Shown piece after piece: positions 1-64,000 of a stretch of 64,000 bases of DNA. This DNA is from Lophium mytilinum (Eukaryota; Ascomycota; Dothideomycetes; Mytilinidiales; Mytilinidiaceae). Made by a program: the position numbers and the translations under genes. The notes under the pieces were generated by a model. It was not told the origin of the DNA and ran no database searches. It was given only the letters and a program-made list of their open reading frames with translations. The stretch is taken from NCBI GenBank assembly GCA_010093605.1, contig MU004190.1, positions 806,001-870,000 on the forward strand. The letters run 5' to 3'. Within the stretch, counting starts at the first letter, position 1. Each line of letters starts with the position of its first letter.

Positions 1-700
1 AGTAGCTAGAGCCGCTAGATATATAATTTAAGGTCTAATAGCTAAAGCTACTATATATATAAGAAAAAGCCCCTAAATTTCTCTATAGCCTTATAAGCCC
101 TGCTAGAGAGATAGGAAACTACTATATAGTACTTAGAGATAGCTATATCTATTATAATATATTAGAGGGTAATACCTGCTTTATAAAGGTTCTTTTTTTA
201 CTATACCTAAAAGTAATCTTACTAAGGTTATAATAACTAAGAGATTATTATCTACTTATATAAAAGCGCTAGCTTAAAGAACCTAATAGATTACGCCTAA
301 CTATAAAGCCTAGTAACCCTAAGCTAATATATATTATTAAATTTACCCTCTAGTAGAATAACCCCTTTAAGGTAATCTAGCGCCTATATAGCGGCTTTTA
401 ACCGCTGCATTTCTATCTCTAGATAGTAACCTAGCGCCTATAGATAGACTAACTAACTAACTAACTATAGTAAGGCTGTAACTAACTAACTACTTACTAT
501 AAAGCTACTAGTATAGGTAGAAAGGCGGTATTACTTACCTAAATTATAGTAATAGAGGACTTACTATATACTTATAATTATAAGAGAGGATAGGCTAGGC
601 GGGCTATATACTAGGTAGAACTATAGCCCCTAGTAGGTGTAGACGGCGGCGGATTTTATATATTATTATAGTTTCTCTCTTTTACCTAGGCCCCTATAGG
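1..700. repeat. AT-rich RIP-mutated block
   Basis: The sequence is very rich in TA steps and almost lacks CpA and TpG over several hundred bases, which is what repeat-induced point mutation leaves in ascomycete repeats. No reading frame survives. A short TAAC/ACTA microsatellite lies near 448-467 and again near 481-492. Normal composition, with CpA present again, returns at about 700. The element family cannot be told from this fragment, and it may continue to the left of the window. Confidence 0.75.
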
Positions 701-882
701 TAACCTACGGGCATTTGCACTACCTCTAGCCTCTACCACTAGCTTGCTTAAGGCCGGCGGCGCGCTGCGCAGGCTCTACTTGCCCTAAGTTGCTACGGGG
801 CCGCTGGGCCCTTATGTATATACTTAGGTGGAACCTACTCCTTAGGGCCTTGGAACCCCGGGGCAGCGGCGCAAGGGCAGGA

Positions 883-930
883 ATTTAGGCACTGGACCGC
901 CCAAAGATTTGGGCGCTCACGTGCCTAAAT
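883..930. repeat. Interrupted 48 bp palindrome with E-box
   Basis: Two nested perfect inverted repeats share one centre: ATTTAGGCAC (883-892) with GTGCCTAAAT (921-930), and CGCCCAAA (898-905) with TTTGGGCG (908-915), separated by GA. The 5-base segments between the arms do not pair. A CACGTG E-box lies at 918-923. It is 148 bp before the flavoprotein-ankyrin start codon, so it could be an operator or the relic of a small inverted-repeat element. Confidence 0.6.
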
Positions 931-1077
931 ACCCCACCCCCGCCGGCTGAAAGGCCACGCGGTATGCGCCTTCGGCGCGTTTCATCCGCAATATGAATGA
1001 ACCAACCAACCAACCAGCTGCACGATAATAATCGGTTTCCCTAGCTCTGACTTTAACACTTCCACTACCATCCAGGA

Positions 1078-2814
1078 ATGCCGTCCCTCGAATATCCACG
1101 CTTCCTTAACGTCCTCGTCGCCGCCACCTCGCCCACCACCCACAACTTTGCCCAGGACGTCTTCAAACGCACCTCCTCCCTTGATCATGTCCGGTCCCGC
1201 ACCATTGTCTGTCTCGACCAGAAGTCCTACCCCACGAACCCCTTCCTAGCCGCCGACTACTACCACGATGGCCTCACCCAGGCCTCTGAAGACATTGCCC
1301 GAGGGCACCAGAAGGCCGCCGAGCTGTGTGCATGGGCTGATCTGCTCATTCTTGCCCCGATGACAGCAGACGATCTCGCACGAATGCTCCACGGCCTGAC
1401 CAACAACCTGCACTTGGGCATTTTAAGGAGCTGGGATGTGTCGAAGAAGATACTGCTCATTCCGGCCATGTCCACCCTCATGTGGGAGAATCCCATGACC
1501 AAGAAGCAGCTCAGCAAAATCCGGAGAAAGTGGAACTGGATACGCGTGTTGCAGCCGCTACTGTGGACTTTTGAGTCGAAAGTTCGCAAAGACCTTCCGT
1601 GGGATGGCGTTGATGGCTTGATTGAGTCCGTCCAAACTCAGGTCGATTTGATGACTGTGGGCAGAGACGTCGAACATGTGGCAATGCCGCTCACGCAGGC
1701 CTTTAAACCAAACGCAAAGCCCGGCCCAGTCCTCCCGCCGGAACTATGGTCTATCATTCTGGATTACACCGGTGACTGGGAGTTAGCAACGGCACTAAAC
1801 ATTCACACAAAAGTATCAACCCCATCGGAGTGGAGGCAAGCGAGTAGCGAAGCCGGACCACAAACCCCCATGGAGAAACTTGAATGGATTCTCCTCATTG
1901 GTACCCTTAGTGAAGTCAAGGCCCTGCTTGCAGCAGACAAGCCGCGACGTCTCTCCCGTCTGTGTATCAAGATCATGATGCGATTTGCTAAAGTCAACCT
2001 CCTCACCCACCTAGAGACTGCGCACCAGGAACTGTTCTGGTCCACCTTTGGGCACTCCTTCCTCCCAGTCAAGTCATCCTCTATCTTCGGTAAAGTTGAG
2101 ATACTAGAGTACTGGCGCACCTCTCCCTCCTTCCTCACGAAAGAATACTCCAACGAAGCCATGGACAACGCCAGTCGCGCCGGTTTTGTACACGTGCTTG
2201 AGTGGTGGTACAATTCCGGTCTATCACTCAAATACACCGAGGCTGCCCTAGAGCAAGCCAGCAGCCAAGGTCACATAGCCGTGCTTGAATGGTGGAAGCA
2301 GCACGGCCTCCACGAACGTGACTCCAAGTCTTCGTCCTCCCAATCTAGCTCCACTGCTAACACGGATGAAACTGATTGTTCGACTCGCGCACCTGTCCGC
2401 CTTAAAGTTGGGAAATCCATATCGTACGCTACGCAGTCTGGACATCTTCCAACTGTCCGCTGGTGGAGTGAGTCCGGCATCGCTTTTCCACATGAAGACA
2501 CTGTCGCCAAGCTAGCGTCAACCCACGGCCACGTCCATATCTTAGGCTTCTGGCGTAAGCTCCGCGGCGAAAAGATGCTTTTCGACAACCAGGTTCTTGT
2601 TGGCGCAACCAAAATGGGCCACGCCGATGTGCTTGAGTGGTGGAAGCGGAGTGGGCTGCGTGTCGAATATAAGACATGCGACATCGAGGAGGCGCTAGAA
2701 GACGGAGTCGAGGGCGACAAAGGGGAGAGGGTCAAGCGGTGGTGGGCGCGGAATGGGCTGAACTTAGGCGTTGCCACGAGCGAGTGGATGCGGACTAAGA
2801 TATTAGGAACTTGA
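1078..2814 (+). CDS. HFCD-type flavoprotein fused to ankyrin-like repeats
   Basis: This is a single-exon frame of 578 residues. Residues 8 to about 205 resemble the HFCD flavoprotein fold of phosphopantothenoylcysteine decarboxylase and Hal3/Vhs3 proteins, with WADLLILAPMTADDL, GLTNNL and a PAMSTLMW motif at 129-136. Residues 228-250 (LPPELWSIILDYTGDWELA) resemble an F-box-like start, and residues 330-560 carry repeated HVLEWW...SGL units of the fungal ankyrin-like type. In the decarboxylase, the catalytic His sits six residues before the Trp of WAD; here that position is Ala80. The Asn of PAMNT is Ser132, and the ACG substrate clamp is not seen. FMN binding is plausible, but decarboxylation is unlikely from these residues. 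A Hal3-like regulatory or scaffold role is inference. Confidence 0.75.
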   Translation: MPSLEYPRFLNVLVAATSPTTHNFAQDVFKRTSSLDHVRSRTIVCLDQKSYPTNPFLAADYYHDGLTQASEDIARGHQKAAELCAWADLLILAPMTADDLARMLHGLTNNLHLGILRSWDVSKKILLIPAMSTLMWENPMTKKQLSKIRRKWNWIRVLQPLLWTFESKVRKDLPWDGVDGLIESVQTQVDLMTVGRDVEHVAMPLTQAFKPNAKPGPVLPPELWSIILDYTGDWELATALNIHTKVSTPSEWRQASSEAGPQTPMEKLEWILLIGTLSEVKALLAADKPRRLSRLCIKIMMRFAKVNLLTHLETAHQELFWSTFGHSFLPVKSSSIFGKVEILEYWRTSPSFLTKEYSNEAMDNASRAGFVHVLEWWYNSGLSLKYTEAALEQASSQGHIAVLEWWKQHGLHERDSKSSSSQSSSTANTDETDCSTRAPVRLKVGKSISYATQSGHLPTVRWWSESGIAFPHEDTVAKLASTHGHVHILGFWRKLRGEKMLFDNQVLVGATKMGHADVLEWWKRSGLRVEYKTCDIEEALEDGVEGDKGERVKRWWARNGLNLGVATSEWMRTKILGT

Positions 2815-3471
2815 GGTTTGGAATGGTGTTTGGGGTTCTAGGTATAGACTGCATAAAGTCCTAAGCGTACGAGCATTGATAGTAATTTGAACCTACGGTA
2901 CCCCGAATAATTTTGACTCATTGTTAAGGTAACCTTGTACATACCTGATCTTACCTAGGTAACCCCGCAATGTTCTGCACACATTACAACCTCAACGGGT
3001 TAATCAGCAGGCTTATAGAAAAGATACCTTCATGATAGAATCAGTACGAACATGGAGTGGGGTTAGCACGTGCGATTCGTCGCGGCTTTGCGTGAACTAC
3101 TCTAAGGCTCTCTCAAGGCGCCCCTCCTGCCCCTCTATCACCATTAGATTCTAGCACCACTCCCTCTGCTGCGACTGTATCGTGTTATAACATGTATTGA
3201 TATCAAGACATTCATCTTGCATCCTAGCCCTCCTCAAATCCCTCTTAAGCCCGGAATACCGCGCGTTCGCCATTCCTCCCAGCAAAACCTCCGGCATCGG
3301 GCGGAATAAAAGCAGCACCACGCGCGCGCCGCGGAGCCTCCCGACGTTCCACACCACCAACGCACGTCTTTGTTCGATCTGCACTGGCACCCTGCAACGC
3401 TAGAGCATTATACACATCAAACTTCTCGTCGATCGCATAGACCTGCTGGCTGCTTACCACTCTTTTTGATC
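2815..3471. other. Intergenic region, no gene seen
   Basis: This stretch joins the 3' side of the flavoprotein gene to the 5' side of the methyltransferase. Only short overlapping frames occur. A GGAATAAAAG TATA-like stretch near 3301-3310 could belong to the methyltransferase promoter. I see no RNA gene or repeat. Confidence 0.5.
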
Positions 3472-5297
3472 ATGGCTGATGACTCGGTACCTGCAGGAGC
3501 GCTGCAGCAAGAACAGGGGAGTGATTTGCTCGAGGCGGTAGGTCAAAGTCCCGGAATAGGTAGGGGTCTGGAACTGACTTGGCGGTGATTAGTATACCTC
3601 ACAGTCGGAGTCGGATGTGGATTCGGCCTATAATGATATGTATGTTTTTATTCTACTTGTTCTAGTCTTGAAGACTCTGTAAATCGAGATGTGGTACTGA
3701 CATCAGCCTACACAGCGTCTCCGAAACGGCGTCTGTGACGTCTTCAATCCTCGCTGGGAAGTTCGAAAATGGACGGAGGTATCATGCGGTATGTGATGCC
3801 TTCGAATTATACACAAATAGTCAAAAGAGCAGACTTTGCTGACTGTGTACGTGCTTGTAGTATGGACAGCAAGGCAAATATGCTCCGACTTCATGGATCC
3901 CCTGTATTTGGCTGACATTAATTGCTTAGAGTATATGTTCCCAGATGATGAGGTTAGCTAGAGACGTCTCTATTTTTGGAAACCTACTTTGCTAACAGTA
4001 TCATATGTAGCAAGAGCAAGATCGGTAAGCAACGTGGTATACACCTGCGCTTATAACTTTTCCTAACCGTCGCACGAGCCTGGACATCAAATACGCATCG
4101 ATAAATTTAGTGTTTGGTCAAGGAACGGACGGAACGCTGTTTGCTCCAGTCAAGGATCCGCAAACCATCCTAGATATTGGGACGGGGACAGGTATGTTCA
4201 GCGATGTATAGCTCCAATGTACATGTTCAATTCTGACTCGGGGCAGGAATCTGGGCAATCGACTGCGGTGAGTGATCCCGTGTCATTGTCTATAGTGTCT
4301 GACAGCCGAAGGTGAGGAGTACCCAGGAGCTACTGGTAAGTGCATGCTGAGCTTGCAATCCCATCACTTAGGGATCAGAATGCTGAGTCCCAGCTATTAC
4401 TAGTATATGCAACAGACCTGAGTCCAATTCAACCCGCATGGTTTGTACCCATCTACTACCTTCCTTTGATCGTCTGTAGACTAAGCCTAAAACAGGGTGC
4501 CACCGAACGTCAAGGTACATTCATACTACTTCACTCCGACGGTAGGGCCATGCTAATCTCGCCAACCCAAAAGTTTGAAATCGACGACGCGGAAAAGCCA
4601 TGGACCTTCGACCCAAACTTCTTCGACGTCGTCCACACGCGGACCATGACAGGCTGCATCCGAGACTGGCAAAGACTCGCTCAACAAGCCTTCGTGTACG
4701 TAGTCCCCCTTCAAACGAATATCGTCCCTCTCCCCCGAAAACAGCCTACTCACGAAACCCCCCAAGCCACATCAAACCCGGCGGCTACTTAGAATGCCAA
4801 GAAATGGACTACATGACCGTCGTTCAATCCGACTCCCAAAACCCAGGCGAAGCCATACTCCTCTGGTGCAAGCAGCAAGGCGAAGCCGCCGCCAAAGCCG
4901 GCATCTCCCTGCGCACATCCACCAGCTACCTCAAAACGCTCATGGAGAGCGTTGGCTTCGTCGACGTCGTCACGCGCGAATTCAAACTCCCGATTGGGCC
5001 GTGGGCATCGGACAGGACGCTGCGGAATGCGGGCTTGTTGCAGATGAGCGCGATGCTGGAGGGCATGGAGGGGATTAGCTTGAGGCTGTTTACGCATTAT
5101 ACGAATTGGACGCTGGAGGAGCTGCACGTGCTGCTGGCGAAGTGTAGGACGGAGATTAAGGATAAGCGGTTGCATGCTTATTGGACGCTGTGAGTTTTAT
5201 GTTAACCCCCCCCCCGGGGTTTCTGACTGGCGTGAGGTGGTGAGAGAGTGCTGATGGTGCGCGCAGACCAGTCGTCTATGGGCGGAAACCAGAGTAG
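3472..5297 (+). CDS. LaeA-like SAM-dependent methyltransferase
   Basis: Fourteen exons fit a 339-residue protein: 3472-3537, 3605-3639, 3716-3788, 3861-3873, 3930-3952, 4011-4024, 4079-4191, 4247-4267, 4306-4335, 4404-4440, 4496-4514, 4574-4695, 4767-5189 and 5267-5297. The spliced product has the family landmarks in order: SETASVTSSIL, NGRRYHAY, EYMFPDDEQEQDR, the SAM-binding ILDIGTGTGIWAID, ATDLSPIQPAWVPPNVKFEI, DDAEKPWTF, TRTMTGCIRDW, HIKPGGYLE and the terminal VVYGRKP. This family contains LaeA, a nuclear regulator of secondary metabolism, but also many paralogues of unknown substrate, and this copy cannot be assigned to LaeA itself. The intron after the 13-nt exon is GC-AG (3874-3929) with a GCTGAC branch site. 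The 4268-4305 intron (38 nt) is unusually short. Confidence 0.85.
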
Positions 5298-8200
5298 CAC
5301 ATTTGCACCTTCAGAGTTCTTGGCAGGAAGGGTATGGGAACGGTCTTAGTTGTCTATTCTCTTTTTCAACGGTGTGCAAGTTACGACGATGTAAAACCGG
5401 TTAACAAAACAATATAGACGTTTGTGTATCTTTGTAACTTCAAAATCGATTTGATGATTCATTGGCCCCTTTCCTATGCGTTCTCCTTATCCTACTCCGC
5501 CTCTATACGCTCCTCCCTCCGAGATCGCTTCTATGCTCCGTCCCCTCCTTCGCTGCTGTATCGCCCGCCTCGCAATGCGGCTTGCTCGGATTGCGATCCC
5601 AATCTCTGAAAATGACATATACAATAGTGCTAATTGGTACCAATATAGACTTACTCCATCCGCTCAGTCCAGACCTAATCCACGAAATCCGACATCAGCA
5701 TACCTGTCGGTAATACTTCTTGATGCTTTACTCTTTTGGAGGCCTGGGTTCATCGTGATGCTATCTCTTGTAGTAATTGCACGCAACATTTGGTTTCTAG
5801 CGCCTACAAACATCCGCCAAGCTTAGACCAGGGCGTTTACGATGTACGTGTGACACGAGTGTTGGGTACTAGCTCGGCTGCCGTCGATGCATCTAGCGAC
5901 TCAAGGGGTATCTTCAATTCTGTGATTTGGTTTACGTTGCCTAGTAGTGTGTATGCTAAGATAGGTCCGATTGAGAGTGCCGGTCAATTGTATACCAAAA
6001 TCAAGTCGAAATCGCACGGACTCGCTCCCGTTTATACATCTCGCGACATCAAGATAAACAGATTTTTGCGACCTGATTCAGAGCTTCGGTGAAGAATCAG
6101 TTGAGATTGAGTGCAGATCGGACGGAATAGCTCTCCTTTGTGGATACCCCTCGATATATTGAAAGTACCCTCCAGTGCGAGGTATGTTTTGTAGCGTCGC
6201 GGAACTCATATCTTCGAATTGGAACGACGGTTAAGTCGTAGTAGTGTGATCCAGTCGCGATGATTAAAAGGTACTGATGCAGTGAATGCACATCGCGCAG
6301 AAACAATCCATCTTACCCCTTTTCAGCTGGACGAGACCACCACAGCATCTCGGAAACGTCCTCACAGCCTGGTCGCCAAGGCGATCTTCCCGACCTCTCC
6401 AACTTTCTTTTCTCATCCCGAGATCATGCGTCAAGCATGCACTCCACCATCCGCTCTATTTCAGACATCCGCGATGCGATTTGTCTGGCCTAGCCCTTCA
6501 CGGTGAAAGTCTTCTGTGGAAGTGCCGAGGGAGGTAGATAGTCTCACACCTCCGATGTGCTTACAGCATGAGAATAGATCTTAGAAGAGGTTCCATGGTA
6601 CTGGAAACGCAGGACTGGGCTAGGCGAGAATTGAGGTGTCGGGATCGTTCCGGAAGCAGGTTTGCAAAGATGTCGGTTTGATGGTGCGCGCACGCGAGTG
6701 GCTATGTCTGGCTCCGGAGATCGTGATTGATGTGTTCAAGTATGGGTTGCCGGTACCAGGGCCATGGTCATGAACGGGGTTCGAGGGGAAGTAGGTGGGT
6801 CTTCGAGTCCGCTGGGACGGGAACCACGTTTGGATGGCCAGCTTTGGCTGCGCCGCGAGACCTCAAGCCCCCTGTCATCAGATTTACGGTTGTTAGGATT
6901 GTACCGAAGATTTGTTTTCGAACCCGAGCCAGTGGTGGCGGATTTGCCTTGCGTTGGTTATCGTGGAACGAGGATGCGGAGCGGTCTAAGCCCTCTCTGC
7001 AAGGATGGATGTCAGTTATGATGTGGCGAGGTTGCAGGAGGTGGGGTGGTGGATCGATCATGGGATAGATCTAGCGGAATGGCATTTGTGAGGGGCCTGG
7101 GATCGAGGCGAAGACGGAGACGAAAATGATCAGATGATGAGAGGGCGATGCTTGAAGGCTGGGAAGACGTGCATGGAATGGTAGGACAGTATCTCCATGT
7201 TTCAAGGCTGTGATACAGCATGGCACGCATTCAAGACGCCGGGGAATTGGAAAAGCGTGAGGCTTTTCCTTTCTAAAAAGACGAGGAGATGAAGGGGGGT
7301 CGGGTACAAATTGATCAAAAGAGGAGGAAGTCTTTCTTTGATGCACGATGGTAATTCATTCAATCCGGTTCGACTGCTTGGTACATTCTTTGGATCCCTT
7401 GTCTTCCTGTGTCTTCGCATGTCTAAACCATGCTCATGTCTTAGATCTGGGAGCAACTGCGTGAAATATGAAGCAAGCTGCCTTCATCGTGCCCCTCCCG
7501 GCCTAGAATCGGAAGAGCTGTAGGTAGTAGAACCTGGCTTCGGTAGCAGCGAGGTACGGCAAAGCAAGGCACGGCTAAGCGCGGTGAAGCTACTGTACGA
7601 ACAGCTTTGTCACAGGCTGTGGGCTGTACGTAGATATATGTGGCTGCTGCTGTCAGCGATTACGAGTGCCGACCGTTATGTGTCAATGTGACAGTGCCAA
7701 AGAGTACCAACAGCGGGGTGCTGAGAAGGCGTCAATGCACACCGCAAGATGCAGCTTTCCGTCTTGAGCAAGTGCCGACTTATTGCGCTCAGAAGCTGCT
7801 GTTGTGGCGGATACCTGCGTCCTGGAAGACAGTCCTAGACGAATGGACAAGCGCCGTGGTTGTGGGTTCCGATTTCTCGTTCATGCGGCGTTCTGGGTGG
7901 CTACATGTTGTGCTCTTGCATTAGGCAAGTTTGCTTGGATCGGAACATACCGCCGTTTATGTGCGAGTTGCTGGATGCATGCGAGTATGGCCAATGATGG
8001 CGGTCAAGGTCTAGAAAAGTCGCGCCATGTGGTATTGATGCTCTCCAGCCCTGTTTGTGGACAAGTTTCAGCTTCGCATTTATTGTAGGGCGTCCACACA
8101 GCGCGTGGACAGTCTCGACAGTGTACGAAAGGATATACTCTAATGAGGATGATACACACGAGGGTTGGCCCGGAAGCGAGGGAACTACTGCCGACAGACC

Positions 8201-9466
8201 TCAGGCGCTCACAGCACCCCCATCCTACATGCCATATCTATCAGATCGATACTTGATGCATGCTCTATGCCCGGGGCTCAGCCAGCCTTATTCTTCCTCT
8301 GCATACACGAGCAGGCCCTTCGAGCAGCATCCCACGGGCGTCTTCGGATGGTTGCGGAGCAAAGAAGATCGCAATCAGATAGCTCCCGGTAGCTTTCAGC
8401 CCACGACAATCCCACCCCGAAGAGCCACCTCGCATCTTAACAAGGCGTCGTGGACAAATGAGGGCGCCCTCCCCTTTTCGGGCTTGGGGACGCGTCGTTG
8501 GTGCGCGGGAGAGGCCACGCCGCGTGCAGATCCAAATGCTTATCTACATCGACCCCTTACCCAAACCATATCCTGGCAAAGTAGTGATGTGCGACGGGAT
8601 AAGACAGAATAAGCCGGATTGAGGCTCATGCGAAGGAGGACCTGCGTTAGCTCAGGGAGAAAGGCAAGATCCGTGATGTTAAGGTCAGATCTACAATCAA
8701 AGCATCTTCTCACTCGTCCACTATAAAGCCGGAGGGGACCCGGCGGTGAATGTCTCAGCCTCAGCAACCCCCATTCACGCCCCCATGCCTCTCCCGCCGC
8801 TCAAGCGAGGCGCTAATATCGTGCACAGAGGATGCTGGGACGCACCGAACGCCTTGCATAGATGCATGCCGCAAATCGCCGACCTGAGCTCAACCTCAAC
8901 ATCCCTCATCCCTTCACCCATCCGAGCGCTGGGCCCGATCCAAGCGCTGGGACAGTCCGCTTGACCTCCACCCGGCGTCCATCCCGCTGGCGTATCTGAC
9001 GAATCCTGGAGAGGGCTGCGAAGCACCTTGCCAAATGCGGAACAATTGCTGCATGTCTCTCAGCGATACTTACCGTTCCAGCTGTTGTGACCGGGCTTTG
9101 CTCTGACTCTGCAGCAGCCAGCAACAGAGCAGCCTTGCTCCGGCCACGAGCCTTGAAATTTGACATGATATGAGCTGCCGTTCATCATTGTGGCTTTTCT
9201 AAGCCCCATTCAGCTAAAACGCCCAGTCTGAGATTATGCTCCACAGGGACATGTCTTCCCATGTCTTTATAACGCCTGCGTGCTCCCATCCTCGTGGTTC
9301 TTCTGTATCCTCCCTCTTGTGCCTATGTGGAACGTGGAGCTGTTTTTCTTCTTGTCCTTTTATGCACGCTCGTTAAGTGCTTTTTGAACTATTATATTGA
9401 TAATTCCCTCATCATTCGTTACTCTTACCCCCTCCCCAGCCCCTAAACAAGAATATAAAGTACACA
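5298..9466. other. 4.2 kb region without a recognisable gene
   Basis: Base composition is ordinary and RIP is absent. The longest frame (8055-8612, 185 codons) has no family resemblance or plausible codon pattern, and the other frames are shorter. A CT-rich tract just before 9467 and a TATAAAG near 8723 look like promoter elements, the first probably serving the laccase gene. The region may hold long regulatory DNA, a non-coding transcript or a decayed gene, but nothing in it can be called from sequence alone. Confidence 0.4.
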
Positions 9467-12400
9467 ATGAGAGTCCTCAACTGGTCTCTCGCTTTTGCTG
9501 TCGCCGCTGCCATACCGGCACTGGCGTCTACGAGCCACGATGGATCTTGCGGGAACGGCGTCTCATGTATGGGATCAAACTTCGGAAACTGCTGTGGTCC
9601 CGACAACAAGTGCGGCGCTTCTGTTGATTTCTGTGGTTATGGATGCCAGACAGACTTCGGATGGTGTGACGGAACCAAGGGAAGGACTTCTCCGGATCGA
9701 ACATGCGGTGGAGATACCGGTTATCATTGCAAGGGCTCTAGATGGGGTGACTGCTGCAGCGAGTACGGCTACTGGTATGTGAAGACACTCCAACTGATCA
9801 TGAGAAGAAGTATCGAGTGGCTGTGAGAGCTGACCCTTTCCAGTGGATCGAGCAGCGCCCACTGTGGTACAGGATGTAGAGGCGGTTTCGGCATGTGCCA
9901 CGGTTCCGATAACTCTACTACCTCGAACAGCACAGTCAACCACACGACCAGCAGAGTAGATCGGAGGGACTCCCTACCGACACATCTTCCCCTCTCATGC
10001 CCAGGCTCTAATGGGACAATATTCACCGCCGCCAGTGGAGAAGTATTCAGAGTCGAGTGTGCTATTGACCACTATGGCGGAAACATCGAAGGAGACCTCA
10101 TATACACCGAAAGCTTGGAGAAGTGCATTGCAAAGTGCGACTCCAAGAAAGGATGCGTCGATGTTTCGTGGATCAAGGAGTCTGATCAGGGCCCTTGCTA
10201 CTTGAAGAAGTCTCTCGGGGATGCTGTCACGGCTTCAGACGTCTGGGGGGCCGTGAAGGTATATCCTGTCACTGTTTCTCCATCAGTCACGTCGTATGCC
10301 CTGCCGACGCCCACTGGCCTCAAGTGCCCCGAGGCAAACAACACTATCTACCAAGCCGATTGTGGCGCTGAATACTTGGTCCAGTGCTCAACCGATCATG
10401 CCGGAGGCGACATCTCTGGAGGCCCAGTCTACGTGGACAGTCTTGGTGCATGTGTGGCAAAGTGTGCAAAGCACCCGAAGTGCGTAGATGTTTCCTGGGT
10501 TTCAGGGTCCCCCGATGGCCCTTGCTACTTGAAGAAGTCTATCGGAAGTGCCTTGTCACGGACGAATGTCCACGGAGCCAAGCTGATCTCGAGTTGCACC
10601 AAGTCGTCGGCGCTACCAACCATCACCTCGTTGTCTAGTACATCTCTGAGTTTGTCGGTATCATCAATCAGCCTTACAACGCTATCGGCCACAAGCTTGT
10701 CTGTGTCATCGATCAGTCTTTCCACACCATCTGCCACCACCCTGTCAGTGTCATCGCTCAGCCTGTCAACACCTTCGGCCACCAGTCTGTCTTCTATCAG
10801 CCTCTCCCTGTCATCTATCAGTATATCGACACCGTCCACTACTGTCTCCTCGATCAGCCTGTCTTCGATCAGTGTCTCCACTCCATCACTTTCTAGCTTG
10901 TCGGTGTCTTCATACAGCGTGTCAACTCCGTCGATCACGAGTCTATCATCTGCCAGCTTATCTGTGTCCTCTGTCAATGTGACAACACCTTCGATCACCA
11001 GCGTCTCGTCAATCAGCATATCTGTGTCCTCGGTCAATATTACGACACCTTCTATTACCAGTGTCTCGTCATTGAGCATCTCCGTGTCCTCGGCCAATAT
11101 TACAACCCCTTCGATCACTAGCGTCCCGTCCCTTACCGTATCCGAGATTTCAGTGAATGCTTCAACTGTTTCTCTCAATATCTCCACGGTTTCGCCTAGC
11201 TCCTCATCGGTCCCACTCAATACGTCTAGTATTTCGGTGTCTAGCGTCTCTTTGACCTCGTTGCTCACTCTTACTACGTCTGCAGTTGCGAACTCGTCAA
11301 GCCACGCGTCTTCAACGATTTCGAACAGTGCCAATCTGACCACATCGGCCGCGTCTTCAACGATCTCCAACAGTGCCAATTTGACAACGTCCGCTGCCTC
11401 GTCGGGATTCTCGAATAGTGCTAATCTGACCACCTCCGGTGCTTCTTCAACTATCACTAACAGTGCAAACCTCACATCTACCGTCAGCACCACGACAAAT
11501 GCGACAAGTACCAGCTCCAAAGCTTGCACCACTGCAGCAAGCCCTACCGCGTCTTGCGTTCCTTGTGACGGCCAAGGAGGAAGCCTGCCTTACTGCGGCG
11601 CCGACATCAGCACGGATTACTACAAGTTCACCCCTAAGACATGCAACACGGTCACCTACAACTTCGACATTACGAATACCACGTTGTCGCCCGATGGAAT
11701 GGAACGAATTGTGCTACTTGTGAACGGTCAAATGCCCGGTCCTACTATCGAAGCCAACTGGGGCGATACTATCGTCGTCACGGTCAACAACAAGCTCCAG
11801 AATAACGGCACCAGCATCCACTTCCACGGAGCGCGTCAAAATTACACAAACGAATACGACGGAGTTCCATCCATCACGCAGTGTCCGATCGCCCCGGGCG
11901 AGTCTATGACCTATACATTCATTGCTTCGAACTACGGTACTTCGTGGTATCACTCCCATTTCGCCATACAAGCCTGGGAAGGTGTCTTCGGACCGATGAT
12001 CATTCACGGCCCTACTTCACAGGATTTCGACGTTGATGCCGGTACTATCATGCTTCAAGACTGGACGCACGTGACGGTGGACTCCATGTACGACGCTGCG
12101 CAAGATGCTGTCAATGGTGGACCTCGCACTATGGACAATGGCCTTATTAATGGTGTGAATACTTGGGGAGCTGATGGCACGAGCAACCAGACTGGTTCAC
12201 GTTTCGAGTTGTCGACCAAGTTTGTCTCCGGCCAGAGTTACCTCCTTCGCATCGTCAACGTTGCCATCCAGTCTACCTACAAGTTTTACCTAGATGGCCA
12301 CTCGTTGACTGTCATATCCATGGACTATGTACCGATCACGCCCTACAAGACCGATATTTTGAACATCAACATTGGTAAGTCTTTACTTTTAAATGGACAG

Positions 12401-13305
12401 TACTAGGTCATAAGTCTGAACACACAGAACCCCAAGCAGTGGCTCATACTTATGGCCTGGCACTGGAACTCGATTCAGAGGCTGACAAATAATTAGGCCA
12501 ACGTTACATGGTCATTGTCGAAGCCGATCAGCCCGTTAATGACTACTGGATGAGATCGGACAACCAGAACGCGTGCGCTGCCACCACACAAGCTCTTGAC
12601 ATCAAGGGCATCGTTCGATACGATGGAAGCAATGGTACTACACCTACAACAACGGCCTACAACTACACCGGCGAATGCGTTGACGAGCCCTACGCAAGCT
12701 TAGTTCCGTACGTGTCTCTGGATGCGAGCGATGAAGACGAAGAAGATAAGTACGACGTCACGATCTCCGCCAACAGTGCCAACCTCTTCAAATGGTATCT
12801 GTCGGGCACGACCTTCCAATCCCAGTACGACAACCCAACACTCTACCAGTACTACCAGAACGGATCGGCCCCAACATACAGTGGGAACCTTATCTTAGAT
12901 GTTCCCAACGAGGGCGAATGGGTCTACATCATCATCGAGAGCGGCGTCGCCCTTCCGCATCCCATCCATTTGCACGGCCACGACTTCTTCGTCCTTGCTG
13001 AGGGCAACGGTACCTATGACGACAGCGTGGACCTGAAGCTGAGCAACCCTCCCCGCCGCGACACGGCTCTCCTGCCAGCCGCTGGCTACATCGTCCTCGC
13101 CTTCCAGACCGACAATCCAGGCGCCTGGCTCATGCATTGCCACATTGGCTGGCACACGTCCATGGGCTTCGCGCTGCAGTTCCTAGAGATGAAGTCCAAG
13201 ATCAAGGGCACGATCACCGACTCGTGCGTGCTAACCGGTACTTGCGACACTTGGAAGGACTATGCGGACGCGAATAATGTAGAAGTGGAGGATTCTGGTG
13301 TTTAA
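9467..13305 (+). CDS. Secreted chitin-binding, PAN-domain laccase fusion
   Basis: Exons 9467-9774, 9844-12374 and 12497-13305 encode 1215 residues. A signal peptide (1 to about 21) is followed by two hevein-like CBM18 modules (about 27-68 and 79-125), each with eight cysteines. Two PAN/Apple-like modules follow (about 155-240 and 262-350; each has VECAIDHYGG- or VQCSTDHAGG-like, CVDVSW and GPCYLKK segments). Then come a Ser/Thr-rich linker of about 320 residues and a complete multicopper oxidase (about 676-1215). Copper-ligand motifs are intact: HFHG (762), HSH (806), HPIHLHGHDF (1101) and HCHIGWH (1160). The protein ends in DSGV, like the C-terminal plug of ascomycete laccases. One exon runs unbroken from the first PAN module through the linker into the oxidase, so this is a true fusion. 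It probably oxidises phenolics while bound to chitin or cell wall. Confidence 0.9.
11309..11488 (+). repeat. Four 45-bp tandem repeats in laccase linker
   Basis: Four in-frame units starting at 11309, 11354, 11399 and 11444 encode variants of SSTISNSANLTTSAA. They lie at the end of the Ser/Thr-rich linker, whose earlier part (from about 10626) repeats SVSSISLSTPSAT-like units. The potential N-glycosylation sites and dense Ser/Thr suggest a glycosylated, extended spacer. The copies differ at several synonymous sites, so they are not freshly duplicated. Confidence 0.8.
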
Positions 13306-13472
13306 ATCCTTGAACGTTTCGGAGCGGGCGGGCGGAGCAATTTCCCTTGCAGTATCATTCCTAGAAAATTAAAAACTTAATGCCATAATAACATGGTGAG
13401 CGAAATGGGTGGGACTAGGGATGAAATAGATGGAGTCTGAGCCCTTGGAAGCGTTTTGCTGGGCTGTTGGGA

Positions 13473-13481
13473 TATATCCTT
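13473..13481. repeat. 9-bp target site duplication, left copy
   Basis: TATATCCTT directly precedes the left terminal inverted repeat and recurs at 17754-17762 directly after the right one. Confidence 0.85.
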
Positions 13482-13549
13482 CGGGCGGTCTCCGGGCAGG
13501 CCCCTTAAAAAGGCCCCTTCGTTACGTGCTCGCTAGCTTATTTTATAAA
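13482..13549 (+). repeat. Left terminal inverted repeat of transposon
   Basis: This begins CGGGCGGTCTCCGGGCAGGC and is the exact reverse complement of 17686-17753. It is GC-rich and still contains CpA, unlike the interior. Confidence 0.9.
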
Positions 13550-16500
13550 TATCACAATACTTACGGGCCTTACAGGCCTTATACGCAACACTAAAAAATT
13601 AATAACTCTATTAAATTTTGCGCGTTTCTTCTACTATATTACAGCCTTATTAAACACTATTAGATTATTATTTTTACGGGCGCGTTTTATTTCTAGGGCC
13701 TTATTAGGTCCCTAGAATAATGCCGGGCGCTTTAAATTTCTACCTATTTTTCTACCTCTTTTTCTACCTCTTTTTCTACTCCCTTTAGGACGACCTCTCT
13801 TAGCCTTTCTAGGAGGACTAGGACTATTATCTAGAATAGGCTTAGTATTAAGAATTAACTTATCTAAGCCCTTAATATTTACACGCTTATAGTTATATTA
13901 AATAGAGTTCCAGGGCGGCAGCCCTATACTCTTAGCATGCTAAGAAGCTAGTAGAGGTGGAATTAGCTATAAATTTAGGTATAGATCTCTATATAGCGTG
14001 CTATATATAATATTCTTATTATCTAGATTACTAAGAAATATATTCTTATTAATTTTAACGTCCTTCTTTAGTACCCCTACTTCTTTCTTATACCTTTTAG
14101 CGTGCTCTATAGGCTTCTTCTTCTTTTTATTCTTATTCTTATTACTACTACTCTTATTAATATTATTTAGCTTTTCTATAATACTAGCATTAAATTTTAT
14201 AAGGTTATATATTAGCTTAGTATTAATCTATAGAGTTCTTCTTTTTTTAGCCTAAGCCTCTTTCTATAAATAAGTATTAGTAGAACGCTTAGTAACCTCT
14301 ATACTAGTTAAAGCCCGCTTATTTATCTACCTGTATTATTTTCTATATTATAGCTAAGAAAGCCTTAATAGTATAATAGTAAATTCTATATTACTTTATA
14401 GTTAATAGAGCTTAGCCTTTCTCTCTAATTACTTTATAATCTTAGCCTCTAAGGCCTTAATTTATATAGTAATCTTAGCCGCGTTATTATCTAGAAGGCC
14501 TGCGTAGGCGTTAATAATATAGAGGGCTAAGTCTTATATTTTATTAAGCTTAAGAATATATTCTAATACTAAATTACTATAGAGAACTATGCCCTCTATA
14601 AAATAAGGCTACTAATCCTCTTAAACCTTATAGGCTAATATAATATACTAGCGGGGGTAAATATATTCTAAGGGAATAGGCGTGCCTATAAGAATTACAC
14701 GTAGAAGGTAATATGCGTATAGTAGGCTAAATTAACGCGGGTTATTATATATATAATAAGATAGAGTCTAATTCTTATTAGTATACCGCGTACGCTTTAA
14801 AAAAGGTAAGGCGTAAGCTTTACAGAGTAAATTAAATACCCGGAGGAGTGTAAAGTAAGTAATCTTTCTATTAATAGATGTAAAGAACGTTTAGTAATAA
14901 TTAAGAGTAATTTTCCTAGGTAGGGCGGTCTTATACTAATATTCTTCCTCTTTTAAATAGTATTCTAGAATATTAATCTACTCTTTTAATTTTCTTATAT
15001 ATCTATTAAGGCTTAGCTAGGGGTTTATAAAGTACTTTAAGGCTCTATTTATACCTTTAGAGTATATAGAGCTAGTAGCTTTAAGATTTAGAAGCTTTCT
15101 AGCGAGGTGTAAGTTAATAAAGTTAAATAAGAAAATAAGATAAGGCAGGCAGTATAATAGGTACGCCGGTGTAATATAATATATATAGGCTATATATAGG
15201 CTACTCTTATATATTTTTAGTTTATAGTAAGTATATAGGTAAAAACGGGTAGGCTATAGGGCCTTATATATAAGCTTGCACCTACCTATATATAAGATTA
15301 ATATAGAAGGCGTACTAAGTATACCTCTATATACTAAATCCTTATAATATACCTATCTTTAACACGCGCGGAGTATATAGATAATAAAAATAATAGAAAA
15401 ATTTAAAATAATAATAAAAGAAGCTCTAAAACTTACTAGATATAGACTATTATTAAGTACTCTTCTTTCTTTATATACGTGTTCTAGAACTAGGGCTTAT
15501 TAATTTTAAGAAGGTAATCTAAAACCGCTTAGTAATTTTTTTTAAGCTCTTCTTCTATCTTAGATTAAATATATAGCTAGAATATAGCCTTAGCTGCCTT
15601 TCTTTTAGACTAGGTATAGCTCTTGCCTTTATTAACGCTATTATTAATATACTTCTTTATTACCTTTACAGTATACTACTAATAAAGCTATAGAATAATA
15701 CTAATAAACTTACCCGCTAAAAGGGCAGCTCTTAGCCTCTTTCTAAAGTTAGCTATAATTACTTTAGGCCCGCGGTTCTCTTACTATATATTTCTATTAG
15801 CTATAGCTAATAGAAAGGCCTAGGAGGCCTTATCCTCCTTCTTTATAAGAGACTATATAGCCGGAAAGAAGTATCTAGTATTTATTACGCCTATAATAAG
15901 GCTAAGCTTTAGCTTTACCCTATTTATATTAAATATAGCGTCTATTTAATAATAGTAGTCTATAATAAAGCGCTTGCTAAGATTCTCTTAGCCTAGTAGC
16001 TAGAAGACTACTTACTTAAGATTGCGGGCAATATAGTAGCTAGTGCGCGGGTTAACTTTATAGAAGTAGTAAGAGTAATATTTAAAGCTATTTTTATAGA
16101 GAGATAGCTCTAAGGTAGAGAGGGCGTTCTACTTTATACGCGTATTATATAGAAGAGTACGCAGCTTATAAGCTATATTATAGTACTTTTTTTTAGATAT
16201 TTTTAATTTCTAGAGCCCTAGTTAACGCGCTATAGTTGCATAAGTCTCTTCTATACAGCGTAGCTTAATAGTATAGTAATAGGCCTTAATAGCCTTAGGC
16301 TAGCAATCTTAGTAAGTAATATAGGCTATTAAATTAGGTATTATTAAGTGCGCGGTATATAGAACCGCGCTATATTTATAGATATAATTAGGGTATATAA
16401 CTATAGAGATCTAGGTATAGTTCTTTAGGTTTTTATATAGCTTTTTATAGGCTATATAGACTACCTATAAGTAGTTAAATTATAATACTATAGTATTCTC

Positions 16501-17685
16501 TCTCTATCTACTACTAGGCCCCTTCTTCTTAAAGTCTATAAGCTTATAATAGTTCTAAGTATCCTTACTATAGTATTTATAAATAATATAAATATACTAT
16601 TTTTTAGTATCTTTCTATAGTAAGCTGCTATTATGTACGCCTAAAAACCCCTTAAAAAAGAAGTAATTAAGGTACCTCTTAATAGCCTTATCTAGCGTCT
16701 TATACGCCTTACTATTCTTTAGTTTATAGAGGTAGTAAGCCGGAATTTAATTAATTATCCCTTTAATAATAGGCACTAATTAGGGGTGTAATTAGGGGCT
16801 TAAAACCTATAAAGGGCGAGGCGCAGGGGGCGTTAAAGGGTTAGAATTAAGCTAGGGCTTATTAGAGAGTATATAGTAATATTCTAGGGCTATAGAAGTA
16901 TAGTAGTAAGAAGTTATATATATATAATATTCTTAGTAAGTAGGTAATAACTTAATAGAATCTAAAAGTAATAGAAACTTAGTAGAATACGCTAGTAGAC
17001 TACTTTTAGTATAATTTATAGGGGCTAGAGTCTTAAAAGGTATAGGACTAGAGCTCTAGATACTTAGCTAGTATAAAAGTATACTCTATGTAGGTATAAG
17101 AGGTATAAGAGGTATTAATTTAATTAGAATTAGCCTCTCTTTACGGCTAGGCGTATAGCTATAGGCCTAGCTATTTATATAAGTATATAATTAAGTAAAT
17201 TAAGTAGGCTGCAGGCGTAAAGGCTATATAAAATAGAAAGGCTATTAATAGAAAGACTATATATAGGCTAAGTATAGTAATAGAATAATATAAGGTAGTA
17301 GAGAAGGCCTTTTAATTAAGAATTTATATAAAGAAAGAGGGCTTTCTTTATTATCTAATAATAGATTAGATATTACGTATATAGAGAATAGATAGAAAAT
17401 AAAGATAGAAGAGAAAGAAGCTATTTAACGTTAAAATTAATAAAATTAGTAAGGATTTCTATATTAAATACACCTACACAGGCGCGTTAAGTGCGCGGTT
17501 CCCCGCTATTAATTAATAATATATTCTTGCTTCTATCTAAACCCTACGCGCTAGCTATAATGCATAGACACGTAGCTATTAATCTATTGCGTTAGATTCT
17601 AATTGCGATGAATATTAGTAGAGTTATAATTTTTTACGTGGGGGGCTACTAACGTGGTAGTATTAATTTTAAAGATTTTATGTTG

Positions 17686-17753
17686 TTTATAAAATAAGCT
17701 AGCGAGCACGTAACGAAGGGGCCTTTTTAAGGGGCCTGCCCGGAGACCGCCCG
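17686..17753 (-). repeat. Right terminal inverted repeat of transposon
   Basis: This is an exact reverse complement of the left repeat over 68 bp and ends in GACCGCCCG. Pairing stops where the AT-rich interior begins. Confidence 0.9.
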
Positions 17754-17762
17754 TATATCCTT
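17754..17762. repeat. 9-bp target site duplication, right copy
   Basis: TATATCCTT is identical to the left copy, which argues that neither flank has changed since insertion. Confidence 0.85.
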
Positions 17763-18081
17763 CTGAACCTTTTCTAGTGTAAATAATATGAACTAAAGCT
17801 TCGTGCTATTTTCTATATCTGTAACATGTTCCTAGCCTTGTTCATCTTCGAGGTCAACGCTGCTGTGACGAAGAGTTTCCAGACGTCGAGGTGATCACCC
17901 CTGAGTCGATCATCGCCCTGAGCGGGCAAGTGAATTGAACCCTGCCAAGCCAGCCCCATGCACGAGCCACGTGGTGAATTCAACCTCAGCCCCTTCCGTC
18001 TGACCATACGCACACCACAATACACCCACACTCCTTCCCTTCCCACTCTTTTCCAATACCAAGCATGCCCGTCCGCGCGTA

Positions 18082-19846
18082 ATGAATCGCCCCTTCACCA
18101 AAGCCGGGAACCCCTTCAAACCCGCCTTCTCTTACCTCTCCAAATCGAATTCCGACTCGCATCCAACCTCAAAACGCTCCGGACACCGCTCGCAAACCTC
18201 CCCACCGCCCAATGATCCAGCCGCCGACCTCGACTCCGACCTTGAAAACCAGAATCAGGGCGCCATGTCCCGCCATTCGTCTCACAGCTCGAGCCAATCC
18301 TTCTCTGGCCTCGCGCCTGGCCCTATACCCCTAATCGATATCTCGCGCTCCCCCTCGCCATACCCGCGGAGTCGTAGCGCAGCTCAGAGCGAAGATGAGG
18401 ATGACGATGACTTTGAGCCCGCGAGCTCGATACGGCCGCTCGTCGCGTCGGATATTGGCAGCGGAGGCCAAGGACGGGGGGGATGGAAAAGCATATTTAG
18501 AGCCGGGGGCTTGGGGGGTTTCTTCTTTGGGACGTGGATGGGATGGCAGGTTTATGTGGGGTTATTGGTCTTCTGGGTGGGGGGCTGTGGGTTTGGGTTG
18601 TTGCTGATGAATCGGTTTATCATGTTGAGTAAGTTGGGGAGCTTCATGCCCTTTGTCAATCGAGTTTTGGAGAGAACAGGGCTAATTTATATGCAGCTGG
18701 AGTGTACAAGTTTGTGTATCCGTTAACGGCAACATATCTACAGCTTCTCATCACGCATCTTCTCCTACTCGGATCGGCGAGCTTGAGCAGAGGCATTGCG
18801 CGGCCCCTAAGAAAGATTGGGCTGGGCGCTGCTGTTGCGCCTTCTTTGCCGGCCGCTCCACCGGGTGGTGGTAGATTCAGGGACTCGAACAAAAGCAGGA
18901 TACCTTTCATACAGTTCGGACGGTGGCTGTCCACTGGTACAGGGGGCATCGCAGGAGGAGGAATATTTGAATTCGATAGACAGATCGCGAAACAGGTGCT
19001 ACCATTAGCTGTGGTATATGTCGCCAAGGTTGTGCTGAGTAACCTGTCATTTGCGTAAGGCCCCCCCCCATTCTTCAGTCATGCTGCAAAATACTGACAA
19101 TAAGCTCTAGCTACGCTGTCCTCCCCATGTACCAAATCGCCCGAATTGGCGTCGTTCCCCTATCCCTCATAATCTCCGCCTTCCTCCAACGCGAGCAACA
19201 CTCCATCTCGACCCTCTCATCCTCCCTCGTCGCTACCCTCAATCTCCTCCTGGCCAGCATCCGCCCCGGCGTCCGCGTCACCTGGGAAAGCATCGTCGCC
19301 GGCGTCTTCTCCTCGTTTTTCGTAGCACTCTACCCCATCCTCCTCCTCCGCACCTACCGCGCCCTCGTCGCCGGGCTCGTCCCTCAAGGCGACATCCTGA
19401 CCGGCTACCCCTCCACCACCGCCGACGAATCCACCAGCAACCGTGAGGAAACCCGCGCCTACTGGCGCACCCTCCACTACACCTCTTTAACCGCCCTCGC
19501 CATCCTGACGCCCCTCGTCCTTCTCTCGGGCGAGGTCGGCAACATCCTGCACAACTGCTACATCCTCGACGTGCCCTTCTTCTGGCTGCTGGTCGTGTGC
19601 GGCGGCATCGGCAGCTGGGCCGTCTTCGCTTCCACGCTCTTACTGGCTAAAGCAACGAGTCCCCTCACCGCTACATTTGTTGCGATTCCGCGGTCGGCGT
19701 TCCAGCTGGTTGTGCTGAGCCACTTTAATATCCCGATTCATTCGTGGGTCGGTGTGGCGCTGTGTTGGGTTAGTAGCGTGTGGTTCCTTGTTGCGCGGAG
19801 GGATGAGGGCCGGACGCTGGATCGGCTGAGGTTGGAGGGGAGGTGA
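18082..19846 (+). CDS. DMT-superfamily TPT/nucleotide-sugar transporter-like protein
   Basis: Exons 18082-18628, 18697-19054 and 19111-19846 encode 546 residues. The first 150 or so residues are a Ser/Pro-rich, acidic, probably cytosolic tail. The rest is hydrophobic, with about ten membrane segments in the triose-phosphate/nucleotide-sugar translocator pattern: GVYKFVYPLTATYLQLL, LPLAVVYVAKVVLSNLSFAY, MYQIARIGVVPLSLI, LLASIRPGVRVTWESIVAGV and SPLTATFVAIPRSAFQLVV. Proteins of this family exchange phosphorylated or nucleotide sugars across Golgi or ER membranes; the substrate here is unknown. The start is the first ATG of the open frame and lies 320 bp after the transposon target duplication, so the insertion may have displaced upstream control DNA. 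The second intron contains a run of nine C. Confidence 0.85.
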
Positions 19847-22800
19847 TCCGGTCGGCCTGTTAGTGCTGCATCATTTATGGAAGGGATTAATCGGAAGAGT
19901 GGGGCATTTTAGCGATTATACGGTGTGTAGTGTGGAATGCAGTGTCGAGTCATATATTTTTGGATGCTTGTCTGCTGATGATAGGGGTGCTTTGATGCGG
20001 CGTGAAGGTTTCGAAGGCGATGCGTGATTCGGCACCGCGTGATTTAGAAGGTGCATTGAACGCATGTGATAAGCCGGTGAGTTGACTGAGCCGCCTCAGG
20101 CACCACGGTAAGGGTGGAATATCGCTATGCCCGAACACGCTTTGACATCATGGAGGAGTGCTTCAGCAGTGGCATGTGAGTTTACACAAGCCTGTCAAAA
20201 GATGTTCTTATCACGTGCCGTTTCACGTTTCACGGGGAGGGCCCTATGTACCCCGATTACCCTAACTCGTCGGTCACATCTCTACGTACGCCTATCTACC
20301 CCTGATCGAGGGTTCTCCATGCGGCGATAGAGACCCTTCTCGGAACAGCGAGTAAATTTGCCAAACAGTCTCAGACAAAGTTAAAGAGTGCACGCAAGGT
20401 CGAGACTGCGGCCCATCGCCCTAAGTATCTGTTGAGTGGCTTGAAGCGTTACATACAGTTACAGAATCGGGTAAACGAGTTGATGACGAGGCATATCGGA
20501 GCCATGGCGCTCCTTGCGGCCCCGAGCTCGCAGCTCTTTACGGCCCCGAGCTCGCAGTCACACGCCGAAGAGAGGGGTTGACGTCTCGCTCCCGATCCTT
20601 CCCTATCATACGGGCTTTCTGTGCTACGGTGCGTTGGCGTCGCCGCTCCGAGGGCCGGAAGCATGTGAGAATCGGCACTGGTGGGTGGGTATATTAGAAG
20701 AGGGGGATGCCCCGTTGGAAGGGAGGAAGCAGGAGTAGGAAGTGGGGAGTTAGGAATCGACAGAGGTTAAGAGACCTCAGAATGGAGAGGGGGGTGGGAG
20801 ATGGACGAGTTAGAAAAGCTCATACCAATAACAGCAACATGGGCTGGGAGCTTCTGGGAGATGTAGTCGTGGCATGGCGGGCTGGGAACAGAACCATTAT
20901 GGATTTTGAGTTATGGTTCTTGGGGAGTGGTGTGTGGTCCAGGATGTTGTCTTGAAATCGGATTGACAGGAATGGAATGGCTGGATTGGAGTTGTTCATG
21001 GGTGCTGCGACAATAACCAAAAGACTACACTCTTCATGGTGGAAGACCGAACCTGTACCACCTTTCTCTCGGACTCGGTGGAAAAGCTCGTCTAGCAACA
21101 TTCATCGATACGACAAACGACTCAGATTAAGGAACCATGGGGCAGCTCCGACAGCAGTTTACGAAAGCAGTGCGCGTGGCTGTCATGGCACTGCGAGAGT
21201 GATGTTGGGATATCTTCCCTGTCGGGAATATACGACAAACAGCTAGACGGGAATGGTCCGGAGTCTCTACATCCAATCAACCCAAAGGAACTCATGTTGA
21301 GTCGCAAGAACCAATTTGGAAAGACGAGAGTTAAAGTCACGGAATGGGGTGTGGTGGATCGGCTTTCTTCAGCTCCAGATCCCTAGCAACCGATAATGGT
21401 CTAGACTTAATCAAATGGTAATCAAACCGCATGGAACGTACTCCTGTCTCAAGGATCGAAGACACTGATCCAATTGTTTCATGGGGGAGCTGGCAGACTG
21501 GCGAATCAGCACCTACAGTCGGTTCACACATGTTGGCGGTATTCACAATCCACAGCCAACCGAGTTATGGGCAAAGTCTCGGAGCATTTCAGCAAGATCG
21601 AAAAAAGCCCTTGAGGCACATTATGAAAGATTGAAAGACCGATCCGATTGTTTGCATGGAATCTTGGAAGGCCGCTTCAAAAAAGTGGTCATATCCAACC
21701 AATGTCCTCCTGAGTCTCTTCCAAAAAGACCATGTCGCAAAACCATGGTCTGTCTTTCGATAAAATCTCTACTGCGAGGAGTGCATGCTGCTCGGGCCAT
21801 GGCTCTCGTCTTGAATCCTCCTTGGAGCAAAAAACAAGCACTCATCTAAGTCAGGTGATGTAACTAATTAGTTCTAGAGTATCATGAGACACTTGCGGGA
21901 CCGTGTTGGCGCACACTCTCTCCCGTCTCAAGCTGATGAAACAATTCCAAACGGCCGCTTCCGTTCAACTGATGTCCGGTATGGTCATCCCGTCCCGCCT
22001 AGGCCGACGTATGGCAGAAACCTAGAAACCTGAGTCATGGGAGGAAGTTCATAGCACTTCCAGCAAAGCTACATGAGTCTGGTGGATTGGCTGGCAATTG
22101 AGAGGCCAAACGTATCCGCGTTCAAAATCACAAGTCCAAAAGACCCTATGGGTGTGGGTGGTCTGTTTGCTGGCGAAGCCTATTCAGAATACTCTTCCCG
22201 GACCATAGTCGTTCATGGGAGGCCCTCGGTATAGTCTCTTGTATCGAGGAGCCAAACTGACAATTACTATTTCGGAAAGGTTTTGAATTCGGATACGAAG
22301 GTATTCATGGCAGCGACTTGTCTGGTGGCTCCATGTTTTACTTTCGAAGATCAAAATCACAAGACTCCATAATTCATGTCTTGAGTGACAGTCAAGAGGA
22401 CCTTTCTCGACCTAAACGCCTTGGCCCATCAACTAGAGGCTTATGACTTGGTATGCAAGTCAGGATCCTAAACTCACTAAGAGTGCACACGGGTTTAAGA
22501 TGACTAGGATTTTGAAGATGTATGCGAGTAACTGGGGATGTAGAGCCACAATGGAAACCGAACTCCGGTATGCTTGCGGTATGGTCTTTCCGCTTGGATC
22601 TCTTTGCACTTTTGATCCGGGTATCATGAATGCGTCAACCTCCCTCCCATGGCGCGCTCTGAGTCCTGGCGTCAAAATGATATCATTATCACAACACAAT
22701 GTGTGAAGAAACTTGTGGTGCACCAGTTTCGTTTTCACTATAAACAAATTCACACACCGCCTTCATGAGACCGAGAGTCGTTTGTGGGAAATATTCTACT

Positions 22801-25800
22801 CACGTCTGCCGCGGAGGAGTATGCAAAGCGGTCAGGATCGCTGCCACTCTATTTTAAACTAAAGTCGATAAAGAGCACATGTGCAGTGCATCGTGCTGCG
22901 TAGCCATCTCAGCCAGACGACAGTGTCAGTCAATGTCGGCAGCACGTATGACGATTAGAAGACTGCGAGAACAACAGCGAGGGAAAACTTCTGCCCTAGA
23001 TCGATACTCATACTGGTTCTATGGGTGGAGAAGTTGGTTAGTGGCATTTAGCCCCAAGCCACGAACGAAAGCACAAGATCTTCCATAAGACGACTTCCCT
23101 TTGTTGTAGATTTAGGGCCACGAACATTTTGTTCCAATTTTCGATTGCTCTAGATAATCAGGTCGCTAGTAATGGTGATCCATGTTTGGAGCAGAACCCA
23201 ACTGCTCTGAGGTTAGAGATGGTGAATTGTGTTCTTTCTGCCTAGTTGTTTAAAACTCCGGTCGGAGATAGAAATATGTTGTCGTCTGCATCCCGGAACG
23301 GAGACTTGTAACGGATTCGATAGTGAAAAGCACATGCGGTCTACTTGATGATGAAGCAAAAACACATTACTACACACACATGATGGCGCTGGAGAGGTTT
23401 GAGTGAGTTGGACACTTGAAAGACGTCGACAGCGATAGCGATGTTTAGTCGAGAGACGACCTAGTAAAATCCGAGTCCAACCGCGTCCATGTTGGGAGTA
23501 GAAGCCAGCTGCGTCAAAAGCATCGTTGATAGCACTACATCTCCCAGCGGCATCGCCGAAAAACAGAAACATTCTCCTTTGGGAATCATGTTGCCTTGTG
23601 CGTCTAGGAGCCAAGCGTTAAGAACCAATCAACCGCCTGCTTTCTGATGTCGAGCAAGGTTGCAACGCCCGTGGAAATTTACGAGATATGAGCCCGAGAG
23701 CCATGGGAGAACATGCGCTAAAACTTCGAGGCAGCTTGACATCGATGAAGCGGAGTCTTAGTTTCTGGTTGGGCTGGGGAAAACCCTATGCTCCCTAATG
23801 GGACGAAAATTTGACTATGAAACAAAACCATGTTCTTGTTGGTTTTGCGTGCGGAGATCGGCCCTACAAGTTCATCATGTGGCCTGAATCTCGGCATCAA
23901 GACTCAAAGCATTCCTCCGCATGGAGAGCTGATTGCATCTGACCCCGAGGCGTGAACAAAACGACTCGGATTACAACGTTGATGACCTGGGGAGTCTGTC
24001 GAGCCCGTTGGAGACCTTGGTGTTGAGCTCCTAAGATTATCCGAAGCCATGCGCGATGTTCCGTCGGCGTGGCAAGAAATCTAGGGAAGCGCTTGGGATG
24101 GAGGGAGTACAGGCCAGGTTTCCTAGAATCTCAGCGGCGAGTAATCCGCGCTTTACAGGGCAACCGATGGCCCGTCGCAACCTGGATGTGGGTAGCACGA
24201 CTACGGAAACATCCACTCCACATTTGGGCCATGGAGCTCATCCGCTGGTGCACCAAAGACGCAAATGAACTTTTCAACCAGACCGGTCCTCCCACGTTGG
24301 CTCAATTACAGAAATGTAACTCGCCATCAGAAGGATGTGCCGTTGACCGTCTCATAGCCGACCCGACCCTACGAGGTCTAAATGGTGTGGTTCGAGAATC
24401 CAAATTATACAGGAAAAGAGCCGCATGCTCGACAATTGGCTCATTTCTCGCTGGAGCTAAAATCGGACAGTGACTTGAACATGAGAGCGATTAGTACGAG
24501 AAGCCCTCGAAAGGAAAGTGACCTGAGGTTCCAAAAGAAACTCACACATGTTAGCTCGGCGTCTACCAAGACTCCAGAAACCCGCGCCGGTTCCATTCAT
24601 GTTGAGACCCGAACCCAGTCACTTCAAAGAAAAAAAAATAGGAACAGATGATGTTTGGTCAACCTTGCCAAAAGAGTGTTCTGACTTGGCCTGTTTTTCC
24701 ATTCGAGACCTGTCGTACTATACCAAAGAATATTCGCATGAGCCCGGAACTGCGCTGCAACCTGCAGGCGTCACACTCCCTGACCGACCTGATTCGGTGT
24801 CCTGAGTTCCGCCAGTCTTGCCAAAAATCAAGAAGGCGGCTCACTTTCCATGTGAGAAAGACCCGTTGGGCTGAGTTACGCGCTCGAGACGGGCAGTGTT
24901 GGGATCGAAAATGGCTGCAATTGTTCGTCATGAAGGAGAGAACCATTTCGGACTTCTAAATTTAGTGTCAACCAGCCTTGCATATGCTACTCCGAGACCT
25001 ATCACAAAAGCCGAACGGAAACTAACATACGAGAAGGCGAGACTCAATCCATTCGTGAAGACATGGTCATGGAGAGGGAGTCGGGTTCTGCTTGTCTTGC
25101 TCAACATTCCAAGACGACGAGGTCTGGAAACTGAGTACGGTCACTGATCAATTCTGGTCCCAGAAGGAGATTGTGCTGGCAGCGGAAGCATGGAGTCTCA
25201 GCCGCCTATGGAAGTGGGTAGTACCTTCTCCAACTCTATCCCGCAGTCGTGGCCATGTTCTAGTGGTCTCGTCTAAAAGTCCTTTCAGTCAACTCATCTT
25301 ATGGAGGATGACCGCCCAGCGAAATACCGTGACGCGATACTCCACGTCGAGAGCAGAGTTCAGCTGCTCCAAATCCGAACCTAAGGGAAGCGTCTTGCGA
25401 CTGCTTCGTCTTTTTAAATAGCGCCGAGAGTCCCGGTCATGCTGCAGATCGAGACCACCGTGAATCAAAGGCGCGTTAACGTATCGGCCTGTGACCAGCA
25501 ACCATCACACTTAAAGGTTTCCATGCCTCCAGAGCTTCTTCGCATGCTCTGGAGTGATGGATCGGCTCGAAACAGAGGTTTCAGAATGCCCATGGAGGAA
25601 TACCGGGTGACAAGGGTGTTCAAACCTTTCGTTGTTTACAACCGATGTGGGGCAGGTGGCCCAGTGGCCTAGGTCAGACATAGCCAGTCTTTTAATGAGA
25701 AGTAGTAAAGGCATCTGCTTTCACCACCAAACCATAACCGCAAGAATCTTTCATGAAGGTTTGGTCTGTATCGAAGATGAGATTCAAACAGGTCATGTAG

Positions 25801-26672
25801 AGTTTCAATGCTGGCGACCTCAGCACATCATGATCATTACAGCACCGAGCAATCCATGGAACTCTGTACATTCTCTTCGCTTGAACCGTAGTAAGACTTT
25901 CAAGATAGGACTATATCTGTCTCATGTGGTGGAGTCGTAGAACTAACGCTCGTACGCATACGTTAGTATAGTCACGTTCCTATGTCCAATTGAACCTCTT
26001 ACGCGTTTTTTGATGACAATCCAACTGTTCGTGCACGTGTTTTCTCTGGTGGCTATTTAGCTCGTCGTGACCTTCGCGTGATTGAGACAATAGTCCGGGG
26101 AGAGTCGTCGCGAGGCTGTGACCCTTTCGCCGCCGCTTAAGTGGCTTCGACACCTGGTTGAAATCATGAGTGAAACGTGAACTCCGTAATGCTAGCATCC
26201 GAGCTTCATTTCCAGCGCTATTCATTGGCTGAATGATCGTTGAAAACTTGAACGGTCTCTAATAGTGACATCTAGTATTATGAGAGCATAGAATGAGATA
26301 TGAGCATTGAGGAAGTACATAATCAAGATGACTTTGAAATAACTTCAACAAAGTCGTAGTGAATAGATTCTTATCCGTCTTACCGCAAGAGCGCAGCCAG
26401 ATATCCCCCAATGCATCGCCATCAACGCCGCAAGAATGCTAATTACGCATTCTACCCCTCCCAAAAAAACTCGTTGGGAGATGACGCAGACTCAATGGAA
26501 CGAGAAACTGCGTAATAAAAAATGCAATTGGTATATGAACACGCCCAAGAAGAGAGGAACGCCCACAATGCAACCAAACCAAACCATTACTCATTCCAAT
26601 ACTGCGTTTCGCATGCACTTCGTGTTTCACCGGGCTCGGTATGTTGCCAAGCCCCTCTCCTCCAGTATCATC
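19847..26672. other. 6.8 kb region without a recognisable gene
   Basis: Composition is near the window average and CpA/TpG are present, so this is not a RIP-mutated repeat. Frames are short (at most about 134 codons) and show no family resemblance. I noticed weak recurring strings such as TCAAAATCACAAG (near 22122 and 22352) and TCATGGGAGG (near 22036 and 22213), which could be chance or remains of an old dispersed repeat. It is the largest gene-free stretch in an otherwise dense window. Confidence 0.4.
20517..20557. repeat. 17-bp direct repeat, two copies
   Basis: CGGCCCCGAGCTCGCAG occurs at 20517-20533 and again, unchanged, at 20541-20557. It is a local duplication with a 24 bp period. No function is visible. 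Confidence 0.7.
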
Positions 26673-29600
26673 TCAAAAAACGCCGCCAGGCGACTTATCT
26701 CGTTCGTAGAAGACAATATAAGCGTTCTCGTTCTGCAGTCGGCTTAAGGCAGACAAACGGTCAGGGTCAAAATCCGTGGCCTTTTCGTCGTTGAATTCAC
26801 GCCAGACGCCCTTGCCTTTATCTTTCACTAATGCAGTGTAATGTCCGCTGCTCAGCGTATTGCCCATGTGTCGGATAACTCCGTAGGCGTTGTAAACATA
26901 AGGGCCATTCATGGCCGAATCTCCTTTCAAATTGGCAAGATTCTGTGCGCCTTCCTTGGCATGGGCGATGATGTAGTCTTCATCCTCCGGCTTGAGGGGA
27001 GGCAGCGTGAATGGTGCGAGATCTAGCCCGTGTAGCGGAAACTCTATCGGTGTACGTATCTTGCGCGCCCTTTCCGTGTGTGATGCGCTGAAGCGTTTGA
27101 AATGGATGACGAGGAACTCAGGTGCTCGCGTGATTGTGAGCTTCTTCGTAGCTTCGCGATCTACTTTGCATCTTGGGCACTTCCAGACTTCGTCGCCAGA
27201 TAATCGTTCCTGTGCGCAGTAGGACCGTAGGCAATCTCGTAGGTCGGCAGGCCGATCCTTAGGAATCTCGACACTAATACTCCAGAATGCCTCATATGTT
27301 GTGCTCGTAGTCCCGCACACTGTGCAGCTGAGTTGCGAGGCGTGTTGACCGGCAAACAAATCCCCAACTACTGACTGCTCGCGATGGGTATAACGCCGCC
27401 ATTCAATCTTGGCTGCATAAGGTCTCGGAAGATGTTCACGTGCTAATTCGTCCGCTGGGGTAAGCTGGTGGAGCGGAGGTTTCGCCCACACGGTATTTAG
27501 ATCCTCGTGAAAGGAGTCCAGAACAAATTCTAAGAACTCTTTGGCGTCTTGCTGTCGATCGATCCCCCATTCCGAGTTGAATCGTGCACAGATTTTCTGA
27601 GAGATGGTTAGCTCTCCGCGCAGTGGATTTGTTGCCAAGAAAAAGAAGTACTCACCCTGAAAGAAGATGGCCGGATTGGTCTATGATCTTTTCCCCACAG
27701 ATTCTGCACGAGTGTAGCAAAGGTTTCAGACATCAAACCTCGTGTTCCTTTCCAGTTCTCCCGCTGTATCGATCTCAAGTACTCGTTGCTCAAGAACAGC
27801 TGTGTGAGTGGGCTTGTAGCGTTCAGGCATTGGATTGTTGAGTTCATGTAACACGTTACGCCGAAATTGTGGAGGCCCGTCTTGGGAAGCCTGTATTGCG
27901 GATGGTAGCTTGGTGAAACATATGCTGGAAGCTGTGTAGCCCGGCCTTGAGGAGCAGCTTGACGCTCGTGAACTCCACTGTAGCTCACTCGAGGTACAGA
28001 TGGTGGTGGTCGTGAAGGCACAGAAGGAATAGCAGGAGCGGTATAGTTGTTTGGGACTGGCTTCCGAGGGGGAGGATATATCATGGACTGATGTTCTATT
28101 TCGGCTGGGTCAGGGTAACGACGTAGGAAATCGCTAGTAGTGCGATAGATGGGCGACTCTATTTCTTCCTCGCCGATGTTGTCCATAGATTGCCTCTCCA
28201 AGGCAGGTCGGTCTCTTCGCGCTTCCTCGAGTAGTCTGCGTTCTTCTTCTGGATCCATAGGAGCATAATCTCGCCTCCGCTGGATATTTGGTCTTACGCC
28301 ATTTCTTGCCATTGGCACTCTTCTAATCGCGCGCGCCGGCTTTGTATGGCCGGAAGCTACGAGAGCGGCTGTGTTTGAAGTCTTTAGGGCTGTATTACCT
28401 AAAAGGTCAGTCCAGGCGTGTATCCCGCCCATGAGCAAAATCGGAGGTCTTTGTAACGGCTTGTCCGAGTTGAACTCATAGAGCGTGTCAAAAAGTCGCT
28501 TGAGCGCAACCTCTTGGTCATTTCGTGGAGGTTTTGTAAGAAACGCTGTGCTTGACGTGGATTCGTCGTAGTATACCACAAGGTCATACTCATTCCGTCG
28601 TTCGAACATATTCTGTTCTTCGTCCGGAGAAAGAACTAGGCGGTCTTGCAATTGCTCGGCAGATTTTCCCTCCTCGAGAGCCGTCGGTTCCACACACATG
28701 ATGTTGTTCACATATATATGGCCTTCATCAAATTCCTCTCGGTCTCGAACATCGATCAGCAAAACACTGTGCATCCTTGTGTAATCATAAAGCTTCTCAG
28801 CGCTGATGTCAAGCTCTCGTGGCACATGTAATGATTTTCGACGGACCGGTACAGGCGTCTGTGAGCTATTCGTGGATGGAAAATACGAGTCGATATCGCC
28901 ATTCGTGCTGGTAGGATATACGGACACATTAGACACTAGAGAGTTGCTTCGACCGGCCGATCCGACCATGCTCCGAGCAGTGCTTCGAGGAGGGTTGATG
29001 TTCGCAGGAGTTGACAGATTCCTAGCAGGACTATACGTTGGGCTTGGTTCTTTTGGCATCGACGCTGCAAGTCGAGTATTCAGAGGTAATTTTGGCGGAT
29101 GGGGAGGAGGTAACGAGGGCGGTGGAGGCATATCCCGCGGCCCTGACGGTCGAGTGGAAGAAGTATATTCTGTAGGAGAAGGCATCTGAGCAGACAGCGC
29201 TCCGGCACTTGGAGGACTCGTTGTATCGATTGTTTGGGGCGTAGGCCTCAAACGAGTGAAGCGTTCCATGAGGGGATCCGCCGATACATTGCTTGGTGGA
29301 ATTCCATTACTTCCCAGAGATCGACCATGCAGATTATGCGGTTTAGGGTGAACGAAAGGCCTTGATCTATGAGAGTCTGATGAGCCTGACGGTGACGAGC
29401 GGCCATTCGCATTGTCTGCCGGGACTTCAAGAGAGGGACGCTGAGGGAACATCAATTCATCATCGCGAGAGACCGGTGCCGGGGCACTTGGCAACGAGTG
29501 CCGTGTGCTTTGCATACTATAGTTCGTCTGTCCATTCGGCGTAATTGGGCGGTAATTTCCCGACACGTTATCGACACCTCTTGAAGAAGGGCGTCCGACA

Positions 29601-30206
29601 GGGCGACGTGCTGACTGTGTTCCGTTCCTCTTATTATCGTTCTGTATGATGTCCTTGATTTTCTGGAATCTCTCATGGTGCAATCGGATTTCCTAATAGA
29701 CAGTCAGTTCAATAGTTTAGATGCGACGCCTTACGACATACCTTCGTCAGCTCCTGCAGCTGCCTATACCGTGGACCCCTGCTACTTTGAAAATCTACGT
29801 ATCGAGGGTTGGCCGGTATGACCTCTGAAAGTATGGTGAAGGCTATCAAGAATTCTTGAAAGGCGCGGTCTGGTCGCCGGCTATGCTGTAGCATCATTTT
29901 GGCCGAATTGAAAGCCGCCTGAGCCTTGTCTACTTGGCCAATAATCTATTCGCAATGTTAGAAAGTCCATAGTCGCCTCTTTCCCAGGAGCAAACGTACT
30001 GAAGCGCCACGAAAGGAGTCGACGGTTTCTTGCGCCGTGGCCACGATATCTTGAAAGTAAGGTAGAGCTCCAGAAGGCCCTCTCCCATCACCGCCTGCAG
30101 CACTGCTTCCCCTCCAGCCGCCTTCGCCCGCGGTGGGCGCATCATAGCCGTGCCCATTCATGGCGTTCCTCGGACCTGTTGGTGGAGGAGGTGCGGCAAC
30201 GCTCAT
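26673..30206 (-). CDS. doa4: Doa4-type ubiquitin carboxyl-terminal hydrolase
   Basis: Exons 30206-30000, 29945-29742, 29692-27656 and 27596-26673 encode 1123 residues. The N-terminus has a helical MIT-like stretch (IIGQVDKAQAAFNSAKMM), followed by a long disordered Pro/Ser region. A rhodanese domain lies near 430-565 (VLLIDVRDREEFDEGHI), and a C-terminal USP domain covers about 740-1120. The Cys box reads GLHNFGVTCYMNSTIQCL and the His box SSGHYTALVKD, followed by REFNDEKATDFD. CTVC and CPRC form a zinc-finger pair. Rhodanese plus USP is the architecture of yeast Doa4, which removes ubiquitin from cargo at late endosomes before multivesicular-body sorting. The gene starts 551 bp from the divergent Vps27 gene, which acts in the same pathway. 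Confidence 0.92.
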
Positions 30207-30757
30207 GCCCGCTGCTTACGATCCAGCAGGCCGGTACATGATAGAGGCGCAGGTATTTATGACGATGCTCTACGGGCGACGATGCGACTCGAGGGCGGGC
30301 GGATAATTGCAGGGAGGGGGGTCGGGAGGCGGCAGGTGAGGTAATTCACGGTTCCGCTGGCGGAGAGAGCTGCGGGGATGTAAAAGCGCTGTTGGGGGAG
30401 CAGAAGTGGCGGTTTATATATGTGGACGCGGAGAATAGTGCAGAAGATGAAAGACAGGCGTTGTTTGCGTCGCAGAGGGCGTGTGGTCTCAACATCGCAG
30501 GCGGGCCTTGTCTCGCTGCTGTTGTGGCGGTGGAGTTGTAGCGGCGGCCCAGTGACGAAGCCAAGCCCACCTGAAGCTCTCTCGCCGCCTCATGCCTAAG
30601 CTGCTACCTACCTCCCCAATACCTCGCCGTCCGCTGCCAAACCCCTCTCTCGCACCTCCTTGAGTCTGTGTGAAGCCGACTGTAATACACCTCCGCTGGT
30701 CGCACAGCTCTGCAGCTTCATCCTCTTCCTCGCGCAACCCGGAGCCCCTCAGCCACC
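30207..30757. promoter_or_regulatory. Shared divergent promoter of doa4 and vps27
   Basis: The whole 551 bp gap between the two start codons must hold both promoters. CT-rich stretches occur near the Vps27 side (30600-30735). The Vps27 ATG sits in an ideal CCACCATGG context. No dedicated transcription-factor site is clear by eye. Confidence 0.6.
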
Positions 30758-33358
30758 ATGGCGGGCTGGTTTGCGTCCTCCAACTCCGCCCTCGATGAGC
30801 AGATCGAGCGCGCGACGTCCTCGAGCTTGTATGTGTTTCGTCTTCGCCATAGTGTCTAGTGGCCCTGTCAAGCTAACCGTGTGCAGAGAGGATATCGCCT
30901 TGAACCTCGAGATATCCGACATTATTCGATCCAAAACGGTGCAGCCTAAAGAGGCTATGCGCTCTCTCAAACGACGGATAGGCCACAAGAATCCAAACTT
31001 CCAGATCGCGGCCCTGAACGTAAATATCCCACAATTCCCGGGGTGACGCGGAAGCAACGGAGACTGACATTCACCACAGCTCACAGATACCTGCGTGAAG
31101 AACGGCGGTTCTCATTTTATGGCCGAGATCGCATCCCGGGAGTTTATGGACAACCTGACCTCGATACTCAAGGCCTACGGAGCAGCAGAGCCAAATCAAG
31201 ACGTGAAGAATAAGATTCTGGAGCTCATTCAATCGTGGGCCACAGCCGCCGAGGGGCGGAGTAACCTCATCTACATCAACGAAGTCTACCGGACACTGCA
31301 ACGCGAGGGTTATAAGTTCCCACCAAAGGCAGATATTGCCAGCAGTATGTTTGATAGCAGTGCAGTACGTCCCTCTTTCCTCCGGGCTTCTTTAAACCTG
31401 TACTAATCAGACTACCCGGAGCAGCCTCCGGAATGGACAGACTCTGACGTCTGTATGAGATGCCGGACCGCCTTCACCTTCACAAATCGGAAACATCATT
31501 GCAGGAACTGCGGCAATGTCTTCTGTGGGGCTTGCTCGAGCAAGAGCTTGCCGCTGCCGCATCTGGGGATTCTGGAGCCTGTGCGCGTGGACGATGGCTG
31601 CTATGCCAAGTTGACGGACAAATCTCGCGGTACTCCAGTACCAAGGGGGTTTGATGCCAGCAAGCCGGCGAAGACACTATATCAAGGCTCGATGGAACCG
31701 CGAAACGCCCGGGTAGAGGACAGCTTCGATGCCGATCTAAAGAAGGCGCTTGAGATGAGCCTTGAAGAGGTCAATGGACACCAGCGGGGATACGTGCCGC
31801 AGGCACAACTACAACAACAGAACAAGGCCCCCCCAATCAACGGAACCACAAAACCTACTCCGCAGGCTCAACCTCAAGCAGAAGAGGACGAGGACGAGGA
31901 ACTCAAGGCTGCGATCGCTGCGTCTCTAGCAGATATGGAGGAGCAGAAAAAGAAGCATGCCCTGGCACTAAAGCAGCAATCATCTACGTCTAATGGGCTT
32001 CCGACAATTGCGCCCAAGAACGACTACGAGCTCACCCCTATGGAAGCGGAAAATATCAATCTCTTTTCTACTCTTGTTGACCGGTTACAACATCAGCCGC
32101 CAGGCACCATATTGCGGGAACCACAGATCCAGGAATTATATGAGGGCATTGGAAAGCTTAGACCTAAGCTAGCTAGAACCTATGGCGAGACGATGAGCAA
32201 GCACGGTATGTTTTCTCCCTCGACTATTTGAATGCTCGACTAATTTCTGAAGACACCCTTCTTGACCTCCACGCTAAACTTTCTACTGTCGTCCGCTACT
32301 ATGATCGGATGCTTGAGGAGCGACTCTCTAACACATATACCCAACATGGAGCAGCCTACGGATTACCCCCAAGCATGCAGCGACCGACGTCTAATTTGTA
32401 TCCTACTATTCAGGCAGGGATGACAGATAGCCAGACTGGAGAAAGCTACTATACAGGAAATGCAGCCTCGTCTGAGCCAGCCTACGCCCGCCCACCATCC
32501 ACTTACGCATATTCCACACCCCAGCAGCAGGCGCCAGCCTATGGCCAATTCGATAAGCGGGCTCCGGTGCCACAGTATGGCGCACCCCCGCAAGAGCAGT
32601 CATACCAGCAGCCACAGCAGCCGTATCCTAATCTGTCAGCCTACAGTGGCGGACCAGTTCCGCAACAGCAACGACCAGCCAGCACAACCTATCAACCACA
32701 GCAAGCCCCTGGTGAGGGTTCGCCTCATATGCAGCGGCGAGTCTCATCTCAACAATACCCTTCTCAGCCTGCGTCCCAATATGCGCCTTCGCAACCTTCC
32801 GCTCCAGATGATGCAACTGCGTCGTACTACTACGGCGACCAAGCGCCCTCGCAACCGCCGGCTCCCCAGCAGGAGACCTACGCGCCTACGCCCCTACTTC
32901 AACACCAGAAACCAGCCTCTCCCCAGCTCTACCACCACGCTCCTCAACAAACCCCTTTATCACCACCGCAAGCATCTCAGCCGCTCCCGGCACCACAAAA
33001 TCCTCCGTATCCCGCCCAAGCTCCCCCACCAACGCCCTACTGGCAACAACCAGACGCGGGATCCGCTCCGCAGCAACAAGGTCCACCGCAGACATCTCAA
33101 CAACAGCCTCAACAGCAAGCTGCTCCAGTCCCATCCCAGCCACTCCCCGCTGCGGCCCCGCCACAGCAACCCCAACAGCAGCAAGCTTACTGGCAGCCTC
33201 CCGCCCAACAGCAGCGTGCGCCGCCCGCACAAGTTGCAGCGCAATGGCAACCACCGCCTTTTGCGACTGGGGGCTACGGCCCGGAAAGCTTCCCGGCGGC
33301 ACCGCAACATCAGTTGCCTGTCGCGCCGAAGGTAGAAGAGGCGTTAATTGAGTTGTAG
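30758..33358 (+). CDS. vps27: ESCRT-0 subunit Vps27
   Basis: Exons 30758-30828, 30887-31019, 31080-31364, 31425-32205 and 32253-33358 encode 791 residues. An N-terminal VHS domain ([10 protein letters not shown]...[10 protein letters not shown]) is followed by a FYVE zinc finger with WTDSD and RKHHCRNCG. Two ubiquitin-interacting motifs follow ([12 protein letters not shown] and [13 protein letters not shown]), then a helical GAT-like region and a long Gln/Pro-rich tail. The tail contains PSAP, a motif that binds Vps23 of ESCRT-I, and the protein ends in ALIEL, resembling a clathrin box. Vps27 gathers ubiquitinated cargo on PI3P-rich endosomes. The RVC of typical FYVE domains reads RVDDGC here, so one expected zinc ligand is Asp. 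Confidence 0.93.
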
Positions 33359-33920
33359 GTCGTAGTTGTCTGTCGAATGGATCGTGGAGAGAGTTTGCGT
33401 GCTCATAGGGTTGGCGTCTTTCTTCTACCTGGAATAGGAATTGCGGTACTGTTTGGTGGTTGGTGGATCGGTTAGTCAATCATTGCTTGCGCTTGCATTT
33501 GTTCGAGGCGTTCTGAATTCAACGGGTCAGAAGGCGGGGAGTATATACCTCGCAAGACGGTAGGTGCTTTTCGAGATCCCGGATTGGCCTGTGGAAGGGG
33601 GAGGAGAGAAGACAGAGGACAGCGTTAGGTAGTTTGAATGGTCAGCTGTGATATGTCTAGACAAAGCATGTAAGAGTCAATTTTCGAACCCTCATGACGA
33701 CGATGAGCTGTCTCTACCTGAGTTTCCGTTTCTCCGGCTGTCAGAAACATATCCAGATAAACTTTCCCCTATCTCGTGTCCTGTTCGCTCATCCACTCAT
33801 CCAACATCAAGACATTACTACCCACCTGGCATCCCGCCTGAAGCACTGAACCAAATTTCGTTCCCTTCCCATCTCCCATTCAACCCTCCACAAGCACGAT
33901 ACACCAACCCCACTCCTTCT
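33359..33920. other. Convergent 3' intergenic region
   Basis: This lies between the stop codons of Vps27 and the following minus-strand gene and should contain both 3' ends. Frames here are low-complexity shadows. No repeat or RNA gene is seen. Confidence 0.5.
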
Positions 33921-34628
33921 TCACTTCTCCCGCTCCTCATCTCGCTCCCCAACTATCTGCCCCGCCCTCCTCACATCCCTCGTCGTCACCTCCCGGCCCC
34001 CCCTCTCCGCCTGCGCCTGATCCAAAAACCTCCACGCCTCCTCCTTCCGCCCCTTCGTCAGCTCGCTCAGCTTCCCCACCGCCCGCACAAAACCCCCACT
34101 CCACTCCTCCGCTCCCAGCTCCCTCCTCTCCTCCCCCCTCTCCAACCGCTCCACCAATACCCCTTCCGCCGTCACGTCGAGCACCGCGCTCGCCCACCCC
34201 GCCGGCGGCGCGCGCTTCGTCGGGTTCCGCACACAGACGCCCTGCTCGTGGAGCGTGTACTTCAGCACAGGGATGGGCTCGGAGGGCGTGGAGCCGGCGC
34301 CGTGGTCGAGGCGGTAAAGAAGCGCGATGTGCGCGATGTCGTCTTGTGAGAGCACGGGGTCGCGCCAAGTAGAGGTTGGGCCGGTGGGGGTGAGGTGCGA
34401 GGGTAGGATCTGGTCTTGGTGGCAGAGGGACCAGTTGCGGCGGATGTCGCCGAGGATTTCGACGCGGTGGGAGGGGGTGGGTTGGTTGGTGGTCGTCTTG
34501 GGTGTAGACGCGATGGCGGGTTTGAGGTGTCCGGCGCGTTGCTCCGGGGTGGAGGGGGTGACGGGCATGGTTTGTGAGGTGGTGGGTTGACGGGGACGTT
34601 TTGTGTGGCTGGATGGGGTGGACGGCAT
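33921..34628 (-). CDS. Hypothetical protein, 235 residues
   Basis: A single-exon frame begins MPSTPSSHTKRPRQPTTSQT and ends in a charged tail. The first 55 residues are Pro/Thr/Ser-rich and look disordered. The middle (HRVEILGDIRRNWSLCHQDQ to AGWASAVLDVTAEGVLVERL) has the mixed hydrophobic pattern of a folded domain, and the last 60 residues are Glu/Arg-rich and probably helical. I recognise no family. The opposite strand also has a long frame, but it is Pro/Leu-rich and typical of an antisense shadow. The gene is convergent with Vps27. Confidence 0.6.
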   Translation of the reverse strand: MPSTPSSHTKRPRQPTTSQTMPVTPSTPEQRAGHLKPAIASTPKTTTNQPTPSHRVEILGDIRRNWSLCHQDQILPSHLTPTGPTSTWRDPVLSQDDIAHIALLYRLDHGAGSTPSEPIPVLKYTLHEQGVCVRNPTKRAPPAGWASAVLDVTAEGVLVERLERGEERRELGAEEWSGGFVRAVGKLSELTKGRKEEAWRFLDQAQAERGGREVTTRDVRRAGQIVGERDEEREK

Positions 34629-35311
34629 GGTTATAGGTGGAGGTGAGGTTTTGGAGTTTGTGGCCGCGCGTGTGTGGTTGTGTTGTCAGAGATTCAACCC
34701 TAACGATGATGAGAGTGTCGGCCTGAGCGCGGTAGACAGGTGAGTGAGTGGAAGCAGTTTATCGGTGTCTAATCATGATAAGTCGGTAAATTTTCGAAGC
34801 CCCCGAATGTATCTAAGCAGCGTTCGTTAAGGACGTCAGCCCTGGTGGGTGTAGGCTAATACGTTTCCTGGCGCCTCAGGTTCGATTCCCGGGCGTGTCA
34901 GAGTCGAAACAATGCATTTGCACGCTGCATGCGTTTCGTAGTGGAGGCGGATCTGATTCCTGAATTAATGGGATCCGCTATGACGGTCAGGTTGGGGGCC
35001 GTCTGAAAGGGTAAATTCCTTTTTGCTCTTTTTTTTCCTTTGCTTTTTGTGTGAAGCTGCGATCTAGACAAGTGTCGAAAGTTTTATTATTGGTAACGGG
35101 TCAGAAACCCAGTGATGGTCAACCTTGTCTCCGTATAGCTTCATCTCAAAATACATCCATGGACCCGAGCGTCCTCAACCATGGCACACTCTAAAACATT
35201 ACTCTATCCCACACGCATAACTACAAACTGTCTCTTTCATTACCACCTCAAAAATCTTCTGCGTTCGCTTTCTACCACTCTTCATACCACGCCCATCAAT
35301 CCCTATCACAA
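34629..35311. other. Intergenic region with tRNA-like relic
   Basis: Divergent promoters of the two flanking hypothetical genes should lie here. Apart from the tRNA-like segment at 34832-34900, I see only a T-rich tract near 35018-35048. Confidence 0.45.
34832..34900 (+). other. Degenerate tRNA-like sequence
   Basis: GGTTCGATTCC at 34879-34889 is a perfect RNA polymerase III B box. Upstream, AGCC (34838-34841) and GGCT (34854-34857) could form a D-stem around a GG-containing loop. Ends GACGT and GCGTGTC pair only partly (with GU wobbles). The space between D and T arms is too short for a normal anticodon arm plus variable loop, and no anticodon stem forms. It is therefore a tRNA pseudogene or SINE fragment rather than a working tRNA. 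Confidence 0.3.
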
Positions 35312-36541
35312 ATGGCAACATACCGCCACCGCAACCCCACCCGCCCTTCACCTGCCACCGTCTCCGTGACCATGGAGCCCGACCAACTCAACCGCGACCT
35401 CACCAGCGCCGAAATCCGCATCCTCACCGCCGCCTCCCTCATCTCCCCCTCCCCAAATCCCGGCATGCGCACCGTCAGCGCCGCCGCCCTTTACCCCACT
35501 ACCAGCACCAAAACCCTCGAGCTCCCAGAGCACATGACCTCCGTAGCCGCCATGGAGCACGTCGGCTTCACCCCCGCCGCCGCTACCCAAGTCTTCAACA
35601 ACTACTACACGTGCCCGGACCCGGATAACTACCCCTACGGCCTCATAAGTCACGCCCACGACAAGGTCAAGCATCCCCGGTCTATGGCGCAAGTTGGGCT
35701 GAGGACGGAGTTCCAAGATGCGCTGCTGGATCCTACGTTCAAGGATGTGTTGAGGACGAACACGCTGTTGTACTGGGTTCAGGCGACGTTGTCGGGTAGG
35801 TATCGCATGCTGAGTGACTTGAGCGTGCGGTTGAAGCGGCTTGCGGAGAGGTTGGAAGGCAATTCTGCCGCGGCGCGTTGTCGTGGTGTGGAGATGCCAG
35901 AGGAGGTGATGAGGAGGCCGCCGCCGCGGCCGGAGGGGGAATGTTATCTGCTGTATAAGGGACAGGCGGCGCGCACGGTGTGGTATGCCGGAGAGGAGTG
36001 GGAGAAGGATGGGAGCTTCAATATGCGACAGCTGGCTAGCCTGCCGGTGCCCCCAGGGGATTTTAATGGTCGCATACCTGCTGTGTACTTCAATCTTGAG
36101 GCGGAGACGGCGGAGTTGTATAGGGCGTGGGCCGCGAGGCGGGACCAGTACTGCGAGACCTTGATGATTCGGGTTGAATTGCCGAAGGGTTATGTCGATG
36201 GCTTGAAGCAAGAGGAGGTGTTTTATGGGAAAAATTGGAAAGACTTGGCCTGGGTTCATCCCTCTCTGCATGGCACTCGGTTTCGGGAGTATAGGGAGGC
36301 CGAGCTTATCAAAGGGCATGTGTGCACAGGTGTGCAGAAGAAGAGATGGATGAAGGTTGAGGAAGTTCAAGAGAAGATATCGAAGAAGAATGCTATGAAG
36401 GTTCCCGAAAGGGACGAGGAGGTCATGGCGGTACAATGGGCTTTTTTGTCTGCAGAGCACGAGGGCCTGGGTGTGGCTAGTGCAGGGAATGTCTTTGTGG
36501 ATGTTATACCACCAGAGTGCTTGTTTGGGGAGTCGCCTTAA
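35312..36541 (+). CDS. Uncharacterised fungal protein, 409 residues
   Basis: A single-exon frame starts MATYRHRNPTRPS; a second possible start is the Met at residue 21 (MEPDQLNRDL). The N-terminal half is helical. The C-terminal half has YLLYKGQAARTVWYAGEEW, LPVPPGDFNGRIPAVYFN, AELYRAWAARRDQYCETLMI, EVFYGKNW and EYREAELIKGHVCTG. That order (a YKG strand, a GDF...VYF segment, then a late Glu) vaguely recalls ADP-ribosyltransferase-like folds such as DUF3990, but the match is weak and by eye only. No signal peptide or membrane segment is seen. A long Arg/Pro-rich frame on the opposite strand is a codon-bias shadow. Confidence 0.65.
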   Translation: MATYRHRNPTRPSPATVSVTMEPDQLNRDLTSAEIRILTAASLISPSPNPGMRTVSAAALYPTTSTKTLELPEHMTSVAAMEHVGFTPAAATQVFNNYYTCPDPDNYPYGLISHAHDKVKHPRSMAQVGLRTEFQDALLDPTFKDVLRTNTLLYWVQATLSGRYRMLSDLSVRLKRLAERLEGNSAAARCRGVEMPEEVMRRPPPRPEGECYLLYKGQAARTVWYAGEEWEKDGSFNMRQLASLPVPPGDFNGRIPAVYFNLEAETAELYRAWAARRDQYCETLMIRVELPKGYVDGLKQEEVFYGKNWKDLAWVHPSLHGTRFREYREAELIKGHVCTGVQKKRWMKVEEVQEKISKKNAMKVPERDEEVMAVQWAFLSAEHEGLGVASAGNVFVDVIPPECLFGESP

Positions 36542-37813
36542 TGATTAGGTCCCTGTCAAGGCAGGGCGACCATATAACGGCGCATGCTTCGAACAGCACC
36601 TGGACGTAAGTCTGTGCCACCTTTCTTCCAGGCTCTTTTGATATGCAGATCAATCCCAGACAATCGCAAGATTGACTAATGAAAGCTAGTAGGTTCAGTC
36701 CGAATTGCGTTACCTACGATCGTACCTCTCTTCTAAACCATAATTAACGCTTCGAGTACGTTGGACGTTGGAATGTTATAATATTGCTTATCTTCCGGTC
36801 CCCCAAATCTAGGCGGAGCGTGCTTCTAACATCGGAAAGAATCCCTAAGGTCGAGTAGCTTGACCAAGCTACGCTACAGCACCAGGATGTGAGTTTGTGC
36901 GACCAACTTCCCTTCTAATCGCAATGTTTCTTGCGGGACTTCTGATTCCTTGCGGGACTTCTGATGAAATACCAGACCTCGCCGAACGGAGTAACTTGGT
37001 ATAGTAGTAGGGCACAAGTTTAGGGAAGTTTCTTTTTATCTTGTAACGAATCATAGTGTGGCGCTACGGCACCACAAACAGCGGCAAGCAGGCTAGTAGT
37101 CAGCGCGTGGAGTTCCTCTGACTCAAGCTCTCGGGGAATCAACGTTTCATTAAAACATCTTCAGTGGGTTCAGATACCTCTAACGGTGGAGAACAAGGGT
37201 GTCTGGAGTTCTGTGAAGGCGCTGCAAGAGTGTTTGGGGCTGCTCTAAATTGCAGTGTGCCATCTACGACATCTTAGATAACTCTTGGAGAGACAAAGAA
37301 GGATCTCAGAGAGTGACGAGCGAGGTTGGACAAACTTATCCGCAGGTACGGTATTCAAGTTCGATTACGAGGCTGTCTGATTCGCGGCTTCAGAAATCTT
37401 ACATCACGTATGAATGTCCGATAGTGCACTGTAGAGCTTCAAGCAGTGGAGGTCGACCTCAAGTGAAAGATTTTGAAGGATAGTGTTGAGAGCACTATGT
37501 AGAAAACAAGTCGCTGTCATCATGGGTCGGCCCCTGCCAAGCAGTTTCTCCGTTCAGGAACCACCAAAGCATTCGCAAAACTCTTGTCCCAAAGTCAAAG
37601 CCCAGAGCTTTTTTCATCCGTTCCCAGTATATCCCAAAAGTACTGGGCGGCCCCGAATTCCTGAATATCAAGGCAGAAGCAATCTCAATGGTTAAGATGC
37701 AAAAGCAAATGCAATGTACTTTTGAGGGTCATCCCAACCCTAAACCCACTCACCGTCATGTATCGGCAAGAAGACCTCAACCAAATCACCCCATCCCCGT
37801 ATCTTATGTATCC
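36542..37813. other. Intergenic region, convergent genes
   Basis: No frame over 80 codons and no family match. A 17 bp direct repeat lies at 36930-36965. Two stretches near 36585-36640 and 36870-36925 share a loose motif (AGCACC-GGA-GT-AGT-TGTG), suggesting an old local duplication. Confidence 0.4.
36930..36965. repeat. 17-bp direct repeat, two copies
   Basis: CTTGCGGGACTTCTGAT at 36930-36946 is repeated exactly at 36949-36965 with a 19 bp period. Confidence 0.7.
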
Positions 37814-39355
37814 TCAGTCTATGACTAAGGGGTTCAACCAGCCTCCAGGCCTCCTATCAGATCATTAGCACCATGCACCATCCAGAATATGCATGCAAAA
37901 GACACGTACCCCTTCCTTTGCCGCTTCCGCTCCCTAGCCATAGCCTCAAACCTTGTTCGCGCAGCCCTCGCCTCCTTCTCTTCAACGTCAATTCTCAGGC
38001 GCAGGAGCTCCTTGTCCTCGGGATCGTCCTCGAAAAACTCGTAGTATCCGGGACGCTTGCGACGAAAGCTGCTCGTGAGGCCGGGCTCAATCTTGATACC
38101 AGGCTCGATCTTCACGTCGACTTCGTCGGCTGGTTCAGGCTTGATGTCGATATCGGACTCAGGAGGTGGGGCACTGTCTCCAGTGGCTTGGGATAGGGGG
38201 TTGGCATGGTCGTGGAGAGTTTGAGACTCGGTTGTAGTAGGCTGCATGTTGAGAGCAGTATTGGTGGACGTGCCTGGGCCATCACCAAAGAGGGAACCTC
38301 CGTTTTGATTCTGGATAGTTGCGAGAAGTGCTTCTCTCTGGGCACGGATGCAGGTAGGGTCGGCAGTGTCCTTCGCGGTGAGCGGTTCAGTCGTGTGGGG
38401 TTGGTCCATGTTAGCTGGCTCAGGAGTCGCTTCGGGAATGAACAATGAGGACTCCTCTCTGGCGTTTCGTGCGGCGAGATCCGCGGCATCGCTGGGTGTA
38501 TTGGGGTCAGTGAGAGGGTCCTGAGCAATGGTACCCGAGCCCATCAGTGTGCCTGTCGTGGCGGTGCCATTCTCCGCGTGCTGCTCTCCCAAGTCGGTCG
38601 CATGGGTGTTCCCACGGATCGGGAGAGTAGTAGTAGTGGTATGAGCACCGTCTGGACGATCGTCATCATCATCTTCATCATCATCCTCGTCATCATTCTC
38701 GTCGTCTTCGTCCTCAGACTCGCTGTCGGAGTCCTCGATGGGAGCCGTGGGGCCCGTGGGAGCTGGACCTAGGGCCACCATAACACAAGCTGATGGTCCA
38801 AGTGTCTCTCCCAAGATAGCCTCAACCTGCCGCAGATCCTACGTAGTACCGTTAGTAGTCTAAGGAGGCATCGAAGAAGAAATTGGCCGCAGGTGCGGGA
38901 CTATCGAGACTCACCTCCGAGCGCACTCGTGCCCAATTATTGACCGCCCCAGGATGAAAGTGCTTGTAGTGAGTGATGGCCGGTTTGAGGTTGCGAGGCC
39001 ATAGGCCAAGGAGTCCAGTGCGATCTCTTGCGGTCTCCATCTTCTCAACCATGAGTTGAAGTGAGGCGAGGCCTCCGGCTACATCTCCTTTCGAACATCG
39101 AGTGAGCTTGCGCAGCTTGCGGAGTACTCCGTATGACCATCGAGTGGGATCATCTTCGGCCCGACGCGGCCTCTCATATCTTCTATGATTGCTGCGAGGG
39201 ACCCGGGCGATGTAGCGGAACTGCTGTGGGATCGTCGTTGCGATGTTCTCCACTCCCCAATTTCTTTTCATCTCATCGACCATCTCATCAACCATCGCAT
39301 CCGTCTGGTCGGTGACTTCGCCTTTCAGCTTCTTGGTGGTCCAGGTAGACACCAT
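37814..39355 (-). CDS. Hypothetical acidic protein with SUMO-like motifs
   Basis: Exons 39355-38915, 38838-37910 and 37853-37814 fit 469 residues; if the last intron is retained the protein ends a little differently, at 37834. The 38839-38914 intron has an ideal ACTAAC branch site. Residues 1-147 contain a folded-looking part (WSYGVLRKLRKLTRCSKGDV, LGLWPRNLKPAITHYKHFHP). A run of about 30 Asp/Glu residues follows, then a disordered region. Near the C-terminus IKPEP, VKIEP and IKIEP stand within 20 residues, each matching the sumoylation consensus (hydrophobic-K-x-E). A basic coiled-coil-like tail (EEKEARAARTRFEAMARERK) ends the protein. A nuclear role is plausible but inferred. I know no family. 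Confidence 0.65.
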
Positions 39356-40106
39356 CTTGACAGAGTGCTGAGAATCGAGGATATGTGAAGGTGATGGTAT
39401 CGAGTAATAGATGGACCACCCGCGGCGCTTTTGTGAGGAATGCGATCGAACTAAGAGTCAAAATGCTGGTATCTGAAAAGTGAGTAGTGGTAGGGTCCTG
39501 TGGCAAGAACCTGGAAGGCACGTTGTAAAAGAGAGGAGAGTGGCGAAAGTGTGATGCAGATAGAGAGGATATGGGCGGAGGTAGGTGTAAGTAGAGGAAG
39601 TTGTAGGAGGAAGAGGTTATAGGATATGAAGTGTAGGAAGAGGAGTAAGGAGATATATATACAGGTGTACGCCAGAAGGTGAGGAGTGAAGAATGTGTGG
39701 AAGATGCTGGAGATAGAAAGGTATCTAAATCAGCAGTGAGCTGTTCGAGATGGAAGATGTGAGGGAGACTAGGCGGCCTAATGATGAAGCCGAATCAAGA
39801 TATCTCTAAAGTCGGATAGAGACTTGGTATAGAGGTATGTGAAAGAGAGGGGATACCACGGCGAGGTAAAAAAAAAAGTCGATATTCATCTGGGTTCTGT
39901 ACACCTTGCTCTCATGAAGTAAGAGTATGGCAGGAGTGTTTCTTCTCGTTTTGCTTTTCCTTCCATTGGAAGCGGATAGCGAAGTGTGTGTAGATATACT
40001 TATATGTGTAAGATATCAACCAATCAGCCACCATATCAAACGATATCCTAGTCTGATTCCATGCAAAGAGCCTGTGATATGAGTGAGCCAACGTGCCCGA
40101 ATGCGC
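39356..40106. promoter_or_regulatory. Upstream region with long polypurine tract
   Basis: From about 39520 to 39880 the plus strand is dominated by G and A in short GAGGA/GGTAG blocks, which is a pyrimidine-rich tract on the sense strand of the downstream minus-strand gene. CT-rich leaders are common before fungal transcription starts, but 350 bp is long. The 3' end of the bZIP gene also lies in this gap. Confidence 0.5.
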
Positions 40107-41923
40107 TCAAAGCACGACAGTGTTAAGCTCCGGATATTTCTTGAGTATCTGCGGCGATCCTGGCTTCAGCCTCCAATGCTGAGCGCGAGTAAGATGTAGC
40201 TTGAAGCGATCGGTCAACTGCGGTGCGGAGCACTTGCAGCCGCTACAGCCCGTGACTGTATAAGGCCCCGTGGCTCCGAACACGAGATCCGGCGGAGGCG
40301 CAAATGTGATAGCTTCGTTGAGGCTGTAGGGCCAGCAAATGGTGGTTTGGGATCCGAAATATCCTTCGAGCTCTGAACTCCCGCCTTCATCTACTGGGTC
40401 GCGGGCTCTGATTCTTTCTCGGACACTTGGCCTATGTAGCTGTTAGTGTTTCCGTCCTGAAGCTTGGAGAGGATGCCCATACCATGGAAGAAAGTCCCAT
40501 CGAGTTACAGGGCGGTCCTTAGGGGTTGTTGGTGGCAGCATGTATGAAGGTATCCACGGGATCTCCTCTACGACCGGGCGGAGGAAGTACTGTAACCCAG
40601 CACGTGTGATTAGCCGACGTAGGTTTGAAAAACTACTTGGCCGACTATTTCGGCATATTCAAGATTAGGTTTTCAGTGGAAACTTACTCTCAGGAGGCTG
40701 TGTAAGCACCAGTACGCTCCCAGAAAACTCGCTGGTTCTATCCAGGAAGACCCTTCTCGCATTTGTTCGAAAAGAGCTTTCGAAAGGGGGGAATTGCAGC
40801 CGGTAGACGAGAAAAAGGGCGCCATACAAGGCACAGCGGGCAGTATGGTATCCAGAGTTTCTTTAGGGAGGTCTTTGTACTTTTCTAGCGCGTTCTGAAC
40901 CATTTGCTCAAATAGAGAACCAGGGCGGTCTCTCCTAGGCGTACTTCCAAAAGTCCATATACTCCTTAGTCCCGGAGAAACATGGATGGTAGGTTGACTA
41001 GGAGGTGGAGTAACGTTCCTGTTGCTTGTGCTGATGATTCTGGAAGACGACGTGGTTGAAGGCGTTTCCGCCGAGATAGATTGAGGAGCCCTCAAATCCG
41101 CGAAATCAAGAGATCCTCTTCCATTGAAGAGTGTTGATGGGTCGGGCATTGACAGACCATTGCGTCTTATGTCATCATATATCTGGCTTTCTGAATAACT
41201 CTCTGCTGTTGATGAGGTAAAGGTGTCGAAATTCGACTCAGATTGAATGACAGACCAGAAAGCCTCGTCGCCGAATGCAAGGCCATCCGCTTGGGTCACG
41301 GTCAGCGGATCGATGTCGTGAGCTGTATTGAACTCGAGATTATGATAGCCGGCCATCTCTACGCCATTGGGAACTTCCGGTGAGTTTGAATTACTATTGG
41401 GAATAGGAGAATTGTCTTGAGGACCAGGAATTCCAGTGGTGGTTCGGCTATGGGATGTCCTTCTTCTCTTGCTGCTGGATAGGACTTCCATCCCTTGATC
41501 GCTGGTCTTTTCTTTTGGGGTTGTATCATCCGTTGAATGATCCTGACTTCTGCAAAGGCCGTTCGATGTAGCGCCTTCGCTTTCCGCGAAGCAAAGCCGT
41601 CCAATTTTCTCCAATCGAGCCCGTAAACGGGCTACCTCCTCCTTCAAGAGTTGGTTCTCGGCAATCTTCTCTTTCAATTCCCGGTTTACATTGGTAGCGA
41701 GAAGGGCCTGAAGGGCGCTCTCTAGCTCTGCTATACGTTGCTTCGTCTTTTCACGCATGGCACGCTGGGACCTCCGGTCCGACAGCCGCTTGCGTTGTAG
41801 CCGTGACGCTGTGTCTGGGGACTCATCTCTCTTGGCCTCAGCTCCCTTTGGCGTCTTCCGTCGTCTGTCGCTTGGTGCAGCAGTGTTAACGTTGGCGTCT
41901 TGCGCTTGCGTTGATGGACTCAT
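40107..41923 (-). CDS. bZIP transcription factor with DUF3425-type C-terminus
   Basis: Exons 41923-40688, 40589-40483 and 40431-40107 encode 555 residues. The basic region (43-64, RLQRKRLSDRRSQRAMREKT) is followed by a leucine-zipper-like helix to about 105. The invariant Asn of classical bZIPs is Asp, as is usual in this fungal subfamily. The C-terminal third carries the DUF3425 pattern: LFEQMVQNALEKYKDLP, ALFEQMREGSSW, RPVTRWDFLPW and a final Cys cluster TGCSGCKCS. Members are nuclear regulators of stress or metabolism; the target is unknown. The frame stays open for 84 further codons upstream (ATG at 42175). I chose 41923 because the extra residues lack domain character and are rich in unlikely codons. 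Confidence 0.85.
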
Positions 41924-42496
41924 CGTGGCGATTGGACGCTGTGTCAGAGAATCTAGACGATCAAAGGCGATAATTCGAAATCTCACAGACCTAAATTTAC
42001 AGGGCTCAAGCTTTGAACGAGATGATATAAGTGCATGCTGCAGTGATGTCGTGGAACTAAGGTACAGCTGCAACAGAGGCGGTTGAAACCGAGGCGTCCG
42101 GGCTAACCGGACGAGTGAAGGGCCGCCCCGCAACTCCACGTTTTGCCCCACCACCCCCGGAATTTCGTTGTGCATGGATCTATATTCGCTCTACGCTTAA
42201 ATCTGGCCGATTGGGTGCGGAAGCCTTGTGATAGTTATATTTTCTCATTTGTAGATATCTAGTCTTAATAGCGGTCTCTTTTTCTTATTGCATGAAGCTC
42301 ATAAAGGTCGTAAATATATGTCCTTTTTCTGACTCGGCGTTGCCGGAATCATGAGTTACCCCTTTTGGAACACCTCTAATTTAGCCGCAAATTGTTCCGG
42401 CTTCAATATTGCATCTCTCAACGTCTGATGACAACAGAGTGGTATTTACAGTACATACTACGGTACAGGCAATTAATATCCTCCTCGCATTAACCC
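41924..42496. other. Intergenic region between bZIP and aldehyde dehydrogenase
   Basis: This should contain the bZIP promoter and the 3' end of the aldehyde dehydrogenase gene. The first 252 bp form an open extension of the bZIP frame that is probably 5' leader. No other structure is seen. Confidence 0.45.
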
Positions 42497-44207
42497 TCAA
42501 GAGCTTCCAATTTTCGCCTTTGCGCTTTCGAATACAGAGAGTAGAGCCTTTGTTAATCCAAAATGCTCCCCAGTCCTCTGATCTACCGCGGCCAGCACCC
42601 CCACGACAGCCGAGAGCTTCAGTAAAGTTACTACAAGCGCGAATCGTCCCTTTCCTATCTTTTGATCTTCCATAGTCTCGCCTCGTTTGAAAGCCCCCTT
42701 ATTTGCGACACTCACTTTCCCAATGTTCTTGATATCATAAGGCGGTTGTAGAAAGCTTAAGAGCTTAGCCAAGAGCCCCGGGGGTGAGACTACAGTCCGT
42801 GTATGAGTGAATGCATCAAATCCATGCTTGCCGTGGTAGTATCCCGTCCCAGACTCGCCGACACCGCCGAACGGGGCAGTAGGCACGCCAGCGTGAAGCA
42901 TCACCTCATTGATAGTCACTCCGCCGGATTGAGTGTGGGATATTACTATACAACGGGTCAGTCTGTGAAGGCTTCGGCTATGTTAGTATTGAAGCACTCA
43001 CTCTCTTCAATTTCGGCTTTGTTCTTGCTGAAGATGTAGATTCCCAGTGGATGGCCCAGCGTGTTGATAGCTTGATATGCTTTCCGGAAGTTGTCTTTGA
43101 TGACGGGTAGGATTGGACCGAAGAGCTCTTCTTCCAGCAATGGGTCTTCGGCAGTCAGCAATTTGCCCCATCACATTAGTCCGGAGTGGCAGGCCTACCT
43201 TTCATCGTCACATCAGTGATCACAGTTGGAGAAATATGAAGCGTGTCCCGATTAGACGTCCCACCCCTTACGATGTTCCCTCTGGTCCTATCCATCATGT
43301 CCTTCAAGCGGTCAAAGTTCCGTGAGTTGATGATCGTGGTCATGTCCTCCTTCCCGCCCTTCAAAAACTCTTCAAACCAGTACTGTAGTCTTGCGATAAA
43401 CTTGTCGTGAACATTCGGATGTACGAATACGTGGTTCACTGAAAGGCAAATCTGTCCTGCGTTCAGGTATTTGACCCACGCTATCTTTCTCGCCGCCAGG
43501 TCGAGATCTGCGGATTCGCAAACGATGGCCGGACCTTGTCCACCAAGTTCGAGGACAGTAGGTGTCAGATGCTTCGCCGTAGCCGCAGTAATGAAGCGCG
43601 CAACCTTCGAGGATCCAGTAAAGAAGACCTCATCGAATTTAAGCTCCAAGATCTTCCCCGTCTCCCGCGCTCCTCCAGTGACTATCCTGATGGCGTCCTG
43701 GTCTAGATATTTCGGGATCATCTTCGCCATCAGATTTTGCGACGCCTCTGCCATCTCCGATGGCTTTAGCATGACCGCACACCCTGCCGTCACAGCTGCA
43801 ATAAGCGGCTGAATGGTCAGAGTTATTGGGAAGTTCCACGGGCCAATGACGAGTGCAACTCCTAGTGGCTCCTTCCTGATATGGGCGCCTGACAGCCTTC
43901 CCATGATTAGTCCGGCATCTGGGATCTCGTCCGCCGCCCATTCCTCCATATGCTTCAGATGGTCGAGGACGTCGTTCTTCATCGACATGAACTCGACGAA
44001 ATGGGTCTCAAATTCGTGTCGGTTAAGGTCCGCATTGAGGGCCTTCACCATTTCCGCCTCATTATCCTCAATCATCCACCATATCTGCTTGAGCTGCCAT
44101 TTGCGCCATGCTAGAGACTTCGTCTTCCCAGATCGGAACGTCCGCTGGAGCGTCTCGTAGGCGTCTTCGAGTTCGGCCGCGGTGGTGTAGGTGGACATGG
44201 TGCTCAA
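42497..44207 (-). CDS. Class-3 (fatty) aldehyde dehydrogenase
   Basis: Exons 44207-43199, 43145-43002 and 42945-42497 encode 533 residues. Key residues are in place: PWNFP (Asn124), LELGGQ (Glu220), NAGQICLS (Cys254) and EELFGPILP. GESGTGYYHGKHGFDAFTH near the C-terminus is typical of the class-3 family. Such enzymes oxidise long-chain or aromatic aldehydes to acids with NAD(P)+. The last 60 residues include a hydrophobic helix (FALVVTLLKLSAVVGVLAAV) that could anchor the enzyme to a membrane, as in fatty aldehyde dehydrogenases. The usual ELGGK Lys is Gln. It is the first enzyme of the oxidative neighbourhood that runs to 58561. Confidence 0.9.
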
Positions 44208-45075
44208 CCTACAATTACCAAGTAACGCGAATAGTCGAGATTGTTTAGGACCAGTAGATCGCGAAATGTCGTGATAGACGCGTTCAATGGAACGGAATTG
44301 GGTCCCGAATTCCGAGCGCGGAAATAAGACAAAAAGAGCGGGAGCAGTCCGAGCTAGGGACGTGTGATATATTCAGCTAGCTTACAATATCGACAATATG
44401 AAGATGATTATCACTTAACTTTATCAGCCTGACGGCTAACGACAGCAACGAGTAAATAATAAATGTACTCAGGCAGGCGGGGATAGTGGGGGCGATGGAC
44501 GAATTCCCGAGGCGTCCTCGTCAGCAATTTCCCTGTAAGGAGGGGACACTAAGAAAAGCAAAGATTTATGCGAATTTCATGAATTACATACATTTTGAAG
44601 AATTGTATCGACTCACAAAACTACTGTTTCCCACTCGAAGCCCATATTCCCATTCCGAGAGATCGGACAAATGGCTGAATTTATGCAGATCTGACAGTCG
44701 TACGCGTTTTGCCCGGGATCCTGGATCCAGATAATTCCAAGAGCAGAGAAACTCCTATTCGGTTCTTCGAGGTCCGTTTAATGTATCTCAGTGGCGTTTA
44801 CCATTGAAATACGTCAATTTAACGTTTAAACCCACGTGGTTAAGGTCCACTTAACCACGTGGAAGCTCTTGTCACGTGCCTGAGAACTGAAGTCATGATT
44901 CCCTTCCAATCCCAGACTTTGGATTCATATAGATAGTCATAGCGTGATTAATCGTTGAACCCCCTGATAATGTATGCCCATAATGCTTTCACTCTTGTTG
45001 CGGATATTTGTGAACGTGATGAAGGACCTCAGACAGTCGCGAGCAGGTGTGCAGACGTCCATCCCAGCGCAACTT
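44208..45075. promoter_or_regulatory. Upstream region of aldehyde dehydrogenase
   Basis: The gap carries the aldehyde dehydrogenase promoter and the 3' end of the Zn2Cys6 gene. Its only clear structure is the CACGTG inverted repeat described separately. Confidence 0.5.
44832..44878. promoter_or_regulatory. Inverted repeat with three CACGTG E-boxes
   Basis: CCACGTGGTTAAG (44832-44844) and CTTAACCACGTGG (44850-44862) form a perfect 13 bp inverted repeat with a 5 bp spacer, each arm containing CACGTG. A third CACGTG lies at 44873-44878. CACGTG is the core site of bHLH and some bZIP factors. Being 625-671 bp before the aldehyde dehydrogenase start, it may be an upstream operator. Confidence 0.6.
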
Positions 45076-46812
45076 TCAAGCGACGAATGCATAGCTACCA
45101 AGCATAGCATACACTTCCCAGGCACTGACATGCTTTTCTCCTTCAAGGAGTTGAGCGACCATTTGGGCGTTGCGGATGAAGAAGTGGCTGCTGATGTAGT
45201 GTAGTTGCTTGATAACCCAAGACCTCATGCCTGGTACTGTATCGGACAGTCCAGCAACATAGAGGGGAAAGATGAGCATGTAGCAGTCGATCAGGTGGTC
45301 GTGTGTATGAAGATGGCCGGTATGCACTGGAATGTCCATGGACGCGAAGTGTCTTTGCTGAACTGCGCCATTGCAGTCGACGTAGGGCGGCACACTGGCA
45401 CATATCTCGCGAGCCAGTATCTCGATGTTATTTAGAGCTGCTGCAAGGAGCTGCGAGTGCTCGGGAGCAGCCAGAGAGTGCTCTATGAGAGAGTTGATGA
45501 CAAGGGTCCTCATAACCCGGAATAAGTTTCGCGCTAGACATATTTTTGGGTCGGAGTAGGTGTCATAATGAGAGCCAAATACTCTGTCTGAAGTGCATTC
45601 CGTAAATGTAGTTATACGGTCCCATCTTGCCGGTAATTCAAAGTCTATGGTCAGTAGCCTTTCGTCGAGCTTCATGGCCATTCTGACATATTCTTCATTG
45701 GATAGCACACCGCGCTTAGCGTCGTTCCGGAATCTCCCATAATCAACCATCACCTCCGATAGTCTTAACTTAGGGTCTAGTGTGTGAAGGTGATTGGCAA
45801 TATGAGCTTGAATAGCCATCAGCTCATCAGGTACCGGTGAATCACTACAGAGGCAGCTCATGAGAGAGTTTGAGCTGAGTCGCAATAAGATGTCGATGTC
45901 AGAGCGATTTTGGAACTGCTCCAGACCGCGCAGCTTAACAAGAGAAAGTGCCCCATCTACATGGCTCGTCCATGACTTGGTGTTGCGAGGCTCTATATCG
46001 GTGATCTTCTCAAAGAGATCGAGAAGAAGGGACGCCAGCAATGTAGCCTCTTTGGTCGCTTCCTTGGGGCTTTTCAGAATCTTGGTAGTCATTCGTAGGG
46101 CTAAAACATATCTTTCTCGAGCATTGGCTAAAGCGGTGTCTGAATTGACTTGATGCCATAGGTAAGCGAGGCTGACGGCTTCAATCGCTAACGTCAGGTG
46201 CTCCGGGGAGTCCGTCGGATGAGAGTATGGCCTCAGAAAGTTCCAACATTTGGACGTAACGTAGAAAGCAAAGAACGCCTCCCGGGCCTGCAAGTCTATC
46301 GAGAGCGGGAGGAATTGTGGTTTAACGGGATGCGCATTCTGCACTACGAAGACTTTCTTCGCAACGGTCAGACTTTCGTCTCGAATACGCAGTTGCTGTG
46401 TGTCCCGGTATCCTGAACAAGCTACGCTAGCCCTAGTACATTGGCCGCAAGTCGGAATCATGAAATCGCACTAAACACAGTGTTACCTGTTCGTTCCAGA
46501 AAGGGTCAGACGGGGGCATAGAAGAAGTGGCACTCTAACTCTAGAACAAGCCGTCGTGGGTGTGCCCGTATCTGCCGCTGCTTGAGGCGCTTTGATGCAT
46601 TTCTAGGAGATCTAAACGTGATAGGAGCTATTCAACATAGACTTGTTGAAGAACTTCAAACAGCGGCAGGCAGGTGTACACTCGAGCCGGAGTGCTTGAT
46701 GGATGTGCCACTATTTTCAGGCACAGGGTATATTGCCAAGATTGCGACGCACCTTCAATCTCCGAGCTCTGCAACGTTCGCAGGCCTTGGAGGGTCTACC
46801 GCGAAATACCAT
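45076..46812 (-). CDS. Zn2Cys6 binuclear cluster transcription factor
   Basis: A 20-codon first exon (46812-46753) and a second exon (46470-45076) encode 484 residues. The splice joins ACERCRARRLK to CDFMIPTCGQCTRASVAC, giving a perfect C-x2-C-x6-C-x6-C-x2-C-x6-C cluster at residues 11-38. The rest is the helical middle-homology region of fungal-specific regulators (EAFFAFYVTSKCWNFLRPYS, WTSHVDGALSLVKLRG). The 282 nt intron is long for this window. The C-terminus (AWEVYAMLGSYAFVA) could be altered by an unseen 3' intron. It is divergent from the short-chain dehydrogenase and probably a pathway-specific regulator of nearby genes, though that is inference. Confidence 0.88.
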
Positions 46813-47403
46813 GGCTGTGTGGTCTATCAGAATGGCTACGATAAGCAGCCGCTTTGAGAGATGACGAGATGATGGATGACGGGAGGAGGTTCGTGACACT
46901 GAGATGTTCTTTGGAAAGAAATGGACCTGACTAGATTTGTGGGTCAAGGACGCCAACGCTATACTACATCAGATATGCTGTTCGACGTGCATAAAAGAAG
47001 CTCATTGGCTGCAACGAGAGACTCGATTCGTGACTACTTCATTTGCGGCATGTTTCTCGACGGACAGCATGAATTTGACACCTATTGGCGGCGTTAACGA
47101 TCTAAGCCTTTGAGTACGTCCTGGGGGGAAATAGTCTAGGTTCAGGGACGCAGAAAGAGGCTTGATGAGACGCTATTCACATGTAGCAGGTAATTCGACT
47201 GTGAAACTAGCTGAAGTATAAGAGTTCCGGTCTGGTAAGACATTTGAAGAAGCCCTTGGTTAATCAATTTACTTCGCTACTACTAGATACTACCTACACG
47301 TATCCTTTCTTTTCAGGATCCTCCGCTCTCTTCTTGACTTCTGGCTTAAGCCGACACCAATCAGCAGTACATCCATCACTCGAAGGCTATTATACTCCCC
47401 AAA
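46813..47403. promoter_or_regulatory. Divergent promoter, Zn2Cys6 factor and SDR
   Basis: A 591 bp gap separates the two start codons. I see no clear palindromic CGG site by eye. The SDR side is CT-rich just before the ATG. Confidence 0.5.
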
Positions 47404-48431
47404 ATGGCCTTCCTCGCAGCCTTCATCAAACGCCAATTCATCTCCTATCCACCTATTCCTACCACATCTTTCTCTGGCAAAACCGCCATTGTCACCGGCA
47501 GCAACGTCGGCCTTGGCCTCGAAGCCTGCCGCTACCTAGTCCGTCTCGGAGCATCACAAGTGCTAATAGCATGTCGAAACACCGAGAAAGGAGAAGCAGC
47601 AGCAAAGGACATTCAAGCCTCAACATCATGCTCTCCTGGCACCATCAAGGTGTGGCAACTCGACATGAGCTCTTACGCTTCAGTACAAGCCTTCGCCGAG
47701 CGCGCGACAGCCGAGCTACCTCGCCTTGACATCTTGCTTCTTAATGCTGGGTTAGCGACCATGAAGTTCCGAATGGCTGAGGGACTCGAAGAGACGATCA
47801 ACACGAATGTCGTTTCGCTTTCCCTACTCGCCTTCCTACTTCACCCAAAGCTTCATGATACTGCAGTCAAATACGACACGGAAACCCATCTCACAGCCAC
47901 AGGGTCTGAACTGTACGAAGTTGCCAAGTTTGCGGAAAGGGCAGCACCGGAGGGCCAGATATTCGCGACTCTCAGCGACCAGAGCGAAGCCAACATGCGA
48001 GATCGCTACAATACTTCGAAGCTACTTCTGATCTTTGTTATGAAGCAACTAGCTGCCATAGCTCCTCTTGGACCTAGCAAAGTAATTGTGAACTGTGTGG
48101 GTCCCGGGTATGTCTTCATCCGACCTCCACTCGAGTAAATGCTGACTTTTGCAGATTTTGTCAAAGCGAGCTCCATCGTGACTACACGAACGCCGCCCTT
48201 CGCCTCCTTATAAGGCTGCTCGCTCGTCCGACCGAGGTGGGCTCACGTACACTTGTGTATGGTGCCGGCGCAGGACCAGACACGCATGGCCAGTACTTGC
48301 CAGATTGCAAGATCACGCCGACCAAGGGCTTGGCCAGCGGCGAGGCAGGTAGCAAGCTGCAAGCTCGGATTTGGTTGGAGCTGAAGCAGAAGTTGGAGGT
48401 TGTTAGCCCCGGTGTTACTTCATTGACTTGA
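47404..48431 (+). CDS. Short-chain dehydrogenase/reductase
   Basis: Exons 47404-48107 and 48155-48431 encode 326 residues. The Rossmann motif TGSNVGLG lies near residue 32, followed by ACRNTEKGE (NADP-type Arg), a LDMSSYASV segment, LLLNAGLA and the catalytic RYNTSK. The expected catalytic Ser region reads TATGSELYEVA. The length and the TSFSGKTAIVTG start match the retinol-dehydrogenase-like fungal SDRs. The intron is 47 nt. The alcohol dehydrogenase gene converges on it from the other strand. Substrate unknown; an alcohol or keto group of a lipid-like molecule would fit the neighbourhood. Confidence 0.88.
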
Positions 48432-48848
48432 TTATAGATACCTTCAGGTGTTTGTTACGAAGACTGAGTTGAGAGGAAACACTGAATATGGTAGATAGGT
48501 TACAATGAGCAAGACAAAGAGGTACGAAAGTTTACCATAAGAAGACGATGTCACTGGTACTCGCGAGATGGAATCAGAAACGTTTACAGGATCATATTGT
48601 ATTCATGTACAGTGACAAGCCACAAGTCTGGGCACACTGGTATGCCACTGCTTGGGGTACATCCACAGGGTTCCGAAGGCTCAAGGGCGATGTCCTGCTT
48701 CAAGCAGTGCAGAGTAGACTGCCTCTTAGCCAATTGCTTGCTCAGCAGCCGGGCTAGCCCTAAGAGTAGTGTTTAGTGAGCAAGTTGGAGCCGAGGTGTG
48801 TCCAGACTTGTGGCCTAGGACTGTAAACAGGGCAACCCTACGTTCGGT
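48432..48848. other. Convergent 3' intergenic region
   Basis: The 3' ends of the SDR and alcohol dehydrogenase genes meet here. No gene or repeat is seen. Confidence 0.5.
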
Positions 48849-50121
48849 TTACTTCCAGAGAAGTACCGGCTTCAGCGTCTTCCCCGAACGCATATCTTCA
48901 AGAGCGGTTTGATAATCAGCCACAGGATACGTCTTGACCAGCTTTTCAAGTGGAAACCTCCCCTCAGCAATCTCACCAACGAGATACGGAATGAACTAAA
49001 CATCGCACGGTTAGCACATACCCCCAAGCCATATGAATCAAGCACTCACCTCTGGCGGGTTACTATCCCCCTCCGTACATCCCACATACGTCTTCCCCTG
49101 AGTCATCAGGTTCGTCGCATCCACCGCAATCTTCTTATTCATCCCCGTCACCCCAACCGTCGCCGCCTTGCCTAGTATTCCCAGCACATCAATCATCATC
49201 TCAATGACCGGCACCACCCCCGTCGCATCAATCGCATACTGCACCCCTCCCGTCGTCGTGGTAAGTTTCCGTATTTCCTCTGCGAGATTCTTATCGTCGC
49301 CTTTGAAGACATGCGTTGCGCCCAGCTCTTTCGCGAGATCGAGCCGTGACTCAACCAAGTCCACAGCAATGATAGGGGATGCGCCAATGTTCTTGGCTGC
49401 GATCAAGGCGCTCAGTCCTACGGCACCGGCACCGAAGATAGCGATGCTGGACCCTTTCTTCACGTCTAAGGTGTTGATGACGCAGCCGGCGCCGGTTTGG
49501 ATACCGCAGCCTAGTGGCGCGAGGAGAGCAAGGTTTGTGTCTTTCGGTACTTTGATGATGGAGTTCTCTTGTACAATTGCGTGCGAGGCGAAGCTTGACT
49601 GGCCAAAGAAACCTCCGAGGACATGGCTTGGATCTGTTTCGTCTTGCGTTGTGTAGAAGAACGTTCCGTCGGTTAAGCGGCGGCCGCCCATGTTATATGG
49701 GATGAAGTTTTGGCAGTAGGCTGGGTGTGCAGAGGAGCAAGAGTTACATGCGCCACAATGGTTGAAGCTGAGGAGCACAAAGTCCCCGGGTGAGAGCTTG
49801 GAGGTCAGGTCACTACCAACTTCGAGGATGGTGCCGGCGCCTGGGTAGGATTAGCGGAGGGTTTGATGTGGTTGTCAATATGACAAGAGAGTCTCATCCA
49901 AGAACAGACAATAATCTATAGAGCCTACCTTCATGTCCTAAGATATACGGGACAGGGAATGGCCCTTTCATGCAAGTGAGATCTGTATGGCAGATGCCCG
50001 TTGCGTGCATTTCCACCAGCACCTCTTTGGGCCCCGGGGTGCCGACATTGAGCGTCTCTAACTCTAGCGACCCATCAAAGTTCCTCAACACCAATGCTCT
50101 GGTCGTCCTTGAAGCCGACAT
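48849..50121 (-). CDS. Zinc-dependent alcohol dehydrogenase
   Basis: Exons 50121-49929, 49840-49050 and 48995-48849 encode 376 residues of the medium-chain dehydrogenase family. The catalytic zinc site is present ([15 protein letters not shown], and Cys in [12 protein letters not shown]), as is the structural zinc loop [15 protein letters not shown]. The NAD fold shows [15 protein letters not shown] followed by an acidic VDLV. The order resembles aryl- or benzyl-alcohol dehydrogenases, which oxidise aromatic or allylic alcohols to aldehydes. It is followed on the same strand by the aldehyde dehydrogenase, about 4.6 kb away, and preceded by the AtuA-like gene, suggesting consecutive oxidation steps. 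Confidence 0.9.
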
Positions 50122-50613
50122 TCTGCAGTATCAATCGCGTGTGTATTCAAGTCACGTGCAGAGGAGAAGAACGGCAGGGAGTCTAGCTTTGTAACTACAT
50201 CATGAGGGCATAATGTTAGCTTATTAACTATTGACGTGCAGGTGTCGCCTACCGTGATACGAATTTTGGCTCCTAGATTATGTTCCCCGCGAGTTGGCAA
50301 TGCGGGGGAATGTGTGGGGTTGGGGGATCGGAACGTCAGCTGAGTATGACGGCCAAACTGACTAAAGCGACTGGATCGAGCCAAGAATCATTAAGAGGCG
50401 GGGCCGGGGGCATTTCAAGACTGAATCAGTTGAGCTTGACTCAGTCGCCAGCTACTGATAAAACATATGCAAGGCTGTAAAGAGGTTGGATGTCTCGGAT
50501 ATATGAATGAAATATTACAACGTCCAACTGAAACGAATGCCAATCCATCGCTGGAACTTACATTCTTTATGTACAGGTTCAGAATTCTTGACAGAAACCT
50601 GGTCTGGCGACCT
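50122..50613. other. Intergenic region upstream of alcohol dehydrogenase
   Basis: This 492 bp gap holds the alcohol dehydrogenase promoter and the AtuA-like 3' end. No repeat or RNA gene is seen. Confidence 0.5.
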
Positions 50614-52886
50614 CTAAAGCATGCCGGCTGCATATTTCTCTGCGCTGAGAAATCTGGCTGGAATATCCACATATTTGGCCCGGATGTAGTCCGCAAACCC
50701 CTTTCCTAGCCCGTCAAGCAATGGCGTACTGCTGATACCCCGGCCTAGAGGTCCATACACGACGAAATGCACCGCCTTGATGTTCGGAAACTCGACTCTC
50801 TCTAAATAGTAATCGGGGGTCCAGTCGTCACCGATGAGCTCCTTCATCTTAGCACTTGTCAACAAGCTGCGAAGCCAATCATACTCCTCATCCGTATGGA
50901 CGAAAAGTCCAATGTTGACATTGGCGCCCTTATCACCAGACCGAGCAAGCACGATATCGCCAAGGGGTTTCGAGATCGTTTCTCCGAAGCTGCTCAGGTC
51001 CACTGGGTTTGTCGGTTCATAGCTAACTCGTTGCGCGAGAGGTTCGGTCTTCGATGGATGTCCAGAGTCGAACTTCTTTACCGAGAAGTTGTCCGCTGTG
51101 GCCTTTTTATCGAGGATGTGAACCCCCTCTTGCAGCCTGGCTTGCTCAATGACTCCGGGATAGTAGGTGAGAAATTCCTTAGGCAAAGCAGTTCGGAAGT
51201 CCATACTTCCGTGTGCTCCCGAATAATGTTGCATTCCGTTGTACATCTGAGCTTTCAACAGTCCGTAGAGAGTCATCTGTTTTTCAGACTGCGCGAAAAT
51301 GCGGACTTGCGTCGTTCCTCGAATTTGGCTCTTTGGATTCGTTTCCGGAACTCCAATTCTACACCCAAGCATTAGCGACACCTCCACACGGGAGCCTGCA
51401 TAGATTCGCGCACCGCTGAAATTCAAGGATGTCAAAATCGTCAAGCTGACCAGTCTGCCGTAACCGGTTCCTGATTTGGTATTCGTGAATCTCAAACTTT
51501 CGCCCAATAGACTCGGGTGTACCGGTCGCAGCCATGAGCATCTCGCATTGGTAACCTCCCTTGTAGAAAACCGCTAGCTTCGTAGTTGGTGGAGGAGGCA
51601 GACCTTTCGTGCCCGAGACGAATACTCTACGAGAATTGTCAGCATATGCCTCTAACCATTTCGAAAACGAGATTTACCTATCCTTGCCGATCTCTTTTAT
51701 TGAAATGTTTTTCAGATCTGCCTTCACACAGCTGTTGAGATAATGCTCGCCCTGGATTTCATAGAGCAGCTGGCACCTGATAGTATCTTCGGTGACGAAC
51801 CCATTCTGCTGTGGATGCTTCGTGATAACGCAGTCGCCGTTCGCGTGGATCTCTGCAATTGGAAGTGCGATGTTTTCGAGTTCCTCAGTAGCGTACTTTT
51901 CGAACCCAGAGAAATTGGCTCCTGTGGCATATGCGGAGCACTCAATTAGATGGCCAGCAACCAAGCCTCCAGCCAGCTGGTCAAAGTCGGTATCGCTCCA
52001 TTGATGCCACCATTGCGCTATGCCAATCACTGGTGACGCGTCTGCAACTCTTCCGCCTGGACATCTAGTAAGCATGTGTCGGTGACTTGGTGCCATAGAG
52101 CTTACACATAATGAGGTCTGCGCCCTCATCCAAGCCTTTTTTGATAGCGCGAGCTCCTAGATAGGCGTTGGCGCTCACAATTGGCTTATTGGGGTTTCCG
52201 ACAAAGTTGTCCGTATCTTTGGCCAGCTTGACGTTCGGATTCAATTCGTCCAAGTGGGGAACAAGGCCGCCATCCTTCAATATATCCTCTATGCTATCCA
52301 TCAAGTTGTCGCCTACTACGTAAGCTACTGTGAGGTCATATCCTTTTTCGTCAATCTTTTGAGGTTAGCTAAAGAACGTGCGTCATCCGAACTGGAAGCT
52401 GATCGAACCATTTTCTTAACCTCCTTCGCAAGGCCTGCGGGATTCAGCGCGCCGGCGTTTAGCACGACTTTGATTTTGTGCTTGTTGATCAATTCGAGGG
52501 TCAACTTGAACCCGTCTAGTGCCGTTTGCTCATATCCGGGATGTTTCCCAGCTTTGTACGCTTCCGCATTGTTGGCCAGATTGATCTCTAGATCGAAAGT
52601 ATAGTCAACATTTGGATTTCAAGTCCCAGTCTACGATTACAATATGTGTTTTGTTTAAAAAAGTGATAATAGATCCAGGGTTCCATACCCGCAAGGTAGT
52701 CGCCAGTGATGGCGTCGATGGGCCCATTATTCGCCTGATTGAACATGAACTCGCCAGGATCGCCTGTGAAAATCAGCCACTCTGTCACTCAAATGCGCAA
52801 TAGCAAGATTGCAAGACGTTCGACGTACAATTTGCTCCCGAGCAATCGGCGACGCGGACCGGACGTTTTGCTTCATCTACAGCCAT
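50614..52886 (-). CDS. AtuA-like (acyclic terpene utilisation, DUF1446) protein
   Basis: Seven exons (52886-52829, 52763-52689, 52587-52409, 52355-52106, 52056-51678, 51626-51414, 51358-50614) encode 632 residues. The N-terminal DUF1446 region shows VRVADCSGAN, GPIDAITGDYLAE, LNAGALNPAGLA, VAYVVGDNL, VSANAYLGARAI and CGRVADASPVIG. The central part has YEIQGEHYL and VFVSGTKGLPPP. The C-terminal domain begins near SKPLGDIVLARSGDKGANVNIG, the hallmark of this family. In Pseudomonas, atuA belongs to the citronellol/geraniol degradation operon, but its biochemical activity is unknown. The arrangement with an alcohol and an aldehyde dehydrogenase supports a role in isoprenoid or branched-chain acid metabolism. 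It is divergent from the monooxygenase gene. Confidence 0.9.
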
Positions 52887-53744
52887 GGTTGCTTCGAATA
52901 TTCCAGATAGCCCGCAGAGAAATTAGACGCGACTTTCTTCGCCAACCTCAAGCACATCCCCGAAGTCTTCTTAAGCATTTCCGGCGCGACAGAGTGGTGT
53001 GGTTCGGTGCAGCGGGCACCAATTCTGGCCGTGGTTAGCAACGTGATCCCCCACTAGGAATGTGGGACTCGGAAACATACTGACTGTACCGATGGGTCGT
53101 AATCCGAATCGCCATTGTTTGTTGCAGGAACTTTGAAAAGAATGCGGGAAATCGGCATTTTAAAATGCCTCGCGGCCACCGTCAGTGCTGTGGATTTAAT
53201 TCAAAGCAAAAAGCCACTGGCTGAAGGAGGGTTCCAGCCTTCCATTACAGCTGTCCCCCGCATCAAAGCTAACCCGCAGTGGAGCTACCCCAGACTGTGG
53301 CATTGAGCATTGACTTTCCCCGCGTCGTTCATTGGTGGCCGAGGAACGGAGATACACATTTGGTGAGGGAAATGTCTGACAGGGACGCATCTGACAGCAC
53401 CTTTAGAACGCCGGCGTAACATGAATCATGATCCAAACATTAGACCGCAGCCGAGTGGACGCTTGCTGACGGTGGCTTGCAGCCGATGCATAAAGTCCGA
53501 ATAACTTCATAGTCGTTCATAAGATAAAAGCTCCCCAAGCCAAGTAAAAACAAAGGGTTCCTGATTCAGCAGTCTTGATTCAGCTGATATGGTCAGGTCA
53601 CCGGAGGTTCTTCGGGAACCATTTGTTCCTCCCAAATAGGGATAGTCGGATCTAGAATGCTGTGCAATTGTAGTTTTAAGTATCGCTTTCCATTATGTCT
53701 GATTTTCTCTATTTTCAGCAGTGTCTTCGTTACGAGTCTTCATC
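52887..53744. promoter_or_regulatory. Divergent promoter, AtuA-like and monooxygenase
   Basis: An 858 bp gap separates the two start codons. A TCTGACAG direct repeat occurs near 53373-53396. No gene is seen; the short frames have no homology that I recognise. Confidence 0.5.
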
Positions 53745-56286
53745 ATGTCTTCCAAAAAGCCATTCAAAGTGGTTATCATCGGTGGGAGTGTCTCTGGCCT
53801 CACCATGGCGCACACACTAGAGAGAGCGGGCATCGAATATGTTCTTCTCGAAAGAGGTTCAGAGGTCACCTTCAATGGTGGCGCTAGTATTGGATTGCAG
53901 CCTCATGGGCTGCGTATTATGGACCAAATGGGAATGTATGAGGACATTCTCAAGACGACCGCACCAATGATACGAGCGGACCATCGGCGTCCAGACGGTA
54001 CACCTATTGCGAAATCAGAATTCATGCTGCAGATAGAAGAAAGGTACCAGAAGAAAAAGAGCTTCGTGACTTGTAGTATTGCTGATTGCTCCAAATAGAC
54101 ACGGATATCCAATTTTGTTCTTCGAGCGAGCAGAGATGCTCGAGATCCTATATAACCACTTGCCCGACAAGTCCAAGATCCTGTGTTCGAAGAAAGTCGT
54201 GGATATCCAAAGTAATTCGGAAGTTGCTACCGCCATCACGGAAGACGGGACGAAATATATCGCAGATATGATCATTGGCGCAGACGGGGTGAATAGCACC
54301 ACGAGGAAGATGATGTGGAATATGATGGCAGACACAGATCCCGATCTTGTTCAGAAAGAAGCGACATCAATGTTCTCAGATTATTCCTGCACTTTTGGGG
54401 TCTCAATCTTCGAAAGCGACGATCCGGAACTGCGCCCAGGCGTCAGTCATATCAACTACGGCGAAAAGCAATCGCATATTTGCATCATATCCACCCGGAA
54501 TAGGAAGTTCTGGTTCTTGATACTGAAACATGACAAGAGATACTATGCTCCGAACATTCCACGATATACGGCGGCAGATCTTGAGGCTTCTGTCCTGAAG
54601 CATAGCGGCGTCCGGGTGACCGAACACTCCACACTCGGAGATTTATGGAAGCACAGGTCAAAGTGTACCATGGTCTGTCTTGAGGAAGCCATGTTTGATC
54701 GATGGTCGCATGATCGCCTGGTGCTGCTAGGAGATTCCGTACACAAGGTTACTCCCAATGCCGGCCATGGCGGAAATACCGCGATTGAAAGCGCCACTGT
54801 CCTCGCAAATCTCCTCTACGAAGCCAAAATGGGAACCAGAAAAGGCGCATCTTTGTCCCATGAAGGCCTATTAGCCATTTTTCAAGAGTATCAAGCGAGC
54901 CGAGAGGTCAGGGTCGCCAACGCATGTCAAAAATCATCTGCCGCGACGCGACTCCAGGCCATGGATAACCTCCTCTGGAAATCGGGAGCCCTCCAAATCG
55001 TTCCAATGCTCGGCGAGGACATGGAAGTCAATGCGGCCTCGTCGCTTATAATGGGCGGGGAGCCGCTGAAGTTCGTTGCGTATAAGGGGAAGCAAGGCTC
55101 GATTCCATGGGATGGTTGGGACCTAACTACGCTGGCTGATTCCGAAAAGAGATCTTTCTTTGACTCAGTTTTGGGATATTCCATATATCTTGCCTTACCG
55201 CTACTCTTACTCTGGACGCTGCGGGAAACGTCGGTCTGGACAGTGCCTGATTTCTCATTAGCAAACGGCTTCAACGGAACAAGATGGACTGAAGCCTCTC
55301 CCGCCGATAACAGTTATTTTCCGTCTACGAATACCTCGAACCCTTGGTGCTTGATTTCAGCATGCGTAGAAATATTATCAATTGGCCTGATGATGGCTGT
55401 AGAAGGATTCCGGGCCAGCGAACCATGGAAATTCCGTCTAGAGTAAGAGTCCTCCAATTTATTACTTTGCGTAGCTAATTAGGGGGCCAGTGTCCTGGCT
55501 GCTATTGGCGCATTCCGCTTTGGTGGTCTTGGAGTAGTCGGTGCACTATATTTCCTCGCGCATGGCGTGGAAAGCTACATTTCGCCAGGACCGGACGCTC
55601 GTGGACATGTTGTGCCCTTAGCCGTGGCTAGAGCCCTACCAAAGGCCTTCTTCACCAGCATGATAGTCACGCTCGTGCTGATCGGGAAATTGCCTGAAAG
55701 AGTTCTCCGGGTCGACCCAGGCACGTCGGAATATATCTTGAGGGCACTGATACAGGTCTTACCGGTCCTCCCTACTCTTCTGATCCGAGCATTCACGATA
55801 TTTGGCCAATCTTATGCTAGAAAGCCGATGATGGGCCATGCGGATGTCGAAACCCTCCAAGTTGCATACGTAATCTCCGGGCTGGTCTCGGCGGTAGCCC
55901 ACGGGTCCAGTTTGTTGTACGGTGTCGTGACCTACATTACGCAAGAAGAAGGCAACTTGAATGGAAGATGGCTCCTCGAAACGCTCCTAGGGGCTACCGG
56001 TCTCAACGGCGAGTTACGGTCCACGTACGTCTACTTCACAGCCGCTGCCATTTTCTGGGTGTTCTGGTCGTGTAGAATGGCCATTCCAGTGGAAGCTCGC
56101 ACCATCGGTTCCAAGTTGACATTAGCCCTGGCTATTGGAGTAGGCGTTGTGGTCGTTGGACCAGGCGCAACCACTTCCTTCCTTTGGCTATGGAGGGAGG
56201 ACAAAACACGCTGCGACAAGGCCGCCGCACTAAGGTTCCAGAAGAACCTTGACAGACCTGACTTCTTGTCCGGCGAAACGAATTGA
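53745..56286 (+). CDS. FAD monooxygenase fused to multi-pass membrane domain
   Basis: Exons 53745-54043, 54099-55442 and 55491-56286 encode 812 residues. Residues 1 to about 450 are a PaxM-like group A flavin monooxygenase: VVIIGGSVSGLTMAHTLERA near 9, ERHGYPILFFERAEML, IIGADGVNSTTR and LVLLGDSVHKVTPNAGHGG. The remaining 360 residues hold about eight hydrophobic segments, beginning VLGYSIYLALPLLLLWTL and ending with ALAIGVGVVVVGP. PaxM-type enzymes epoxidise prenyl chains in fungal meroterpenoid pathways. A membrane part would suit a lipophilic substrate. The splice at 55442/55490 keeps the frame into the later membrane segments. I chose 53745 because it gives the standard short N-terminus before the FAD motif. 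The substrate is unknown. Confidence 0.88.
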
Positions 56287-56775
56287 TGAGAGACCTCGAT
56301 AGTCATTGAAGCAATGATGCTAGTGATGAGGACGAAGTAGTTGGGAGAAGATTTCATCTCATGATGAAATATACGCATAGCGTGCTCAGAAGTCAAAGAC
56401 TAGTGACCTTCCTAAAGCGTCGACTCATATTACGTTCCTCTTATACATGCCTTATCATGAACCCAGAAGCTACCAATAAGCAATAGTGAAGATCGTCGCA
56501 AACCCCTCGGCGCCACTGACAATGCAAGACGCATATTCAAGGTCATCTAAGCGTGAGCCGCGCGAAGAGGAGCCCAAGAGCGTCATTGACTTGAAACCCG
56601 CCATTCAGACTTCACGCAGCACCCTGCGGCCCCAGGGATACCAGAGAAGGCTCACAGATGCGGCAGATGAAGATGAAAGGAATGGTACCCCAACTGTAGA
56701 GACTTAGATGTCCAACTTCAGCGCTCTCAGATTCTACCTCATATCAAACTGCTCTATATTCCAGGATTCAAGACC
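56287..56775. other. Intergenic region upstream of amidase
   Basis: This 489 bp gap holds the monooxygenase 3' end and the amidase promoter. Small frames near 56486-56707 look like chance. No repeat is seen. Confidence 0.45.
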
Positions 56776-58561
56776 ATGGCTTTAGCGTCTATCTGTTTTA
56801 CTATTGCTGCATATACGCTGGTATATAGCGGTCTCTTCACACCACACGTTCATGCACATCCAGCATACGGGTGCGCGAACGAGACGACCATCAATGGAGT
56901 CACGTTCCCGGCCCTGATTGAAGCAACGACGGAAGATCTTATAACGGGCCTCGAATCGAAGCTCTTCACAAGTGTCGACCTCGTCAATGTAAGACAAATA
57001 TTCGAGGATACTACGTATTAGTACTAACAGAATCAGGCCTACATAGCGAGGATCCACGAAATGAACTCGACTCTGCACATGGTCACTGAGCTTAATCCCG
57101 ACGCGCTCAGCATTGCCGCAGAGCTCGATGCGGAGCGTTCCAATGGCACGAATAGAGGGTAGGCCACTTAAAGTAATCGAGGAAGAGAGTCACTGACTAA
57201 ACTACAGTCCCCTTCATGGTATCCCCATTCTAATCAAAAACAATATCGCCACCGCAGACAAGATGAACAATACGGCCGGGTCCTATGCTCTTCTTGGAGC
57301 AAAAGTACCACGCGACTCTACCATAGCAGCTAAACTGCGAAAAGCCGGTGCTGTCATTCTGGGGAAAACCAACCTCAGCCAGTGGGCCAATTACAGGAGT
57401 ACCAACACCTCCAACGGATGGTCTGCCCAAGGCGGGCAGACCTACGCCGCGTACTACCCAGGTCAAGATCCATCTGGCTCATCTTCAGGCTCCGGCGTAT
57501 CATCATCTCTTGGCCTTGCGCTTGCGGCCCTAGGCACCGAGACAGACGGCTCAATCGTTAGCCCATCGGAGAACAATAACTTAATAGGCATCAAACCTAC
57601 TGTCGGCCTGACCTCCAGATCGCTAGTGATTCCGATATCCCAGCACCAGGACACAGTTGGACCCATGGCACGAACGGTAAAAGACGCCGCCTACCTCCTC
57701 CAAGCCATTGCCGGAAAAGACGTCCACGACAACTACACCTCCGCAATCCCCTTCGACAGCCTGCCAGACTACGTAGCCTCCTGTAACTTCTCCGCACTTG
57801 CCGGAAAGCGCATCGGAGTCCCCCGCAACGACATATACGAAGTCAACAATGTTACCTTCCCCATAATCGACGCTTTTAACACAGCTCTCAAGGTTCTAGA
57901 AGCCGCCGGCGCCACCATCGTCGACCCGACAAACTACACAGCCTGGGACGCCTTTTTCAGCAGCACCAGCGAGACCTGCGTTCTAGACACCGACTTCGTC
58001 TCCGACCTGAAATCGTACCTAGACCAGCTGATCTACAACCCCACCGGCGTGGAGACCCTAGCAGACGTCCGCGCATTCACGCATAGCTTCGGCGCAGAAG
58101 ACTACCCAGACCGCAACACCGCCGAGTGGGATCGGGCGTTGAACGTAACATTCAACAACACGTCTCCGGAGTTCTGGGATTGCTACCAGCGGGACCTGTA
58201 CCTTGGCGGTACAGGTGGGCTCCTCGGGGCGTTGAAGAACTACTCGCTTGACGTGATTGTCATACCGACGTTTTTCTCGTCTTCCATCTCTGCGATTATC
58301 GGCGCTCCGGTTGTGACGGTGCCGCTGGGGTCATACCCGCCGAATACAACAGTAGTGACGAATAAGAGGGGCGATCTTAATGCCACGGCGCCGAACATTC
58401 CGTTCGGGATCTCGTTTGCGGGGGCTAAGTGGAGCGAGGCGGACTTGATCGGGTACGCGTACGCGTTTGAGCAGAGAACGAAGGTGAGGGATACTATTCA
58501 GCCGTACATCAAGCCGACGACGGAGTTGAGCGATGTAGTGGCGAAGCGCAAGGCTAGATGA
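56776..58561 (+). CDS. Secreted amidase-signature hydrolase
   Basis: Exons 56776-56988, 57037-57158 and 57208-58561 encode 562 residues. A hydrophobic N-terminus (MALASICFTIAAYTLVYSGL) looks like a signal peptide. The amidase signature is intact: GIPILIKNN supplies the catalytic Lys, DPSGSSSGSGVSSSLGLALA the cis-Ser, and GTETDGSIVSPS the nucleophilic Ser. Several NxS/T sites fit secretion. Members cleave amide bonds of varied substrates, including aromatic and fatty amides. It may be a neighbour rather than a member of the oxidative gene group. Confidence 0.9.
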
Positions 58562-58743
58562 TAAACAAGGCACTGGATGAGAGACATTGAAACATTCATC
58601 GAGCAACTATCCTGGTTTGATGGGTATCATGAATCTCAACCACTACTTAGATAGCTCAATTGAGAGCCTAGGCTTTACACTAAAGTTTGCCTAGTATAGT
58701 CAAACCTTCGTTACCTCGCTTTGTCCGAGAGGGCATCATTCCA

Positions 58744-61429
58744 TTAGTACTCCGTGATGCTATTCGTGCACTTGTGAATGAAGGCACGAACAAGGTCCTG
58801 CACCGTTAGTGTCAAAGAATGCTGTAAACAACGTGGGGAAGGTGTTACCTTGAAATCACAAACCGGCATCGACCCAAATACGGGGTTATTCTTGAGCTTC
58901 AATTGAGTCGACCTCGGGCTTGCGATGCCAAACGCAACCCTCGCAAGGAACAGCGGGTCATCTTGAGGACATACTTTCAGGATCCTATCCATCATGGCTG
59001 GATCTGGTTGCTGTGGCGGGACCTGTGGAAGCACCACTTGTTGATGCGTCTCACACCAGGTGCAATGGCCGCATTCGTCCGGCAGGCCCTTCGAATCATC
59101 GGCAAAGTATGCAGCGAGAGCGCGGGAAAAGCACTTTTTCCCGGTGACAAGGCCAACGACTTCTTTAGTCCTCTGGAGGGCCTGGCTTTCACGATCCACC
59201 ATCTCGGAGTAGAGCTTGTCCGCAATGGCGTTGATCTCTGCGTCAGTAGAGGGCAGCTTGCGTTGCACAATGTATACATTCTGCACACCGCTTGTCTTTA
59301 GAGAGATAATGCCGCTCTCATTCCACTTGCTGAGCTTGCCAACGATGTCCGCTCGCACGAGTCCAGGTTTACTCGATACGACGTCTACGTCGACAGTGAG
59401 ATACTTCTTCGCTTTCAAAGCGGAAGCCCTAATTGATTTGGCTGCGAGGTCATTGTCGGCGTGGTGGTAAGCTCCATAGTCAGTGATCTCATACTGATAT
59501 TTGCTATAGATCGGAGTAGTGGCACGAATGAAGCTGAACTGTAATTCCAGCTGAGCATAAATGACACTGAGAGGGGAGCTCTGAAATATCGTTAGTGGCG
59601 TAGACATGGAACGGCGATCTAGCAGAATTACCTTGATGTCAAAAGCATTGCATTGTGCCGTATGCGATGCGGAGAATTTCTCCCCGATACCAAGTGCAAC
59701 GTTCTCGGGAGAGAAAACCTCCCTCAGGAAGTTGCGGATAGAGACCTTGGAAGGAAGATCCCCGTAGGTGAACACATTTCGAAGGTAGAAGTCATCCGGG
59801 GAGAGGAAAAACATGCAAACGCTCTGTTTACCATCTCTGCCGGCTCTCCCGATCTGCTGAGAGTATTCTTCTACGCTTTGTGGGATATTGTAGTGGACTA
59901 TGTTGCGGATGTTGGATTTGTCTATCCCCATGCCAAAGGCGATCGTCGCTACTATCTTGAAAACGTCAGTACTCAGATCCTCGCCAGGTGCGAAGATAAA
60001 TCGAATGCGGACTACAAACTTACAATCATGTCTTCGTTCTGCATGAATCTGTCTTGTACTTGGGTCTTCTTCTCGGTCAGCATCCCGGCATGAAATGATT
60101 CGGCTTTGAACCCTTCACTACAAAGTTCTCCTGCAAGAGCTTCTGTTTGCTGCAGTATTCTTAGTTTTAAGCCAGTATTGGAAGAAGAAAGTCTTACCTT
60201 TTGCACGGTAACGTAAATGATAGTCGGCCCAGAATGCTTCCTCAGAAATTTAATCAGCTCCGGGTAGCTGTCGTCTTTGGAAGCCGACGAACTGGCTAGT
60301 AGGCGCAAGCTACAATAGAGCGGTTAAAGACCATAGTTTAGAATGGTTGAGACCAAAGGGAAACCTACTTTGGTCGATACATGGGAGTTCTGAACAGCCC
60401 GGTCGTCGGACTGATACCGAAAGTAGTGCAAATGTCCGTCGCGACCTTAGGTGTGGCTGTTGCTGTAAGACAGATCACTCTCTCAGCTTTAATCTCGGTC
60501 GCGAATCGGGCCACTATTCCTCGTGCATATTGTCAACGACTAGTCAAAGCTAGATAGAGCAGGGAAAGGGTAAACACCATGGGCGTATGAAAAGACTGAC
60601 CTTTCAGATAATCCGGCCTAAACGAATGGCCCCACTAGACCGCATTAGAGATGGCCTTTCAAGATCACGTTATAATATGATTAAGTTGTATCATACCTCT
60701 GAGACACAATGAGCCTCATCCACGGCTAGTAAACGGACGCCACCGCGCACCAACTTCATGGATTCCACGAAGCCCTCGTTATTCAGTCGTTCTGGTGCGC
60801 AATATAGCAGCTTTAAGGTGCCGTTTTGGAGGTCCTGGTTAGTCTGAATGAATTGCTCTCTCGTCCTAGTAGAGTCCAGGACGGCAGCTTTGACTTTCCG
60901 GCGAACGAGAGCGTCCACCTGGTCTTTCATAAGCGCGATTAGTGGAGATACGACGATGGTGATGCCCCCATCATGGGGTGCGCGATCTCCGGATTGCTTG
61001 TCCAGCTCGCCAAACACCAACGCGGGAATCTGAACTTGTTGGTTAGAAAAAAGATAGTGATAATGCTTCGATATATTGGAATGAGGTGATCCTTACCTGA
61101 TAGCAAAGGCTCTTGCCGCCTCCAGTAGGAAAGATAACCGTCGCGCTTCCGCCGTCCAAGAGCCGAGAGATGACCGCAGCTTGTTCAAGCCGGAATGCAT
61201 CGAAGCCAAAGTTCTCTTTAAGAGCTTTCAGAGCTAATTGCTTGTTCCTATCTGAACCTCGAGCAGAAAGAAGCTCCGGTGGCGGCTTTTTGGAGAGCGG
61301 GAGATCGTTGTTGGCGTCCGTACTATCGCGGCTTCGCTTGCGACTGGAGTTGGGGTTCGAAATGGCTTGCGCCGCTTCAAACAACGCGTCATCATCGTCA
61401 GAATCGAAGCCAAACTCGTCGTCGGACAT
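58744..61429 (-). CDS. RecQ family DNA helicase
   Basis: Nine exons (61429-61097, 61029-60697, 60634-60601, 60519-60369, 60309-60198, 60149-60024, 59955-59632, 59580-58849, 58797-58744) encode 732 residues. Helicase motifs are in order: GFDAFRLEQ (motif 0), [12 protein letters not shown] (I), [29 protein letters not shown] (II), LTATATPKV (III), IIYVTVQK (IV), [11 protein letters not shown] (V) and [10 protein letters not shown] (VI). A RecQ-type zinc-binding region follows ([13 protein letters not shown]...CGHCTWC). This is a compact 3'-to-5' DNA helicase for repair and recombination, without an HRDC domain. The acidic N-terminus ([16 protein letters not shown]) is short. Three introns have lengths divisible by three and no stops, so retention would give in-frame insertions. 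Confidence 0.92.
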
Positions 61430-62262
61430 GGCGAACGGTGATGCTGTAAGATGGTAGTGAGGTGGAGTTCGAGTCGCGATTGAAGTGGGGCCGGACGCGT
61501 TGGGCGAAACGCCCGGTCACGTTACGACGCCTGGACTTATATCTCATCAACGACTTCATGCACTTGTCCTCTCACCTCCATCTACAAAATTCAACTAGCA
61601 AGCTTAGTGAGAATATACCTCGCTATGTATGTAGGATGGCCGTAAAGCTGTTCTACGGCCTTCACGTCTCTCTTCTTATGACTCGGTAGTATCAATATTT
61701 TACTCTACTCGTTCCCCTCACGACCATAGATCGCGATAGGTCACACTGCGACGACAGTTTCAATCCATCTCTCTCAACCTCACTCCCTTAAAACACGCAT
61801 ACTACTTCCTTCAACTCACGTCAGGTCACAGTTACTTTTAAATTTTCTGTGGAGTACATATATACAACATGTGAAGCGCCCCTTTCTCAATTTCCCCAAT
61901 TTCCACATCAGTCTCAGCCTTGCAGATCTCTTCGCACTATCCCAAAATCAACAAACCATGAGTGCGAATTGTTCCTTGCAAGCCCTCAACGGGCCAATCA
62001 TTACTTGCAGAGGATACAACCTTGCGCATTTTGTGCGTACTCTGCATTGAAGGCTTGAAGCTAAGGCATGAGAGCCTTGATAAAGGTTGAGCTAGCCCCA
62101 GCTTATAGAGGCTGGAGGGTGCTTGTTTGGCCGAAGCTCTAATAGCAGTCTTCGGGCTTCTCTTTTTCGTGCTTCTCGCATCCTTCCTTATCATTCGGAG
62201 TCGCGAACGGAGACCCTTCTGCAGAACGTGATTGTTTGGATTGCAACGCGCACTCTGAAGCT
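61430..62262. promoter_or_regulatory. Divergent promoter, RecQ helicase and CFEM gene
   Basis: An 833 bp gap separates the two start codons. Short frames show no family. No repeat or RNA gene is visible. Confidence 0.45.
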
Positions 62263-63286
62263 ATGGAAAAAAGGTGTTTCCTGTGGATATGCTTGGGACT
62301 GGGATGGACTGTAGGAGTTGGAGCGCAAGCTATGGCTGCGTGCGCGGTGAGTCCGTCTCGATTGCATACTTCATTGCACATCACTGAGCTGGAAGCTGAT
62401 CAATTCGCGCCTACAGCAAGGCTGCGTAGGCATATCGACGGCTAGCTGCAAACCGACAGATTACACCTGCATGTGTAATAGTGCCGATTACATCTCCAAG
62501 CTCACTGGATGTATCTACGAGGAATGCGATGAGACAGAATCAGCAGCGGCGAAGGAGTTCTTAGAGGAGCTGTGCAGTGGTACCTATAGCCCCAGTCCCG
62601 AAATCTCTCACCAGCGTATACTGATGGCATATCCAGGCGCTGGATCCCCAATCACCATATCCTCCAAAGGCGCCACCGCCAATTCCGACGACACCTCTGA
62701 CAACGAAGCCTTGGAGAACGATTGGAAAGGCATGGAAGACCACCCGCTCGAGCTGCGGCAGGAAACCGAGCTAGGCACCTTCTTCGAAACCGGTCAAACG
62801 GAAACTGGATTCCCGACCGAGACTGGCATTACTACCTTACCGACGATCACTGACACCTTCACTACAGCCTTCACCGGAACGGGCACTATCACAGGCACCG
62901 CCAGGACAGGCTCTCCAACGACCGGCAGCCGCACAATTGGTAGCCCAACAACTTCCACATCCACGCCCACCCCGAACAACCGCGGCGGCGGCGGACTCAG
63001 CACCGGCGCAAAAGTCGGCATTGGATTGGGCGTCCCGCTCGGCGCCATCATAATAGCAGGTTTAGTAGGTCTTGGGTGGTTCCTGAGGCGACGAAGCAAG
63101 AACAAAGCTGCTGCTGTAGCTAACTCGCAGCCGGAGATGGTGGGCCCGGCTAAGCTGGGTGGAGCAAGCCAGTCTGTTGGCGCAGAGCTGCCGACGAAGG
63201 GGAACACGCATGAGATGCCGGCTGGAGCGTGGATGGGACAGCCTCAAGGTCAGTTCGCGCCTGCGGAGTTGGGCGAGAATAGGTAA
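62263..63286 (+). CDS. CFEM-domain membrane glycoprotein
   Basis: Exons 62263-62346 and 62417-63286 encode 317 residues. A signal peptide (MEKRCFLWICLGLGWTVGV) is followed by an eight-cysteine CFEM module (about 27-85). It contains ACAQGCVGISTASCKPTDY, the CMCNSADY segment with Asp after the Cys pair, and GCIYEEC. A Thr/Ser/Gly-rich stalk (about 150-225) leads to one transmembrane helix (GLGVPLGAIIIAGLVGLGWF) and an RRRSK stop-transfer signal with a short cytosolic tail. CFEM proteins bind haem, act as wall or surface proteins, or serve as receptors or effectors. The single membrane span and tail suggest a surface receptor or wall sensor here. The start is the only ATG giving a signal peptide. 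Confidence 0.88.
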
Positions 63287-63751
63287 GGGTATGTGTAGAG
63301 GTCCCGTGTATGTGGGTGTGGAGGGCGATTGCGCGTTTCGAAGGGCAGGTAATCGTAGAGCGTTTTGCATATACCTAGAAAGCCACTAAATGAATGTAAG
63401 AGCGTACTGACTTTACCAAGGAACAAATTTGCTCTGCTCTTGAACCATCATACTCTCTAGATAGTCTGGCACTGGAGAAGGCAACCAGCCAGATCTATCA
63501 GAGAACCGCGCTTTCAACATCAGATTACGCGATTTTTTTTCGTGTATCTGGCAGTTAGTATCACTGCCGAGAGTGAGGCCGAGATGAAGGAACAGACAAA
63601 GCTAGCTTTCACTTCTGAGGACCTGATGTTGAATCAAAGGAGACGGATATCTATCTTTCTGAGCTATACACTCTAAACTATTAGCCTCATCCCAAGTAGA
63701 GCTGGCCGAACTCACCGAGATCTTGATCCTAGCCAAAGCAAGCCTCCCCAA
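63287..63751. other. Convergent 3' intergenic region
   Basis: This gap lies between the CFEM stop codon and the stop codon of the last, partial gene. No gene or repeat is seen. Confidence 0.5.
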
Positions 63752-64000
63752 TCAATCAAAATACCCCGGGAAAAGCCAGTTCAGCTTCTCAACCGCCTCC
63801 TTCTTCCTCCCATCCTTATGCGTAATCCCGCCTGCCCACTTCATCTGCCCTTCCAAATGCCTCGCCTTCACCTGCTCCCCATGCTCCTCCTTACTCAACT
63901 CATCCAACACAGCCCCCACAAACCTCCTCGCGTTCTCCGAATTCGCCTTCATATGCCCCATCACCATCTCCACATTCACATCCTCGCTATCATGCCAGCA
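63752..64000 (-). CDS. C-terminal fragment of an unidentified protein
   Basis: An open frame runs off the right edge of the window and ends EAVEKLNWLFPGYFD. The 82 visible residues are hydrophilic, with a helical KANSENARRFVGAVLDELSK segment. The start lies outside the window. I do not recognise the family. Confidence 0.55.
   Translation of the reverse strand, partial: CWHDSEDVNVEMVMGHMKANSENARRFVGAVLDELSKEEHGEQVKARHLEGQMKWAGGITHKDGRKKEAVEKLNWLFPGYFD

Follow-up and report, generated by a model that had tools for sequence, protein, structure and literature searches.

A single spliced reading frame in the window analysed here (the whole 64-kb stretch of DNA, G000:C10:806001-870000) encodes a protein composed, in order, of a signal peptide, two eight-cysteine CBM18-type modules, two PAN_4 modules, a 308-residue linker and a complete asco-laccase-type multicopper oxidase (MCO). 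Judging from the sequence, we consider it reasonably probable that a single gene here encodes a modular, secreted MCO that is retained on chitin and arose by domain shuffling. The first-pass annotation of this DNA had proposed the same order and extent of modules, which Pfam, the cysteine patterns and translation together bore out. For comparisons within the species, we searched the genome from which the window was taken (43.2 Mb in 24 contigs).

Gene structure and the one-gene question

The gene runs on the plus strand from an ATG at 9467 to a stop codon at 13303-13305. Its three exons encode 1215 amino acids with no internal stops. A single spliced frame had been claimed previously, and on translation its coordinates proved correct. 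The features, in window coordinates, are as follows.

9467-9774, plus strand: exon 1 (translation)
9467..9529, plus strand: signal peptide, residues 1-21 (translation, by eye)
9548..9667, plus strand: CBM18-type module 1, residues 28-67 (eight Cys; HMM built from the same genome)
9704..9898, plus strand: CBM18-type module 2, residues 80-121, interrupted by an intron (Pfam below cut-off; relatives in the same genome)
9775..9843, plus strand: intron 1, GTATGT...TTCCAG, phase 2, splitting the codon for the fifth Cys of CBM18-type module 2
9844-12374, plus strand: exon 2 (translation)
9998..10276, plus strand: PAN_4 module 1, residues 155-247 (Pfam; borders by eye)
10325..10594, plus strand: PAN_4 module 2, residues 264-353 (Pfam, best stretch 286-333; borders by eye)
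10595..11518, plus strand: Ser/Thr linker, residues 354-661 (composition, repeats)
11519..12374, plus strand: first part of the MCO, from residue 662 (Cu-oxidase_3 and most of Cu-oxidase; includes Gln912)
12375..12496, plus strand: intron 2, GTAAGT...AATTAG (translation)
12497-13305, plus strand: exon 3 (translation)
12497..13305, plus strand: last part of the MCO, to residue 1215 (Cu-oxidase_2, HPIHLHGH, HCHIGWH, C-terminal DSGV, stop)

The splice joining 9774 to 9844 is supported by the placement of intron 1, whose position and phase are matched in four other CBM18 modules of the same genome. One further row of that scan (L036, minus strand) was not CBM18-like and was excluded. Removal of intron 2 restores the stretch ...NINIGQRYMVIVEA..., which aligns to fungal laccases with no gap.

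The PAN modules, the linker and the oxidase all lie in one open exon, and the earlier claim that this exon is unbroken across the PAN-linker-oxidase junction was confirmed, with no in-frame stop. By itself the openness of the linker is weak evidence for one gene, since the antisense strand over it is also open, for 354 codons. We regard that antisense frame as a side effect of the repeats in the linker. GC content by codon position was of no help in judging the linker. It is conceivable that two adjacent genes, one for a CBM18-PAN wall protein and one for a separate laccase, only appear to be joined by an open linker frame. Consistent with this are the low complexity of the linker, its open antisense strand, and two out-of-frame ATGs (11157 and 11499), from which peptides with a hydrophobic segment start and which a spliced oxidase mRNA might use. 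However, the frame is identical on both flanks of the linker and contains neither a stop nor a Met from residue 121 to 721. Because there is no in-frame Met over that distance, a start inside exon 2 could not give a secreted separate oxidase, and such an oxidase would require an unseen upstream exon spliced to the same frame. We therefore consider two genes very unlikely.

Directly downstream of the gene, positions 14000-18000 of the window form an AT-rich tract (28-36% GC) whose dinucleotide frequencies are strongly skewed in the manner of RIP (composite index 0.86 to 1.74). This tract is probably a RIP-mutated transposon relic. Taken with the introns and the DSG-tailed laccase of ascomycete type, it suggests that the DNA comes from a filamentous ascomycete.

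The N-terminal modules and the linker

The two PAN modules were recognized by Pfam as PAN_4 (PF14295; 65.7 bits, 3.9e-18, in two stretches), well above the cut-off of 27. Module 1 is 49% identical to a PAN unit at G000:C14:1021433-1021753, and at least 49 matches to PAN units like those of this gene occur in the genome, in many Ser/Thr-rich proteins. At the level of sequence, the PAN assignment and that of the oxidase are beyond doubt. A structure model of the PAN pair, made from the single sequence, had a mean pLDDT of 37.5, which is too poor to inform. Elsewhere in the genome, many PAN-like units and Ser-rich linkers occur in a 7991-codon open frame on the minus strand of contig C2 (G000:C2, ~226-250 kb; L013-L020, L029), beside which sits a 942-codon frame of similar build. 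The larger frame is possibly a giant single-exon wall protein.

The linker had been described as a Ser/Thr linker of 320 residues; its character stands, and its measured length is 308 residues. Ser and Thr make up 56.2% of it, it carries 12 N-glycosylation sequons and no Met, and it is partly made of 45-base and 60-base repeat units. Inspection by eye shows no hydrophobic tail of the GPI kind.

The CBM18 modules required more than one line of evidence. The first 130 residues contain 16 Cys in two eight-Cys patterns, and both modules have CBM18/hevein-type spacing. The only Pfam match to Chitin_bind_1 (PF00187) covers residues 80-115, in module 2, at 18.5 bits, which is below the cut-off of 27.8; module 1 had no Chitin_bind_1 match in Pfam. 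Among the matches listed, relatives in the same genome are 44-59% identical, and the best relative of module 2, at 59%, lies in a gene (L048) where Chitin_bind_1 scores 28.8 bits and passes the cut-off. A search of solved structures returned wheat germ agglutinin with a whole-chain E of 1.1e-5 and single stretches of 10-12 bits; the two alignments shown span module 2 and a few preceding residues. With an HMM built from four other CBM18 modules of this genome, module 2 scored 58.0 bits and module 1 scored 30.2. That score of 30.2 was reached by 0 of 500 shuffles of module 1 with Cys held fixed, the best of which gave 21.7, and by 0 of 500 full shuffles, where the best was 6.8. A single-sequence structure model of module 1 had a mean pLDDT of 43.6, and Foldseek with that low-confidence model gave 0 matches, which weighs neither way.

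For the first-pass annotation, failure of domain searches to find CBM18 in the first 130 residues would have counted as a refutation. Pfam taken alone goes halfway towards that, with module 2 under the cut-off and nothing for module 1, while the Cys patterns, the HMM from the same genome, the 59% relative and the shared intron all favor the assignment. We conclude that both modules appear to be CBM18-type, as supported by the genome's other CBM18 modules despite the Pfam shortfall, and that this assignment is weaker than those of the PAN modules and the MCO. As a separate observation, a 1446-codon frame on contig C20 (G000:C20, ~632.4-633.1 kb; L002-L004, L057) contains three or more CBM18 matches that pass the cut-off of Pfam.

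The sugar-contact positions of hevein are Ser19 and the aromatic residues at 21, 23 and 30. At these positions, in hevein numbering, module 1 has G, D, K and F and module 2 has S, Y, Y and H. The comparison covered six modules in total, found with a search pattern that misses intron-split modules and those with extra Cys. Apart from module 1, the modules found all carry S at the first position, Y at the second, Y or W at the third and Y or H at the fourth; besides module 2, two of these five share its exact S, Y, Y, H and two more have S, Y, Y/W, Y. Given its contact residues, module 1 probably does not bind chitin through a hevein-type site, and module 2 is probably the only one of the pair that does bind it. 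The earlier description of two chitin-binding modules thus holds as to two CBM18-type modules but finds no support as to chitin binding by the first, whose contacts are degenerate. The His at the fourth contact of module 2 is a point that may count against chitin anchoring.

The oxidase and its T1 pocket

All three cupredoxin domains passed their Pfam cut-offs (20.4-21), with 138.4 bits for Cu-oxidase_2, 136.8 for Cu-oxidase_3 and 111 for Cu-oxidase. NCBIfam models matched pieces of the MCO only below cut-off. The copper ligands of MCOs are carried by the motif set HxH, HxH, HxxHxH and HCHxxxH. This set is complete here, as HFH at 762-764, HSH at 806-808, HPIHLHGH from 1101 and HCHIGWH from 1160, and it aligns with 5lm8 and 3sqr. 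These two solved structures match nearly end to end (E 7.3e-151 for 5lm8; E 4.4e-145 for 3sqr, aligned through the last residue). The C-terminal plug, DSG followed by a hydrophobic residue, reads DSGV here, DSGI in 3sqr and DSGL in all four paralogues of the same genome that were read to the end. By sequence, the oxidase is an ascomycete-laccase-type MCO, CAZy AA1_3-like. At that level the complete laccase-type oxidase of the first-pass annotation is upheld by the three Pfam domains, the copper motifs and the DSGV terminus.

The pocket near the T1 copper is less ordinary. PMC6218047 describes a strongly conserved Glu or Asp in this pocket that is important when phenols are oxidised, and whose place is taken by His253 in the A. 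niger enzyme. In our protein the position is Gln912 rather than Glu or Asp, within an ungapped stretch (IVNVAIQST vs INVGIDSH of 3sqr). Glu497 of 3sqr is replaced by Met1169, while Phe1171 occupies the axial position. The acidic residue is typical of AA1_3 enzymes but not defining by sequence, and McoG departs from it too (PMC6218047). We compared six MCO loci of this genome. The four asco-laccase-like paralogues among them have Asp, Glu, Asn and Glu; one locus of another MCO type (L009) has Phe, and the position was unreadable in L010 owing to introns. Neutral pocket residues are therefore found elsewhere in the genome too. The Asn belongs to the laccase paralogue L058 (G000:C14:704200-706100), where the genome departs from Glu/Asp for a second time.

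A pocket with Gln912 suggests that the enzyme prefers substrates other than those of an ordinary phenol laccase. With Gln in place of Glu or Asp, one cannot take ordinary laccase activity for granted, and a simple role in melanin formation or against host phenolics is weakened. Wall melanisation and defence against host phenolics, both offered previously as roles, accordingly find no support. Nor did a profile scan of 20 of the 35 window frames of at least 180 codons (chosen by eye, with introns limiting reach) match any polyketide synthase, which leaves a connection with melanin synthesis unsupported here. We discarded a melanin or secondary-metabolite cluster on the same count.

Likely function, origin and relation to known enzymes

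Our preferred reading is that the modules probably hold the oxidase on chitin. The protein would be secreted, and CBM18 module 2 would retain it on the chitin of its own wall, of another fungus or of an arthropod. Module 1 and the PAN pair may assist through protein or glycan contacts. The long linker, probably O-mannosylated, would let the oxidase extend from its anchor and, with O2, oxidise small molecules near the chitin surface, and the oxidation products could couple to neighbouring wall material. An oxidase tethered to chitin was already the proposal of the first-pass annotation; it remains the best reading of the architecture and of the module 2 contacts, with localisation and role as inferences.

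Other ways of using the same parts deserve consideration. The protein might be a wall glycoprotein held mainly by its glycans and PAN modules, with the CBM18 pair reduced to a weak vestige that has no hold on chitin. The lost contact residues of module 1 and the CBM18 scores under the Pfam cut-off are consistent with this, as is the nearest PAN pair in the genome (on C14, first unit 49% identical), which sits in a Ser/Thr-rich protein whose 612-residue frame contains PAN only according to Pfam. However, module 2 retains S, Y, Y at the first three contacts and reaches 58.0 bits with the HMM of the other modules in the genome, and we regard retention mainly by glycans and PAN as unlikely. Alternatively, the main job could be shielding or attack on non-self, in which the CBM18 modules would dock on the chitin of fungi or arthropods outside the cell, and the oxidase would act there on defence compounds or a target surface. 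CBM18 has been linked both to the recognition of chitin and to disturbing the way a host senses it (PMC7551824), and a protein that by eye lacks a GPI-like tail could leave the cell. Yet no feature in the window or the gene separates self from non-self chitin, and we would give this role only a slim chance.

Returning to the reading of an oxidase anchored on chitin, a bolder version would have the pocket (Gln912, Met1169, Phe1171) shifted away from ordinary phenol oxidation, so that the enzyme oxidises a different small reductant, or groups bound to the wall, at the surface of the chitin, while the PAN pair and the 308-residue stalk set its place and reach. It would then be a machine for local oxidative modification of the wall, of a type that is still uncharacterised. 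We offer it as speculation that is doubtful in its full form.

The simplest account of how the protein arose appears to be domain shuffling of CBM18 and PAN modules onto a resident laccase, given that the same genome puts these modules before other catalytic domains. One such gene (L048:4624-6357; G000:C15, ~1.698 Mb) has CBM18 ahead of FAD_binding_4 (91.2 bits) and BBE (40.4 bits) in Pfam, an AA7-like oxidase. It resembles our gene in its signal-type N-terminus, a CBM18 59% identical to module 2, a Ser/Thr linker and then an oxidase, but has a single CBM18, no PAN, and a flavin rather than a copper enzyme. The combination of CBM18 with AA7 has been described as recurrent (PMC3620520). Another gene (L045, G000:C15:335000-344000, gene ~338-341 kb; minus strand, ~2963-6250) starts with two CBM18-type modules, followed by a Ser-rich linker and PAN_4, and leads into a stretch resembling phospholipase A2 that scores 17.3 bits, below the cut-off of 32.1, and contains CCxxHxxC. 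Its CBM18-type modules are 45-52% identical to ours and have the intron in the same place; in contrast to our gene, its linker precedes the PAN module, and the next exon is phospholipase A2-like with no oxidase. One genome thus re-uses CBM18 and PAN modules ahead of unrelated enzymes. At least 13 places in the genome contain an MCO (14 matches, with the 11 places of a second search included). Among the matches listed, only the MCO described here has CBM18 or PAN within 25 kb, and the 12 others have none (nearest ~26 kb, on C17), so no further copy confirms the fusion.

If the protein is both bound to chitin and active, it would allow a direct test of whether fungi harden, colour or shield their walls by setting oxidases on chitin. 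For AA1 enzymes bearing carbohydrate-binding modules, the CAZy authors raised this as a possibility in 2013 (PMC3620520). The altered T1 pocket also yields a clear biochemical prediction.

The statement that fungal laccases normally lack binding modules, made in the first-pass annotation, is too strong. Levasseur et al. reported AA1 joined to CBM1, CBM18 and CBM20 in 2013 (PMC3620520), and PMC6700816 characterised a laccase with CBM20. CBM18 has also been found with glyoxal oxidase (PMC8185036) and with chitin deacetylases (PMC7551824). In the main texts of open-licence articles, we found no paper that brings together laccase, CBM18 and a PAN domain, and none that contains any of six set phrases for AA1-CBM18 or chitin-binding laccases. 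That a PAN-bearing version is absent from print can be said only weakly. The CBM18-AA1 kind is already known; the build with a PAN pair and an unusual active-site pocket may be new.

Three known systems are closest. The AA1-CBM18 oxidases of PMC3620520 share both partners, CBM18 and an AA1 oxidase, and were a database observation whose authors suggested action on chitin; the relevant passages of that paper mention no PAN, linker length or characterised member, whereas our protein places two CBM18-type modules, two PAN_4 modules and 308 linker residues before the oxidase. ZtrLac1A, the characterised CBM20 laccase of Zymoseptoria tritici, is likewise an ascomycete AA1_3 laccase with a carbohydrate-binding module, for which ligand binding was shown (PMC6700816). 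Its module is a starch-binding CBM20, and PAN and chitin binding go unmentioned in the pertinent parts of that report. Over the whole catalytic part, the closest solved oxidases are A. niger McoG (5lm8/5lww/5lwx) and the B. aclada laccase (3sqr), which have the same copper motifs. Their matched chains, however, are 549-580 residues long without CBM18 or PAN, and in the pocket McoG has His and 3sqr has Asp, against Gln912 here.
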